From contig JAUXYP010000001.1 in assembly GCA_030694265.1 (NCBI GenBank), forward strand, positions 124,001-188,000: a stretch of 64,000 bases of DNA. Reading direction: 5' to 3'. A program made the position numbers and the translations under genes. This DNA comes from Sulfuricurvum sp. (lineage in GTDB: Bacteria > Campylobacterota > Campylobacteria > Campylobacterales > Sulfurimonadaceae). Position 1 is the first letter of the stretch, and each line of letters opens with the position of its first letter. Positions 1-64,000 of this stretch are shown here, in pieces. Under the pieces are notes generated by a model. It was not told the origin of the DNA, did no database searches, and saw nothing but the letters and a program-made list of their open reading frames with translations.

Positions 1-327
1 CGTAAAGCATTGATCGAGGGTAAAATAAGTGCCGGTCATGCAAAAGTAGTTGTAGGTATGGAAGGAAATGAACAATCATTAATGATTGATTCAATTATTG
101 GACAAAAGCTGAGTGTTCGTGATGTAGAACAAATGGCAAAAAACATGAAACTTCCTACTCAAACGCCTGCGAGTCCAATTAGTAAAATGAATGAGCTAAA
201 TTTTAATACATTGCAAAGCTATTTTGCAGACTTAGGTATTAAAACATCTAAAAAAGGGTCAAAATTGACCCTCGAATTTGATAGTAATGAGCAAATTGAT
301 TCATTTTTAGTCACACTTTCTTCATAA
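1..327 (+). CDS. parB: Chromosome-partitioning protein ParB, C-terminal part (5' end outside window)
   Basis: The reading frame is open from base 1 and ends at 327, giving about 108 residues. It begins in the ParB core (KALIEGKISAGHAKVVVG, the segment just after the helix-turn-helix) and finishes with the dimerisation domain (LQSYFADLGIKTS, then a short strand-helix ending). ParB binds parS centromere sites and, with ParA/Soj, segregates the chromosome origin. In Campylobacterota parA-parB commonly sits directly upstream of the F1 ATP synthase genes, which matches what follows here. Identity is confident from the conserved C-terminus and the context; the DNA-binding half is not visible. Confidence 0.9.
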   Translation, partial: RKALIEGKISAGHAKVVVGMEGNEQSLMIDSIIGQKLSVRDVEQMAKNMKLPTQTPASPISKMNELNFNTLQSYFADLGIKTSKKGSKLTLEFDSNEQIDSFLVTLSS

Positions 328-364
328 TTTCAATCGTTTAACTATCCCTTCAATTTACAAGTTG

Positions 365-380
365 TATAATCACGCAACTT
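365..380 (+). promoter_or_regulatory. Probable atp operon promoter with a dyad around the -10 box
   Basis: TATAAT lies at 365-370, 23 nt before the atpF' start. It is flanked by AAGTTG (359-364) and CAACTT (375-380), a 6-bp inverted repeat with a 10-nt spacer. A -35 hexamer is not obvious, as is common in this phylum. The strong Shine-Dalgarno AGGAGG precedes the ATG at 393. The promoter call is inference from sequence alone. Confidence 0.55.
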
Positions 381-392
381 TTAGGAGGTGGT

Positions 393-815
393 ATGTTAGA
401 TATAAGTCCGATGTTGCTAGGCAGCACACTGATTGTCTTCCTTGTCCTTATTGCCGCTCTTAATAGTTTGCTTTACAAACCTCTTTTCAACTATATGGAA
501 AAAAGAGATGCAGATCTTAAAAAAGATCTCGAGCAAGTTGGAAACAACGATGCTGAGATTGCTGCATTTCATACACAAGCTGAAAAGATTATTAGTGATG
601 CTAAACTAGAAGCGCATGTAATAAGAGAAAAAGTTGTTGCTGAGGCCAAGGCGTTGGCAAACAGCAAGATAGAGGCAAAACGTGCTGAACTGGCACTAGA
701 ATATTCTAAGTTTGAAGACGCGATGTCTGAAGAACGTTCACGATTGAAAGAGGCGCTTCATGCAGAAGCACCATCTTTCCAAGCTGCTGTATCAGCTAAG
801 CTAAATCAGATTTGA
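393..815 (+). CDS. atpF': ATP synthase F0 subunit b'
   Basis: 140 aa. One N-terminal membrane helix (about residues 7-28) is followed by a long charged coiled coil, the architecture of the peripheral stalk b subunits. It is the first of two b-type genes in tandem, so it is the b' partner that forms a b/b' heterodimer linking F0 to F1. The ATG at 393 follows AGGAGG with good spacing. It heads the operon b'-b-delta-alpha-gamma-beta-epsilon; the next gene starts 9 nt downstream. Confidence 0.93.
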   Translation: MLDISPMLLGSTLIVFLVLIAALNSLLYKPLFNYMEKRDADLKKDLEQVGNNDAEIAAFHTQAEKIISDAKLEAHVIREKVVAEAKALANSKIEAKRAELALEYSKFEDAMSEERSRLKEALHAEAPSFQAAVSAKLNQI

Positions 816-824
816 GGAGATAAT

Positions 825-1340
825 ATGGGTAAATTATTGGTTACTGTATTAATGCTCAGTGCTTATCTGTTTGGATCTGACGCTGTGCATGAGGGTTCTA
901 CGGATATTGTACAACGTACCGTTAACTTTCTTATATTTGCAGGGATTCTTTATTATCTATTGGCAGAGCCGCTCAAAAGTTATTTTGGCGGCAGAAGTGC
1001 AGGAATCGCATCTGAACTTGAAAAAGTTCAAGAGCGTTTGCGCGAGTCAAAACGTTTGAAGGATGCTGCTGAACACAAGATTGATGATGCTAATCGTTTT
1101 GCAAATGATTTGAGTGAAATGAATAAAAAAGAGTGCAAGATCCTTAGTGAAAAAATCATGGCACAACATGAGATTGACGTTGAGATTGCACAAAAGCATA
1201 ACAAAGCATTAATGGATCTTGAAAAACGTAAAATGGTACGCGAAGTGGTCGCCGAGGTTATGGGCGATGTGATGCGTGCCAGTGATACGGCTATGGGTAA
1301 AGATGCCATGACAGACATTTTGAAAAAGAAGGTGGCCTAA
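825..1340 (+). CDS. atpF: ATP synthase F0 subunit b
   Basis: 171 aa. The N-terminus looks like a cleavable or anchor signal (residues 1-18, ending near LFGSDA) followed by a second hydrophobic helix at about 32-47, then a long Lys/Glu-rich coiled coil. It is the second peripheral-stalk subunit, pairing with b' encoded just upstream. The ATG follows GAGGAG. The stop codon TAA is immediately followed by the ATG of atpH with no spacer, so translation is probably coupled. Confidence 0.93.
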   Translation: MGKLLVTVLMLSAYLFGSDAVHEGSTDIVQRTVNFLIFAGILYYLLAEPLKSYFGGRSAGIASELEKVQERLRESKRLKDAAEHKIDDANRFANDLSEMNKKECKILSEKIMAQHEIDVEIAQKHNKALMDLEKRKMVREVVAEVMGDVMRASDTAMGKDAMTDILKKKVA

Positions 1341-1877
1341 ATGCAGAACGAACTAATCGCAAAACGTTATGTTCAATCTCTGATGACCATCTTGGATGAA
1401 ACTTCATTGGATAATACGGCTGAACTTTTAAATGTTCTTACCACTGCCTTTAATGATAGTAAATTTCTTCAAATTATGAATAGTAATGATATCGCTGTTT
1501 TGGCTAAAACAAATTTGGTTCTTGGTATGGTAGAAAGTGCTAATAGCCTTGAAATCAATAACTTAATCAAGCTTTTAGGTGAAAACGGAAGATTATCGTT
1601 AATCCCTGCAATTTCAAAAGATTTAAAGCGTCAAATAGCTTCCAAGAAACGTGTTTATAATGGCCGTATCTACAGTATTTCTGAAATCAAGCAAGATTCG
1701 ATTGATGCAATCGCGAATGATTTAGGAAATAAAATGGGAGCTAAAATTTCATTACAGTTTGTTCCTTCAAACAGTGATGGCATACGGGTTATTGTAGATG
1801 ACCTGAATGTTGAAATTGATTTTTCAAAAAGCCGCCTTAATGCTCAGATCGTCGAGCACATTTTAAAAGCAATTTAA
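1341..1877 (+). CDS. atpH: ATP synthase F1 subunit delta
   Basis: 178 aa, normal length for the delta/OSCP family, which caps the alpha3beta3 head and holds the peripheral stalk. The N-terminus has the family's typical start ([11 protein letters not shown]) and the protein is helical with a C-terminal beta segment. Assignment relies on this N-terminal pattern and its position between b and alpha. It starts directly after the atpF stop codon; 20 nt separate it from atpA. Confidence 0.92.
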
Positions 1878-1897
1878 CCCTCACGAAAGGAGATATA

Positions 1898-3415
1898 GTG
1901 GTAGCAAAAGTACAAGTAGATGAAGTAAGTTCAATCATCAAAGAAAGAATTGGTAATTTTGAGCTTAATGTAGATATTAACGAAACCGGTAAAATCGTCT
2001 CATATGGAGATGGCGTTGCGCAAGTTTATGGTCTTAACAATGTTATGGCTGGTGAAATGGTTGAATTTGAAGACGGGACTCAAGGTCTTGTTATGAACCT
2101 CGAAGAAAGCGCTGTTGGTGTTGTTATTCTTGGTAAGGGAGTTGAACTCCGTGAGGGAATGTCAGTAAAACGTCTTGGACGTTTGTTGAAAGTTCCTGTT
2201 GGTGATGCTCTTCTTGGCCGTGTTGTAAACGCATTGGGTGAGCCAATTGATGGTAAAGGTCCAATCGAATCTACAGAATCTCGTTTTGTAGAAGAGAAAG
2301 CGCCTGGTATCATGGCACGTAAATCAGTCCATGAACCTATGGCAACCGGTATCAAATCAATTGATGCTCTTGTTCCAATTGGACGTGGTCAACGTGAGTT
2401 GATTATCGGTGACCGTCAAACAGGTAAAACAACGATCGCTCTTGATGCTATTATGAACCAAAAAGGTAATGGCGTAGTTTGTATCTATGTTGCTATCGGT
2501 CAAAAAGAATCAACCGTTGCAAACGTTATTCGTCGTCTTGAAGAGAGTGGCGCGATGGAGTATACCATCGTTGTTTCTTCTTCAGCTTCTGAAGCTGCAG
2601 CATTGCAATTTTTGGCTCCATATACGGGTGTAACAATGGCGGAATATTTCCGTGATTCAGCTCGTCATGGTTTGATCGTTTATGATGATCTCTCAAAACA
2701 TGCAGTTGCTTACCGTGAAATGTCATTGATCCTTCGCCGTCCTCCGGGCCGTGAAGCCTATCCGGGAGACGTTTTCTATATCCACTCTCGTCTTTTAGAG
2801 CGTGCTGCTAAATTGAGCGATGAATTGGGTAACGGTTCTTTGACTGCTCTTCCAATTATTGAAACTCAAGCGGGTGACGTTGCGGCGTATATCCCTACAA
2901 ACGTCATTTCTATTACTGATGGTCAAATCTTTTTGGAAACGGACTTGTTTAATGCAGGTGTTCGTCCAGCGATTAACGTTGGTCTTTCTGTTTCACGTGT
3001 TGGTGGTGCGGCTCAAATCAAAGCTACTAAACAAGTGGCAGGAACATTGCGTCTTGACCTTGCACAGTATCGTGAACTTCAAGCGTTTGCACAGTTTGCT
3101 TCTGATTTGGATGAAGTAAGTCGCAAGCAGCTTGAACGTGGTCAGCGTATGGTTGAAGTGTTGAAGCAGCCTCCATATTCTCCACTTTCTGTTGAAAAAC
3201 AAGCATTGATTATCTTCGCGGGTAATGAAGGGTATCTTGATAGCCTTCCTGCATCAGCAGTTGTTAAATTTGAAGCAGATTTGTATCCATTTATTGAAGC
3301 AAGTTATCCACAAATTTTTGAAAGTATCCGTACGTCATCTAAGATCGATGATGACACTATGGCTACGATGAAAAAAGCGCTCGAAGAGTTTAAAACTACT
3401 TTCGTTGCGCAATAA
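1898..3415 (+). CDS. atpA: ATP synthase F1 subunit alpha
   Basis: 505 aa, full length. Walker A motif GDRQTGKT lies at about residues 171-178, and the alpha signature around [14 protein letters not shown] is present near 355-370. It carries the non-catalytic nucleotide sites of F1. The start is GTG at 1898, preceded by AAAGGAGA with about 4 nt spacing; no better ATG exists nearby. Part of the atp operon, 9 nt upstream of atpG. Confidence 0.98.
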
Positions 3416-3424
3416 GGATCTTTA

Positions 3425-5727
<2,303 letters not shown>

Positions 5728-5753
5728 TTGCTTTTCATCCTAAAGGATAGATA

Positions 5754-6161
5754 GTGCATACTCTAGAATTAGAAGTGCTAACACCAAGTGGATCTATTTT
5801 CAATGGGGCTGTTAAAAGTGTAACAGTTCCTGGAGAAGAGGGAGAATTTGGTGTTCTACCTGAGCACGTGGGATTAACGACTTTGTTACAAGCAGGTGTT
5901 GTTGATATCATTAAAGAGAATGGTAAAAAAGAATCGATCGTCGTTAATTGGGGTGTTGTGCAAATTTCTAATAATTTGGTCACTGTTCTGGTTGACGGTG
6001 CTGTTGCTATTCGTGGCGATAGTGAAAGCGAAGTTGCAAAAGCACTTGATGAAGCAAAAGAACTTATTGCTAGTGTTGCAGATTCCAGTCCATTGATTGC
6101 GTCTGTTTCAGCAAGAATTGAGTCAGCTGCTAATCATCAAAATCACTCACATATGCTTTAA
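5754..6161 (+). CDS. atpC: ATP synthase F1 subunit epsilon
   Basis: 135 aa. Begins HTLELEVLTPSG and has the beta-sandwich pattern VPGEEGEFGVLPEH typical of epsilon, followed by the C-terminal helical hairpin. It regulates coupling and inhibits hydrolysis. Start is GTG at 5754, preceded by AAAGGATAG. The end is His-rich (HQNHSHML). It is the last atp gene; tolQ starts 5 nt after its stop, so the envelope genes may be co-transcribed with the ATP synthase. Confidence 0.96.
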   Translation: MHTLELEVLTPSGSIFNGAVKSVTVPGEEGEFGVLPEHVGLTTLLQAGVVDIIKENGKKESIVVNWGVVQISNNLVTVLVDGAVAIRGDSESEVAKALDEAKELIASVADSSPLIASVSARIESAANHQNHSHML

Positions 6162-6166
6162 CGCTC

Positions 6167-6733
6167 ATGTTTGAGCTTCTTTCAAATTTCATAGATAAGA
6201 GTCACCCGGTAACGCTTGGCGTGTTACTGGTTCTCTTTTCCTATCTCATAATTATTAACTGGGTTTTCTTTTATCGATGGCTGGCGCTTAATCAGTGGAT
6301 TTCACAAGAAAATGAGACATTAGAATCCCTTTTAATGGGTGCCCAACGCCTTAATGACTACGCATTCCTCGCACCATTTTTAAAAAGCGGTACGACTTAT
6401 TCTAAAGCATTATTTGATTTGGCGCAATATGCGGCAACTAAAGAGGCAACAAAAGGTTTGACGATACTCTCAATAGTAGCGTCTACAACACCGTTTATCG
6501 GTCTTTTTGGAACGGTTGTTTCTATTTTAGATACCTTTAAGAATATTGGGCAGGCGAGTGGTACAATGAGTATAATTGCTGCAGGGGTTTCGGATGCACT
6601 TGTTGCAACGGCTTCAGGAATTTTTGTCGCAATATTTGCGTACAGTTATCATCAAATCTTAAAACGTCAATCGTTTGAAGTGGTGGGTCTTATTCGTATG
6701 CAGAGTGATTCATTGCTCTCTAAGGTCGATTGA
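6167..6733 (+). CDS. tolQ: TolQ/ExbB-type proton channel subunit
   Basis: 188 aa inner membrane protein of the MotA/TolQ/ExbB family. One membrane helix is near residues 17-38; two more follow in the conserved segment TTPFIGLFGTVVSILDTF and the ISDALVATASG-like stretch at about 140-165. With TolR it converts proton flux into work on the periplasmic partner. Neighbouring tolR, tolB and pal argue for TolQ over ExbB, though the sequence alone cannot separate them. Five nt after atpC; its TGA is 2 nt before the tolR ATG. Confidence 0.88.
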   Translation: MFELLSNFIDKSHPVTLGVLLVLFSYLIIINWVFFYRWLALNQWISQENETLESLLMGAQRLNDYAFLAPFLKSGTTYSKALFDLAQYAATKEATKGLTILSIVASTTPFIGLFGTVVSILDTFKNIGQASGTMSIIAAGVSDALVATASGIFVAIFAYSYHQILKRQSFEVVGLIRMQSDSLLSKVD

Positions 6734-6735
6734 TT

Positions 6736-7125
6736 ATGTACGATTGGGACGATAAACCGGAACTTAACATTACACCCTTAGTGGATGTTATGTTGGTTCT
6801 TTTGGCTATTTTGATGGTTATATCGCCCAATATTATTTATGAAGAGTTGATTAATCTACCTAAAGGTTCAGCACAAACGGAAGTAAAAGAGAAAAAACAA
6901 ATTGAGATCCTTATAAATGCATCTAGGCAAATCAAGGTTAATAATCAAACGTTCGACTTTTTAACTTTTAGTGACAATTTTAGGTTATTTGCCAATGATT
7001 TTTCTCCTGAAACCATTGTACGTATCAGTGCGGACCATAAGCTTGATTATGGAGATGTGATGAATGTTATGAGTGCGGTAAAGCGTTCAGGGTTAACCAA
7101 TATTTCACTCGCAACCAGCGGTTGA
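6736..7125 (+). CDS. tolR: TolR/ExbD-type transducer subunit
   Basis: 129 aa from the ATG at 6736. A short cytoplasmic start contains the family's conserved Asp-bearing helix (LNITPLVDVMLVLLAILMV, with the essential Asp in PLVDVML), followed by a periplasmic domain. Works with TolQ as a proton-driven motor. A TTG at 6730 is an alternative start but lies only about 3 nt from AAGGT, while the ATG has normal spacing. Its stop overlaps the next gene's TTG. Confidence 0.88.
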   Translation: MYDWDDKPELNITPLVDVMLVLLAILMVISPNIIYEELINLPKGSAQTEVKEKKQIEILINASRQIKVNNQTFDFLTFSDNFRLFANDFSPETIVRISADHKLDYGDVMNVMSAVKRSGLTNISLATSG

Positions 7126-7919
7126 ATTCATCCAAAAACTATTACAAGAATATTTTTTACATGAATTTACATTATCAGCGGTTTTTTCTTCAAAGCGGTT
7201 TCATTACTTTCTTTATATTGGGACTGATTTTTTCTTTTTTTATCAACGGACTTGTGAAGACATCTCATCCCGATGCTTTTGCAATGACCAAAAGTGATGT
7301 GATATCGATTTCATTAGATGACCAACCTTCCTCTATTTCTGTAAAAAGTTCTCAGCATACTTTGCCATCAACTCCTGCGCCAGAGGTAGAATCAAAAACG
7401 GTGGAAGAAACCCCTCCTGTAGAGAATGAAGTCAAACAAGTTGTACCGGAAATTAATGATTTGTTTGCCACCGTTAAAGTGAGTAAAAACAAGCCAAAAA
7501 CCACGGAAAATTCGAAGAACCTTTTGGAATTAAATGCCTTAGAAGAAAAAGTGTTGGCGACACATCGTGAGTCAAAGCTTTTTGATAAAGCTAAAACCCT
7601 TGATTTGGCAAAGTCAGGGGTTAAAATGATGGCTACGTCTAGCGGACCGGCTGTTAATGAATACAATGCTAAGATACAAGGTATTATTTATGCAAACTTT
7701 CATCCTGCAAGCGGGACAGAAGGGTTCGCTGCTCGTGTTAGGATAACACTAAGCCCAGATGGGCGACTATTGGCTTATCGTGTTATCAGCTATTCTGGCA
7801 ATGCCGTTTTTAATGCGGAAGTAGATTGGCTAAAAGAGCGATTGCGCCAAGTAGGACTTCCTTCTCACCCCAAAGGCGAAGAGGCTGTATTTGAGATTAT
7901 ATTGACTGCTAAGGAATAA
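7122..7919 (+). CDS. TonB/TolA-like periplasm-spanning protein
   Basis: 265 aa. One membrane helix near residues 27-45, then a Pro/Glu/Lys-rich linker (about 80-150) and a C-terminal TonB-type fold (NEYNAKIQGIIYANFHP to the end, with the typical VRITLSPDGRL strand). In the tolQ-tolR-X-tolB-pal order it occupies the tolA slot, so it probably carries TolQR energy to TolB/Pal. The TTG at 7122 overlaps the tolR stop (TTGA) and is likely coupled; an ATG at 7161 (MNLHYQRFF) lacks a ribosome site but would leave the membrane helix intact. Confidence 0.8.
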   Translation: MNSSKNYYKNIFYMNLHYQRFFLQSGFITFFILGLIFSFFINGLVKTSHPDAFAMTKSDVISISLDDQPSSISVKSSQHTLPSTPAPEVESKTVEETPPVENEVKQVVPEINDLFATVKVSKNKPKTTENSKNLLELNALEEKVLATHRESKLFDKAKTLDLAKSGVKMMATSSGPAVNEYNAKIQGIIYANFHPASGTEGFAARVRITLSPDGRLLAYRVISYSGNAVFNAEVDWLKERLRQVGLPSHPKGEEAVFEIILTAKE

Positions 7920-7920
7920 A

Positions 7921-9162
7921 ATGCGTTATTTAATGATACTTTTTTTTATCTCAACTCTTTGGGGTGCTGATACTACGTTAGAAGTGACTAAAAATGTGGG
8001 AATGTTACCAAGACTTGCAATCGAAGATGGTAGTAGTGTAGCCAATGATACCGGATCGCGATTTCATAAAATGCTTAGTGCTGATATGAATGTGGTTTCA
8101 TTATTTAATGTGGATGATCGCTATGCAGGACAATCATTTGATAATCCTCAGGCAGCTGGAATTCACAAAGATGCTGTTTATATTTTGCGTTACCGTTTAG
8201 TGGCTGATGGCAGTGGTGGATACAGAACGGATGTAAAGTTATTTCAGAACAGTTTAGAACTTTTTAGTAAAATATACTATTTAAAGCAAAGTGAAATGTT
8301 GGTTTTTTTAGCCCACTCCATTGCGTATGATATAAATGCAAAAATGGGAGGAGGATCTCTGGAATGGATGAAGCGAAAAGTTCTTTTTGTTCGTCTCAGC
8401 GGACCACGACGTTCTGATATAGTTGCCGCTGATTATACGTTATCGTATCAGAAAGTTGTTTTGAGTGGTGGTATGTATGGTTTTGCAAAATGGGCTAATC
8501 GTGAGCAAACGGATTTTTATTACACCTCTTTGAGTGATTATCATCCTACCATTTATAAAGTCAATTTAGCAACTGCAAATAAGGCAGCTATTGTCTCTTC
8601 TGATGGCATGGCAGTATGTTCAGATGTAAGCGAAGATGGTAATCGGTTACTACTAACATTAGCACCCAGTGGTCAGCCTGATATTTATCTTTATGATGTA
8701 CGTACCAAAAATAAAACGCGGCTAACAGATTATACCGGTATAGATGTAAGCGGTCAGTTTATGGGAGAGGATAGAATTGCGTTTGTCTCTAATCGTATGG
8801 GAAGCCCGAATATTTTTTCCAAAAAAATTGGCGAAAGCGCTATTAATCAAGTAGTTTTTGAGGGAAAAAACAATTCAACATGCAGTGCCTATCGTAATAT
8901 GCTTGTTTACAAAGCACGTGAAGGTTCAACAGCTGGAGGAAGTGCTTTTAACCTGCATCTCATTTCTTTACACAATAGCACTATTCGTCGTTTAACAAGC
9001 AGTGGAGATAATGACTATCCACGTTTTTCACATGATGGTGAAGCGGTATTGCATATCAAACATGAGGGATCACATAGTATGGTTGGAATCATTCGCCTTG
9101 GAGTGAACAAAAGTTTTAGTTTCCCGCTACACATAGGACGAATGCAATCTATTGACTGGTGA
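7921..9162 (+). CDS. tolB: Tol-Pal system beta-propeller protein TolB
   Basis: 413 aa, usual TolB length. Signal peptide at residues 1-15 (cleavage near LWGA). An N-terminal alpha/beta domain is followed from about residue 180 by repeated propeller blades with the pattern DIYLYDVRTKNKTRLTDY and FVSNRMGSPNIF. TolB is periplasmic and binds Pal and the TolA-type protein during cell-envelope constriction. AAGGA precedes the ATG; it sits 1 nt after the TonB-like gene. Confidence 0.92.
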   Translation: MRYLMILFFISTLWGADTTLEVTKNVGMLPRLAIEDGSSVANDTGSRFHKMLSADMNVVSLFNVDDRYAGQSFDNPQAAGIHKDAVYILRYRLVADGSGGYRTDVKLFQNSLELFSKIYYLKQSEMLVFLAHSIAYDINAKMGGGSLEWMKRKVLFVRLSGPRRSDIVAADYTLSYQKVVLSGGMYGFAKWANREQTDFYYTSLSDYHPTIYKVNLATANKAAIVSSDGMAVCSDVSEDGNRLLLTLAPSGQPDIYLYDVRTKNKTRLTDYTGIDVSGQFMGEDRIAFVSNRMGSPNIFSKKIGESAINQVVFEGKNNSTCSAYRNMLVYKAREGSTAGGSAFNLHLISLHNSTIRRLTSSGDNDYPRFSHDGEAVLHIKHEGSHSMVGIIRLGVNKSFSFPLHIGRMQSIDW

Positions 9163-9178
9163 TTTACCTTTTTTTAGA

Positions 9179-9184
9179 TACAAT
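9179..9184 (+). promoter_or_regulatory. Possible pal promoter -10 box
   Basis: TACAAT at 9179-9184, preceded by a T-run and lying 36 nt upstream of the pal ATG. TTGACT at 9152-9157 is 21 nt away, too far for a standard -35. This would give pal and cpoB their own transcript besides read-through from tolB. Confidence 0.4.
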
Positions 9185-9219
9185 AGCAATGAAATAATAA
9201 AATTCAGGGGTGATTTATC

Positions 9220-9768
9220 ATGAAACGTGTAGCATATTTAAGCGCTGTATTAGCAGTATTAGTATTTAGTGGATGTTCAACGAAGGAGCCTGCTATCGAT
9301 GCAACCGCAAATGGTAGTGTCTCTGGAAACGGTAGTAACACGAATGGACAGACTAGCGCTACTGACGGATCAGCAGTGATTGCACCGGTTACCAATGCTT
9401 CTTCAGTGGACAATGGAGCCGCTAATGGATCAGGCAACGCGGTTAATGCGCAAATTGTCAATGTATATTTTGACTATGATAAATTTGATATTCGTGAAGA
9501 TATGATGGCGTCTGTAAAAGGAAATGCTGCTTTACTTAAAAATAAAACCTTTAAACTAGAAGGTAATTGTGATGAATTCGGTAGTGACGAATATAACTTC
9601 GCTTTGGGACTTAAACGTGCAAATGCGGTTAAAACGGCTCTTGTAGATAATGGAGCCAATGCTGATTCAATCAGTATGGTAAGTTTGGGTGAGGGTAATC
9701 CTGCCTGTACAGAAAAAACACAAGAGTGCTGGGCTAAAAATCGTCGTGTTGAAGTAAAACTTCCGTAA
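9220..9768 (+). CDS. pal: Peptidoglycan-associated lipoprotein Pal
   Basis: 182 aa. Lipoprotein signal with lipobox VFSGC, lipidated Cys at residue 19. A Ser/Asn/Gly/Thr-rich linker (about 25-75) leads into an OmpA-like peptidoglycan-binding domain: VYFDYDKFDIR, LEGNCDEFGSDEYN and NRRVEVKL at the C-terminus. It anchors the outer membrane to peptidoglycan and partners TolB. The extra Cys pair near the end (NPACTEKTQECW) is seen in other Pal proteins of this phylum as far as I recall. Confidence 0.95.
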   Translation: MKRVAYLSAVLAVLVFSGCSTKEPAIDATANGSVSGNGSNTNGQTSATDGSAVIAPVTNASSVDNGAANGSGNAVNAQIVNVYFDYDKFDIREDMMASVKGNAALLKNKTFKLEGNCDEFGSDEYNFALGLKRANAVKTALVDNGANADSISMVSLGEGNPACTEKTQECWAKNRRVEVKLP

Positions 9769-10641
9769 ATGCGTTTTTTCGTTAGTTTTTCGTTACTCTC
9801 CTCATTATTACTTGCATCGGAACCATCGGTTTTCGGTGCAGGTAACCTCAATGCTCCAGTTCCCTATGGTCTTACTTCTGAAGAAAAATTGATTCTTGAA
9901 AATAAACAAGAAATTCAAGCTGTGATTCAAAAAAATAATATTCAAAATGCAAAAGTTGAAACAGTGACAGAGCGTCTGGATGGTTTACAAACGATCATAG
10001 AAGGGCTTGGACAGTCTGTTAATGAGCAAAGAATAGCAGTTCAAAAAATTACTGAGTCATCTTTAGGTGATGGAAATTTGTCTTCCTCGATCAATGAATT
10101 GCGTCAACAAACTACTGCTAACAGCGAAAACATTACTCAGGTTAAGACATTGCTCGAAGAGCTTTCGCATGTTGTTGATTCGGTTAATGCTTCTTATGTG
10201 AGTAAAGAAGAATTTTCACTGTTGATGAAGCAATTGAAAATGACGATGCCCACTAAAGCAGAGACGAACAGTAAAATAGATCCTAAGGCGCTTGAAAAAA
10301 AAGCAAAAGGGTTATTTGATCAGCAAAAGTATGCAGAAGCACAAGCCTGTTATGAAATGCTGATTCAAAAAAAGTATAAAATTGCTGAGTCTAATTTTTG
10401 GCTTGGTGAGACCTATTTCCAGCGTCATGAGTATAAATCGGCTATCTCTTTTTATAAAGAGAGTGCTTCACTTTATGATAAAGCGCCGTATATGCCAACG
10501 TTACTTTTACATACAGGTAATGCAATGGAAAAAAACGGTGACTTAACGAGTGCGAAAGCATTTTATAAAGCAACGATAAGTAAATACAGCGGTAGCGGTG
10601 CTGCTAATGAAGCACAAGAGCTACTCTCTAAGCTAAAATAG
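9769..10641 (+). CDS. cpoB: Tol-Pal associated TPR protein CpoB (YbgF)
   Basis: 290 aa. Signal peptide 1-16; coiled-coil region about 35-150 (heptads such as VTERLDGLQTIIEGLGQ); C-terminal tetratricopeptide repeats from about 178 (AKGLFDQQKYAEAQACYEML, then YFQRHEYKSAISFYKES). CpoB/YbgF coordinates peptidoglycan synthesis with Tol-driven outer membrane constriction. The ATG follows the pal stop with no spacer. Longer coiled coil than in E. coli, otherwise typical. Confidence 0.87.
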   Translation: MRFFVSFSLLSSLLLASEPSVFGAGNLNAPVPYGLTSEEKLILENKQEIQAVIQKNNIQNAKVETVTERLDGLQTIIEGLGQSVNEQRIAVQKITESSLGDGNLSSSINELRQQTTANSENITQVKTLLEELSHVVDSVNASYVSKEEFSLLMKQLKMTMPTKAETNSKIDPKALEKKAKGLFDQQKYAEAQACYEMLIQKKYKIAESNFWLGETYFQRHEYKSAISFYKESASLYDKAPYMPTLLLHTGNAMEKNGDLTSAKAFYKATISKYSGSGAANEAQELLSKLK

Positions 10642-10673
10642 CTATATGTCCCTTTTCAGGCTACCTATAGCTA
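10639..10673. other. Inverted repeat after cpoB
   Basis: TAGCTATA (10639-10646) and TATAGCTA (10666-10673) are exact reverse complements with a 19-nt loop. The left arm covers the cpoB stop codon. No T-run follows, so a terminator role is unsure; it lies just upstream of the slyD -10 box. Confidence 0.3.
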
Positions 10674-10677
10674 ATTG

Positions 10678-10686
10678 TGCTAAAAT
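10678..10686 (+). promoter_or_regulatory. Probable slyD promoter, extended -10
   Basis: TG-C-TAAAAT: the TG dinucleotide at 10678-10679 is one base before TAAAAT (10681-10686), an extended -10. It lies 31 nt before the slyD ATG at 10718. Confidence 0.45.
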
Positions 10687-10717
10687 CGCATTATCTTAAA
10701 ATTTGTAAGGCAAATCA

Positions 10718-11239
10718 ATGGCAATTGAAGCAAATCAGATCGTTTCGATCGAATATGAAGTACGTGATGGACAAAATGTTGTAGACAGTAATGTCGGTGG
10801 TGCGCCACTGGTATTTATGTTTGGTAAAAATCAAGTTATTCCAGGTCTTGAGTCTGGAATCGCTAATATGAAAATCGGTGAAAAATCAGATGTAATGGTT
10901 AAAGCCGCCGATGCGTACGGTGATTACAACGAAGAAGCACAGCAAGAGCTTCCACGCGAGCAATTTGCAGGTATCGATTTAAATCCTGGTATGACACTTT
11001 ATGGTCAAGGTGAAGATGGCGGTACTGTTCAAGTAACCGTTAAAGAGGTTAAAGACGAGAATGTAATTATTGATTTTAATCACCCATTAGCGGGGAAAGA
11101 TTTGATGTTTACAGTAACGATTAACAATGTTCGTGATGCCTCTGCTGCAGAAGCTGCGAGCGGTATTCCTGCTGAAAATGCTGTCGATGACAGTGGATGT
11201 TGTGGAAGCGGTGGTAACCACGGTTGTGGATGTCACTAA
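10718..11239 (+). CDS. slyD: FKBP-type peptidyl-prolyl isomerase SlyD
   Basis: 173 aa. FKBP core at both ends (ISIEYEVRDGQNVVDS near the start, VIPGLESGIANMKIGE) interrupted by the insert-in-flap chaperone domain (about 70-125, DAYGDYNEEAQQELPRE), then a metal-binding tail with CCGSGGNHGCGCH. SlyD folds proteins and in other bacteria stores nickel for hydrogenase or urease maturation, which would suit a hydrogen-using organism (inference). Its 3' end overlaps the next gene by 14 nt. Confidence 0.92.
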   Translation: MAIEANQIVSIEYEVRDGQNVVDSNVGGAPLVFMFGKNQVIPGLESGIANMKIGEKSDVMVKAADAYGDYNEEAQQELPREQFAGIDLNPGMTLYGQGEDGGTVQVTVKEVKDENVIIDFNHPLAGKDLMFTVTINNVRDASAAEAASGIPAENAVDDSGCCGSGGNHGCGCH

Positions 11240-11996
11240 TTTCCTAACAGCTTCAAGCGCCTCTGTAGAGGCGTTTAAGACCGCAAATTTATTAAAAGCT
11301 CTATCGGTGAATGCCATGATTATTGGTGAACGTGGAACCGGAAAGCTTACTCTAGCACGTTACATACTCCCCAATGCTCCTATTGTTGATGCAAGCCGTT
11401 TTGAAGAGCTTCTTGAAGCTATTGAACGAAATAGTGAGATTATTATTCATCGTCTTGATGATGTAGCGAATCTTAAACGTTTGATTGATACGCTGGGAAG
11501 AACCAAAACGAGGGTTGTTGCAACGGGCGGTTACCGTTATACGCAAGAGCAGCTGGAAGAGATTTTTTCGATACGTTTAGTATTGCCACCTTTGAACCAG
11601 CGGCACGAAGATATTGCGCTTTTAGTAAATTTGTTTGTAGAAGAAGCCAAAAATACATTTGGCAGAACGGATGGATTAAATACCCAAGAATTTGTCCCTG
11701 ATGTCACTGAAAATGCACTTTCGTTACGACGACAGGTTTATTTGCATTATTTACTGAGTAATGTTCAGGAAAATGATTTGATGGAAATTATTGAACATTT
11801 TTTAGTGAGTCAGTTAGGCAGTAATAACGATTACCGAAAATTTTTGCATTTGTATGAAGTGCCGCTTATTCGCGCGGGTATCAAGCGATTTAAATCGCAG
11901 TTACAATTGGCGGATAAATTGGGACTCAACCGCAATACGTTACGTAAAAAAATTGCTGATAACAGCGACTTTCAATTTGATTTAAAGGATATTTAG
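11226..11996 (+). CDS. Degenerate AAA+/Fis-type HTH regulator
   Basis: 256 aa from a GTG at 11226 (MDVTNFLTASS). A Walker A loop GERGTGK is at about residues 33-40, a Walker B-like strand SEIIIHRLDD at about 68, and the segment FSIRLVLPPLNQRHEDIALL resembles the same region of sigma-54 activators. The C-terminus has a Fis-type helix-turn-helix (LADKLGLNRNTLRKKI). The GAFTGA loop needed to contact sigma-54 is absent and the space between Walker A and B is short. It probably regulates DNA without acting as a true sigma-54 activator. The longer frame starting at 11127 runs inside slyD and is less likely. Confidence 0.7.
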   Translation: MDVTNFLTASSASVEAFKTANLLKALSVNAMIIGERGTGKLTLARYILPNAPIVDASRFEELLEAIERNSEIIIHRLDDVANLKRLIDTLGRTKTRVVATGGYRYTQEQLEEIFSIRLVLPPLNQRHEDIALLVNLFVEEAKNTFGRTDGLNTQEFVPDVTENALSLRRQVYLHYLLSNVQENDLMEIIEHFLVSQLGSNNDYRKFLHLYEVPLIRAGIKRFKSQLQLADKLGLNRNTLRKKIADNSDFQFDLKDI

Positions 11997-12934
11997 TGGA
12001 TCACAAAAGAATAGCGATGATTTTCCCAGGTCAGGGAAGCCAGAGTATTGGTATGGGAAAATCATTTTATGAAAACAGCTCTGTCGCGCGTGAAATGTTT
12101 GAAAAAGCAGGTGAACGCATCGGAGTTGATTTTACAAAACTATTGTTTGAAGAAAATGAGCAGCTGGATAAAACACAGTATACACAGCCTGCTATTTTAT
12201 TGATCTCTTTGATTGCGTACCGATTGTTTCAAGATGCAATGCCAACGAAGCCGGTTATGCTATTGGGTCACTCTCTGGGTGAATTTAGTGCGTTGAGCGC
12301 TGCTGGTGCCATTGATTATGTGGATGCGGTTGAATTGGTTCATAAACGCGGAGCTTTGATGCAAAGTGCGTGTGAAGAGATCGATGCAGGAATGATGGCT
12401 ATTCTAGGGCTTGATGACAATGTTGTAGAAGAACTTTGTAATACAGCAAATACGGCAGGGAAAAAAGTATGGCCAGCTAATTTTAATCAAAATGGTCAGC
12501 TGGTTGTGGCAGGCTTAAAAGCTGACTTGCAATCGATGGAAGCTACTTTCAAAGAAGCAGGTGCAAAGCGCGCGCTGTTACTGAATATGTCCATTGCAAG
12601 CCACTGTCCACTTCTTTCAAGTGCACAAGAACCTTTAGCGCAAGTAATGGAAAAAATGGTGAATGATACTTTTATCGCACCGGTAGTCTCCAATGTTACT
12701 ATGCAAAAATATGCTACTAAAGCTGAAGCGGTAGAATTACTTAAAGATCAGCTGGTTAAGCCTGTACGATATAAGCAGTCGATTGAAGCCATTGTAAATG
12801 AGATTGATGTGATGATCGAGTTTGGTAACGGTGCTGTTCTCAAAGGCTTGAATAAGCGTAATGCCCCAAATAATGAGACCTATGGTATATCGGATATGGA
12901 AACATTGGCAAAGGTATGTGAAGCACTCAAATGA
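11996..12934 (+). CDS. fabD: Malonyl-CoA:ACP transacylase FabD
   Basis: 312 aa, full length. GQGSQSIGMG at the N-terminus and the nucleophile elbow GHSLGE (Ser about residue 92), with catalytic His in SIASHCPLL near 200. It loads malonyl groups on acyl carrier protein for fatty acid synthesis. The GTG start overlaps the last base of the regulator's stop; the gene ends in ATGA shared with the following nitrilase gene. Confidence 0.96.
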   Translation: MDHKRIAMIFPGQGSQSIGMGKSFYENSSVAREMFEKAGERIGVDFTKLLFEENEQLDKTQYTQPAILLISLIAYRLFQDAMPTKPVMLLGHSLGEFSALSAAGAIDYVDAVELVHKRGALMQSACEEIDAGMMAILGLDDNVVEELCNTANTAGKKVWPANFNQNGQLVVAGLKADLQSMEATFKEAGAKRALLLNMSIASHCPLLSSAQEPLAQVMEKMVNDTFIAPVVSNVTMQKYATKAEAVELLKDQLVKPVRYKQSIEAIVNEIDVMIEFGNGAVLKGLNKRNAPNNETYGISDMETLAKVCEALK

Positions 12935-13689
12935 ATGTCGCATTAATCCAATTCGCGCCCAAACTTAATCGTTCGAACCTGCAGGAAGTTCTTGCGATTA
13001 TCAAAAAGCATGAAGCTACTGATGTCGTAGTCTTCCCAGAATTGGCTCTCAGCGGTTATATGCTGCAGGATAAGTTGTTTGAAGACGCATGGAATGTGGA
13101 TGAGTTACAGGAACTATGTGATGCTAGTTTGCAATGCGATATTGCCATTGGTGCTGCATTATGGGACAATGGAAAAGTGTATAACAGTGCATTGTATTTT
13201 GCACAAGGGGAACTTCTTCATATTCATCATAAAAACCATCTACCTACGTATGGCATGTTTGAAGAGGGGCGCTATTTTGCATCAGGCAATGACATCAGAG
13301 GATTTGAAACACGTTACGGAAAAGCGGCTATGGTTGTGTGTGAAGATCTATGGCGCGCACAGACGTTAGTGGATTTGTCCTCTTGTGATCCGGATGTCAT
13401 TTATGTCCTTGCCTCATCTCCGGCACGTGATTTTAGCGATGAGGGGTTATTGATTGAGCGTCAGTGGGATGCATTATTGAAGTCATGCGCTCTTTTGACG
13501 CATGCGTATGTTGTCTTTGTTAATCGTGTCGGATTTGAAGACGGTCTTGGATTTTGGGGCGGAAGCCGTGTGATTACCCCTTTGGGCGAGAGTGAACACA
13601 CACTTGGCCTTCTGGATACCGAAGAAAAGGTGGTTTCTTTAAACCATGCACTTCAAAAGCTTCAGCGTTATATCGTTAAACATTCATAA
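12931..13689 (+). CDS. Carbon-nitrogen hydrolase (nitrilase family)
   Basis: 252 aa. The nitrilase catalytic triad is intact: Glu in VVFPELALSG (about residue 36), Lys in IHHKNHLPTYG (about 98) and Cys in MVVCEDLW (about 133). The EDLW context resembles the glutaminase domain of glutamine-dependent NAD synthetase and NAD-related amidases, so it may release ammonia from an amide. Exact substrate unknown. Start overlaps the fabD stop (ATGA). Confidence 0.82.
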   Translation: MNVALIQFAPKLNRSNLQEVLAIIKKHEATDVVVFPELALSGYMLQDKLFEDAWNVDELQELCDASLQCDIAIGAALWDNGKVYNSALYFAQGELLHIHHKNHLPTYGMFEEGRYFASGNDIRGFETRYGKAAMVVCEDLWRAQTLVDLSSCDPDVIYVLASSPARDFSDEGLLIERQWDALLKSCALLTHAYVVFVNRVGFEDGLGFWGGSRVITPLGESEHTLGLLDTEEKVVSLNHALQKLQRYIVKHS

Positions 13690-13714
13690 TATTACAACAA
13701 TCAAAGGATACACA

Positions 13715-14407
13715 ATGAAAATAGCCATCATGGGCGCAATGCGCGAAGAGATTGACCCGATTTTAAGTACGGTTGAAAAATACACCAGTACGGAGTATGC
13801 GGGGAATGTCTTTTATGAGTGTACATACGGCGGTCATGAATTGGTCATTGCCTACTCAAAAATAGGGAAAGTCTTTTCTGCCATTACGGCATCAGTGATG
13901 CTGGAGCGTTTCAAAGCTGAGACTCTCTTGTTTAGCGGTGTAGCAGGCGGAATCAGTAAAAGTTTAAAAATAGGTGATTTGGTAATGGCCAGTGCATTGT
14001 GTCAGCACGATGTTGATATTACCGCATTCGGTCATCCTGCTGGTTTCATCCCTGAGGGAACGCTGATGATTGAAGCGGATGCCCAGCTTCGCTCTTTGGC
14101 ATCGGAAGTTGCAGTGGATATGGGAATCGATTTGTATGAGGGGATCATTGCTACGGGCGATCAGTTTGTTGCAAGTTCTGAGCGAAAGGAATGGATTGAA
14201 AAAACATTTAATGCGGATGCTTTAGAGATGGAAGGGGCAAGTGTTGCCTGTGTCTGTCAAAATTTTGGTGTTCCGTTTTTTGTCTTGCGTGCGATCAGTG
14301 ACACGGCGGATGGCGGTGCGAGTGACGATTTTGATGCCTTCTTGAAAACATCCGCGCAAGTGAGTGCAAAGTTTATTTTGGACATGGTAAAACGCCTTGG
14401 CCATTAA
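13715..14407 (+). CDS. mtnN: MTA/SAH nucleosidase (aminodeoxyfutalosine nucleosidase)
   Basis: 230 aa from the ATG at 13715, where the protein has the family start MKIAIMGAMREE and AAAGGA lies upstream; the in-frame ATG at 13646 lies inside the preceding gene and is rejected. Catalytic Asp lies in AISDTADGG and the substrate Glu in LEMEGASVA. It cleaves 5'-methylthioadenosine and S-adenosylhomocysteine; in Campylobacter and Helicobacter the same enzyme also cleaves 6-amino-6-deoxyfutalosine in menaquinone synthesis, a likely role here. Confidence 0.95.
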   Translation: MKIAIMGAMREEIDPILSTVEKYTSTEYAGNVFYECTYGGHELVIAYSKIGKVFSAITASVMLERFKAETLLFSGVAGGISKSLKIGDLVMASALCQHDVDITAFGHPAGFIPEGTLMIEADAQLRSLASEVAVDMGIDLYEGIIATGDQFVASSERKEWIEKTFNADALEMEGASVACVCQNFGVPFFVLRAISDTADGGASDDFDAFLKTSAQVSAKFILDMVKRLGH

Positions 14408-15155
14408 GCTAAGTCGAAAGATTATGCGCCGTATGGGTCAAACTAATGCGGCGTTTAATTTGATCGAAGAGGGGGACAAAATCCTCGTCGGTCTTAGCGG
14501 CGGCAAAGATTCTCTCACGATGATCCATGCGCTCATGGAGCAGCAGCGTCGCGCCCCTTTTAATTTCGAACTTCTTGCCGTGACCGTAACATATGGGATG
14601 GGAGAAGATTTGAGCGCATTAGTGGCTCATTGTGCCCAACACAACATCCCTCATGTGATTCATGAAACCAATACGTATGAAATCGCGGGTGATAAAATCC
14701 GTAAAAACTCCTCTTTTTGCAGTTTTTTTTCCCGTATGCGACGAGGCTCACTGTACAGTGCGGCGCTAGAGCATGGATGCAACAAAGTGGCATTGGGTCA
14801 CCATCTCGACGATGCGGCAGAGAGCTTTTTTATGAATATGATCTACAACGGCCACATGCGCGCTCTTGCGCCCAAATACAAAGCCGAAAATGGACTTATT
14901 ATTATCCGTCCTTTGATACAGATGCGTGAACGCCAGCTAAGTGCGTGTGCAATTGAGAATGAAATGCCTACCATCGGTGATGAAGCATGTCCCTCAATGC
15001 GATTTGATGTCAAAATGCCTCATGCAAGAGCCAGCATGAAGGTAATGCTCGCAGAGATGGAGGAAAAATATCCGGACATCTTTGTCTCGATCAACTCCGC
15101 CTTTGGGCACATCAGTGATGATACCTTTTTTGATCCGAGCCGATTTAAACTATAA
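14397..15155 (+). CDS. ttcA: TtcA-like tRNA 2-thiocytidine synthase
   Basis: 252 aa. PP-loop SGGKDS at about residues 34-39 and the TtcA signature ALGHHLDD at about 129-136. TtcA adenylates and thiolates C32 of tRNAs. E. coli TtcA uses two Cys of a CxxC plus a third Cys to hold an iron-sulfur cluster; here the CxxC position reads CSFF, while the third Cys is present in DEACPSM. Start is TTG at 14397, overlapping mtnN by 11 nt; an ATG at 14424 is possible. Converges with mutY and overlaps it by 11 nt. Confidence 0.8.
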   Translation: MAIKLSRKIMRRMGQTNAAFNLIEEGDKILVGLSGGKDSLTMIHALMEQQRRAPFNFELLAVTVTYGMGEDLSALVAHCAQHNIPHVIHETNTYEIAGDKIRKNSSFCSFFSRMRRGSLYSAALEHGCNKVALGHHLDDAAESFFMNMIYNGHMRALAPKYKAENGLIIIRPLIQMRERQLSACAIENEMPTIGDEACPSMRFDVKMPHARASMKVMLAEMEEKYPDIFVSINSAFGHISDDTFFDPSRFKL

Positions 15156-16095
15156 GCTTTAACACTTTATGATCGGCACCGCTTAGAGAGAGGTTCATGA
15201 TCTCGCTAGGTGTAAACCATTCACCCTCTTCATTGACATAGTCGCTCTCACAGATATAAACATCCGCTTGCAAGGTAAAATGGCTGTAATGTTGGGTAAG
15301 GTGTCCCACTAAAATTTCTTCGTTTTTCTCAAATACCTCGTATTGTACAAACCCCCAAAGTCCATGCAAAAAACGCTCTTTTCGTTGGGAGAGGGCAAAT
15401 TGACCGTTACGTGTATAAACGACAATAGTACGGTTGCGGATAGGTTTGATTTTTTTGACTTTTGGTTGGGGATACTTTTGGGGAGTTAGTTTCCCCTCAC
15501 ACCCGTTTTCAAAAGGGCACACAGCACAAAGCGGATTTTTCGCCAGACACACCATTGAACCGATGTCCATCATTGCTTGATTGTACTGGAATGGATGCTT
15601 TGCATCAAAAAGTTCATAAGCCGCTTTCCACAGCTGTTTTTCATCACGTTGTTCAATGGCGAAATAGCGGTGGAGGATTCGTTTGACGTTGGCATCGAGA
15701 ATCGGTAACGCTTCATTGTAGGCAAAGGCACTGATGGCATGAGCTGTGGAACGTCCGATTCCCGGTAACTCTAAAAGTTCGGATGCATTTTTGGGTAAAA
15801 CTCCTTGGCATTGCCGCGCTGATGTATGCAAGTTTTTGGCGCGCGTGTAGTAGCCTAATCCTTCCCATTTTTTTAGGACATCATCCAAATCGCTTTGGGC
15901 AACATCTAAAAGAGTAGGAAATTTCTCTAAAAAAGGGAAATAAAATCGCTCTAATACTGTTTTGACTTGTGTTTGCTGCAGCATTATTTCACTCAGGTAA
16001 ATTTTGTAGGGATCATCTGTAATGCGCCATGGCAAATCATGTCGTCCATTGATTTTATACCATTGCAAAAGTGAATTATGAATTTTATTGTGCAT
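15145..16095 (-). CDS. mutY: A/G-specific adenine DNA glycosylase MutY
   Basis: 316 aa from the ATG at 16095 (MHNKIHNSL); a TTG five codons upstream is possible. Catalytic Glu in SEIMLQQTQV, helix-hairpin-helix LPGIGRSTAHAI, catalytic Asp in LDANVKRI, and the iron-sulfur cluster spacing C-x6-C-x2-C-x5-C (about residues 185-201). The C-terminal NUDIX-like domain recognises 8-oxoguanine. It removes adenine mispaired with 8-oxoG. Single gene, convergent with ttcA. Confidence 0.95.
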   Translation of the reverse strand: MHNKIHNSLLQWYKINGRHDLPWRITDDPYKIYLSEIMLQQTQVKTVLERFYFPFLEKFPTLLDVAQSDLDDVLKKWEGLGYYTRAKNLHTSARQCQGVLPKNASELLELPGIGRSTAHAISAFAYNEALPILDANVKRILHRYFAIEQRDEKQLWKAAYELFDAKHPFQYNQAMMDIGSMVCLAKNPLCAVCPFENGCEGKLTPQKYPQPKVKKIKPIRNRTIVVYTRNGQFALSQRKERFLHGLWGFVQYEVFEKNEEILVGHLTQHYSHFTLQADVYICESDYVNEEGEWFTPSEIMNLSLSGADHKVLKLIV

Positions 16096-16165
16096 GAAAT
16101 ATTGTATCAAAATGTCTTATAAAATAGATAATATTTATTACTGAAGGTTTTAAGTAAGGATAGAG

Positions 16166-16171
16166 TATAAT
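16166..16171 (+). promoter_or_regulatory. tRNA-fMet promoter -10 box
   Basis: TATAAT at 16166-16171, 29 nt before the tRNA 5' end and followed by a GC-containing discriminator (CGCG), as expected for a stable RNA promoter. No consensus -35 is seen. Confidence 0.6.
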
Positions 16172-16199
16172 CGCGTTTAGAAAAAGAATAACTTCATAC

Positions 16200-16276
<77 letters not shown>

Positions 16277-16362
16277 ATCCCCTATTTTTTATTACTTCCA
16301 TAATTTTTCAATCAATACTTTCGCTTTTTAATACTATAATTATGCAATTTAAAAGAGGTATT

Positions 16363-16947
16363 ATGGTCACAGTCGATTCAATTTTTACCGATACGATTGA
16401 GATCAAGCAGTCTAAATTTATGGCGTATTTAATGCCGATAACTCTCTATGAGTCAGAGATGAAGCGTCTGCGCGAGAAACACCCCAAAGCCGTCCATTTT
16501 GTCAGTGCCTATCGAATGCTTAACGAATATGATCAAATTGTCGAATACAGCGGTGATGACGGTGAACCCAAGGGGACATCTGGCAAGCCGACGCTCTCCG
16601 TTTTGCAGGGGCATGAACTGATCAATGCCGCGATGATTACTGTGCGTTATTTTGGCGGGACGAAGTTGGGACCAGGGGGGTTGGTTCGGGCGTATGCCGA
16701 AGCTGCGAATGCGGCATTTACAGTTGCAACGTTAATCCCTTATGAAAAACTTTACACGCAAAAAATTGCATGCGAGTATTCACATATTTCAATCGTAGAG
16801 TATGAGGTTCCTCGTCATCGTATCGAAATTCTCTCTAAAGTATTTGATGAACGGGGGGCAACATTTCAGATTCAGGCAACAGGTGAAGATTTAGAAAATT
16901 TTTACAACCTTCTAGGTCGTGCTATTAGCAAAATGCCGTGCGATTAG
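16363..16947 (+). CDS. YigZ/IMPACT family protein
   Basis: 194 aa from the ATG at 16363, chosen because AAAGAGGTA lies 3-11 nt upstream; an ATG at 16342 lacks a ribosome site. The UPF0029 signature is clear: SGDDGEPKGTSGKPTL and TVRYFGGTKLGPGGLVRAY at about residues 60-115. Eukaryotic IMPACT relatives act on translation control; the bacterial role (possibly with ribosomes or peptides) is unsettled. Stop codon overlaps that of the convergent histidine kinase gene by 4 nt. Confidence 0.88.
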   Translation: MVTVDSIFTDTIEIKQSKFMAYLMPITLYESEMKRLREKHPKAVHFVSAYRMLNEYDQIVEYSGDDGEPKGTSGKPTLSVLQGHELINAAMITVRYFGGTKLGPGGLVRAYAEAANAAFTVATLIPYEKLYTQKIACEYSHISIVEYEVPRHRIEILSKVFDERGATFQIQATGEDLENFYNLLGRAISKMPCD

Positions 16948-18887
16948 GTTGCAACATTCAATGGTAGCATGATTGTAAAACATACGCCCATTTCGGTATT
17001 ATGAAAGGAGAGTGTCCCCTCGCAGTGATCTTCAATAATGGCCTTGGACATATAAAGCCCTAATCCTGTTCCATTCTCAGCTTTGGTGGAGAAATAGGGT
17101 TCAAAAATATATGCAGCGATTTCATCTGAAATACCTCCGGCATTATCGCAGATATGAATAAAAATGGCTTTTGCTGAGTCTTCTACGGTAACGGTGATCT
17201 CGCCCGAAGGCATATGTCGTTCAATAATGGCATCGTGAGCATTTTTTATTAGATTCATGAATACGTGGAGAAGCTCATTTTTAGCCACACTGATTTTTGT
17301 GTGTGTTGTGACAATCAATTCGCTTTTTATTCTGGCGTAATTTAACAAAACATCGCTCATACGCAATGCCAATTCTGCAATTTCTTCGATATCTTCAGGT
17401 TCTTTCACTTTTTCATTTTTATAGTAATTGCGAAAATCATCGATGGTTCTGGACATGTATTGCAAATGTTCATCAAACTGCTGATGGGAACTTTCAAAAC
17501 AGGTATCATCACATTTACCCATTTTGTACTTGAAATAAAGGTTTTGATTGATGATGCCCAGCGTATTGAGTGGCTGCCGCCATTGGTGGGCAATCATTGA
17601 GATCATTTCTCCCATGGCCGCATTTCTGGATTGGTGGAATAAAAGAGCATTTTTCTCTTTAAGCTCTTGAGCTTGTTTTTTGATTTCATACTCCAGATAC
17701 GTTTCATTTTTATCTTTTGCACGAAGCAACTCTTTTTGCCAACGAATTTCGTCATATTTGGCGGTATGAAATCGTTTGGCAAGAATCAGAGAAAAAAGGA
17801 TGATCTCTATCAAAGATCCAAAAAGAAAAGAATAGCGGGAAATATCACTATTTTGGATAAGGGTGTTGAAGGTTAATACCATAAGCCCAGTCGTAGGCAT
17901 ATAAATTATAAGGGCAATGAGATAATAGCGTGTTTGAATAAGGCCTTGTAACCACATTCGAATAGCGATGGCAAAGAGAAAAGTGAGAAGAAAAACACTG
18001 AAGATATTGAAGATCAAGTTGATATGAGGTATTCGCTCATTTATTAATAGCGCAAAAGCAATCAAAATGAGAACAGAGAGCTGTATGGCGTTATACGCCT
18101 TGGGCAAATGTTTTTTAAGTTGCAAAAATTCACAGGAAAAAAGTGCCATAAATGCCATAACGGCAGTACCGACCGTGTGAAGACCCTCAGGCCATCCTTT
18201 GAAACCCAAAGAGAGATAGGAGCCGCTAAACATACTGATAAAGAGAATAAAAGAAAAAACGTACCCTATGTAGTAGCCGTAAAGAGGTTCTTTCATTTCG
18301 ATGAAAAGAAAAGTGGCTAGCAAGATGATGATAAAGAGGACACCGGAATAAAAGAGATAAAAGGTATTGAGAGTTAAACGGTTAGGCCTAAAAAATTCGT
18401 TTGCTGTATAGAGTTTAAAGGCCCCGATATGGGAACTAATCGTACGGCCCTTGATAAAATATGTTTTGGATTCACCGCTTTGAAGGTTTAATAGAAATGC
18501 GGGGCTTTGATCTTCTATTTTACGTGCTTTAATGGGTGTTATGAGACCATTATGATACTGATTCCAACCATGTGATGTTGGCTCAAAGAGGTCAAAATCT
18601 GTCCAAAACGGTTCGGTAAAATAGAGTACAAAATTATTGTTGCTACTGCGGTTTTCAAGGGTTATTTTAAACCATACTGTTCCTTCTTTGTATCCCAACG
18701 CGAATTGGTTGGCGGTGGTTTGTGTGAAATTGGCCTTAGCGATATTGTTGATGGTTAGTTGATTTGTTTCGTCATATAAGTAAGCGACAGGAAAGTCCGT
18801 ATATTCTTTTTGTGTCTGGGTGATCACAATGGATGCGAATGCACAGGGAAGATACAAAAAGAGGAGCAAAAGGATTCGGATCAACAT
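16944..18887 (-). CDS. 7TMR-DISM sensor histidine kinase
   Basis: 647 aa. Signal peptide 1-18; periplasmic 7TMR-DISM extracellular-type beta domain (about 25-160, with WFKITLENRS and LYFTEPFWTDFDLF); seven membrane helices at about 170-375; a short coiled coil; HisKA-like domain with phospho-acceptor His at about 433 in MIAHQWRQPLN; ATPase domain with NAGGI and GTGLGLYMSKAI. The HQWRQPLN box marks a kinase subfamily frequent in Campylobacterota. No response regulator is adjacent. It abuts the DUF3137 gene with no spacer, so lemA, DUF3137 and the kinase form one operon. Confidence 0.9.
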   Translation of the reverse strand: MLIRILLLLFLYLPCAFASIVITQTQKEYTDFPVAYLYDETNQLTINNIAKANFTQTTANQFALGYKEGTVWFKITLENRSSNNNFVLYFTEPFWTDFDLFEPTSHGWNQYHNGLITPIKARKIEDQSPAFLLNLQSGESKTYFIKGRTISSHIGAFKLYTANEFFRPNRLTLNTFYLFYSGVLFIIILLATFLFIEMKEPLYGYYIGYVFSFILFISMFSGSYLSLGFKGWPEGLHTVGTAVMAFMALFSCEFLQLKKHLPKAYNAIQLSVLILIAFALLINERIPHINLIFNIFSVFLLTFLFAIAIRMWLQGLIQTRYYLIALIIYMPTTGLMVLTFNTLIQNSDISRYSFLFGSLIEIILFSLILAKRFHTAKYDEIRWQKELLRAKDKNETYLEYEIKKQAQELKEKNALLFHQSRNAAMGEMISMIAHQWRQPLNTLGIINQNLYFKYKMGKCDDTCFESSHQQFDEHLQYMSRTIDDFRNYYKNEKVKEPEDIEEIAELALRMSDVLLNYARIKSELIVTTHTKISVAKNELLHVFMNLIKNAHDAIIERHMPSGEITVTVEDSAKAIFIHICDNAGGISDEIAAYIFEPYFSTKAENGTGLGLYMSKAIIEDHCEGTLSFHNTEMGVCFTIMLPLNVAT

Positions 18888-19853
18888 TTAGCTTTTACTC
18901 CAAAGTCTCTCATTGAGTTTTAGCTCTTCTACCAGACCGATGGTATTGTTGAGGGTGTTGACGTATTCCATTGCCTGTTTGTAATCGAGAAGCGACGTAA
19001 AGATAGAAGGCTCAAAGAGATCTTTTTGCGTTGCAATGGCAATGTGGATATGGTTATGGATAAATGAGATAAAGAGGGGATGGGATATTTTTTTTTGAAA
19101 TTCCACAATCCGTTTCATCATCGAGTGCGTGAGGATATAGCGCGCTTCAATAGGGTCATTACCATAAACCACAAACTTTTTTTCAAACTCTGGATCATCA
19201 AGTTGGATAACACTATCACGGGAACTGTTTTGGGATTGAAGCCAGCCGCCGATGAGGTTTCCGAATGTTTTTTCGGCGAGATCGGGGAGGATGACTGTAT
19301 GGCTTTTAAAATGTTTGTTAAACTCAGCTACGAGGAACAGTCCGCGAAAGAGGGTGTGCCATTGGGTACGGCCTTTGGAGTCACGTGTCTGATATTCGGC
19401 ATGTACATCCGAAAACTCTAGCGCAACGCCGTCAATGGAGCCTTTAACATAATCATTACCGCTGTAACGATCTATATCATGTTGAAAAAGTGAGGAACGG
19501 CTAAAAAGATGCTGTGAAATCATAAAATCAGGATTATAGAGCAGATGCGAGTCAATAGCGGCGATGAGAGGAGTGATGATATGGGCTTTGAAATCTTTTG
19601 CGTACCCTTGAATCATAAAACGGTAGGTGATCGAGGCAAGTACGATAAAGCCAATCACGATTCCGATCATTAGCGGATGAAACAAGCCGAAGCTCTTCCC
19701 CATCCACAGTGCCATAATGATAAAGGCCACAGCCCCCATGGTTCCATACCATTTGAATTGAGAGAGAATATGAAGGCGTGTTTTTTCTAATTCACTTAAA
19801 GAAGGGTACAGCTCTTTGTAATAAAAGTCTGTCAGCTCGGACGTTGATTTCAT
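18888..19853 (-). CDS. DUF3137 membrane protein
   Basis: 321 aa. Two membrane helices near residues 35-55 and 60-80 (WYGTMGAVAFIIMALWMG; MIGIVIGFIVLASITYRFM), then a soluble domain of about 240 residues rich in Phe/His with the pattern VKGSIDGVALEFSDVHAEY. These features match DUF3137, a family with no known function that often neighbours LemA. Its start overlaps the lemA stop (ATGA), and its stop touches the kinase start codon. Confidence 0.75.
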   Translation of the reverse strand: MKSTSELTDFYYKELYPSLSELEKTRLHILSQFKWYGTMGAVAFIIMALWMGKSFGLFHPLMIGIVIGFIVLASITYRFMIQGYAKDFKAHIITPLIAAIDSHLLYNPDFMISQHLFSRSSLFQHDIDRYSGNDYVKGSIDGVALEFSDVHAEYQTRDSKGRTQWHTLFRGLFLVAEFNKHFKSHTVILPDLAEKTFGNLIGGWLQSQNSSRDSVIQLDDPEFEKKFVVYGNDPIEARYILTHSMMKRIVEFQKKISHPLFISFIHNHIHIAIATQKDLFEPSIFTSLLDYKQAMEYVNTLNNTIGLVEELKLNERLWSKS

Positions 19854-20407
19854 TTATTGAAAAGTGCGCCTACATCAACATTTGCACGTTCATTGACGGT
19901 GATTTCAAAAACTTTTTTAGGCTGTAATTTCATATATGATGCCATTAAATTTGTAGGAAACATTTCAATGGCGTTGTTGAGGTCGGTGACGGCTTGATTG
20001 TATGCGCGGCGTGCAGCGGAAATTTGTTCTTCCGCTTCGTTAAGTGAGCGTTGCAGATGCATGACATTTTCATTGGCTTTGAGATCGGGATAGGCTTCCA
20101 TAGCTACGGTAATGGATCCCAGTGCAGCAGTGAGTTTTGCATCCAGCACTATTTTTTGATCATCAGTGATTCCCGGTTTCATAGCTTGTGCGCGAAGTTC
20201 TGTTATTTTTTCTAGAGTCGTTTTCTCATGCTCCATGTACTGGGAAACAGAGGCAACGAGATTTTGGATGAGGTCAAACCGTTTTTTTAATACTGCGTCA
20301 ACCCCGCCAAAAATGTTATCGACTTGATTTTTTTTGCTGATAAGTGTGTTGTACATCACAATAGCGATCACAGCGATTAGGACAAAAATTATTGAAATTA
20401 CGTTCAT
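19850..20407 (-). CDS. lemA: LemA family protein
   Basis: 185 aa. N-terminal membrane helix (residues 2-22) with the LemA core: YNTLISKKNQVDNIFGGVDAV, KKRFDLIQNLVASV, and the NEAEEQISAARRAYNQAV helix near 125-145. LemA proteins are membrane-anchored helical bundles of uncertain function. It is the first gene of the minus-strand operon lemA-DUF3137-histidine kinase. One small difference from many LemA proteins is the Val-rich ending (VNERANVDVGALF). Confidence 0.88.
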   Translation of the reverse strand: MNVISIIFVLIAVIAIVMYNTLISKKNQVDNIFGGVDAVLKKRFDLIQNLVASVSQYMEHEKTTLEKITELRAQAMKPGITDDQKIVLDAKLTAALGSITVAMEAYPDLKANENVMHLQRSLNEAEEQISAARRAYNQAVTDLNNAIEMFPTNLMASYMKLQPKKVFEITVNERANVDVGALFNK

Positions 20408-20542
20408 GCAGATCCCTTAGAAAATATTATTCTATTCTAAGAAAGTTTTCCTAAAGAAGGGCTAAGGCGTTAATCTTTGGTTAATGGCAATTTTAATGTT
20501 TCATGTTACACTTATCAGCTATATTAATGCAAAAGGGCTTTT

Positions 20543-20752
20543 ATGTATCGGTTGTTTTTTGCACTATTAATGATGACTTTAGGAGGATTGACTGCTTTTG
20601 GAATGGGCGATGAGATTCATGAACCCTCATCGCTAAGGGCGCAAGAAGGAAAAATAGTTTATATCCCACTCCCGCCTGCTATGAGTCTTCTAAATGAGTC
20701 AAAAATTCAACAAGATGATCAAAATAATACAGGTCATGGAAAAGCAAAATGA
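20543..20752 (+). CDS. Small secreted protein, first gene of metal locus
   Basis: 69 aa. Signal peptide about 1-20 (LFFALLMMTLGGLTAFG), mature part of about 48 residues, rich in Gln/Asn and ending HGKAK. No recognised domain. Its TGA overlaps the ATG of the TolC-like gene (ATGA), so it belongs to the metal-resistance transcript. A possible -10 TATATT lies at 20520-20525. Function unknown; a periplasmic metal-binding or pump accessory role is only a guess. Confidence 0.65.
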   Translation: MYRLFFALLMMTLGGLTAFGMGDEIHEPSSLRAQEGKIVYIPLPPAMSLLNESKIQQDDQNNTGHGKAK

Positions 20753-22089
20753 AGAAAGAAATTCTTTATTCATTTATAACTCTCTTCGCTCTTTGCGGCT
20801 GTTCAACGATTTCTCAAAACGAGGTGTTTAACGGCGTAAGAGAAGAGACGTCTAAAAACCTTCAATGGATTAAAACACCGCAAGAAGCCGCGATTGTTGA
20901 TGAAAATGTGAATGACCTACTCTCTCAACCTCTAAGTCAAGACAATGCGGTACACATTGCCCTCATCAATAAGCGTTCATTGCAGCAAATGTATGAGCAG
21001 ATCGGACTTTCTCAAAGTGAATTGGTGCAAGCGGGATTAATGAGTAATCCATTATTGGGCTACTCGATAGGACACGGTGGCGGTGTAACGAGATCGACTT
21101 TGAGTCTTGATGTGGCATTGTTGGATATTCTTTGGATACCGCTTCGCAGAGAACTCGCAGGTGTAGCGCTGGAAGAGACTAGATTTCGTGTGGGAGATGA
21201 GGTTCTTAAAACAGTTAGAGAGGTTAAGAAAGCTTACATCGATGCGCGTATAGCTCAAGAAAAAGTAGCTTTGTACGAAAATTTATTGAAATCGCATGAA
21301 GCATCCATCCAGTTGGCAATTCGTCAGCATACAGCCGGGAATCTCTCAAAACGTAATTTACTCAAAATGCAAGATACTTATGCTCATGCACGTTTGGCAG
21401 CCATGGATCTTAATCGTGAAAATGCGATGGCGCGTGAAACACTTAACCGAATTTTGGGTGTTTATGGGAATCAAACGAAGTACACATTAGAGAATACACC
21501 TCTGGAACTAGGCATAGCACTATTGGGTGCTAATGGGTTGGAAACGAGAGCCATTCACAATCGTCTGGATATGAATGCCGCAATAAAAGCCGTTGATTAT
21601 GCTGCACTTGAGGCAGGGTATACGCAAAATACCCGATTACTTAATGAGATGGAACTCTCAGTCCAAAGTGAAAAAGAGACTGATACACAGAGGTTTAACA
21701 GCTTCGGTATCAAAATTCCTATCCCTATTTTTGATTTTGGGCAAGGGCGTGTTGGGAAAGCGCAATCGATGTACAATCAAAAGGTGCATCGTCTCTATGA
21801 AGTAGCGGTGAATATTCGATCCCAGGTACGAGAATCGTATGCTCAGTTGCGTTATGCTTATGATAAAGCGGTCGAAATAAAGGAAGTAATTCTCCCCGTA
21901 AATCAACAAATTTTAGAAGAAACGAAGCTGTTTTATAATGGAATGCTAGATGGTATTTACGAACTTTTAGAAGATCAGCGCCGTTACAGTGAAGCTAAAA
22001 TGCAATCACTAGTATTTGTGGGTGAATATCACAAGGCGCAAGCCGAGTTAGAGTATGTATTGGGTGGTGATAATAATGGGGCAAAATAG
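20749..22089 (+). CDS. TolC-like outer membrane efflux lipoprotein
   Basis: 446 aa. Lipobox LFALCGC with lipidated Cys about residue 18. Two outer membrane efflux protein repeats of long helices (AVHIALINKRSLQQMYEQIG at about 65; DARIAQEKVALYENLL; ending AQAELEYVLGG) as in CusC/TolC proteins. It forms an outer membrane exit duct. No RND pump or membrane fusion gene is adjacent, so it must use a partner encoded elsewhere or a non-RND one. Overlaps the multicopper oxidase gene by 14 nt. Confidence 0.85.
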   Translation: MKKEILYSFITLFALCGCSTISQNEVFNGVREETSKNLQWIKTPQEAAIVDENVNDLLSQPLSQDNAVHIALINKRSLQQMYEQIGLSQSELVQAGLMSNPLLGYSIGHGGGVTRSTLSLDVALLDILWIPLRRELAGVALEETRFRVGDEVLKTVREVKKAYIDARIAQEKVALYENLLKSHEASIQLAIRQHTAGNLSKRNLLKMQDTYAHARLAAMDLNRENAMARETLNRILGVYGNQTKYTLENTPLELGIALLGANGLETRAIHNRLDMNAAIKAVDYAALEAGYTQNTRLLNEMELSVQSEKETDTQRFNSFGIKIPIPIFDFGQGRVGKAQSMYNQKVHRLYEVAVNIRSQVRESYAQLRYAYDKAVEIKEVILPVNQQILEETKLFYNGMLDGIYELLEDQRRYSEAKMQSLVFVGEYHKAQAELEYVLGGDNNGAK

Positions 22090-23410
22090 ACGAGATTTTT
22101 TAGGATTGGGTGCAGCCTTGCTAGCAACGGCTACTTTAGCTAAAAATGCGAAAGCAGAAGAAAAAAATCATTGTGAAACACTCCCTAAAAATCGGCAGTT
22201 AACACGTGTAGAAGATCCAAAACGTGTTCTTTCGCCTGCTACGATGATTACCCAATGTGAGGGTAAAAGCTATAATCCTGTCGTGACACTCAATGGTTGG
22301 ACTTTGCCTTTTGAGATGAAAGAGGGCGTTAAAGAGTTTCATCTTATCGCGGAACCTGTTGTGCGTGAGTTTGCTCCCGGTATGGTGGTCAATTGCTGGG
22401 GATACAATGGTACCTCTCCCGGCCCAACGATCGAAGCGGTAGAAGGAGATCGTGTCCGTCTGATTGTCACCAATAAACTTCCTGAACACACAACAATCCA
22501 TTGGCATGGATTGATACTTCCAAACGGTATGGATGGAGTAGGGGGACTTACTCAACCGCAGATCGCTCCCGGAGAAACATTTGTGTATGAATTTACGCTG
22601 CTACAAAGCGGTACGTTCATGTATCATCCTCATGCGGATGAAATGGTACAAATGGCGATGGGGGCCATGGGGATGTTTATTATTCATCCTAAAAATCCAA
22701 AAGAGCACCGCGTTGACCGTGATTTTTGTTTTTTACTCTCCAGTTACGACATCGCTCCCGGTACCTATACGCCCAATCCCTCAACTATGACCGAATTTAA
22801 CCTTTGGACGTTCAACTCCCGTGTATTCCCTGGGATTGATTCGATGAATGTGCGGCAAGGAGATCGTGTACGTATCCGTGTGGGGAATCTCACCATGACA
22901 AACCATCCCATCCATATGCACGGGCATACTTTTGAAGTGACGTGTACTGATGGCGGATGGGTGCCCAAAAGCGCACGCTGGCCTGAAGTAACTACGGATG
23001 TGGCCGTAGGACAAATGAGAGCCATAGAATTTGTGGCTAAGCATGAGGGTGATTGGTCTTTGCATTGCCACAAGTCTCACCATACGATGGGACCGATGGG
23101 GCACAGTGTTCCCAATATGATTGGGGTAAAACAAGATGATATAGCCGAAAAAATCAGTGATTTACTGCCGGATTATATGTATATGCCCATGGGTAAGGGC
23201 GGCATGGCAGAAATGAGTGATATGGCAGATATGGGGATGGCTTTACCCGAAAATACTTTGCCAATGATGAGCGGCCAAGGTCCGTTTGGTCCTATTGAAA
23301 TGGGGGGAATGTTCACCCTTGTTAAGGTCCGTAAAAATCAGCCTAAAGGAGATTACTCTGATCCGGGATGGTATGCCCATCCAAAAGGGAGCGTGGCTAC
23401 TAAAAGATAA
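22076..23410 (+). CDS. Tat-exported multicopper oxidase
   Basis: 444 aa from the ATG at 22076; the earlier ATG at 22055 would push the Tat motif inward. RRDFLGLG at residues 5-12 is a Tat signal. Copper ligands: HWHG (about 141), YHPHAD (184), HPIHMHGHTF (277) and HCHKSHHTMGPM (329), the last giving a type 1 copper with axial Met. There are only two cupredoxin domains with a short link, so it looks like a two-domain oxidase. A Met-rich stretch near 360-400 suggests cuprous-ion oxidation in the periplasm, as in CueO. Confidence 0.9.
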   Translation: MGQNRRDFLGLGAALLATATLAKNAKAEEKNHCETLPKNRQLTRVEDPKRVLSPATMITQCEGKSYNPVVTLNGWTLPFEMKEGVKEFHLIAEPVVREFAPGMVVNCWGYNGTSPGPTIEAVEGDRVRLIVTNKLPEHTTIHWHGLILPNGMDGVGGLTQPQIAPGETFVYEFTLLQSGTFMYHPHADEMVQMAMGAMGMFIIHPKNPKEHRVDRDFCFLLSSYDIAPGTYTPNPSTMTEFNLWTFNSRVFPGIDSMNVRQGDRVRIRVGNLTMTNHPIHMHGHTFEVTCTDGGWVPKSARWPEVTTDVAVGQMRAIEFVAKHEGDWSLHCHKSHHTMGPMGHSVPNMIGVKQDDIAEKISDLLPDYMYMPMGKGGMAEMSDMADMGMALPENTLPMMSGQGPFGPIEMGGMFTLVKVRKNQPKGDYSDPGWYAHPKGSVATKR

Positions 23411-23482
23411 AAGGGTGATTTAAGGGTAAATATGGATAATTCGATAATGGTTATTATTTTTATTTAAAAGGTTTTTAATATT

Positions 23483-24541
23483 ATGGAAGCACTCTTAGAA
23501 GCATTTTGGGGATTAAGTGTTGATATGGGCATGTATATCCTTTTTGGTCTATTGGCTGCGGGCGTTTTGCATCAGTTGATACGTGAAGAGTGGATACAAA
23601 AACATCTGGGAAAGAATACACATGGGAGTGTATACAAAGCGGCGTTATATGGAACGCCTTTGCCATTATGTTCCTGCAGTGTTATCCCTTTTGCCGCTAC
23701 ACTGCGTCGCAATGGTGCATCAAAGGGTGCAACCCTTTCTTTTTTGATCTCAACACCGATTACAGGAATAGATTCGATTTTAGCAACTTTTGGGATGTTT
23801 GGAGGAGTATTTACCTTCTATCGCGTTGGCAGTTCGGTTATCATTGCCATCGCAGCAGGATTGCTGATGAATATTTTTGAGCCAAAAGAGTTGGAAAAGC
23901 CAAAAAAGGCTTTCTCTTTTAGTGCAGCCGCACCTATTTCCTCTCCAAAAGTTATAGATAAAAAACAAAAGAAATTCTCGCTGTATGATGTATTTCATTA
24001 TGGTTTTGTAACACTTTTGGGAAGTTTTAGTAAGCCTCTATTTTGGGGATTGTTCATTGGAGCATTTATCACAGCAGCAATGCCCACAAATTTACAGCAA
24101 TTTTTTGGTGATAATCGTTTTCTTGGATATATTATTGCAGTAGCGATCGCGGCACCGATGTATGTCTGTGCTACGGCATCTTTGCCAATTGCGGCATCGC
24201 TTATTCTCGCAGGGGTTTCCCCTGGAGCTGCATTTATCTTTTTGAGTGCGGGACCTGCGACCAATACGGTCACGATGGGAGTCGTTAAATCGATGCTTGG
24301 AATGCGTGCATTGCTTATCTATCTTGGTGTGATTATGGGGGGAAGCGTATTTTTTGGTGCGCTGATCGATATAGGATTTGATACGTTAGCGGTGAATATA
24401 AGTGTCGATATGCAAGAACATCATGGTTGGATACAAGAGGGTGCCGCGGTCATTATGCTGGGCTTGATCGCATGGAATTTTGTGAGCGGATGGTTTATAA
24501 AGAAGGATAAAAGTTGCAGCGGCGGATCGTGCTGTTCATAG
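23483..24541 (+). CDS. SO_0444-type Cu/Zn efflux permease
   Basis: 352 aa polytopic membrane protein of the DUF318/YraQ permease group, with about 8 membrane helices. Conserved PLCSCSVIPFAATLRRNG at about residues 55-72 and STPITGIDS just after; a second half with VAIAAPMYVCATASLP and SAGPATNTVTMG. The C-terminus is Cys-rich (CSGGSCCS), a likely metal site. Members of this group are named for copper/zinc efflux. It follows the oxidase by 72 nt. Confidence 0.82.
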   Translation: MEALLEAFWGLSVDMGMYILFGLLAAGVLHQLIREEWIQKHLGKNTHGSVYKAALYGTPLPLCSCSVIPFAATLRRNGASKGATLSFLISTPITGIDSILATFGMFGGVFTFYRVGSSVIIAIAAGLLMNIFEPKELEKPKKAFSFSAAAPISSPKVIDKKQKKFSLYDVFHYGFVTLLGSFSKPLFWGLFIGAFITAAMPTNLQQFFGDNRFLGYIIAVAIAAPMYVCATASLPIAASLILAGVSPGAAFIFLSAGPATNTVTMGVVKSMLGMRALLIYLGVIMGGSVFFGALIDIGFDTLAVNISVDMQEHHGWIQEGAAVIMLGLIAWNFVSGWFIKKDKSCSGGSCCS

Positions 24542-24568
24542 AAAAGACAGTTTAAAAAAGGAAATGTC

Positions 24569-24691
24569 ATGATACAAAAGTTATTTTTATTACTCATATT
24601 AGCTGCAATGTCGTTTTCAGCAGACACAAATACAAGTCAAAGTAAAGTCACAAAAAAAGTCTATCCGAGAGGTACTATAGCCACCCATTGA
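24569..24691 (+). CDS. 40-aa secreted peptide after the permease
   Basis: Too short for ordinary gene callers. ATG at 24569 preceded by AAAAAAGGAAATG; the product has a signal peptide (residues 1-18, LFLLLILAAMSFSA) and a 22-residue mature part with Thr/Ser/Lys and the ending VYPRGTIATH. It lies 27 nt after the permease stop, same strand. No domain recognised; it may be a real small periplasmic protein or the remains of a longer gene cut by the convergent neighbour. Confidence 0.5.
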   Translation: MIQKLFLLLILAAMSFSADTNTSQSKVTKKVYPRGTIATH

Positions 24692-24709
24692 ATGGGATTA
24701 TCGGTAAAC

Positions 24710-25285
24710 TTATATTTTCTTCCGATACCAGAATGCAAAAGCCGCAATGGTCCCAAGATGTCCTAATGCCATGTCTTTTTGCGCATCCCATTGATCCCCT
24801 TGTGTCCCTAAAAATGCAGTTCCCAATTCTGCATGGGTAACTTCCGTAGCGAGCCACTCTATGACTTCATACACCCCAGAAGCAGCAATAAGAAAGAAAA
24901 ATGTGAATAAAAATGCGAAGTGTTTTGATTTGAATAAACTAAGGAATAGCTCATAAAAGGGTAAAAACATCAAAAATCCAAATAGAAGGTGGATAAGCCG
25001 ATCATAATGATTGCGTTCAAAGCCAAAAAAATGAGTAATAGGGGAAAATAAGGGCATTTCGCTGTACGTATAATGCGAACCGATACTGTGCAAAACAAAA
25101 AAGATAAAGAGCATACACATACTTATAGGTGAAAAATGGATACGGCGATCGGCCCAGATAATAATCGGAATTGCGATAAAAACCATGATATTTTCAAGCC
25201 ACCAGTCATCACGGTATGATGGGTTAACGGCCAATAGCATCCAAATAATGAGGTAGAGTGTAAAAAGCATAGGTTTGAGTTTCAT
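24710..25285 (-). CDS. DUF2238 (YjdF-like) integral membrane protein
   Basis: 191 aa from the ATG at 25285. The frame is open further upstream, but that part is the antisense-free reading of tRNA-Asp and is not protein. Five to six membrane helices; motif HYDRLIHLLFGFLMFLPFYE and GVYEVIEWLATEVTHAE with GDQWDAQKDMALGHLGTI are the DUF2238 hallmarks. Function unknown. It begins 49 nt after the tRNA-Asp gene with no clear terminator between, so it may be read from the tRNA promoter. Confidence 0.8.
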   Translation of the reverse strand: MKLKPMLFTLYLIIWMLLAVNPSYRDDWWLENIMVFIAIPIIIWADRRIHFSPISMCMLFIFFVLHSIGSHYTYSEMPLFSPITHFFGFERNHYDRLIHLLFGFLMFLPFYELFLSLFKSKHFAFLFTFFFLIAASGVYEVIEWLATEVTHAELGTAFLGTQGDQWDAQKDMALGHLGTIAAFAFWYRKKI

Positions 25286-25334
25286 GGAAGAATGATAGCA
25301 TACAGATATGATAAAAAAGGAAGGGTGTAAAAGG

Positions 25335-25411
25335 TGGCGCAGCCGACGAGACTCGAACTCGCGACCTCCTGCGTGACAGGCAGGCGTTCTAACCAACTGA
25401 ACTACGGCTGC
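25335..25411 (-). tRNA. tRNA-Asp (GUC)
   Basis: 77 nt with encoded CCA. Acceptor GCAGCCG pairs with CGGCTGC; anticodon stem CCTGC/GCAGG with loop CTGTCAC gives anticodon GTC. Last of four tRNAs in a minus-strand cluster. Confidence 0.95.
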
Positions 25412-25418
25412 ACAATTA

Positions 25419-25494
25419 TGGTGGGAATTACAAGACTCGAACTTGTGACATCTACCTTGTAAGGGTAGCGCTCTACCAACTGAGCTAAACTCCC
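25419..25494 (-). tRNA. tRNA-Val (UAC)
   Basis: 76 nt with CCA. Acceptor GGGAGTT pairs with AATTCCC (one G-T pair); anticodon stem CTACC/GGTAG with loop CTTACAA gives TAC. Third gene of the cluster. Confidence 0.95.
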
Positions 25495-25512
25495 ATGTCT
25501 CTCATGAACAAA

Positions 25513-25588
25513 TGGCGACCCCTAAAGGATTTGAACCTCTGTTCTTACCATGAAGTGATAATGTCCTTGGCCACTAGACGAAAGGGTC
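25513..25588 (-). tRNA. tRNA-Glu (UUC)
   Basis: 76 nt with CCA. Acceptor GACCCTT pairs with AGGGGTC; anticodon stem TTATC/GGTAA with loop ACTTCAT gives TTC. The overall sequence aligns well with E. coli tRNA-Glu. Second gene of the cluster. Confidence 0.95.
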
Positions 25589-25606
25589 ACTTAAAACTAC
25601 AAACCA

Positions 25607-25682
25607 TGGTGTCCCGTGATGGATTCGAACCATCGACCCCTTCATTAAAAGTGAAATGCTCTACCAGCTGAGCTAACGGGAC
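25607..25682 (-). tRNA. tRNA-Lys (UUU)
   Basis: 76 nt with CCA. Acceptor GTCCCGT pairs with ACGGGAC; anticodon loop CTTTTAA gives TTT. First gene of the cluster Lys-Glu-Val-Asp. Confidence 0.95.
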
Positions 25683-25720
25683 CTCTTCAATCATCATAAA
25701 ACGGTGATTGGGAGGGCGAA

Positions 25721-25749
25721 ATTATAGGGGAAACGAGCTCTATTGTCAA
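25721..25749 (-). promoter_or_regulatory. Consensus sigma-70 promoter of the tRNA cluster
   Basis: On the minus strand TTGACA (25744-25749), a 17-nt spacer and TATAAT (25721-25726): a perfect match to both hexamers with ideal spacing. A C-rich discriminator follows, typical of rRNA/tRNA promoters under stringent control. It drives tRNA-Lys 39 nt downstream. Confidence 0.85.
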
Positions 25750-25760
25750 GCTAAAATGGT

Positions 25761-26855
25761 TTAATGAGCAAAAAATAATTCTTTGTCGCAGTTTATGAGC
25801 ATTTTAACAGCCATTAAAACGCTTTGCTCTTGAATGTACTTACGGTCTCCGTGAAACATAAACCGCTCAGTGTGTACGTGAGTCTTGGAGCGTGCACTGA
25901 TATAAACGGTTCCTACCGGTTTTGCATCGGTTCCCCCCGTTGGTCCTGCCACGCCGCTGATGGCGAGGGCATAGTCGGCATAGCTTACGTTCATAGCCCC
26001 CTCGGACATCTGATTGACTACATCAGCACTGACGGCACCGTGTGTTTCAAGTGATTCATCATCTACAGCGAGCCAGTTGGCTTTTAAAATATTATCGTAG
26101 GTAATCAGTGAGCCTTCAAAGACATTTGAAGCACCGCTACGGGAAGTAAAATAATACGCTAACAAACCACCGCTGCAACTTTCGGCAAAGGAGACTTTTT
26201 TATTATGTTTGTGGAGGCGTTCGATGATAAAGGAGGCAATATCTCCTGCCGTGATGACTTTATGGCTCATAAGCCCCTTGGTGGAAGCGATGAATTGAGC
26301 GAGATTGCCATGTTTACGCGTATATATTTTGAGTTTCAGCCATCCATCAACCAGTTCACTGAACTCTAATCGTACATCAAAGGTTTGGGATAAGGGTTCT
26401 AAGAGGGTTTGAACACTGGTAATGTCTTCGTTAAAAATATGAATGACGGCATTTCGATGCTCGTCTTCTATCAAAATTTGTGGAAGCGGTTTACCTTCGT
26501 GTGCTTGAATAACGTTGATATCCGACGAGTTGTAATTGAGTAAATAACTTCCGTTTTCCAAGATACTGGCACGAGAGGGAATGAGCATTTGGTCTTTTAA
26601 AATTTGATTGTCAGCTGTGACGGTACTTAGCAGTTTACCAACGATAGTAAAAGTACTTTTGGTAGTGAGGATAACAACTTTTGATTCGTGCTTGAGGAGT
26701 TCTTCAAGATGGAGAAATAACCCCTTGTCTGATTCGTCAAAATAAGAAATGGAATCAATCGTAGCAAGGGTTGATTTAAGTGTCCGCAAGATGTAACGTT
26801 CGTATGCTTCATTGAGGGTGAGTCGATTGCCGACAAAAATGATATCCCGTTTCAT
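25761..26855 (-). CDS. CinA-like protein (C-terminal NMN deamidase domain)
   Basis: 364 aa from the ATG at 26855 (MKRDIIFVGNRLTLNE). The C-terminal half is a good CinA/PncC domain: KVSFAESCSGGLLAYYFTS at about residue 220, ISGVAGPTGGTDAKPVGTVY near 310. That domain hydrolyses nicotinamide mononucleotide. The N-terminal half follows the length of the molybdopterin-binding-type domain of CinA but has lost its usual GGLGPT loop (the region reads ILTTKSTFTIVGK), so it is probably not catalytic there. Divergent from ileS. Confidence 0.8.
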   Translation of the reverse strand: MKRDIIFVGNRLTLNEAYERYILRTLKSTLATIDSISYFDESDKGLFLHLEELLKHESKVVILTTKSTFTIVGKLLSTVTADNQILKDQMLIPSRASILENGSYLLNYNSSDINVIQAHEGKPLPQILIEDEHRNAVIHIFNEDITSVQTLLEPLSQTFDVRLEFSELVDGWLKLKIYTRKHGNLAQFIASTKGLMSHKVITAGDIASFIIERLHKHNKKVSFAESCSGGLLAYYFTSRSGASNVFEGSLITYDNILKANWLAVDDESLETHGAVSADVVNQMSEGAMNVSYADYALAISGVAGPTGGTDAKPVGTVYISARSKTHVHTERFMFHGDRKYIQEQSVLMAVKMLINCDKELFFAH

Positions 26856-26930
26856 GCTTTTTCCGGTAATGAATTTGGGATAGTATAGCATAGCTGTCCA
26901 TATGACAGCAAAAATTAATCCCCCAACCGC

Positions 26931-26936
26931 TATAAT
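26931..26936 (+). promoter_or_regulatory. Probable ileS promoter -10 box
   Basis: TATAAT at 26931-26936, 34 nt before the ATG at 26971, in the gap between divergent cinA and ileS. No -35 consensus. Confidence 0.5.
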
Positions 26937-26970
26937 TCGCCACTTTTATACGCATATTTTAAGGGATGAG

Positions 26971-29730
26971 ATGGATTACAAAGATACCCTCCTGCTACCT
27001 CAAACACAGTTTCCGATGCGCGGAAATTTGGTTCAAAATGAGCCGCAGCGTTATGCTGCATGGATTGCCAAAGATGTCTACGGCAAAATGAAAACCAATC
27101 GCAAGGGCGCTGCGACGTTTACCCTGCACGACGGGCCTCCTTACGCCAACGGGCATACCCATATTGGGCATGCGCTTAATAAGATTCTCAAAGACATTAT
27201 TGTCAAATATAATTATTTTAATGGAAAATCTGTTCGTTTTACTCCGGGTTGGGATTGCCATGGTTTGCCAATTGAGCAGCAAGTTGAAAAGAAGCTAGGC
27301 GGAAAGCAGAAAAAAGAGCTTTTGAGCAAGGCAGAAGTACGCAAGCTTTGCCGTGCGCATGCTTCTGAATTTGTTGACATACAGCGTGAAGAGTTTAAAA
27401 AGCTCGGTGTTATTGCAGACTGGGATAATCCGTATTTGACGATGGATTATAAGTTTGAAGCCAATATTTACCGCACTTTATGTGCTGTAGCGAAAAAAGG
27501 GCTCTTGATCGAGCGATCAAAGCCTGTTTACTGGAGCTGGGCTGAGCGTACAGCGCTCGCAGAAGCCGAAGTAGAGTACGAGGACAAAGAAGACTATTCG
27601 ATCTATGTCGCATTTGAACTTTCAGATGAAGCAAAAATACGTGCAGGTATCGAGGGCAAAGCTGCTATGGTTATCTGGACGACGACACCGTGGACATTGC
27701 CAGCCAATACGGGAATCTCTCTCAATCCTGAAGAGATTTATGTTCGTACAGCGGACGGGTACATCGTGGCTGAAAAACGTTATGACGCGCTGATCGAAGA
27801 GGGTGTTGTAAGCGGTGCGGTAGTGCAGCGTATCGAAGCCAAAAAATTTGAAAATCTTTATGCAATCAATCCTCTTAACGGTCGAGGCTCTCATCTCGTT
27901 CTTGGTGAACATGTCTTGATGGAAAATGGTTCGGGTTGTGTTCACACAGCACCGGGACATGGGGAAGATGACTACCGCATTGGTCTTGTCTACAATCTCG
28001 AAGTGGTGATGCCGGTCGATGAAACAGGATGCTATGACAACACGATCGTCACCGAAAAACTCCTTCCCAATCCAGAGAGTTTTGTCGGAACCCATATCTT
28101 TAAAGCCAATGAGCCGATTATTGAGCTATTGGGTGCGAGTGTACTTAAAGTTTCAAAATTCCGTCACTCCTATCCGCACTGTTGGCGTTCACATACTCCA
28201 TTGATCTTCCGTGCGACAAAGCAATGGTTTATCAGTGTGGATGGAACGCCTAATGGCGAGACAAAAACATTGCGTGAAATCGCGCTGGGTGAAGTGGCAA
28301 AAACCGCTTTTTATCCAGAAACAGGACGTAACCGTCTCAATGCAATGGTTGAAAATCGTCCTGACTGGTGTATCTCCCGTCAACGTGACTGGGGTGTTCC
28401 GATTGCGCTTTTCCGTGTTAAAGAGACCGGTGAAGTGATTTTGGATGAAAAAGTCCTCAATTTTACCGCTATGATTTTTGAGATGCACGGCAGTGATGCA
28501 TGGTACTCCATGAGTATCCCTGAGTTACTGTATCCAGGATGCCCTCATAAAGCGGATGATTTGGAAAAAGTAACCGATATTTTGGATGTATGGTTTGACA
28601 GCGGTTCGACGTGGAATGCCGTACTGAAATCACGCAACTACGATGCGGGAACCTATCCGGCTGATTTGTACATTGAAGGTTCAGATCAGCACCGAGGATG
28701 GTTCCAGTCATCACTCTTTTTGAGTACGGCAGTAGAGCATGTAGCTCCCTATAAAGCACTCTTGACCCACGGATTTACCGTCGATGAGAAGGGCGAGAAA
28801 ATGTCCAAGTCCAAGGGCAATGTTGTGGCTCCCGACTCGGTGCTCAAAGAATATGGTTCAGAGATTTTGCGTCTGTGGGTTGCGATGAGCGATTACCAAG
28901 GCGATCTTAAAATTTCAGGCAATATTCTCAAACAGACTGCTGAACAATACCGAAAACTGCGTAATACCTTCCGTATTATGTTGGCGAACATTGACGGACT
29001 GGAGAGTATCGTACCGTACAGTGAGATGGGTGAAATCGATAAATGGATCGTGTCTAAGGCCAAAGAAGTCTTTGACGAAACACACCGATTATTCGGCGAA
29101 TACAACTTTGTCCATGGGATGAGCGGTCTGAATTACTTTATCGTAAATGAACTCAGCGGCGTTTATATTGATATTACCAAAGACCGTATGTACTGTGATG
29201 CCAAAGATTCGATAGAGCGTCGCTCGTCTCAAAGTGCTATGGCGATTATTGCCCGCTCAATGCTGGGGCTTATTGCGCCGATTTTGACGTATACAGCTGA
29301 TGAGATTTTTGACAATGCTCCTGCAATCCTACGCGGCGATGCAAGCGATATTTTTGATATTACTTACAGCTCGATAGAGGCGGTTGAGAGTACGTGGGAC
29401 TCTGCAACGATGAATGTTATTCGTGAAAAGTTCAATGAGATCGTAGATGGATTGAAAAAAGAGAAAGTAATCAAAAATACCCTTGAATTGGTGATTTCAA
29501 CGAAATCAAAGTGTGCAGCGTCTGCTAAAAAAGCTGATATCGAAGAGTTTTTGGTTATCTCTAAATGGTGTGCGTGTGAATTGAACGATGTGTTAGGAAC
29601 TTTTGAAATCGAGGGCGACACGTTCAATATTGCTCGTGCTACCAAAGCAAAATGTCCGCGCTGTTGGAAATACCACAGTGTGGATGAAGAGACAGCGTGT
29701 GAACGTTGTGCCGCGGTGGTGGGTAAATGA
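26971..29730 (+). CDS. ileS: Isoleucyl-tRNA synthetase
   Basis: 919 aa from the ATG at 26971, which follows AAGGGATGAG and gives the usual start MDYKDTLLLPQT; the ATG-type codon at 26902 lies before the promoter and is rejected. Class I motifs: HIGH-like PPYANGHTHIGHALN at about residue 57 and KMSKSKGN at about 610. The C-terminus has a four-Cys zinc site (CPRCWK ... CERCA). Charges tRNA-Ile. Its stop overlaps the ATG of a 41-aa membrane protein. Confidence 0.98.
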   Translation: MDYKDTLLLPQTQFPMRGNLVQNEPQRYAAWIAKDVYGKMKTNRKGAATFTLHDGPPYANGHTHIGHALNKILKDIIVKYNYFNGKSVRFTPGWDCHGLPIEQQVEKKLGGKQKKELLSKAEVRKLCRAHASEFVDIQREEFKKLGVIADWDNPYLTMDYKFEANIYRTLCAVAKKGLLIERSKPVYWSWAERTALAEAEVEYEDKEDYSIYVAFELSDEAKIRAGIEGKAAMVIWTTTPWTLPANTGISLNPEEIYVRTADGYIVAEKRYDALIEEGVVSGAVVQRIEAKKFENLYAINPLNGRGSHLVLGEHVLMENGSGCVHTAPGHGEDDYRIGLVYNLEVVMPVDETGCYDNTIVTEKLLPNPESFVGTHIFKANEPIIELLGASVLKVSKFRHSYPHCWRSHTPLIFRATKQWFISVDGTPNGETKTLREIALGEVAKTAFYPETGRNRLNAMVENRPDWCISRQRDWGVPIALFRVKETGEVILDEKVLNFTAMIFEMHGSDAWYSMSIPELLYPGCPHKADDLEKVTDILDVWFDSGSTWNAVLKSRNYDAGTYPADLYIEGSDQHRGWFQSSLFLSTAVEHVAPYKALLTHGFTVDEKGEKMSKSKGNVVAPDSVLKEYGSEILRLWVAMSDYQGDLKISGNILKQTAEQYRKLRNTFRIMLANIDGLESIVPYSEMGEIDKWIVSKAKEVFDETHRLFGEYNFVHGMSGLNYFIVNELSGVYIDITKDRMYCDAKDSIERRSSQSAMAIIARSMLGLIAPILTYTADEIFDNAPAILRGDASDIFDITYSSIEAVESTWDSATMNVIREKFNEIVDGLKKEKVIKNTLELVISTKSKCAASAKKADIEEFLVISKWCACELNDVLGTFEIEGDTFNIARATKAKCPRCWKYHSVDEETACERCAAVVGK

Positions 29731-29848
29731 TCGACGTAACCCAAAGCGTCCCAATGAGTTTTATTGTTGAGACGATTGGTGCTATTTTTGCGATGATTGC
29801 AGTCGGTGTTTTATTGGTTATAAAAGCAAAACGAACAAAGGAGAACAG

Positions 29849-29852
<4 letters not shown>
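29727..29852 (+). CDS. 41-aa single-span membrane protein between ileS and gatA
   Basis: Small gene missed by length cut-offs. The ATG at 29727 overlaps the ileS stop (ATGA) and its own stop overlaps the gatA start (ATGA), so it is locked between both by translational coupling. The product has a short N-terminal part, one membrane helix (about residues 11-33, [20 protein letters not shown]) and a basic tail KAKRTKENR, giving an N-out/C-in prediction. GGTGGTGGG lies upstream, inside ileS, and the AAAGGAG within this gene serves gatA. Function unknown. Confidence 0.7.
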
Positions 29853-32640
<2,788 letters not shown>

Positions 32641-32653
32641 AAAAAGGATCAAC

Positions 32654-33919
32654 ATGCAATTGCAAACCCAAGCACTCCACGCCGGTTATGAAAAAGATGG
32701 TCAACGAACGATGGCAGTGCCCATCTATCAAACAACGGCATATGAGTTTCGCGATGTCGAACATGCAGCGAATTTGTTTGCACTCAAAGAGCTGGGTAAT
32801 ATCTATACACGGCTGAATAATCCGACAACGGATGTTTTTGAAAAACGGTTTGCTATGCTGGAAGGTGGTGCTGCAGGTCTTGCAACTGCAAGTGGTATGG
32901 CAGCTATTTTTTATGCGATTGCCAATGCGGCGGAAACAGGGGATAATATTATCTGCGCGAAGCAGCTGTACGGCGGATCGTTGACACAAGCTTCTCATAC
33001 ATTAAAACGTTTCGGAATTGAAGCACGTTATTTTGATGTACAAAATCCTAGTGAAATCGAAGCATTGATTGACGATAAAACCAAAGTGATCTTTTTTGAG
33101 AGTTTGACCAATCCGAGTATTGATGTCGCTGATATTGCGGCAATAACTAAGATTGCAAAAAAATTCGGAGTCTTAACGGTTGTCGATAACACTGTAGCAA
33201 CACCTGTTTTGTGCAGACCGTTTGAGCACGGTGTTGACATCGTGGTGCACAGTGCAAGTAAATACACGACGGGGCAGGGATTGGCTATCGGTGGAATTAT
33301 GGTTGAGCGCAATGATTTAGTTGATTTTATCCGTTCAAATCCTCGTTATCCTCAGTTTAACGAGGGGGATGCAAGTTATCATGGGTTAGTGTACGTTGAT
33401 GTACCTCTTCCGTTGTATACATTGCGTGCGCGTTTGTCCCTATTACGTGATTTGGGTGCGGTAGTTTCCCCGTTTAACTCATGGCTCTTTATACAAGGTA
33501 TTGAGACGTTATCACTGCGTATGCGTGAACACTCACGCAATGCACAAGCGGTAGCAGAGTTTTTAGAAGCGCATCCAAAAGTGAAAAAAGTGAATTACCC
33601 TGGTCTGAAAAGTAACAGTAATTATGTGAATGCACAACGCTATTTTCAAGACGGAATGGCCAGCGGATTGTTGAGTTTTGAAGTGGAAAGTTTGGAGCTT
33701 GCAAAACGAATTGTGGATGCAACACAGCTTTTCTCATTGGTGGTCAATATCGGTGATTCAAAATCGATTATTACCCATCCTGCATCAACGACGCATCAGC
33801 AGTTAAGCCATGAAGAGTTGATTGCCTGCGGTGTTCTTCCAGGTCTCATTCGTCTGAGCATCGGATTGGAATCAAGTATTGATTTGATCAATGATTTGAA
33901 ACAGGCATTGGACGCGTAA
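32654..33919 (+). CDS. metY: O-acetylhomoserine sulfhydrylase
   Basis: 421 aa from the ATG at 32654 (MQLQTQALHAGYE), preceded by AAAAAGGATC; earlier in-frame starts lie within guaB. Pyridoxal-phosphate Lys in HSASKYTTGQG at about residue 206; the substrate loops (QTTAYEFRD, NIYTRLNNPT) match the Cys/Met metabolism family. It joins sulfide to O-acetylhomoserine to give homocysteine, pairing with metX just downstream. Confidence 0.94.
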   Translation: MQLQTQALHAGYEKDGQRTMAVPIYQTTAYEFRDVEHAANLFALKELGNIYTRLNNPTTDVFEKRFAMLEGGAAGLATASGMAAIFYAIANAAETGDNIICAKQLYGGSLTQASHTLKRFGIEARYFDVQNPSEIEALIDDKTKVIFFESLTNPSIDVADIAAITKIAKKFGVLTVVDNTVATPVLCRPFEHGVDIVVHSASKYTTGQGLAIGGIMVERNDLVDFIRSNPRYPQFNEGDASYHGLVYVDVPLPLYTLRARLSLLRDLGAVVSPFNSWLFIQGIETLSLRMREHSRNAQAVAEFLEAHPKVKKVNYPGLKSNSNYVNAQRYFQDGMASGLLSFEVESLELAKRIVDATQLFSLVVNIGDSKSIITHPASTTHQQLSHEELIACGVLPGLIRLSIGLESSIDLINDLKQALDA

Positions 33920-33927
33920 AGAGACAT

Positions 33928-35028
33928 ATGTTAAATCTCGAAATTAAAACAGAACATTTTACGAACCCTCTGTATTTGGAGAGTGGTCGTATTTTGGAAC
34001 CGTATGACATTGTCTACGAAACGTATGGGCAGCTTAATGATGCCAAAGATAATGTCGTAGTTGTGTGTCATGCTCTTACGGGTTCGCATCATGCAGCAGG
34101 AACGTACGAAGGGGATAATAAGCCCGGATGGTGGGATGGTTTAATAGGTTCTGGAAAAGCGGTTGATACCGACCATTTTTTCGTGATCTGCACCAATGTC
34201 ATCGGAAGCTGTTTTGGCTCAACGGGGCCTATGTCTCCACGTTATCCTTACAATGAACCGTATCGGTACAAATTTCCGGTGGTTACCATTTTAGACATGG
34301 TTAAAGCACAGCGCATTCTTTTTGATCGACTGGGTATCCATGAAGTGCATGCCATTATCGGAGGATCAATGGGGGGGATGCAGGCGCTTGCCTTCGGTGT
34401 CTTTTTCCCTAATTTTGCAAAAAAAATTATTGCTATGGCAACGACGCATGCTACACAAGCTTGGGCGATTGCTTTTAACAAAGTAGCCCAAGAAGCAATA
34501 CTCAAAGATCCTGAGTTTAAAAATGGATATTATGATCCTAAAACCATCCAAGAAAATGGTCTCAGTGGTATGGCTATTGGACGCATGGCAGGACATATCA
34601 GCTTTTTGTCGCCTCAGTCGATGGAACGGAAATTTGGACGGGAATACAAGCGAACAGACGGGTTATTTGAACTGTTTGGAAAGTTTCAGGTTGAATCGTA
34701 TCTGGAGTATAATGGGTACAATTTTACAAAGTGGTTTGATCCATTGTCGTATTTGTACATTACCAAAGCCATTAATATTCATGATCTCTCCAGAGGATTT
34801 GATTCATTGGACGAGGCGTTGGAAAAAATGGTGTGTGAACTTTATTTAGTGGGATTTGAAAAAGATTTTCTCTTTTTACCTTCTGAAATGGAACATATAG
34901 CCGACACCATGAGAGCATGTGGAAAAGAGAATGTCGATTATATTGAGATACAAAGTGATTATGGGCATGATGCTTTTTTGGTTGAAATTGATAAAATTGA
35001 TCAGTATGTAAGGGATGCACTATGTTAG
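33928..35028 (+). CDS. metX: Homoserine O-acetyltransferase
   Basis: 366 aa alpha/beta hydrolase. Nucleophile Ser in GGSMGGMQAL at about residue 148, and the His of the triad in DYGHDAFLVE near the C-terminus. It activates homoserine for metY, so the two genes form the direct sulfhydrylation route to methionine. Its 3' end overlaps xseB by 7 nt. Confidence 0.95.
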   Translation: MLNLEIKTEHFTNPLYLESGRILEPYDIVYETYGQLNDAKDNVVVVCHALTGSHHAAGTYEGDNKPGWWDGLIGSGKAVDTDHFFVICTNVIGSCFGSTGPMSPRYPYNEPYRYKFPVVTILDMVKAQRILFDRLGIHEVHAIIGGSMGGMQALAFGVFFPNFAKKIIAMATTHATQAWAIAFNKVAQEAILKDPEFKNGYYDPKTIQENGLSGMAIGRMAGHISFLSPQSMERKFGREYKRTDGLFELFGKFQVESYLEYNGYNFTKWFDPLSYLYITKAINIHDLSRGFDSLDEALEKMVCELYLVGFEKDFLFLPSEMEHIADTMRACGKENVDYIEIQSDYGHDAFLVEIDKIDQYVRDALC

Positions 35029-35216
35029 AAGATGAAAGTTTTGAAGATAAAATTACCAATGCGAAAGCAATTTTAGAAAAACTAATGGATCCTGCACTTC
35101 CTATGAATGAAAGTGTAAAGGCCTACGAAGCCGGAATGAATGAGCTCAAAATTGCTGAAAAGATGTTAGAACAAGCACAATTGCAAATCCAAATAATCAA
35201 AAACCAGGATCAATAA
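35022..35216 (+). CDS. xseB: Exodeoxyribonuclease VII small subunit
   Basis: 64 aa. Helical hairpin with the family pattern FEDKITNAKAILEKLMDP and SVKAYEAGMNELKIAEKML. Works with XseA (not in window) to degrade single-stranded DNA. Starts inside metX; its last base overlaps the ATG of the following gene. Confidence 0.88.
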   Translation: MLEDESFEDKITNAKAILEKLMDPALPMNESVKAYEAGMNELKIAEKMLEQAQLQIQIIKNQDQ

Positions 35217-36016
35217 TGCGTTGTGCCATTTTACAGCTTCCTTCCATTGGAATGGGAAGCAGAACACTCGAGAACTATACAAAAGCAGCCCACCAAAAAG
35301 GGGTTAAGCTAATGCTTTTGGGAGAATACCTTCTCAACCCTTTTTTCAAAGAACTGATCAATACTCCAATTTCAATGATCGCCGAACAAAGTGCTCATCA
35401 GATTGAAACACTCAAAGCGCTTGCAGCTAAATATGAGATGGTTTTTATAGCACCCATTGTGACAGTTAAGAAAAAAGAGTGTTGTAAAATGATTGCAAAA
35501 ATCAGTGGGCGCAGTGTTACATACTATCCGCAGCAATTTTTGATCAATTATCCTCATTGGGATGAAGAGGCATTTTTTGCCAATGCGATTGAGCCGGTTA
35601 AGCCGCCAATGATGTTTTCGATCAATGGCTTTAAGTTTGCCGTTATGGGCGGTTTTGAAATCCATTTTGACCCAATGTGGGATGCAATTAGTACTAAGGG
35701 CATTGATGTCGTATTGTTGCCGAGTGCATCTACTTTTGATTCACATAACCGATGGCGTGAATTGATTAAAACCAGAGCATTTACCCATAATTGTTACATA
35801 CTGCGCGCGAACCGTGTGGGTGAATATCATGATGAAGCGCATGCATGGAAGTTTTATGGTGATTCGATGTTAGTCACTCCTGATGGAGATGTTGAGAGTG
35901 ATTTGGGTAATACCGAAGAGTTATTGATAGTGGATTTAGATCGAAAAATGCTCAGGGATGCTCGAAAAGGGTGGGGTTTTAAAGAAGCGCTTAAAAAACG
36001 GAGAATACTTTCATGA
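35216..36016 (+). CDS. Nitrilase-fold protein lacking the catalytic Lys and Cys
   Basis: 266 aa with the overall alpha-beta-beta-alpha nitrilase pattern. The Glu is retained (LMLLGEYLLNPF, about residue 39), but the Lys position reads YYPQQFLIN and the Cys position reads VMGGFEIHFDPMW, where active enzymes have an ICYDLRF-type motif. The strand LLPSAS and later VDLDRK ending fit the family. Known active members need Glu-Lys-Cys, so this one is probably a non-hydrolase that binds a ligand or partner. Overlaps its neighbours by 1 and 4 nt. Confidence 0.72.
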   Translation: MRCAILQLPSIGMGSRTLENYTKAAHQKGVKLMLLGEYLLNPFFKELINTPISMIAEQSAHQIETLKALAAKYEMVFIAPIVTVKKKECCKMIAKISGRSVTYYPQQFLINYPHWDEEAFFANAIEPVKPPMMFSINGFKFAVMGGFEIHFDPMWDAISTKGIDVVLLPSASTFDSHNRWRELIKTRAFTHNCYILRANRVGEYHDEAHAWKFYGDSMLVTPDGDVESDLGNTEELLIVDLDRKMLRDARKGWGFKEALKKRRILS

Positions 36017-36687
36017 TGCACTATTTTCACAGACAGGTGCAGCTATGGGGCGAGGAAACACAAACCCTTTTACAAAGCAAGCGTATCGCTATCATCGGTA
36101 GCGGCGGTTTAGGTTCTTCTTTGGCATTCGCTCTGGGAGCATCCGGAATCGGTGAAATTCATATGGTTGATTTTGATACGGTAAGCCTGCATAATATTCA
36201 TCGTCAAATCGCTTTTAAGATGGGTGATGAGAATAAGTTTAAAGCGGAGATAACAGCACAGCTTATAGAGGAGCGCTGCCCGTATGTAAAAAGTTACGCG
36301 CATGTATGCAGTTTTGAAGAGTTTACGACAAAAGAGATCGAGATTGATCTTATCATCGATGCGACAGATAATCTTCCTACACGTGGAGCAATTAATAGCT
36401 ATGCCAAGAAAATACAAACACCATGGGTGTATGGCTCAGTAGAAGCGTTTAACGGGCAAGTGTGTTTTTTTGAGAAAGCTTCTTTTACCGAACTTTTCAA
36501 GATTACTCAAAAAACTCCAGCAGGAATTGCAGCACCTATTGTCATGCACATTGCTTCTCTTCAAGCCAATTTAGCGTTACGCTATTTGGCTGGCCTATCG
36601 GTTAAAAAAGACCAGCTTTCTTATTTATTTTTCAATGAAGAAGGTGAATTAATCACCCAAAAGTTTCTACTTCCTCAATCTAACTAA
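36013..36687 (+). CDS. ThiF/MoeB/HesA-family adenylyltransferase-like protein
   Basis: 224 aa. Nucleotide-binding loop GSGGLGSSLAFALGASGIGE at about residues 31-50, followed by DFDTVSLHNIHRQ with the conserved Asp/Arg of E1-like enzymes, and DLIIDATDNLPTR. The family adenylates the C-terminus of ThiS/MoaD-like proteins. The CxxC zinc pairs common in MoeB are absent, and a Cys nucleophile near the crossover region is not evident. Starts on the tail of the nitrilase-fold gene (4-nt overlap). Substrate not assignable. Confidence 0.78.
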   Translation: MMHYFHRQVQLWGEETQTLLQSKRIAIIGSGGLGSSLAFALGASGIGEIHMVDFDTVSLHNIHRQIAFKMGDENKFKAEITAQLIEERCPYVKSYAHVCSFEEFTTKEIEIDLIIDATDNLPTRGAINSYAKKIQTPWVYGSVEAFNGQVCFFEKASFTELFKITQKTPAGIAAPIVMHIASLQANLALRYLAGLSVKKDQLSYLFFNEEGELITQKFLLPQSN

Positions 36688-36691
36688 TCAT

Positions 36692-37219
36692 TTAAAGTGT
36701 TGAAATATATTTGGACAGGGATTTAATTTCTTCAGAATTTAATGATTTAGCCTGTCCTTGCATAAGGGCTTTCATCTCTTTCCCGTAGCTACCTGATTGA
36801 TACCCATTTAAAGCTTCTTCAATCTGTGAAGCTTTCCATCCTGCTATTACCTGTGATTTTCCTAGAGCTTGTTTCTCTCCTTTAGCTCCATGACATGAGG
36901 CACATTTTGTGCCAAAGAGAGCACTCGCATCTACTTGGGGTTTAACTTCTTTAACTGCTTTTGGAATAGTAGACTTTTGAGGTTCTGTTTTGATTTTATT
37001 GACAGGTTTTGTCTCAGTTTTTGTTGTATCAACATGACTTGGGGTGGTTATTGCTTCTGTTATTTGTGGAAGAACTGCTTGCGGTTCTTGTGCTGATGTC
37101 ACATTAACATCTTCAGCTATTACGTTGCTATTTTGAACGGGAGGATCTTTCTCTATGGGCGCAGTATCATTGCATCCGACTAAAAAAAGGGTACAAAGCA
37201 AAGGGATGATTGTTTTCAT
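36692..37219 (-). CDS. Lipoprotein c-type cytochrome
   Basis: 175 aa. Lipobox LFLVGC, lipid Cys about residue 16. A Pro/Thr/Lys-rich linker (about 20-95) leads to a class I cytochrome c domain with one heme site, CASCH, at about 108-112 and a Met axial ligand candidate in MKALMQG near 150. It is an outer- or inner-membrane-anchored periplasmic electron carrier. Convergent with the ThiF-like gene (4-nt gap). Confidence 0.87.
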   Translation of the reverse strand: MKTIIPLLCTLFLVGCNDTAPIEKDPPVQNSNVIAEDVNVTSAQEPQAVLPQITEAITTPSHVDTTKTETKPVNKIKTEPQKSTIPKAVKEVKPQVDASALFGTKCASCHGAKGEKQALGKSQVIAGWKASQIEEALNGYQSGSYGKEMKALMQGQAKSLNSEEIKSLSKYISTL

Positions 37220-37244
37220 GTTTATCTCCTAGTTATTTAGGATG

Positions 37245-37250
37245 ATTGTA
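37245..37250 (-). promoter_or_regulatory. Cytochrome c gene -10 box
   Basis: On the minus strand TACAAT at 37245-37250 preceded by TG (TGTACAAT), 25 nt before the ATG. AGGAG gives the ribosome site. Confidence 0.5.
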
Positions 37251-37315
37251 CACTATAAATTCAGTATTTTAGATAATGTTATTTGATTAAGAAGGTAAAA
37301 GAGGGAAAGTGACTT

Positions 37316-37337
37316 GTTTTGCACCGAGGTGCAAAAC
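37316..37337 (-). terminator. Strong hairpin after the Ala-rich lipoprotein gene
   Basis: GTTTTGCACC (37316-37325) and GGTGCAAAAC (37328-37337) are exact reverse complements around GA, giving a 9-bp stem with a CNNG tetraloop. It lies 16 nt past the lipoprotein stop (37354). No T-run follows on either strand, so it may be a terminator of unusual form or an mRNA 3'-end stabiliser. Confidence 0.5.
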
Positions 37338-37353
37338 TTATCGCTAGAGCTAA

Positions 37354-37575
37354 TTACTTAGCTGGAGTTGCTTCAGCAGCAGGTGCAGCTTCAGCAGCAG
37401 GCATTGCAGCATCAGCAGCAGGTGCGGCAGCATCAACAGCAGCATCAGCAGGCATAGCTTCAGCAGCAGGTGCTACTTCCTCAGTTGCAGCAGGTGCTGC
37501 TTCAGTAGTAGCTTCTTCTTTACTACATCCAATAAACATTGCAGCTAAAAGCATAGCAAGGGCGATTTTCATCAT
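37354..37575 (-). CDS. Ala/Pro/Glu-rich small lipoprotein
   Basis: 73 aa (72 if the second ATG at 37572 is used). Lipobox AMFIGC, lipid Cys about residue 17, then KEEATTEAAPA and about 45 residues of Ala-Pro-Ala-Glu repeats (units such as AAPAAEA, AMPADAA). The mature part is of low complexity and probably extended. It has its own consensus-like promoter and 3' hairpin, suggesting abundant expression. The opposite strand is also open but is a by-product of the GCA/GCT codon repeats. Function unknown. Confidence 0.75.
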   Translation of the reverse strand: MMKIALAMLLAAMFIGCSKEEATTEAAPAATEEVAPAAEAMPADAAVDAAAPAADAAMPAAEAAPAAEATPAK

Positions 37576-37602
37576 GTGTGACTCCTTTTAAAATATGCTG
37601 GA

Positions 37603-37631
37603 AGTATACACTCACACCAAAACTTTGTCAA
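37603..37631 (-). promoter_or_regulatory. Sigma-70 promoter of the Ala-rich lipoprotein
   Basis: On the minus strand TTGACA (37626-37631), 17-nt spacer, TATACT (37603-37608). 28 nt before the start codon, with AAAGGAG as ribosome site. One of only two promoters in the window with a full consensus -35. Confidence 0.8.
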
Positions 37632-37958
37632 GAGATTTGTGTATTTTTTTTATTATTTAGAGAAAACTCCTGTTTTAAGGGGTTCTAAAATGCTATTTTT
37701 TTCTTTAATAGGTCTATAAAGAGGTATAGAAGAGTAATTTCAATTAAATTATCGATGGACGTTGGGTGTTTTTTTGAATTGTTTACTAACTGTTGTCTTT
37801 TTTTAGGTCGGATTTTGATTGGTTATTGTTTGTTATATGGACAGAGACTCTGTTGCGTCGATCGAATTTTGCATGATAAAGTACATCATCAGCATCTTCA
37901 AGCCTGTTGTGGTTGTAGTAGAAGCAATTACTTGGATTTGAATGTTAAATCTTTAGTA
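37632..37958. other. Long gap without a supported gene
   Basis: Between the lipoprotein promoter and the deacetylase promoter lie about 330 bases. The plus strand is open from 37755 in frame with the deacetylase, but the translation is Cys-rich and unlike any leader. AT-rich, with T-runs near 37647 and 37767 and a short imperfect dyad ACAGAG/CTCTGT near 37839-37851. I see no RNA gene I can name. Confidence 0.4.
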
Positions 37959-37964
37959 TATAAT
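37959..37964 (+). promoter_or_regulatory. Deacetylase gene -10 box
   Basis: TATAAT at 37959-37964, 37 nt before the GTG at 38001, with TTGAAT 15 nt upstream as a weak -35. Its context TATAATCACG matches the atp and atpB promoters. Confidence 0.5.
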
Positions 37965-38000
37965 CACGGTTTTAATTTTATAAAGAATCGAGTATTTACC

Positions 38001-38774
38001 GTGGCGTTTAAATCCCTACTTTCTCCTCTAGCTTTGTTGGCAACTTTATGGTTGTCTGTTCCTGTGTCTGCAGCTCAAAGCATTCCTGTATTGTGTTATC
38101 ACCGTTGCGGTGCTGAAGTGACTGATTCGATGACCATTCATACGAAAGATTTTGCTGAACAGCTTGGTTGGTTGATCAAAAATGGTTATACGGTGATCAC
38201 GTTGGACACTGCGGCACGTTATATTAAAGGGGAAATAAAATCAATCCCTGTGAAGTCAATTGTTATCACCGCAGATGATGGACATAAAAGCGTTTATAGT
38301 GATATGGCACCAATCATTAAAAAGTATAAAGTTCCTGTGACACTTTTCATTTATCCAAGTGCCATTTCAAACGCCAAGTACGCAATGACGTGGGATCAGT
38401 TACGTGAACTCGAAGCCACAAAGTTGTTTCATGTAGAATCGCATACCTATTGGCATCCAAATTTCAAGCGTGAAAAGAAAGCCCTTTCACCGCAAGAGTA
38501 TGTACAATCGGTGCATGCGCAATTGTATAAATCCAAAGCAACGTTAGAGAAAAAAATGGGTCACGGTATCAAATACTTGGCATGGCCGTTTGGTATTTAC
38601 GATAAAGATTTGTTAGTCAAAGCAAAAGAAGCCGGATACGATATGGCCTTTTCGATCGATAACCATCATATGAAAGTAGGCATTGATAATATGGCGCAAC
38701 CGCGTTATATGATTATTGATGGTTATAATTTAAAGCGATTGGAATCCATCAGTAGTGGGAAAGAGGATAAGTAA
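38001..38774 (+). CDS. Secreted polysaccharide deacetylase
   Basis: 257 aa from a GTG at 38001, which places a signal peptide (about 1-25, LLATLWLSVPVSAAQ) at the N-terminus and fits the promoter at 37959; no strong ribosome site is seen. NodB-type motifs: VITADDGHKSVY with the metal Asp pair, VESHTYWHPNF with the two His, and AWPFGIYD with the Pro of motif 3. It probably removes acetyl groups from a surface or cell-wall glycan. The next gene has its own promoter. Confidence 0.82.
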   Translation: MAFKSLLSPLALLATLWLSVPVSAAQSIPVLCYHRCGAEVTDSMTIHTKDFAEQLGWLIKNGYTVITLDTAARYIKGEIKSIPVKSIVITADDGHKSVYSDMAPIIKKYKVPVTLFIYPSAISNAKYAMTWDQLRELEATKLFHVESHTYWHPNFKREKKALSPQEYVQSVHAQLYKSKATLEKKMGHGIKYLAWPFGIYDKDLLVKAKEAGYDMAFSIDNHHMKVGIDNMAQPRYMIIDGYNLKRLESISSGKEDK

Positions 38775-38782
38775 AAAATCGC

Positions 38783-38810
38783 TATAATATGGGATTATTT
38801 ATCTCATATT
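38783..38810 (+). promoter_or_regulatory. Aminotransferase promoter with dyad
   Basis: TATAAT at 38783-38788 overlaps a 10-bp inverted repeat: AATATGGGAT (38786-38795) and ATCTCATATT (38801-38810) with a TATTT loop and one G-T pair. Lies 13-37 nt before the TTG at 38823; may be an operator or a leader hairpin. Confidence 0.45.
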
Positions 38811-38822
38811 AAAGATCGTCCT

Positions 38823-39962
38823 TTGCACTTTGAACCGTATCCTTTTGAAAAACTAACTTCCCTTCTAGAAGGGATTACCCCTAATGAAGCGTATTCACCC
38901 ATTGCGCTGACCATCGGTGAGCCGCAGTTTGATACTCCGGCTTTTATCCAAAAATCTCTTGCTAAACATTCCGAAGAACTTCGCCGTTACCCAAAAACAG
39001 CGGGTGAAGTGTATCTCAATGAGTCTATGCGCACCTTTGTCCAGAACCGTTTTGGTGTAGAATTAAAAGCCGACGAGCTAATCAGTTCGTTTGGAACCCG
39101 TGAAGTACTCTTTAACTTTCCTCAGTATTATCTGTTTGATAAAAAAGAGCCCGTAATGGCGTATACAAATCCATTTTATCAGATTTATGAGGGTGCGGCG
39201 ATTGCGTCACGCTCGAGAGTTATTCATCTCAATTTGACCCAGCAAAATGGATTTAAGCCTGTTGTGAATGAAGAAGAATTGGCACAATGTGATTTGGTGA
39301 TTCTCAATTTTCCGAATAATCCGACCGCTTCAGTATTGTCGATTGAAGAGTTGGGAATATGGGTCAAGCTTGCATTGAAACACGATTTTTGTCTCATTAA
39401 TGATGAGTGTTACAGTGAGATTTATACGGCTCAAAAGATTCCATCCCTCTTGGAAGCATCGGTGCATGTGGGGAATATCAGCTTTAAAAATGTACTTGTT
39501 ATCAACTCGATTTCAAAGCGCTCTTCAGCTCCGGGATTGCGCAGTGGATTTATTGCAGGGGATGCCGTAATATTAAAAGGTTATGCCCAATACCGTACCT
39601 ATGTCGGATGTGCGTCTCCGCTACCTCTACAAGCAGCTGCGGCGATGGCATGGGCGGATGATGAACACGTACAAGTGGCGCGTGATGTGTATGCAGACAA
39701 TTTTAAAGCAGCTCGTGAGATACTGGGAGTCCAAACATCGGATGCGACGTTTTATCTATGGCTCAAAGTTCCTGATGCGCTGGAATTTACCCAACGCCTC
39801 TATCGTAATTACAACGTAAAAGTTCTCCCAGGAGAGTTTTTGGCCCGTGCGGATCAACGAGGTGAAAACCCGGGTATCGGTTATATCCGTATCGCATTGG
39901 TAGAAGAAACAACTAAAACAATACAAGCGCTTATGCGACTTAAGGAGGCACTAAATGGATGA
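38823..39962 (+). CDS. PLP aminotransferase, probable succinyldiaminopimelate transaminase
   Basis: 379 aa class I/II aminotransferase. PLP Lys in NSISKRSSAPGLRSG at about residue 233; cofactor Asp in NFPNNPTAS/NDECYSE. The start MHFEPYPFEKL resembles the DapC-like enzymes of this phylum, and murC close by supports a role in peptidoglycan precursor (diaminopimelate) synthesis. Start is TTG at 38823 with a weak ribosome site; no ATG is near. Overlaps the next gene by 8 nt. Confidence 0.75.
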   Translation: MHFEPYPFEKLTSLLEGITPNEAYSPIALTIGEPQFDTPAFIQKSLAKHSEELRRYPKTAGEVYLNESMRTFVQNRFGVELKADELISSFGTREVLFNFPQYYLFDKKEPVMAYTNPFYQIYEGAAIASRSRVIHLNLTQQNGFKPVVNEEELAQCDLVILNFPNNPTASVLSIEELGIWVKLALKHDFCLINDECYSEIYTAQKIPSLLEASVHVGNISFKNVLVINSISKRSSAPGLRSGFIAGDAVILKGYAQYRTYVGCASPLPLQAAAAMAWADDEHVQVARDVYADNFKAAREILGVQTSDATFYLWLKVPDALEFTQRLYRNYNVKVLPGEFLARADQRGENPGIGYIRIALVEETTKTIQALMRLKEALNG

Positions 39963-40434
39963 ACTCAAGGAAAAGATTTATAACGCGCAAGCGGCAGGCG
40001 ATATAGCGGCACTGTATGTCCTCGAAGCGCAAGCACATGAAACATTTGATGATGATACCTTGATGGCCTATTATGCCAACATATTAGATTTAGCATTGGA
40101 ACGAATGACCAATGCTCTGGAAAATCTTGAGCGTCTTGATATGAGTGAGGTTCAGGATTTTGCTACTTTGAGAGCCTTATATGAGTATGCGATTGAACAT
40201 TACAGTACGGGAAGTGCCTATGATGCAAGCGCACTTTTTGAAGTTATTGGCGGACTAAGCAAAGATGAACCGTTTAACGAGGCGATGAAAATGCATCGTG
40301 CGGCATGTGATGCAAAAATCCCGTTTGATGATTTTATCGATGAATACGTGGATATGAAGGCGACACAGGAAAGCGGAAGCTTTTACATTAATGAGTTTAA
40401 AAAATGCATTGAAACAGCAGGAGAGACAGCATGA
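39955..40434 (+). CDS. Helical acidic protein of unknown function
   Basis: 159 aa, strongly acidic, no membrane or signal segment. Predicted all-helical with TPR-like spacing (AGDIAALYVLEAQAHE, then IHH-type helices). Preceded by AAGGAGG. Overlaps both the aminotransferase and murC by 8 and 4 nt, so it is translated with them. I recognise no family; it may be a cytoplasmic partner of a neighbour. Confidence 0.65.
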   Translation: MDELKEKIYNAQAAGDIAALYVLEAQAHETFDDDTLMAYYANILDLALERMTNALENLERLDMSEVQDFATLRALYEYAIEHYSTGSAYDASALFEVIGGLSKDEPFNEAMKMHRAACDAKIPFDDFIDEYVDMKATQESGSFYINEFKKCIETAGETA

Positions 40435-41741
40435 AGATTCACTTTATCGGGATCGGTGGAATCGGTATTTCAGGTCTTGCAAAATACATGCGTTTCAGCG
40501 GTCATGACGTCAGCGGATCAGACATGAAAGAGACCCATATCACCGAATTGTTGCGTAAGCGTGGAATTACGGTGAATATCGGGCATGATGCGTCCAATAT
40601 TCCTGAGGGGTGTGAACTTATTATTCACTCAGCGATCATCAAACCGACCAATGCTGAAATCGTTGAAGCACATCGCCGTGGGATAGAAGTGCTCCACCGT
40701 CGTGATGCGCTGTTGAAAATATTGAGCGAGAAAAAAGTCTATGCCGTGTGCGGTGCCCATGGCAAAAGTACGACGACGGCAATTTTGGCGGCGATAATGG
40801 ATGGAAGTGCGATTATCGGTGCGGAGTCCAAAGGGTTTGGTTCCAATGTTCGATACGACGGAAGTACCGATGTATTGCTCTTTGAAGCGGATGAGAGCGA
40901 TGGAAGCTTTTTGAATTCCAATCCGTATTGTTCTATTGTTACCAATGCTGAACCGGAACATATGGAGTACTACAACTACAACATTGACGATTTCCACAAT
41001 GCGTATCGCCGTTTTATCGAAATGGGAAGCGTACGGGTGATCAATGCCGAAGATCCTTTTATGGCGACCTTGACATGTGATGCGCTTCGGCTGTATCCAA
41101 GTACGGATATTACCAACATCACCTATACCTTGATCGATGATGAACCCTATACCCGTTTCCACCTCAAAGGGTTTGGTGAATTTGAAGTATGGGGATTTGG
41201 AGAGCACATTGCCATGGATGCGTCACTGGCAATTATGGCAGCGGCACAGACGATGAGTATTGCTTCTATTCGTGTCCATTTGCTCAATTTCCGTGGGATT
41301 AAAAAGCGTTTTGATGTGATTTTCAAAGGAAGTGATCGTGTCATTATCGACGATTACGCTCATCACCCCACCGAGATTAAAGCAACGATGCAGTCGTTAA
41401 CAACCTATGCAAAGCTTAAAGAATTTGACCGCGTTGTCGCGGTTTGGCAACCGCATAAGTACTCTCGTACCATTGATAACTTGCAAGCATTTGTCGAGTG
41501 CTTTGAGGGTGTAGACGAGCTGGTTATCTTGCCGGTATGGGCTGCGAGTGAAGAACATCGTGATATCGATTTTGCAAGTGAATTTTCCCGTTATAATCTT
41601 ATTTTGGCGGATAGCCTTCATCGTGAAGGAGATACGATCCAAGTCATTGTTGGTAATGAGGTTTTCAAGACATACGATAAGGGCTTAATTGTTGGTTTTG
41701 GAGCAGGGGATTTGACGTATCAATTGCGGGGAACTAAGTAA
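40431..41741 (+). CDS. murC: UDP-N-acetylmuramate--L-alanine ligase
   Basis: 436 aa. N-terminal Rossmann start HFIGIGGIGISGLAKY, Mur ligase ATP loop GAHGKSTTT at about residues 105-113, DDYAHHPTEIKATM near 305, and the C-terminal domain. Adds L-Ala to UDP-MurNAc as the first amino acid of the stem peptide. ATGA overlap with the preceding gene. Confidence 0.97.
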   Translation: MKIHFIGIGGIGISGLAKYMRFSGHDVSGSDMKETHITELLRKRGITVNIGHDASNIPEGCELIIHSAIIKPTNAEIVEAHRRGIEVLHRRDALLKILSEKKVYAVCGAHGKSTTTAILAAIMDGSAIIGAESKGFGSNVRYDGSTDVLLFEADESDGSFLNSNPYCSIVTNAEPEHMEYYNYNIDDFHNAYRRFIEMGSVRVINAEDPFMATLTCDALRLYPSTDITNITYTLIDDEPYTRFHLKGFGEFEVWGFGEHIAMDASLAIMAAAQTMSIASIRVHLLNFRGIKKRFDVIFKGSDRVIIDDYAHHPTEIKATMQSLTTYAKLKEFDRVVAVWQPHKYSRTIDNLQAFVECFEGVDELVILPVWAASEEHRDIDFASEFSRYNLILADSLHREGDTIQVIVGNEVFKTYDKGLIVGFGAGDLTYQLRGTK

Positions 41742-41744
41742 AAG

Positions 41745-42074
41745 ATGGGATATTTGCTTTGGTTTAGTATTGTTATCATTGTTTTTATTTGGATGTACTA
41801 CTTTACCTCATTGACCTTTCGCCAGAAAGGGCTTATTCTCTTACTATTGACATTGGTGATTGCCAATGCCGTTCTTTATAATATTATGAAAGACTTAGAA
41901 AGCAAACATATCAATGATATGCAGCTTAAATACACAAATGGCGAAACACTGCTATGCAAGGGAATAAAAGTTGATCGTAAAGGGTTTAGCTACAGTGTAG
42001 GAACACAAAGTTTTATCGGTAATCAAGACTCTCGTTATCCCAATCAAATTTTTAGTGCGTCAGAGTGTCGATGA
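41745..42074 (+). CDS. Small membrane protein upstream of mutS2
   Basis: 109 aa. Two membrane helices at about residues 3-22 and 29-45, then a soluble tail with one Cys in NGETLLCKGIKV and another near the end. No family recognised. Ends in ATGA shared with the mutS2 ATG. Starts 3 nt after murC. Confidence 0.68.
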   Translation: MGYLLWFSIVIIVFIWMYYFTSLTFRQKGLILLLLTLVIANAVLYNIMKDLESKHINDMQLKYTNGETLLCKGIKVDRKGFSYSVGTQSFIGNQDSRYPNQIFSASECR

Positions 42075-44290
42075 GTCATCTTTCTGCCAATCTTTCCGAG
42101 CTTTTTGGCAAGCTCGATCTCATTGCTCATCTCGCTGAGCTAGAACAGTTTTTTGCCCGTTCCCAAAATGTGGCCATTCCCGGAGATCAGGAACGCCACT
42201 ATCGGTATATTCAAGCATTGGATTTATTGGAATTCAAAGCGCCTCTAAAAAGTATTGCATTTGAAACCATCATCAATCATCTCAAAAAGCAGGGTGTTTT
42301 GCGCTTTGAAGATATGTTTGAGCTTATCAAAGTAGTCCGCTATTTTCGTACCCTTCGTAATAGGGAATTCGCAGGTCTGATCGGTGAATGGATGGAGACG
42401 ATCCAAATCCCAGAACCGTTTAGTGAGATTGACGACTATTTTGATGAGACGGGTAAATTTATCGAATCACGCGATGAAGAATTGTTTAAAATTTCCCAAC
42501 GGATTAAGACGATTAAATCGGACATCAATGAGTCGATGAAACGGCTTTTATACACGCAAAAACTCACCCCTTATCTCGTTGATACCCAAGTACACTATAT
42601 CAACGACGAAGAGTGTCTTCTTCTGCGTGGCGGATTCAATCATGTATTCAAAGGTGCGGTGATCGGTCGTACTGCGGCAGGATTTTTCTACGTTGCTCCC
42701 GATGCGATTTTACGCTCCAAAGAACAACTGCGCCATGTGATGCAAGACCGTGAAGCAAAGCTCTATGAATACGCCAAGCGTTTTTCCTCCAAACTCTCAC
42801 CGCTAACACCGTTTATCGGATTTATCGACCGTGAGTTTGAACGATTTGACCATTATCAAGCGCGTGTTTTGTTTGCGAGATCAAAAGGGTACGCAATCCT
42901 CAAACCGCAAAGCGACAACAAAATCATTCTCGAAGAGTTCTCTCATCCAGCCTTGCATAAACCCAAGCCGGTCAGTGTGGAGTTTCGAGGAAATTTGTTG
43001 ATGATTACAGGGGTCAATGCGGGTGGTAAAACGATGCTGCTCAAATCGATTCTCAGTGCGTGTGCGATGGCCAAATATCTCATCCCGATGAAACTCAATG
43101 CTCACAAATCCCACATCGGCGGATTCAAGCGCATAGAAGCCGTGATCGATGATCCCCAGAATGTGGGCAATGACATTTCGACCTTTGCGGGACGGATGGT
43201 GCAGTTTAGCCATCTGTTTGAACACAAAAATGCCCTTGTCGGGGTTGATGAGATCGAGTTAGGGACGGACAGCGACGAGGCGGCGGCTCTTTTTGCCGTG
43301 GTGCTCGATGAGCTAATTAAACGGGGGCAAAAGATCATCGTAACGACGCATCATAAACGCCTTGCTGCCTTGATGGCCGATCGTGATGACGTAGAACTTC
43401 TGGCGGCTATTTATGATGAAGAACACCGCGTTCCGACGTATGAGTTTTTACATGGTGTGATCGGGAAAAGCTATGCATTCGAGACAGCATCACGCTACGG
43501 TATCAATCCCAATATTATCAGTCGTGCCAAAGTACTGTACGGGGAAAATCACGAAAAACTCAATATCCTCATAGAGCGGGGAAGTGAACTCGAACGTGCG
43601 CTCAAAGCGAAAAACAAAGAGGTCGATGAGCGTTTGGAGTCATTACGTGCGCAAGAAAATGGACTCAAAGAGGCACGTGAAAACCTGCGCAGTGAGCTGG
43701 ATGCCGAAAAGAATCGCCTACGTATGTTGTACGATGCGGCAACCAATGAAGCCAAAGAAGCGGCACGCGGGATGGATATGGCAGCGATTCATCGTCAGCT
43801 AAACAAAGCAGCTGCGATGATCCCCAAAGATCAACCGCTCAAAATCTCTGAACCCGAACCAATTGTTTTTACGGTAGGACAAACGGTAAAATACCGCAAC
43901 CAGCGCGCCACTATCGTGAGTATTGGTAACAAAGATGCGATGATCGAGGTGGAGGGGATGCGTTTGAGAGTCAAACTCTTCGATCTCAAGCCCTCAGGCA
44001 ATCTACCCAAAAAAGTCAAAACAACCCATACCGCTCAAATCGAGCAAAAAAGTGGACTGAAGCTTGACCTGCATGGTCTGAGAGGCGAGGAAGCATGTGA
44101 GCGTATGGACAAGTTTCTCTCCGATGCACTTTTACAGGGGTTTGATGAGGTGATCATCTATCATGGGATCGGGACGGGGAAACTCTCCTATGCCGTCAAA
44201 GAGTTCTTAAAAGCCCATCCGAGTGTCAAAAGCTTTACCGATGCTCCTCAGCATCTTGGGGGATTTGGGGCGAAAATTGTTCGTTTGTGA
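42071..44290 (+). CDS. mutS2: MutS2 DNA-binding ATPase
   Basis: 739 aa from the ATG at 42071, which overlaps the previous stop; a GTG at 42065 is possible. Walker A GVNAGGKTML at about residue 315, VDEIELGTDSDEAAALF (Walker B and signature), long coiled coil about 490-580, and a C-terminal Smr nuclease domain with LDLHGLRGEEAC and HGIGTGKL. No mismatch-recognition domain, as in MutS2. It suppresses recombination and, in some bacteria, rescues collided ribosomes. Confidence 0.93.
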   Translation: MSHLSANLSELFGKLDLIAHLAELEQFFARSQNVAIPGDQERHYRYIQALDLLEFKAPLKSIAFETIINHLKKQGVLRFEDMFELIKVVRYFRTLRNREFAGLIGEWMETIQIPEPFSEIDDYFDETGKFIESRDEELFKISQRIKTIKSDINESMKRLLYTQKLTPYLVDTQVHYINDEECLLLRGGFNHVFKGAVIGRTAAGFFYVAPDAILRSKEQLRHVMQDREAKLYEYAKRFSSKLSPLTPFIGFIDREFERFDHYQARVLFARSKGYAILKPQSDNKIILEEFSHPALHKPKPVSVEFRGNLLMITGVNAGGKTMLLKSILSACAMAKYLIPMKLNAHKSHIGGFKRIEAVIDDPQNVGNDISTFAGRMVQFSHLFEHKNALVGVDEIELGTDSDEAAALFAVVLDELIKRGQKIIVTTHHKRLAALMADRDDVELLAAIYDEEHRVPTYEFLHGVIGKSYAFETASRYGINPNIISRAKVLYGENHEKLNILIERGSELERALKAKNKEVDERLESLRAQENGLKEARENLRSELDAEKNRLRMLYDAATNEAKEAARGMDMAAIHRQLNKAAAMIPKDQPLKISEPEPIVFTVGQTVKYRNQRATIVSIGNKDAMIEVEGMRLRVKLFDLKPSGNLPKKVKTTHTAQIEQKSGLKLDLHGLRGEEACERMDKFLSDALLQGFDEVIIYHGIGTGKLSYAVKEFLKAHPSVKSFTDAPQHLGGFGAKIVRL

Positions 44291-44310
44291 GAATATTATT
44301 TAAAAAGTAG

Positions 44311-44330
44311 TATAATTCTTTAAAGAATTA
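44311..44330 (+). promoter_or_regulatory. Toxin-antitoxin promoter with perfect 18-bp palindrome
   Basis: TATAAT at 44311-44316 overlaps the palindrome TAATTCTTTAAAGAATTA at 44313-44330, two exact 9-base halves without a spacer. It lies 16 nt before the antitoxin ATG. YefM/Phd antitoxins repress their own promoter by binding such dyads, so this is the likely operator. Confidence 0.7.
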
Positions 44331-44345
44331 CTTAAAGGATTGATC

Positions 44346-44636
44346 ATGATTGCATACAGTCGTGAAGAGATGGTGTCGGTTACCGATCTCCTTAAAACAT
44401 TACGTCAGACATTGGATAAAATTTCCCATCACAGTGTTGAGAAAATTGCTGTGATGAAGAATAACCGTCCTGAAGCGGTCATGCTCAGTATTGATGAATA
44501 CGAGCGGATAAAAGAATTAGCAGATATGGCAGAGCGTGTCGGGTTATCGGAATTACTCCGTGAACGTAAAGAGGCTCCAAAAGAGTCCTATATCCCATTT
44601 AATGATGTAATGGCAAAAGCGGGCATTACCCTCTAA
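44346..44636 (+). CDS. YefM/Phd-type antitoxin
   Basis: 96 aa from the ATG at 44346, preceded by AAAGGAT; a TTG at 44340 is possible. N-terminal DNA-binding domain EEMVSVTDLLKTLRQTL and the family pattern EKIAVMKNNRPEAVMLSIDEYERI, followed by a C-terminal toxin-binding tail (RKEAPKES...). Represses its own promoter and neutralises the toxin encoded next. TAATG overlap with the toxin gene. Confidence 0.88.
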   Translation: MIAYSREEMVSVTDLLKTLRQTLDKISHHSVEKIAVMKNNRPEAVMLSIDEYERIKELADMAERVGLSELLRERKEAPKESYIPFNDVMAKAGITL

Positions 44637-44944
44637 TGGCGTACACGCTCAAATTTCATCCTGAAGCCCAAAAAGAGTTTCTAGAGTTGGATAATGGAGT
44701 TCGTGAGCGCGTTGCTAAACAGCTTGTGAAAATTTCTATTTCTCCTGAGTTAGGAGAGAATTTAGGAAATAAAAATGGGATTGATCTCTCGGGGTATCGA
44801 AAGATGTATGCTGAAAAAAAGAAGATTCGTATTGTCTATGAAGTAATCGAAGAGGAAATTTTGATTCATATCATGGCGATAGGAGCACGGGACGATATGA
44901 CCGTTTATAAAATGGCATTGAAGCGGTTGAAGGAAATAAAGTGA
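44636..44944 (+). CDS. RelE/ParE-type toxin
   Basis: 102 aa. Typical start LKFHPEAQKEFLELDNGVRERV and core YRKMYAEKKKIRIVYEV, ILIHIMAIGARDD. RelE-type toxins cut mRNA on the ribosome, ParE-types poison gyrase; the HIMAIGARDD end and the partner antitoxin favour the RelE side. Basic, as expected for an RNA-binding toxin. Stop overlaps the following GTG (GTGA). Confidence 0.85.
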   Translation: MAYTLKFHPEAQKEFLELDNGVRERVAKQLVKISISPELGENLGNKNGIDLSGYRKMYAEKKKIRIVYEVIEEEILIHIMAIGARDDMTVYKMALKRLKEIK

Positions 44945-45417
44945 GCCAATTACCTATCCAGTGGAAAGAAGTCACCAGAGTAGAAAAATTTATGGATGAT
45001 GAGGATGAAATCAACGTTCTCCATCATGTCATATATGATGAGAGTGGTACAGAGATTTTTTGGCACGATTCAATCATTTATGAGGCTATTATGAGCCGAT
45101 TTTTTCGACGTTATCCTGATACTGTTTTGGACTTGAAGATTGATTTTAAAGCGGGTATCCATTGGAGTAAACAAATTTCGAATGCGTTAATTTTGGCTCA
45201 GATGGTTAAACATATCTTTAACGAAGAAACGGAAGCACCATTTTCCCATGGTTACGCAGAAGAGGAGTGGGGAAAATCATATCTTAATTTGCTATATGGT
45301 GAATCGGAAAAACTTTTTTTCGATAATGTATGTCGTGTGATGGAACATTTAGAATTTGATTTGACGAAATTTAAAGCGTGGTTGATACCAAATTATGATG
45401 AGGACGAAGAAGAATGA
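44941..45417 (+). CDS. Unknown 158-aa protein in the toxin-antitoxin operon
   Basis: 158 aa, GTG start overlapping the toxin stop. Acidic, with W and H motifs (EIFWHDSIIYEAIMSRFFRR; WSKQISNALILAQMVKHIF) and an acidic tail NYDEDEEE. No recognised domain or membrane segment. Because it is coupled to the toxin gene it may belong to the module, for example as an immunity or effector partner of the HNH nuclease that follows 9 nt downstream. Function not inferred further. Confidence 0.65.
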   Translation: MSQLPIQWKEVTRVEKFMDDEDEINVLHHVIYDESGTEIFWHDSIIYEAIMSRFFRRYPDTVLDLKIDFKAGIHWSKQISNALILAQMVKHIFNEETEAPFSHGYAEEEWGKSYLNLLYGESEKLFFDNVCRVMEHLEFDLTKFKAWLIPNYDEDEEE

Positions 45418-45426
45418 GGTTTTCTA

Positions 45427-45741
45427 ATGGCAAATAATTGGAACATACCTGCTTTGTTAGAAAAAGAAATTAGAGAAAGAGACAGAAAGTGCGTTTATTG
45501 TAGTACTGAATTTACACCTGCTAAAGTTTCCAAAAAAACAGCAGCGAGTTGGGAACATATCATCAATGATGCAAAAATTATTACCCGAGAAAATATTGCG
45601 CTGTGTTGTTGTGGATGCAATGCAAGTAAAGGACAAAAACAACTTTCGCTCTGGCTACAAACACCCTATTGTCAAGAACGGGGTATAAGTCCTGAAACAG
45701 TCTCACCGATTATCAAGCAAGCAATACAAAATGGACAATAA
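45427..45741 (+). CDS. HNH nuclease
   Basis: 104 aa. Zinc pairs CVYCSTEF and CCCGCNASKG bracket the HNH core AASWEHIIND ... RENIALCC, with His in WEH and the typical NASKG ending of the finger. The rest of the protein is short, so it is a stand-alone HNH domain. Could act as a homing-like or defence endonuclease; target unknown. Ends 3 nt before ligA. Confidence 0.82.
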   Translation: MANNWNIPALLEKEIRERDRKCVYCSTEFTPAKVSKKTAASWEHIINDAKIITRENIALCCCGCNASKGQKQLSLWLQTPYCQERGISPETVSPIIKQAIQNGQ

Positions 45742-48390
<2,649 letters not shown>

Positions 48391-48410
<20 letters not shown>

Positions 48411-49218
48411 AGCCATCGCCATCGGCGGATTTGACGGGATGCATATAGGGCATCAACAACTGTTTAATCAATTGGGTGAACACGGGGCGATTGTTGTTAT
48501 CGAAACAGGCTATGCCAATCTGACTCCCGGATGTGAGCGGGAAAAATATACCCATTATCCGATTTTTTACTATCCGCTTGATGAGATTCGTCATTTGGAG
48601 GGCGAAGAGTTTGTGTCACATCTGCTGACGCAATTCCCCCGTTTAAAGAAGATCGTGGTGGGTTATGATTTTCATTTTGGGAAAGACAGGCGTTATTCCC
48701 ATCAGGATCTAAAGGGTTTTTTTGCTGGTGTTGTGTGTGTCATCGAGCAAGTGACGATTGACAATGACTCTGTACATTCTCATAAGATCAGAGCAAAACT
48801 GCAAATCGGGGATATCCATGGAGCTAACCGTTTTTTAGGTCATAATTATTGTATTAGCGGAAACGTGATCAAGGGGCAGGGGATTGGAAAAAAAGAGCTG
48901 GTTCCTACTCTCAATTTGGAGTGCAAAGGATTTTTAGTTCCCCAAGAAGGTGTATATGCTACTTTGACGCGCATTGATGATGAAGAACATTATCATCCAT
49001 CCGTTGCTTTTATGGGACATCGGGTCTGTACCGATGGCTCGTATGCGATAGAGAGTCATATCTTGGACACGAATATACAGAGTGTTCAGAGGGCAACGAT
49101 TTGTTTTGTTCGATTTTTACGTAAAAATCAAAAATATGAGACCTTGGAGTTGCTCAAAAAAGCGATCCAAACCGATATTTCAGATGCAAAAAAAGAACTT
49201 TGTCATTTAAGTTTATAG
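48391..49218 (+). CDS. ribF: Bifunctional riboflavin kinase/FAD synthetase
   Basis: 275 aa, slightly shorter than the usual 300 or so. N-terminal adenylyltransferase loop GGFDGMHIGHQQLF, GYDFHFGKDR (ATP site), and a C-terminal flavokinase domain with GQGIGKKELVPTLNLE where the metal-binding Thr-Asn motif is PTLNLE. It makes FMN and FAD. Starts within tlyA. Confidence 0.92.
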
Positions 49219-49245
49219 GGATATTTCTTCAGTTGGTAAGAGCCT

Positions 49246-49275
49246 CATTTTTTTCTCATTAAATTGGCATACAAT
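49246..49275 (+). promoter_or_regulatory. Cytochrome c promoter box (copy 1 of a shared 30-bp box)
   Basis: A T-run, CTCATT, AATTGG and -10 TACAAT (49270-49275), 30 nt before the start at 49305. 26 of its 30 bases are identical to 56319-56348, upstream of the DUF1104-like gene. GGAGG follows in both. Suggests common regulation. Confidence 0.6.
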
Positions 49276-49304
49276 CTTTGCATATAAAAGTTGGAGGTTT
49301 TTGA

Positions 49305-49727
49305 ATGAAAACACGTGAATTATTAGTGATTGGTTTCGCATCATTGTTATTGTCAAGTTACTGCAGCGCAAAAGAGTTGGAAACACCCAGTATGATTTAC
49401 AAGAATAATTGTGCAGCTTGTCACGGTGAGAGAGCTGACGGGATTAAAAAACTCACAGGGGTATCGGGTATAACGACGAAGCAAAGAGCTGCCCTTGATG
49501 TGGCATCGAAAGGACAAGCTTACGTATGTGGCGTGCCGTTGAACACGTTAACTCAAGCAGAACTTGTACGTAAATTAAAAGATATCAGAAACAAAAATTT
49601 TGACGGCAAGTCGTATCACGCTGTGATGAATAGAAATATGAAGAAAGTCGAAGAGTGTGAAGGCAAGGTTACCGATGAAAAGATGGCCAACTACATTTAT
49701 ACGACTTTCGGTTTTGGCAGCAAATAG
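49305..49727 (+). CDS. Secreted monoheme cytochrome c
   Basis: 140 aa. Signal peptide 1-22. One heme motif CAACH at about residues 37-41; a Met in the ALDVASKG region or MNRNMKK near 107 could be the axial ligand. Two further Cys, in YVCGVPL and VEECEGK, could form a disulfide. It is a small periplasmic electron carrier. Followed by a hairpin, and 154 nt later by atpB. Confidence 0.85.
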   Translation: MKTRELLVIGFASLLLSSYCSAKELETPSMIYKNNCAACHGERADGIKKLTGVSGITTKQRAALDVASKGQAYVCGVPLNTLTQAELVRKLKDIRNKNFDGKSYHAVMNRNMKKVEECEGKVTDEKMANYIYTTFGFGSK

Positions 49728-49737
49728 TTCTTTACTC

Positions 49738-49759
49738 TTCCCAACGCCTCGGTTGGGAA
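49738..49759 (+). terminator. Hairpin after cytochrome c gene
   Basis: TTCCCAAC (49738-49745) and GTTGGGAA (49752-49759) form an 8-bp stem with a 6-nt loop, 10 nt after the cytochrome stop. The next T-run is about 20 nt further, so termination efficiency is unsure. Confidence 0.45.
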
Positions 49760-49841
49760 TCTTCAGGATAAATTTCTACTTTTTTTAATTTTGTAAATCG
49801 TATTTACATTTGGATTTATAGGAATTTAATCTCAAACTCAT

Positions 49842-49847
49842 TATAAT
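49842..49847 (+). promoter_or_regulatory. atpB promoter -10 box
   Basis: TATAAT at 49842-49847, 34 nt before the ATG. Its context TATAATCACGC is identical to that of the atp operon promoter at 365-375. Confidence 0.55.
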
Positions 49848-49881
49848 CACGCCAATATTATCCGCAAAGGAACGCTATCTC

Positions 49882-50559
49882 ATGGGCGAATTGTTTACTT
49901 TCTTTGGTCTTTACAGCGAAGATCATGCTTTTATCTTTCTAACACACATGTTGCTTGCAACGGCGATCGTGATCATCCTTGCGCGTATGGCAACGGCTAA
50001 TCTTCGTTTGGTTCCAACGGGAACACAGAATGTTATGGAAGCCTATCTTAACGGTGTTTTAGCAATGGGAACAGACGTTATGGGTAAAACGGAAGCACGT
50101 CGTTACCTTCCACTGGTTGCAACTATCGGTTTATTTGTAGGTGTTGCAAACGTTATTGGTGTTCTTCCTGGTTTTGAAGCACCGAGTGCCTTTTTGGATT
50201 TCACACTTGCGCTTGCCTTGGTTGTTTTTACCTATTACAACTTTGAGGGTATCCGTCGTAATGGATTGATCACGTATTTCAAACACTTTATGGGTCCTGT
50301 ATGGTGGTTGGCGTGGTTGATGTTTCCGATTGAAATCGTATCTCATATCTCACGTGTTATTTCTTTGAGCTTCCGATTGTTCGGTAACGTCAAAGGGGAC
50401 GATATGTTCTTGATGGTATTGTTGATGCTGGCGCCATGGATTCTTCCAATTGTTCCTTTTGCACTTTTGACCTTTATGGCATTTTTACAAGCGTTTATCT
50501 TTATGATGCTTACCTATGTTTATCTTGGTGGTGCAGTACTGCTTAGCGACGATCACTAA
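49882..50559 (+). CDS. atpB: ATP synthase F0 subunit a
   Basis: 225 aa, five to six membrane helices. The essential stator Arg lies in [14 protein letters not shown] near residue 175, and the last helix contains [18 protein letters not shown] with the conserved Gln. It forms the proton half-channels facing the c-ring. It sits 44 kb from the other atp genes, as is usual for this phylum, with its own promoter. atpE is not in this window. Confidence 0.96.
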
Positions 50560-50567
50560 GAACTCCT

Positions 50568-50855
50568 ATGAAATGCCGCAATACGCATAACTCACTTCTA
50601 AGCTTCCTCGTCGGATCTTCGTGGGGATTCGCTATTGTAGGAACTTGGGTAACTTTTCAATCTTTAATTTTCTTGGGCGTTGTTACTGCGTCACTCTTTG
50701 CTTTTCTTTTCCTTTTTATAGCATTATTTTCGATTGTCATTTTGGAAAATTTTTCCATGTCTCGTGATCGTCATACTGAGTCATTAAAACAGACCGCACT
50801 TCTTGAAGAGATACGCGATGCACTTACTTCCCCTTCGTCTCAAACCCGAGAGTGA
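50568..50855 (+). CDS. Small two-span membrane protein after atpB
   Basis: 95 aa. Two membrane helices (about residues 12-33 and 38-58, rich in Phe/Leu) and a charged cytoplasmic tail. No recognised family; not homologous to AtpI as far as I can see. Eight nt after atpB and overlapping thiE by 4 nt (GTGA). Confidence 0.62.
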   Translation: MKCRNTHNSLLSFLVGSSWGFAIVGTWVTFQSLIFLGVVTASLFAFLFLFIALFSIVILENFSMSRDRHTESLKQTALLEEIRDALTSPSSQTRE

Positions 50856-51403
50856 AATCGTATTTAATCACTGATCCTTCTCTTTACGGTGACGATGCAA
50901 GGACTCTTAGTGATCGACTAGAGAGAGTTCTTCAAAAACACTCTGTCGATTTTTTTTGCTTTCGTGATAAAACTACCCCTTTGTATCGCCAATTGTCCGA
51001 AACTGTTATCCAAAAGGTTCGAGAAAATTCAGATGCCAAAATTTTGCTGCATGGCGATTATAATCTTGCACATACATTAGGGGTCAATGGGGTTCATTTG
51101 GCATCAACGCAATTTGAGAGTATTAAAAGTGCCAAAGATTTAGGGTTGTATGTTATTATCAGTACCCATACGCATGATGAAGTAGAAAAAGCGCAAAAAA
51201 TAGGGGCGGATGCAGTGACGTATAGCCCAATTTATGAGTCTCCAAACAAAGGAAACCCCAAGGGTTTAGAGGATTTAAAACTAATAGTGGATAAAATAAG
51301 CATACCTATTTTTGCATTGGGCGGAATTGTTTCCCAAGAGCAAATAAATGCAGTTGAAGCAGCCGGAGCCTACGGATTTGCATCTATAAGATATTTTATT
51401 TAA
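50852..51403 (+). CDS. thiE: Thiamine-phosphate synthase-like protein
   Basis: 183 aa TIM barrel. GTG start overlapping the previous stop. ThiE/TenI features: YLITDP start, LLHGDYNLAHTLGVNGVHLAS, STHTHDEVEKAQKIGADAVTYSPIYESPNKGN and ALGGI. ThiE joins the pyrimidine and thiazole halves of thiamine. It is a little shorter than ThiE (about 210) so the TenI isomerase-like role is possible. Confidence 0.8.
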   Translation: MKSYLITDPSLYGDDARTLSDRLERVLQKHSVDFFCFRDKTTPLYRQLSETVIQKVRENSDAKILLHGDYNLAHTLGVNGVHLASTQFESIKSAKDLGLYVIISTHTHDEVEKAQKIGADAVTYSPIYESPNKGNPKGLEDLKLIVDKISIPIFALGGIVSQEQINAVEAAGAYGFASIRYFI

Positions 51404-51418
51404 TGAGGAATTATTTGT

Positions 51419-52849
51419 ATGTTTGAAACCGTAATCGGACTGGAAGTGCACGTCCAGCTTAATACCGAGTCTAAACTTTTTTGTTCATGTCCTACGAGCT
51501 TTAATCACGAACAAAACACCAATACGTGTCCGACGTGTTTGGCACTGCCTGGTGCATTGCCGGTATTGAATAAAGAGGCATTGCGAAAAGCGGGAATGTT
51601 TGGTACGGCAGTGGATGCGACGATTAACCGCACTTCGTTTTTTGACCGCAAGAGCTATTTTTATCCTGACAGTCCGACGGCATATCAAATCACACAGCTT
51701 TATACACCTATCGTTGAACACGGAAACTTAACCGTTGATTTTGAGGACGGAAGCCAAAAAACCATCCGTATTAATCGTGCCCATATTGAATCCGACGCAG
51801 GGAAAAACATCCATGAAGGGGCTATCTCTAAAGTGGATTTGAACCGTGCAGGAACACCGTTGGTTGAAATCGTTTCAGAACCGGATATGCGCAGTGCCGA
51901 AGAGGCGATTTTGTATCTTAAAAAATTGCACTCGATAGTGCGTTATTTGGATATCAGTGATGCAAATATGCAAGAGGGATCCTTTCGCGTTGACGTTAAT
52001 GTCTCGATCCGCCCGAAGGGTGATGAAAAGCTGTATACACGTGTAGAGATCAAAAACATCAACAGTTTTCGTTTTATCCAAAAAGCGATCGAGCTTGAAG
52101 TGGCGCGCCAGCGTGAAGCGTGGGAAGATGGGCTGTACGATCAGGAGATTGTACAAGAGACCCGTCTTTTTGACCAGACTAAACAAGAAACCCGTTCTAT
52201 GCGTGGAAAAGAGGGGGCTGCGGATTACCGTTATTTCCCTGAGCCTGATTTGCTTAAAGTCGTGGTTGATGATGCGATGTACGTGACGATGCGTAATATC
52301 CCGGAATTACCGGACGCTAAAAAAGAGCGTTTTGTCAGTGAATTCGGTGTGCGCCCTTACGATGCGGCGGTTGTGACAGCGACATTGGAAAGCGCGCAGT
52401 ATTTTGAAGCGATGTTAGCTTTCGGTATTACGGCGCGCAATGCGATCACGTGGCTGACGGTTGAGTTGCAAGGACGTCTTAGCGGCGGCATGAGTGCAGT
52501 TGATTCGGTTGTGGATGCTATGACGCTAGGAACGCTTGTGAAGCGCATCGAGGAGAACATCATCAGCGGTAAAGCAGCCAAAGAGGTGTTGGACTATTTA
52601 CTTGCTAATAATGGCGGGGATGTGGATGCAATCATTGAAACGTTGGGGCTTAAGCAAGTAAGTGATACCGGCGCACTTGAAGTTTTAATCGATGAAATTT
52701 TGGCTGCAAATGCCGATAAAGTAGCAGAATATAAGTCGGGGAAAGAGAAGCTCTTCGGTTTCTTCGTTGGTCAAGCAATGAAAGCATCAAAGGGTTCTGC
52801 TAACCCAAATGCACTGAATGATATTTTGATTGCTAAATTAGCGCAATAA
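51419..52849 (+). CDS. gatB: Glu/Asp-tRNA amidotransferase subunit B
   Basis: 476 aa, full length. N-terminal signature [14 protein letters not shown], zinc-binding Cys in LFCSCPTSF and [24 protein letters not shown] as [16 protein letters not shown], and the C-terminal YqeY-like tail domain. Transfers ammonia to activated Glu-tRNA with GatA. Here it is 20 kb from gatA. Confidence 0.97.
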
Positions 52850-52857
52850 GGAATTCG

Positions 52858-54417
52858 ATGTTGGGTCGGTGGGTTGTTGCGTTTGCATTTTTTCTCCATT
52901 CGTCCACTGTCTATCGTCGTGTCAAAAATTCAACCTACAACCTCTTAGAAAACAGCAATTACCCTTATAAAAAATATTTTGATTTTATGATGATCTTACT
53001 GATTTTTCTAAGCGTCTATATTTTAATTCGTCAAGTAAAACATGAAATGTCCTTGAGCTGGCTTTTTTTCAATAATTACATTATCTCACTGATCTTTTTT
53101 ATAGAATATTTACTTCGTTTATGGATTTACAGCGACAGTACCAAAGTGGTGATTGATCAGTATGAACATGATCTTTTTTTACATCGTCCCTTTTCGCTTG
53201 GGAAGTCATTGAAAACTATTGTTAAACATAAATTAGAATTTGTTTTTTCAGCTTCGGCGATGGTTGATTTACTGGCGGTTATGCCATTTTTTCATGAGTT
53301 TAGGCTTTTGCGCGTTTTTATTCTCTTCCGTGTATTAAAACTTTTTCGATATGCGAAGAGCCTGCGCCGTTTGATCTCTATTCTTTCCTCTAAAAAGTTT
53401 GAGCTTTTAACTCTTGCATTATTTGCCATGATCATTATTATTGTTTCATCTGTCTTGATTTACGTTATGGAAGCGAACAACCCTGCATCGAAGATTAATA
53501 CTCTTTTTGATGCCGTCTATTGGTCAGTTGTGACGATATTTACTGTCGGATACGGTGACTTTGTCCCAGTGACCCACGAGGGGCGTGTAGTAGCTATGGT
53601 TATTATCGTTTCAGGTATTGCGGTTATTTCATTTGCAACTTCTATTATAGTGAGTGCTTTTACTGAAAAATTGGATGAAATCAAAGAAGAAAAGCTCATT
53701 GATGATGTCAGTAAGTTAGAGCGTTTTTATCTGATTTGTGGTTATTCATCATTGACGCACGAAGTGATTCATCGATTGAAAAAAATCTTCAAGCATATTG
53801 TGATATTAGAAAAAGATCCTTTGAAGGCAAAAGAGGCACAAAGTGAAGGATTTATAGTTTTAAATGCGGATCCTTCATCACTTTATACCTACCATACGAC
53901 GCAAATTCAGTTTGAAGAACAGGTCATTGCGGTAATTTTATTGGAAGACAGTGATGTTGCCAATATTTATACGGCATTAACGATACGAGAACTCAACAAA
54001 AAAATTCCTCTTTATTCGATTTTACATCATCATGAAAATCGTAAAAAACTTTCATTAGCAGGGATTGATGAAATGGTTAATCCGCATCTTTTGGTGGGAT
54101 TGATGAGCCGACGTATTAGTCATCAGCCCATAGCATTTGACGTTATTCATGAACTGCGTTTGGGACATGGAGGAACGGTGATTGAAGAGATAGTTCTGGA
54201 TAGCGGAATGTCAAAACGATTTTTTGAATTGTTGCTTCATCCATTATTTCATCAGCGTCTGAGCATGCTTGGAATTTATCAAAACAGAACGCAAACATTT
54301 GCTTTTAATCCTGATCCTAGCTATGAAATTCTAGCAGGAGATGTTGCGATTGTTGTGGCCAATAAAGCATTATGCAGTGAGTTCCGCGATCACTTGCATG
54401 GAAAGAAGATTAAATGA
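52858..54417 (+). CDS. Voltage-gated-type potassium channel with RCK domain
   Basis: 519 aa. Six membrane helices: S1-S4 at about residues 38-165 with an Arg/Lys-rich S4 (LLRVFILFRVLKLFRYAK), pore helix and selectivity filter TVGYGDF at about 228, S6 after it. A cytoplasmic RCK regulator domain follows (YLICGYSSLTHEVIHRL) and a C-terminal RCK-C. The RCK nucleotide loop lacks GxGxxG. ATGA overlap with the next gene, another RCK protein, suggests one heteromeric channel. Confidence 0.88.
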   Translation: MLGRWVVAFAFFLHSSTVYRRVKNSTYNLLENSNYPYKKYFDFMMILLIFLSVYILIRQVKHEMSLSWLFFNNYIISLIFFIEYLLRLWIYSDSTKVVIDQYEHDLFLHRPFSLGKSLKTIVKHKLEFVFSASAMVDLLAVMPFFHEFRLLRVFILFRVLKLFRYAKSLRRLISILSSKKFELLTLALFAMIIIIVSSVLIYVMEANNPASKINTLFDAVYWSVVTIFTVGYGDFVPVTHEGRVVAMVIIVSGIAVISFATSIIVSAFTEKLDEIKEEKLIDDVSKLERFYLICGYSSLTHEVIHRLKKIFKHIVILEKDPLKAKEAQSEGFIVLNADPSSLYTYHTTQIQFEEQVIAVILLEDSDVANIYTALTIRELNKKIPLYSILHHHENRKKLSLAGIDEMVNPHLLVGLMSRRISHQPIAFDVIHELRLGHGGTVIEEIVLDSGMSKRFFELLLHPLFHQRLSMLGIYQNRTQTFAFNPDPSYEILAGDVAIVVANKALCSEFRDHLHGKKIK

Positions 54418-55118
54418 TTGCACGTTCAGCAGCCGTTTTCGGATTTAATGAATATTCTCAGCAGATTGCACGGCATGTTCGCAATATTTATCAGGATTTT
54501 GCTCTTTTTGTTATGACAAAGGAGGAAGAAAAAGCGGCATTTGAAGCTGGTTTTTTGGTAGAACTAGTTGATCTTAGCGATGACTGGAGCCGTATTGAAG
54601 AGCATTTTGATGTAAAATCATTGATCGTTTTTTGTGCTTTGTCTAATGATTCGGAAAATGTATTTTTGACTATTTCATTGCGGGCACAATTTGCTCAATT
54701 GAACATTGTCGCTTTAGCGCAAGATAATGAAAGTGCAACTAAAATGAAAAGTGCCGGGGCGAACAAAGTATTGCCAAGTTTGGAAATTGCAGCCAATGTT
54801 ATTTCGGATATGCTTGAAAAACCGATTGTGACTAAAGTATTGCATGACGTATTGTATCAAGACGGATTGTTGAATATTATAGAGATAGAGGTACCAAGAT
54901 ATTCTACTTTTGTGGGAAGGCATCTTCATGATATTCATTTTAAAAGCGAATATGATGTTATTTTACTAGCGATTGTCGATCATGAAATGGGAACAACATT
55001 TAGTTTTGCATCCAAAGGACACAATCACCATATTGATCCACACGATGTGTTTGTGGTGATTGGATATCAAGATAAGCTTGAGGCACTCAAGCTTGCAGTA
55101 AAGAGACATCATGCCTAA
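54414..55118 (+). CDS. RCK (TrkA-like) regulator partner of the potassium channel
   Basis: 234 aa. RCK-N fold starting AAVFGFNEYSQQIARHV and RCK-C (TrkA-C) domain at about 145-230. No membrane segments, so a free gating subunit. The nucleotide loop reads GFNEYS, not GxGxxG. ATGA with the channel gene and 8-nt overlap with gpsA. Together the two proteins supply four RCK domains per channel pair. Confidence 0.82.
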   Translation: MIARSAAVFGFNEYSQQIARHVRNIYQDFALFVMTKEEEKAAFEAGFLVELVDLSDDWSRIEEHFDVKSLIVFCALSNDSENVFLTISLRAQFAQLNIVALAQDNESATKMKSAGANKVLPSLEIAANVISDMLEKPIVTKVLHDVLYQDGLLNIIEIEVPRYSTFVGRHLHDIHFKSEYDVILLAIVDHEMGTTFSFASKGHNHHIDPHDVFVVIGYQDKLEALKLAVKRHHA

Positions 55119-56001
55119 AGTTGGAGTGATCGGTGCGGGTAAATGGGGTGAAGCCTTGGCTTTCGCGATGAGTGAAAAAAATGAGGTGATAATCACTTCA
55201 CGAACTCCTAGAGATTGGAAAAACTTTCGTAGCCTTGAAGAAGTGCTTGCGTGTGAGTATCTTATCATCACCGTACCTGCACAGCAGGTCTCACAGTGGC
55301 TCAAAGAACATTTTGTTTTTAAAGGGCAGAAGATTTTAGTGGCTGCAAAAGGGATTGAAGCCTCCAGCGGAAAATTTTTGAATGAAATTTATGCGCAGTA
55401 TGTTCCGTCAGAAAATCTGGCCTTTTTATCGGGTCCTTCATTTGCATCCGAAGTGTTACAGCAGCTTCCGACAGCATTGGTGATTAACTCCCATTCAACC
55501 AAAACTGCTGATGCCCTGGCAGGACTGTTTCCAAAATTCATCCGTACCTATGTAAGCGATGATGTGATCGGCGCTGAGATTACAGGTGCGTATAAAAATG
55601 TTATCGCCATTGCCGCAGGTATCTGCGAGGGGCTTGGGTTAGGAAAAAATGCGGCGGCTTCACTCATCTCCAGAGGGCTTGTTGAGATGCAGCGTTTTGG
55701 AAAAGTATACGGCGCGTCAGATGAGACCTTTTTGGGTCTTAGCGGTGCGGGTGACTTGTTTTTAACAGCGAGTTCGTCCATGTCACGCAATTACCGTGTT
55801 GGTCTGGGATTAGCATGTGGAAAGCCCAAGGAAACCGTTTGTAATGAGATAGGTGAAGTAAGTGAAGGAATTGGTACCGCCTATGCCCTACACGAGATTG
55901 CTACGCAAAAATCGATCTATTTACCTATCGCGCATGAAGTATATGCCATTTTAGAGGGGAAATCCCCGCAACAAAGTTTAAAAGATTTATTAGAACGCTA
56001 A
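55111..56001 (+). CDS. gpsA: Glycerol-3-phosphate dehydrogenase (NAD(P)+)
   Basis: 296 aa. NAD loop GVIGAGKWGEALA at the N-terminus, LAFLSGPSFASEV, and catalytic Lys in GAYKNVIAIAAGICEGLG (about residue 163), with GAGDLFLTASS. Reduces dihydroxyacetone phosphate to glycerol 3-phosphate for phospholipids. Confidence 0.95.
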   Translation: MPKVGVIGAGKWGEALAFAMSEKNEVIITSRTPRDWKNFRSLEEVLACEYLIITVPAQQVSQWLKEHFVFKGQKILVAAKGIEASSGKFLNEIYAQYVPSENLAFLSGPSFASEVLQQLPTALVINSHSTKTADALAGLFPKFIRTYVSDDVIGAEITGAYKNVIAIAAGICEGLGLGKNAAASLISRGLVEMQRFGKVYGASDETFLGLSGAGDLFLTASSSMSRNYRVGLGLACGKPKETVCNEIGEVSEGIGTAYALHEIATQKSIYLPIAHEVYAILEGKSPQQSLKDLLER

Positions 56002-56010
56002 GGGAAAATC

Positions 56011-56301
56011 ATGTTGGTACACATTGTAATGTTTAAATTTAATGAAGAAAATAAAGAGGCGAATTTAGCACGGGTCAAAACGATGCTAGAAGCACTTCCT
56101 AGTAAAATAGAGACGCTAAAATCCATGGAAGTAGGAATAGATATGAGTCATAGCGAACGTTCCTTTGATATGGTATTGGTCTCAAAGTTTGATGATCAGG
56201 CAGGATTGGATGTTTATGCACCACACAGGGATCATCAAGCAGTAGTAAGTGTGATCAAAGAGGTGACCTCTATGTCGAAAGTGGTGGATTATCTGCAATA
56301 A
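56011..56301 (+). CDS. Dabb (stress-responsive alpha/beta barrel) protein
   Basis: 96 aa. Family start LVHIVMFKFNEEN and the DMVLVSKFDDQAGLDVYAPHRDHQAVV core of dimeric alpha/beta barrels. Bacterial roles vary. 9 nt after gpsA, so probably co-transcribed. Confidence 0.82.
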   Translation: MLVHIVMFKFNEENKEANLARVKTMLEALPSKIETLKSMEVGIDMSHSERSFDMVLVSKFDDQAGLDVYAPHRDHQAVVSVIKEVTSMSKVVDYLQ

Positions 56302-56318
56302 CTTGAAAATAATCTATT

Positions 56319-56363
56319 CATTTTTTTCTCATTTAATTGGTGTATAATTTTTTTACACCAATT
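56319..56363 (+). promoter_or_regulatory. DUF1104-like gene promoter: shared box (copy 2) plus 10-bp dyad
   Basis: The 30-bp box 56319-56348 matches 49246-49275 at 26 of 30 positions. -10 TATAAT at 56343-56348. AATTGGTGTA (56335-56344) and TACACCAATT (56354-56363) form an exact 10-bp inverted repeat around the -10 region, lacking in copy 1. GGAGG follows. Confidence 0.62.
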
Positions 56364-56375
56364 TGGAGGTTTATT

Positions 56376-56723
56376 ATGAAAGTTTTATTAACCTTATTGT
56401 CGGCTTCGGCTATTCTCTCAACATTTGCATTTGCGCAGCCCGTACAAGCTACTCAGCAGACTATGGATCAAGAGCGTACTGAAGTGCAAAATCGTTTTCG
56501 CACTATGAACACGAATGAATTGTTAGAGAAACGTGGGACAATGACGCAACAACGAGATCGTGATCAGCTTCACCAAGAACTTCAGAACCGTTATAAAACA
56601 ATGACACAGGATCAGAAGCGTAAATTTGATCAGCGTCCACCTGAAAATCAAATCCGGAAAGGAATGGGCCAAGGTGGCGGTAACATGGGTGGCGGTATGG
56701 GCGGAGGAAAAGGAGGGCGCTAA
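56376..56723 (+). CDS. DUF1104-like secreted protein with Gly-rich tail
   Basis: 115 aa from the ATG at 56376, after TTTGGAGGTTTATT; the ATG at 56337 lies in the promoter and is rejected. Signal peptide 1-20 (ending AFAQP). Core FRTMNTNELLEKRGTMTQQRD with RDQLHQELQNRYKTMTQDQ resembles DUF1104, a family mostly found in Campylobacterota. The C-terminus is Gly/Met-rich (MGGGMGGGKGGR). Small periplasmic protein, possibly metal- or stress-related; function unknown. Confidence 0.72.
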   Translation: MKVLLTLLSASAILSTFAFAQPVQATQQTMDQERTEVQNRFRTMNTNELLEKRGTMTQQRDRDQLHQELQNRYKTMTQDQKRKFDQRPPENQIRKGMGQGGGNMGGGMGGGKGGR

Positions 56724-56755
56724 TAGCCCCTCTCTCTTTTCGTAAATCAGGAGAT

Positions 56756-58714
56756 TTAAGCGTTTTTAAGCGCTTCGATCTCTTCGGCTTTTTCTTCAAT
56801 CGTTAGCAACTCATCCACTTTTTCTTCGTACAAGAGTTTACTTTTCTCTAATTCATCGGCGAGGACGCTAATCCCTTTTTTCTCGTAACATTTTGGATCG
56901 GCCAAACATTTGTTAATCTCGTCGATCTGTTTTTCGAGTGCGTCAATCTCGAGTGGGAGTTTTTCGAGTGCTTTTTGCTCGTTAAAACTCAATTTGAATA
57001 CTTTTTGCTTTTGTGGTTGCGTTATCGTTGGGGTGGCTGCCACTTTGGAAAACTCGGCTTCCATGGCGTCCATCTCTTGTAACTCTTTTTCATCTTCGAG
57101 GTATTCACTGTAGGGTTTGTAGCTCTCTTCTATCGTTCCGTCACCCTTGAAGATGAAGAGTTTTTTAGCAATCTTGTCGACAAAATAGCGGTCATGGCTC
57201 ACCAAAATAACAGCACCAGGGAAGTTCTGAAGTTTTTCTTCGAGTATATTGATCGTAGGAATATCGAGGTCATTGGTCGGTTCATCGAGGATGAGGCAGT
57301 CCACTTTTTTGGTAAAGAGCAGGGCCAATGCAACACGGTTTTTCTCGCCTCCGCTGAGGGTTCCTACTTTTTTATCCAAAAACTCACGTGGGAAAAGGAA
57401 ATTTTTGAGATAGCCGTAAACATGGTAATCGATTCCTTGTGCATCCACGCGGTCACCGCCGTTGGGACAAAAGGTTTCGATGAGATTGAGAGAATCATCG
57501 AGCATTTCACGGTGCTGATCAAAATAACCGATGGTGATTTCACCCATTTTGATAATCCCCGATGTCGGTTTTAGTCGTCCTAGGAGTGCTTTTAGAAGGG
57601 TTGATTTTCCGCTGCCGTTGGGCCCTACGACGGCAATAACGTCTTTTTGTAAAATACGGGTAGAAAAGTTTTTAATGAGTACTTTATCTCCCAGCGTTAG
57701 CCCTAGTTTTTCCACTTCAAACAGCATTTTTTGGCGATTTACCCCTTCGCCACGATTGAAGTGTTTGGCTTCACGCTCCAGCTCTAGGCGCATTTTGTGG
57801 ATTTTACTCGGATTATTTTTGGCATCTTCGCGCAGAGCTAATACCCGTTGCTTACGTCCTTCGTTTCGTTTGAGACGTGCTTTAACACCGCGACGAAGCC
57901 ATTCGTTCTCAGTTTTCAGAAGTTTGAGCATGTTGTCATGCTGCTGCGCCATGGTTCGAAGCAACTCTTGTTTTTGTTCCAAGTAGTTCGTATAACCGCC
58001 TGTGAATTCCCTCAGCGCGCAATCTTCAACCTCGATGGTTTTGGTGGCGATTTGATCAATAAAATAACGGTCATGGGAGATGAATAGTAGGGTAAAACGT
58101 TCTTTTAAAATCAGTTCTTCGAGAAACTCTACCATGTAGACGTCGAGGTGATTGGTAGGCTCGTCGAGCAGGAGAATATCCGGTTTTAGCAGCAGCAATG
58201 AAGCCAGTGCCACACGACGCTGTTCCCCACCGCTGAGGAGATCGACGTTTTTGGATTCGTATTCGGTGAGCATAAAATGGTGCATGATACGCTCTATCTT
58301 ATCATCTAGGTTCCATGCATTGTGATGATCCAAATAACTGGTGATGCGGGCTTGCTCGTCTAACAGTGCGTTATTGTCAAATTCGGTTGCCAGAAGCTGG
58401 GATATCTCGTCAAAACGGATTTTGGAGGTACGCAGCTCACCCAAACCTGCTTCGACTGCTTGGCGTACGGTGTGAGAGGGATCGAATTTCGGGACTTGAG
58501 AGAGCATTTTTATCTCAATGCCCTGACGGGTCATTCGTTCACCCTCATCGGCATCCAGTGTTCCGTTTACGATTTTCATCAGAGTCGATTTTCCACTGCC
58601 GTTTTTACCGACGATAACGACACGCTCACCCTCATCTATGTGAAAGTTGATATTTTCTAAAATTTTCTGCGCTTCGTAGTGTTTGCTTACATTGAGGAGG
58701 TCGACTAATGCCAT
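56756..58714 (-). CDS. ABC-F ATPase (Uup-like)
   Basis: 652 aa soluble protein with two ATPase domains: Walker A GKNGSGKSTLMK (about residue 36) and GPNGSGKSTLLK (about 360), signatures LSGGEQRRVAL and LSGGEKNRVAL, and no membrane part. Linker helices between them and a C-terminal coiled coil of about 80 residues (ALEKLPLEIDALEKQIDEI) match Uup. ABC-F proteins act on ribosomes or DNA. Convergent with the DUF1104-like gene. Confidence 0.9.
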   Translation of the reverse strand: MALVDLLNVSKHYEAQKILENINFHIDEGERVVIVGKNGSGKSTLMKIVNGTLDADEGERMTRQGIEIKMLSQVPKFDPSHTVRQAVEAGLGELRTSKIRFDEISQLLATEFDNNALLDEQARITSYLDHHNAWNLDDKIERIMHHFMLTEYESKNVDLLSGGEQRRVALASLLLLKPDILLLDEPTNHLDVYMVEFLEELILKERFTLLFISHDRYFIDQIATKTIEVEDCALREFTGGYTNYLEQKQELLRTMAQQHDNMLKLLKTENEWLRRGVKARLKRNEGRKQRVLALREDAKNNPSKIHKMRLELEREAKHFNRGEGVNRQKMLFEVEKLGLTLGDKVLIKNFSTRILQKDVIAVVGPNGSGKSTLLKALLGRLKPTSGIIKMGEITIGYFDQHREMLDDSLNLIETFCPNGGDRVDAQGIDYHVYGYLKNFLFPREFLDKKVGTLSGGEKNRVALALLFTKKVDCLILDEPTNDLDIPTINILEEKLQNFPGAVILVSHDRYFVDKIAKKLFIFKGDGTIEESYKPYSEYLEDEKELQEMDAMEAEFSKVAATPTITQPQKQKVFKLSFNEQKALEKLPLEIDALEKQIDEINKCLADPKCYEKKGISVLADELEKSKLLYEEKVDELLTIEEKAEEIEALKNA

Positions 58715-58717
58715 GGG

Positions 58718-59041
58718 TTATTCCGTTGGTTGGGGGATAGTAAAACAGGTATTGCGTGAGAGATACCATGTTGCGATGGCATAATCCGTATATTCGTATT
58801 CACGTTGGGAAACGGGGATAGAATCATTGCGCAGTTTGGAACGCAGTATCCCAAAGAGGATAAATCCTAGCAGTAACACGCCAATGGAGATAAACCAATC
58901 ACTTTTCCACCACACTAGTAATGCAACCGCATAGTTTCCAAAACTCAGACTCCACCCTAACAGCCGCGCTATAAAACGGCATTTACGTGTTGGAAGTGTA
59001 GGGGTAGGGTCGATATGGAAGGTAAATGGCTCACTGTTCAT
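58718..59041 (-). CDS. Small membrane protein of unknown function
   Basis: 107 aa, two membrane helices at about residues 28-46 and 49-68 (SFGNYAVALLVWWKS; ISIGVLLLGFILFGI), with a Pro/Thr-rich N-terminus. No family recognised. Three nt upstream of the ABC-F start, so in the same operon. Confidence 0.62.
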   Translation of the reverse strand: MNSEPFTFHIDPTPTLPTRKCRFIARLLGWSLSFGNYAVALLVWWKSDWFISIGVLLLGFILFGILRSKLRNDSIPVSQREYEYTDYAIATWYLSRNTCFTIPQPTE

Positions 59042-59084
59042 AACCGCAATTATAGCTCAGATGAGCTTGATTGGATGATGTGGC

Positions 59085-60953
59085 TTAAGCACCTAGCCAT
59101 TTTGCCAGTACATTTTGCAAGATAACTTTATCGATTGGTTTGGCAATGTGGTCGTTTATCCCGGCTTGGATTGCCATGTTTAGATCATCTTGCAGTACTG
59201 CAGCGCTGAGTGCAATGATGGGCAGGTTTTCTTTTCCAGGCAGTTTTCGTATTTGTCTTGTTGCTTCGAGACCATCCATAACCGGCATTTGTAAATCCAT
59301 TAAAATGGCATCAAAATCTTCGTCTTGAACCATCTCTACGGCTTCTTGACCATTGTTGGCTATTGCACAGGTGATTCCCATTTGTTTAAGCCGTTCGGTG
59401 GCTACGAGCTGGTTGAGATCGTTGTCTTCGACCAACAGCAGGTGAAGCGGTTTGTGGTTTGGAAGGGGAGTGGCTTCTTGTGGAAGTGTTTTTGGAGGCA
59501 ATGTATGTGTACCAGCTGCGGTATGGTCAAACAGGGCGGTAAAAGTAAAGGTACTTCCTTTCCCTGAGATACTGTCTACGGTGATATTTCCACCCATGAG
59601 TTCTACAAGCTCCTTGGTAATCATAAGCCCAAGACCTGAACCACCGTATTTACGTGTGAATGAGGTGTCGACTTGAGAAAATGGCTGAAAGAGGAGAGTT
59701 TGTTCCTGAACACTCATTCCAATACCGCTGTCACTAATGGTAAAGGTCAGTTTGTTATGGTTGTTCTCCACAGTGGCAGTGATAGAAAGACGTACGTATC
59801 CGAAGTCGGTAAATTTCAATGCATTGACAAGCAGATTGCTCAATATTTGCTGTAATCGTAATGAATCTCCGATGAGTACACGAGGAACAGTGTCGTCTAT
59901 AACTTCTTCGAGTGCGAGCTGTTTCTTTTCGGCTTTGTATGAGAGCATTGCATAGAGATTTTTGAGAAGATCATCCAGACTAAACGGAGCTTTTTCGAGG
60001 ATTAGCTTATGTGCCTCTATTTTTGAGTAATCCAAAATATTGTTGAGAACGTTTAAAAGCGCTTTTGATGCAATGTCGGATTTTTGGAGATACTCACGCT
60101 GCAGAGGTTGCAGTTCGGTTTGCATCAGCAGTTCGGTTAAACCGATGACACCGTTTAGTGGAGTGCGGATTTCATGCGACATGTTCGCCAAAAAGTCACT
60201 TTTTACTTGGTTGGCATTTTCTGCCGCTTGAATTGCGAGTTGAAGTTGATACGTAGTTTCTAATAAGGCGGTATTTTTTTCTTTCAGATTCTCTTGAAGC
60301 AAGATTTCGTCGGTGATGTCATGAACGGTACCGCGAGACTCTGTAGGTACCCCATTGGTATCGTAGAAGTTTTTTCCCTGCTCACGGACGTATTTGATCC
60401 GTCCGTCTCTCATGAGAAGCCGATGGACATAATTGTACTCGATGTGCTGCTCCACCGAATTAGTATAAACGGAGTTTAGCAGTTCCCGATCCTCTGGGTG
60501 AATAGCATTCAAAAAACCTTCATAAGTAGGATCATGTTCCTCTTTGTTAATCTCAAAAATTTCGTAAATTTCATCAGACCATTCCAGTATATAGGTGGAT
60601 AGGTTCAAATTCCAGCTTCCGAGTTTGGCAAGCTTTTGTGCTTCGTTCAAGTGCTGAGTGATAGTGATTGTTTTTTGGGTGTAAACTTTACGTTGTTTAT
60701 TAAGTTCATCAAGTTCTTTGTTTTTGATTTCCAAAGTTTGACGTTTTTCGTGAAATGCCAGAAGCGTAATTAAGAGGAATAGATTGAAAATACTGCCGCC
60801 AACAAGGGAAATAATAGAGATATCATTGCCGTGAAAATGGTAAGAGTGGGAAAATGTAATGAACATGGAGATCATAAATATTCCCCATATAACAGGTTTA
60901 TTTAATAGATCCAAGAGAGCACAAGAGCCATTAAATGGCTTGAAATTTAACAC
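59085..60953 (-). CDS. Hybrid sensor histidine kinase (PAS-HisKA-HATPase-REC)
   Basis: 622 aa, GTG start at 60953 with AAGGAG 5 nt before. Two membrane helices (about 16-34 and 44-64); PAS domain about 105-225 (LGSWNLNLSTYILEWSDEIYE); HisKA with His about 259 in NMSHEIRTPLNGVIG; HATPase (SGKGSTF, GLGLMITKELVELMGG); receiver domain about 500-620 with Asp in DAILMDLQMPVMDG. Senses a signal through PAS and passes phosphate to its receiver. Last gene of a four-gene operon. Confidence 0.92.
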   Translation of the reverse strand: MLNFKPFNGSCALLDLLNKPVIWGIFMISMFITFSHSYHFHGNDISIISLVGGSIFNLFLLITLLAFHEKRQTLEIKNKELDELNKQRKVYTQKTITITQHLNEAQKLAKLGSWNLNLSTYILEWSDEIYEIFEINKEEHDPTYEGFLNAIHPEDRELLNSVYTNSVEQHIEYNYVHRLLMRDGRIKYVREQGKNFYDTNGVPTESRGTVHDITDEILLQENLKEKNTALLETTYQLQLAIQAAENANQVKSDFLANMSHEIRTPLNGVIGLTELLMQTELQPLQREYLQKSDIASKALLNVLNNILDYSKIEAHKLILEKAPFSLDDLLKNLYAMLSYKAEKKQLALEEVIDDTVPRVLIGDSLRLQQILSNLLVNALKFTDFGYVRLSITATVENNHNKLTFTISDSGIGMSVQEQTLLFQPFSQVDTSFTRKYGGSGLGLMITKELVELMGGNITVDSISGKGSTFTFTALFDHTAAGTHTLPPKTLPQEATPLPNHKPLHLLLVEDNDLNQLVATERLKQMGITCAIANNGQEAVEMVQDEDFDAILMDLQMPVMDGLEATRQIRKLPGKENLPIIALSAAVLQDDLNMAIQAGINDHIAKPIDKVILQNVLAKWLGA

Positions 60954-60962
60954 ACTTACTCC

Positions 60963-62291
60963 TTAAAAAAACTCAAATCCATCACCGTCATCTAGACTAA
61001 CTTCTTCGGGTGGTGAGAGGAAGGATTGCACCATTTGGATATTCGAGATGATGGAGGCATCCATGAAGTTTACCGATGGGGCACCTTCATAAAAGACGCT
61101 TCTAAACCATAGGATAAGATCGTTATTAAAACTTTTACACAGGGTAGACATTTGGGAAGCCATTTCAATAAATACTTTTTCATCTTTTTGGATGATCGAG
61201 GTTAAATCGCGAATTGCCATTCCCAGAGTTTGAGTTTCACTGTACAGCATCATGATACTGGATGTTCGTTCAAAAGCATTGATGATCTGATCGACATCAT
61301 CACCATTTAGCTCATTGCTCCCCATCCATAAGAATTGGGTTGAAAGTTCGTTGAGCTTGAGCTCGAGTGAGGTGATGTCGTCTTCTTCCATGAAATCAAA
61401 TGTTTGAAGCGTTTCGATTTCTTTGTGATAGGTGACATCTGCCGATGTTGGCTGTTCTTTGTGAATGGGTTTGATAATTTCTTCTTCAGTAACTGTTTGG
61501 ACAACAGGAGTGAGGGTTGGAACATATTCTTTGGTCACTTGAAATGAGAGAAGATTAGAGGTTAATTTATAGTTGGCATTTTTGAAATAATTGTTAATTA
61601 GTTGGATGATTTTGGTTTGTGAAATGATATGGATATTGCTAATCGAGAAAAAATAGTGATCTTCATTTTCTTCCAGAATGATTTTTGGCTGTACTTTGCG
61701 CGACAGCATCACTTGTCCCAGTTGATACATAAAACGGATCAGATCGCTTAGAAAATTGGTTCGCACACTGTCTTTGATGCTGAACAGCAATGATTCCCAT
61801 AATTGGGCAAGATCCTCTTCATTTTCAATTAGATAGGTTGTTTTATAACAAAAGATGACGTTCGTAAAAGGGTTAATGCTTTGTTTGGGAGAAACAATGG
61901 TTTTATTATTATTCAATATGTTTATATACAGTCCAATCCGGTGTTTGAACACATCAGGCTGGATAGGCTTTACAAAATAATCTTTTGCACCGTTTCGTAG
62001 AGCTTGGATCTGGTTTTCTTCATCTCCTTGAGTTGAAACGATGACGATGATTGTATCAGGGTGCATACTGCTGATTTGTTTGGTCGCTTCAATCCCGTTC
62101 ATGACAGGCATTAAAATATCCATAAAAATTAAATCATAGGCTTCTTTCTGACACGCAATCACGGCTTCGATGCCGTTATTGGCTGTCGAAATTTTCATCT
62201 CTTCATTATTTTGTTCACAATATTGCTTGATGTAAGCCTCTAACAGCGTTTGGTTGAGACTCTGGTCATCGACGATAAGTACTTTTTTCAT
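60963..62291 (-). CDS. Response regulator with unassigned C-terminal domain
   Basis: 442 aa from the ATG at 62291 (MKKVLIVDDQSLN); longer frames run into the HD-GYP gene. Receiver domain about 1-125 with Asp in DLIFMDILMPVMNG and Lys in DYFVKPIQPD. About 310 further residues contain no domain I know: a mixed segment (125-250), a linker (270-320) and helices (about 325-430), ending in an acidic peptide DDGDGFEFF. Coupled to the HD-GYP gene. Probably an adaptor or output partner. Confidence 0.75.
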   Translation of the reverse strand: MKKVLIVDDQSLNQTLLEAYIKQYCEQNNEEMKISTANNGIEAVIACQKEAYDLIFMDILMPVMNGIEATKQISSMHPDTIIVIVSTQGDEENQIQALRNGAKDYFVKPIQPDVFKHRIGLYINILNNNKTIVSPKQSINPFTNVIFCYKTTYLIENEEDLAQLWESLLFSIKDSVRTNFLSDLIRFMYQLGQVMLSRKVQPKIILEENEDHYFFSISNIHIISQTKIIQLINNYFKNANYKLTSNLLSFQVTKEYVPTLTPVVQTVTEEEIIKPIHKEQPTSADVTYHKEIETLQTFDFMEEDDITSLELKLNELSTQFLWMGSNELNGDDVDQIINAFERTSSIMMLYSETQTLGMAIRDLTSIIQKDEKVFIEMASQMSTLCKSFNNDLILWFRSVFYEGAPSVNFMDASIISNIQMVQSFLSPPEEVSLDDGDGFEFF

Positions 62292-62298
62292 AAATTGA

Positions 62299-63387
62299 TT
62301 AATCCTCATAGAGTGTATAAATGGCATAAACGTCATCGCGTTTTTCAGCGAACATTTTAACAAGTACCGGATCAAAATGGCTTCCTGCATTTTGTAGTAT
62401 AAAATCAAGTGCCTCTTCGAACGGCCACGCTTTTTTGTAAGGGCGTACGGAAGTGAGGGCATCGAAAACATCTGCAATAGCGACGATACGGCCATACAGA
62501 GGAATATCTTCCCCTATTAATGCTTTTGGATATCCGCTGCCGTCGTATTTTTCATGATGGCTGGCAGCGATGATGTGGCCTGCTTGGAGATAGGGGCTGG
62601 TGGAGCCTTTGAGAATATTTGCACCGATAGTAGCGTGCTCACGCATAATTTTCATCTCATCATCGTCGAGTTTTCCGGGTTTTAGAAGGATAGAATCGGG
62701 GGTTCCCACTTTGCCGATGTCATGCAAAGGGGCGGCAAAGTGCAAAATGTTTTGTTCTATTACATCGAGGTTGAGGCATCTTGCCATGAGGACGGTATAG
62801 CCCGCTACCCGTTTGACATGGTTGGCGGTTTCCTCGTCTTTGTACTCTGCTGTACGGGAGAGTACACGCAGGGTCTCATGCTCTTTTTGCTCCAAGGTAA
62901 TGTACGATTCTGTCAATTCATCAATGGTTTTATGGAGGTTGGCAGTGGCTTTGTCCACTTGTGTACGCAGATATTTTTCTTGATCGTTTAAGCGAATAAT
63001 AGCCCTGCGCAGTTTGATGAAATTGCGAACACGGTTAAGGAGAATAGCCTTGTTGATCGGTTTTTTGATGAAATCATTGACGCCTGCGATGAGTGCTGCA
63101 ATTTGAATCGTATCTTGGGCATCGCTGGCGGTGACCATAATGATTGGTGCATCGGGATCAATTCTTTTTATGGCTGTTGTGACTTCTACGCCATTCATTG
63201 CGGGCATTTTATAGTCAACGATTACCATGTCAAAAGGGTGTTTTTGCATATACTCAACCGCAGCAAAAGGATTGGTAAAGTTGACAAACGTTGCATCAAT
63301 CTCCTGTAAATAGGTTTCGACTAAGAGCAGATTCATGTCGTTGTCGTCTATATTGACGATTACAAATGGGTTGTCACCATGTATCAT
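62299..63387 (-). CDS. Response regulator with HD-GYP phosphodiesterase
   Basis: 362 aa. Receiver domain 1-130 (Asp in DMVIVDYKMPAMNG), a coiled linker, then an HD-GYP domain: AAPLHDIGKVG with the HD pair at about 222, HHEKYDGSGYP with GYP at about 285. This domain degrades cyclic di-GMP and so would couple the phosphorelay to motility or biofilm state. ATGA overlap with the upstream gene. Confidence 0.93.
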   Translation of the reverse strand: MIHGDNPFVIVNIDDNDMNLLLVETYLQEIDATFVNFTNPFAAVEYMQKHPFDMVIVDYKMPAMNGVEVTTAIKRIDPDAPIIMVTASDAQDTIQIAALIAGVNDFIKKPINKAILLNRVRNFIKLRRAIIRLNDQEKYLRTQVDKATANLHKTIDELTESYITLEQKEHETLRVLSRTAEYKDEETANHVKRVAGYTVLMARCLNLDVIEQNILHFAAPLHDIGKVGTPDSILLKPGKLDDDEMKIMREHATIGANILKGSTSPYLQAGHIIAASHHEKYDGSGYPKALIGEDIPLYGRIVAIADVFDALTSVRPYKKAWPFEEALDFILQNAGSHFDPVLVKMFAEKRDDVYAIYTLYED

Positions 63388-64000
63388 GGGAGTTCACTTT
63401 TCATCTGTTTAACCGTTTTTAGGGTTTCTTTTCGCAGCTCTTTGAGGCGTTTAATTTTTTGATCAGGGGTGAGCGTAAGCACATCTTTTTCAAATGCTTC
63501 GCACATGTTTCCCAATATTTCCAGATAGAGATTTCTGGAAATCCCTTTTAGGGAATGTATCGGTATTTTGAGAGCTGTGGCATCATCGTTATGCTCATCA
63601 ATTTGAGTTAAAATGGTTTCCGTATTGCTGATAAATTTTTTAAACAGTTCCATCACAATCTCGTTTGACAATTCAATCTTAGACGCAACAAAGGAGGCCA
63701 AAGATTTATCGGTTTGGTCAGAGGACTGCATGTAAGGAGTAGCGGTTTCTTGTGCAATTGCACGAGAATTAAAATAGGAAGACAACAGTGTTATGAGATC
63801 GGATTTACGCATCGGTTTTACCAAATATCCATCAAGCCCTTGACTCAGATACTGTGTGATGTTGTTGGTGATTGCATCAGCGCTGATACCGATGATAGGG
63901 GTATGAACAACGCCTATTTCTGACTCGTAGAGCAAGATTTGCTGTGTTGCGGTAATCCCATCCATATTGGGCATATTAATGTCCATGAGTACAAGATCAT
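63384..64000 (-). CDS. Phosphorelay protein, REC-Hpt C-terminal part (5' end outside window)
   Basis: At least 205 residues, frame open to the edge. Starts inside a receiver domain at DLVLMDINMPNMDG and continues to the signature KPMRK; then a C-terminal Hpt domain with phosphorylatable His in IPIHSLKGISRN at about residue 140 of the visible part. Probably the tail of a large hybrid kinase that feeds the HD-GYP regulator and partners. Stop overlaps the HD-GYP ATG. Confidence 0.87.
   Translation of the reverse strand, partial: DLVLMDINMPNMDGITATQQILLYESEIGVVHTPIIGISADAITNNITQYLSQGLDGYLVKPMRKSDLITLLSSYFNSRAIAQETATPYMQSSDQTDKSLASFVASKIELSNEIVMELFKKFISNTETILTQIDEHNDDATALKIPIHSLKGISRNLYLEILGNMCEAFEKDVLTLTPDQKIKRLKELRKETLKTVKQMKSELP

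Follow-up and report, generated by a model that had tools for sequence, protein, structure and literature searches.

A TolC-type lipoprotein channel paired with a two-domain multicopper oxidase in Sulfuricurvum: a candidate periplasmic copper detoxification unit encoded apart from RND pumps

TolC proteins are known as the exit ducts of energised pumps. A locus of Sulfuricurvum sp., a sulfur-oxidising bacterium, raises the question of what such a channel does when it is encoded beside a copper oxidase and a single permease. The window, i.e. the whole stretch of 64,000 nucleotides that was analysed (contig JAUXYP010000001.1, positions 124,001 to 188,000), carries all five genes of the locus on the plus strand and contains no RND or adaptor gene, which confirms the original prediction of a channel placed beside an oxidase and a permease without an RND pump. 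The features are the following.

20469..20484, plus strand: candidate operator GTTAATCTTTGGTTAA, 59 bp before s1
20499..20513, plus strand: conserved TTTCATGTTACACTT, a possible promoter core, identical in four of the five nearest loci and with one change in the fifth
20543..20752, plus strand: s1, secreted protein of 69 residues that matches no Pfam or NCBIfam family; 4-nt overlap with the TolC gene
20749..22089, plus strand: TolC-type outer-membrane lipoprotein of 446 residues, assigned by OEP domain, lipobox, structure model, Foldseek and its own clade
22076..23410, plus strand: two-domain multicopper oxidase (MCO), Tat-type, with a Met-rich segment, assigned by domains, twin arginine, ligands and model
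23483..24541, plus strand: SO_0444-family Cu/Zn efflux permease, an add-on unit, over the NF033936 cut-off
24569..24691, plus strand: s2, secreted peptide of 40 residues with the C-terminus YPRGTIATH, linked to the permease

The frames of s1 and TolC share four nucleotides (ATGA), and those of TolC and the MCO share 14. The locus consists of two units, a core of s1, TolC and MCO, and an add-on of permease and s2. This grouping is more than chance, since s1, TolC and MCO recur jointly in relatives and s2 recurs behind the permease. The two tiny secreted proteins described earlier as bracketing the locus are thus both present, but they do not form one bracket, s1 being coupled to TolC and s2 trailing the permease.

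The channel protein scores 94.6 bits against the OEP model (cut-off 22) and carries the lipobox ALCGC. Its structure model (pLDDT 86.0, from a 51-sequence alignment with 19 invariant columns) shows barrel strands in two pairs along with two helices of 66 residues, and the protein is on these grounds an outer-membrane factor with a TolC fold. When the model was compared with the PDB by Foldseek the top match was CusC (TM 0.72), followed by a TolC model and SilC, all with TM values of about 0.7 and 15-17% identity, whereas the sequence as such matched no PDB sequence at E up to 0.01.

The MCO contains the domains Cu-oxidase_3 (142.4 bits) and Cu-oxidase_2 (96.1 bits), and the ATG at 22076 (MGQNRRDFLG) is a likelier start than 22055. 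Tat export, which had been claimed for the oxidase, is borne out by a twin arginine that all 8 aligned relatives share, but not by the Tat models, which reach only scores beneath their cut-offs (15.2 vs 22.7, and 13.2 vs 16.7). The claimed Met-rich part is present, with 13 Met within residues 345-412. Twelve residues expected as copper ligands are invariant in 26 of 26 MCO sequences, and their sorting into copper sites follows established knowledge of MCOs. The protein has two cupredoxin domains with HxH pairs in both and the type-1 Cys in the second only, the first domain carrying the motif HPH and no Cys. In the model (pLDDT 66.2, 26-sequence alignment) both cupredoxin domains are visible while the N-terminus and the Met-rich part are not resolved, and five of its six best structure matches are presumably two-domain MCOs. 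That this MCO oxidises copper is a prediction well supported by the ligands together with the genetics of a homologue, described below.

To follow the channel and the oxidase through other genomes, we used the best 80 of at least 575 confirmed related genome loci (62-84% identity to the query in the best segment), which are mostly from Pseudomonadota; being the closest, they may differ from more distant loci. A TolC gene lies directly upstream of the MCO gene in 78 of these 80 (77 by script plus L100, where the gap is slightly longer), the match in L113 being split in two pieces, and in the other two (L043 and L108) the contig begins at the MCO. The pair is thus conserved in two phyla, Campylobacterota and Pseudomonadota. 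The same order, TolC directly before the copper oxidase, was found in five of five plasmid stretches, three of which belong to plasmids typed as conjugative. Within its own class the MCO turned up in no more than 9 of 397 genomes and 2 of 68 genera. Further genes accompany the pair, and in the 5 kb following the MCO gene we found matches for CusF-like proteins in 55, DUF411 in 22, CopD in 11 and CopC in 10 of the 80 loci.

In a tree of 102 rows, built by a quick method, 85 MCO-linked TolC proteins fall on one side of a branch with an SH-aLRT value of 99, and 17 other OEP proteins on the other; the order among these 17 is unsure because several are long branches. By sequence, the MCO-linked TolCs form a clade of their own, apart from the RND-linked TolCs. 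Distances between TolCs and between MCOs are correlated (r 0.825 over 85 loci, with 0 of 999 permutations as high; r 0.723 over 69 loci of L041-L119), although common ancestry alone could yield such a correlation.

Genetic evidence comes from Acidovorax citrulli. In strain pslb65, deletion of cueO (Aave_1810) is reported to lower the copper limit from 6.4 to 2.8 mM, and deletion of tolC (Aave_1811) from 6.4 to 5.6 mM (PMC11052375). The corresponding data for strain pslbtw14 are a decrease from 2.8 to 2.4 mM upon loss of cueO and no effect upon loss of tolC, and for strain FC440, as cited in the same report, the tolC-less mutant did not grow at 3.75 mM, the value for the wild type being 7.5 mM (PMC11052375). 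Both genes are given as copper-induced in pslbtw14, and tolC of pslb65 as repressed at 2 mM and induced at 4 mM (PMC11052375). The published cueO qPCR primers translate to TNHPIH and CHKSHH; in our MCO alignment TNHPIH occurs in 22 of 26 sequences and CHKSHH or CHKAHH in all 26, and the best primer sites lie 187 bp apart, as in the published product, in 76 of the 80 loci (184 bp in one, elsewhere in three). Since both motifs and spacing match, we place Aave_1810 in this MCO subfamily. The tolC primers, on the other hand, did not match our TolC genes (at least four mismatches at best), and Aave_1811 is therefore linked to the TolC described here by its locus tag only. The A. citrulli pair thus resembles the present one in its MCO motifs, in tolC being the next locus tag and in the lowered tolerance of both deletion mutants of pslb65, and the reported genetics support, by analogy, a role of the unit in copper tolerance; the authors themselves assign the two genes separately, cueO to Cue and tolC to an unidentified pump (PMC11052375). 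Bradyrhizobium tolC and copA mutants were also considered as homologues and set aside, as loss of that tolC affects several metals and it probably does not belong to this TolC family.

A known arrangement comparable to the core is that of PcoA and PcoB of Caulobacter vibrioides, described as an MCO and an outer-membrane channel whose genes overlap by four bases, with no RND component in that description (PMC12509749). Here, too, the genes of an MCO and an outer-membrane channel overlap, but PcoB is a 12-stranded beta-barrel and the present channel is not of this PcoB/CopB type. Nor does the oxidase pass the cut-off of the CopA/PcoA model (TIGR01480; 172.4 bits vs 478.95). PcoB moreover has a built-in disordered segment with His and Met residues, reported to be required for function and for the stability of PcoA (PMC12509749), the counterpart of which in the window would be the separate gene s1, with only 2 His and 5 Met. 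With a TolC-fold channel and the small element in a gene of its own, the unit may work like PcoAB without being a member of that system.

On balance, we consider it marginally probable that the core is a PcoA/PcoB-like periplasmic copper detoxification unit in which a TolC-fold lipoprotein replaces the PcoB beta-barrel, with no dedicated RND pump. The MCO would bind Cu(I) through its Met-rich segment and oxidise it to Cu(II) with oxygen; copper would then leave through the co-encoded TolC trimer, with s1, and CusF where present, possibly assisting as copper-binding or docking partners. The permease would act independently, shifting Cu/Zn from the cytoplasm to the periplasm, upstream of the oxidation and exit step. 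No RND pump appears to be dedicated to the unit, and export would proceed without an energised partner. This reading explains best the near-universal pairing of TolC and MCO, the TolC clade, the separation from RND genes, the invariant ligands, the A. citrulli genetics and the PcoAB precedent. What counts against it is that CusF elsewhere partners an RND pump. In addition, the reported effect of tolC loss is small in one A. citrulli strain, absent in a second and larger in a third.

The main rival, which we rate as possible but clearly less likely, regards the TolC as an ordinary outer-membrane factor; it would share no more than its regulation with the oxidase and would dock in trans with an RND or other pump whose genes lie elsewhere. 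Its fold, with CusC as the nearest match, and the CusF-like genes near many copies of the module recall CusCFBA and related RND pumps, and E. coli TolC serves several pumps. These systems, however, carry an RND permease and an adaptor, neither of which is encoded with this channel, and their TolCs lie outside its clade; a tripartite metal pump of the CusCBA type is thus not what the locus encodes. A CusA/CusB pair does exist in the same genome, located away from this locus and with its own TolC, though its use of the present channel in trans is conceivable: the one CusA/CzcA-type pump that exceeds the cut-off (966 bits) is encoded with its own CusB-like adaptor, a TolC of 397 residues and a two-component system. 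In total the genome encodes eight OEP proteins; each of its three RND sets has an OEP gene nearby, and two more weak RND matches lie on contig C11. The third set consists of two half-size genes, and half-size RND ORFs occur in at least eight other genomes of the genus.

Docking in trans can also be judged from other genomes carrying the module. Among the 27 genomes of the genus with the MCO, no CusA/CzcA pump over the curated cut-off was found in G078 (100% complete), G062 (97%), G112 (88%) and G108 (81%), and in G110 such a pump is represented by contig-end pieces only; G078 is a close relative that retains the module. Such a pump was found in 33 of the 40 genomes searched from the 80 loci; of the remaining seven, L063 scores close to the threshold and L088 is split, and the proteobacterial L062, L064, L073, L098 and L105 have the module and no pump over the cut-off. 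In G106 the module even lies next to a CusCBA set that carries its own TolC. An RND permease match was present in the fetched flanks of 22 of the 80 loci. A strict dependence on a CusA/CzcA pump was rejected, given that the own pair has its own TolC and that the module occurs in genomes with no such pump over the cut-off. Every genome searched does have some, weaker RND match, and drug-type RND pumps are therefore possible partners in trans. As originally proposed, then, the channel goes with the oxidase rather than with an RND pump, as judged from the pair in two phyla, the TolC clade, the CusA/CusB pair with its own TolC and the genomes lacking a CusA/CzcA pump over the cut-off.

It is improbable, in our estimate, that the TolC is no copper conduit but mainly an outer-membrane anchor or stabiliser for the oxidase and s1, with oxidation alone detoxifying. 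The far greater weight of cueO loss than of tolC loss reported for A. citrulli (PMC11052375) and the stabilisation of PcoA by the disordered segment of PcoB (PMC12509749) would fit such a role, as would the stronger conservation of the MCO (compared with 69 rows of L041-L119, the window copies have a median identity of 69% for MCO and 30% for TolC). The retention of both barrel strand pairs and of the long channel helices, together with the invariant columns of the TolC alignment, argues for a functional channel instead.

The permease scores 345.3 bits against NF033936 (cut-off 300) and belongs by sequence to the SO_0444 family, Cu/Zn efflux being its predicted activity. The same family includes Shewanella oneidensis SO_0444, reported as required under Cu and Zn stress (PMC3219624), and a Nitratiruptor permease reported as induced by Cd and Cu (PMC10092412). 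The Nitratiruptor cluster, as described, contains a cytochrome c, a TolC and a likely RND gene, whereas the oxidase of that organism responds separately (PMC10092412). When MCOs (E up to 1e-60) and permeases (E up to 1e-40) were counted in 41 genomes of the genus, the MCO was found in 27 (29 copies), the permease in 27 and both in 21. The two genes adjoin in only 8 of these 21, seven times within about 80 bp and once, in G116, separated by a lipoprotein gene; adjacency is not judgeable in G130, where the two genes sit at the ends of contigs. G057 and G045 have both on one contig, more than 1.5 Mb apart. At one and the same LemA/tRNA site, G092 has the permease alone and G051 the module without the permease, and in the best 80 of at least 575 loci the 5 kb that follow the MCO contain no permease match. 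The permease was accordingly rejected as a core part, and conservation of the gene order extends to TolC and MCO but not to their adjacency with the permease. The suggestion that metal passes from the permease to the channel or the oxidase is unsupported, because of this infrequent adjacency, and that the three proteins form one machine is very improbable, even if their genes adjoin here and in seven other genomes and SO_0444, TolC and other genes of Nitratiruptor are reportedly co-induced by Cd and Cu (PMC10092412).

The small proteins follow the two units. The s1 protein has a signal-peptide-like start, contains no Cys and matches no Pfam or NCBIfam model at E up to 1. In 35 of 84 loci we called a small secreted ORF that overlaps TolC by precisely 4 nt, eight of the loci with a TolC match having been dropped for want of a clean TolC frame; in many others the nearest small ORF is farther from TolC or absent. 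Proteins at the s1 position are often longer and His- or Met-rich in their alpha and beta forms, and kinship of s1 across phyla is suggested by its location and a loose alignment. Nine of the 14 loci L140-L153 (genus and sister genus) have a CusF-like gene before s1, and all four such genes tested exceeded the Pfam cut-off. In the window and its four nearest relatives, where no separate CusF is listed, the N-terminus of s1 resembles that of CusF (...MGDE in the window copy); possibly a CusF gene disappeared there and left its signal sequence attached to s1. CutFOG of Rhodobacter capsulatus likewise shows a copper-oxidase operon immediately preceded by a small exported protein (PMC9973294), and CutF-like ORFs occur upstream of s1 in some proteobacterial copies. 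Compared with the system as described there, s1 has neither Cys nor DUF2946, and it overlaps TolC by four nucleotides in place of a stem-loop gap; a role as CutF-like regulator was rejected on the missing Pfam match and Cys. For s2, which matches no Pfam or NCBIfam family, similar peptides lie clearly behind the permease in L140, L142, L143 and L146, with weak matches in L141 and in L158, which lacks the MCO, and none found in L144 and L145.

The core also appears to have its own regulatory element. Upstream of s1 there is a 16-bp box, GTTAWTNTTNGRTTAA, present once in the genome, and a wider form is found upstream in 8 of the 14 loci L140-L153. The 41 genomes of the genus contain 29 copies of the box, compared with 7 for the reversed control. 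Eighteen of the 29 are followed, at a distance of up to about 2.1 kb, by this MCO in the same orientation, two stand ahead of s1 or CusF/s1 on other contigs, and one is at a contig edge with neighbours like those beside the module in L151. The other eight do not fit the module; one of these, in G106, precedes genes for a Met-rich protein, a TolC and an HlyD-type protein, and the rest have neighbouring genes without evident link. An operator common to the CusCBA set of the genome was rejected, the box being found neither there nor elsewhere in the genome. A promoter scan gave 8 sites, not above the shuffled mean of 12.8. Terminator-like sites numbered 8, with a shuffled mean of 4.1.

Current annotation lists s1, TolC and MCO separately, as hypothetical protein, TolC family protein and copper oxidase, and the finding suggests reading them as one set. 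With this kind of TolC accompanying an MCO in two phyla, also on conjugative plasmids, and occurring where no CusA/CzcA pump over the cut-off was found, the route by which copper crosses the outer membrane once oxidised in the periplasm becomes a testable question. More tentatively, such TolCs could be free of pumps altogether, with oxidation by the MCO and copper binding by s1 or CusF loading and gating the channel, and would then constitute a widespread exit route in Campylobacterota and Pseudomonadota. The oxidase-channel pairing, recurrent in many bacteria, may represent an overlooked route of copper handling.

Compared with the CusF genes of related loci L144-L149, the small secreted protein s1 of the window (20543-20752) has a CusF-like N-terminus (...GMGDE...H), and the remainder is s1-like. 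On this sequence comparison s1 looks like a fusion, as if a CusF gene had been deleted and its signal sequence joined to s1.

Two of the loci are in G106, a genome of the genus:

L150:50-12590, copper island
L170:2019-4804, further copy of the 16-bp box with downstream genes

In the island a CusCBA-like set is immediately followed by CusF-s1-TolC-MCO (multicopper oxidase) and then by genes for a haem-binding-like protein and for a CopA-like ATPase; the CusCBA-like set has its own TolC, and two TolC genes lie side by side. At L170 the box known from s1 stands upstream of genes that encode a secreted protein rich in Met, a TolC and an HlyD-type product, and this group is possibly a second target of the box.

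In the source genome (contig C9) an RND pump is split, with an OEP gene close by:

L162:4516-7766 (C9, about 285515-288765), RND pump encoded by a pair of half-size genes, 529 and 553 aa long

At least eight other genomes of the genus also have RND ORFs of half size, with lengths of about 520-536 aa.

The peptide s2 (window 24569-24691) matches no known family; its tail, YPRG(T/N)I.TH, recurs behind the permease and, as a weak match, at L158, a permease locus without MCO. Two further window features overlap:

24710-25396, DUF2238 ORF, start as mechanically called
25335-25411, tRNA-Asp, first of four tRNA genes

Since the called start runs into tRNA-Asp, the true DUF2238 start must lie further inside the ORF.

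At two beta-proteobacterial loci, s1-TolC-MCO is preceded by secreted Cys/His-rich proteins resembling CutF:

L037:4427-4960, CutF-resembling protein (DUF2946 20.6 bits, under the cut-off of 23.7)
L038:4585-5013, CutF-resembling protein

They suggest translational copper sensing at these loci.
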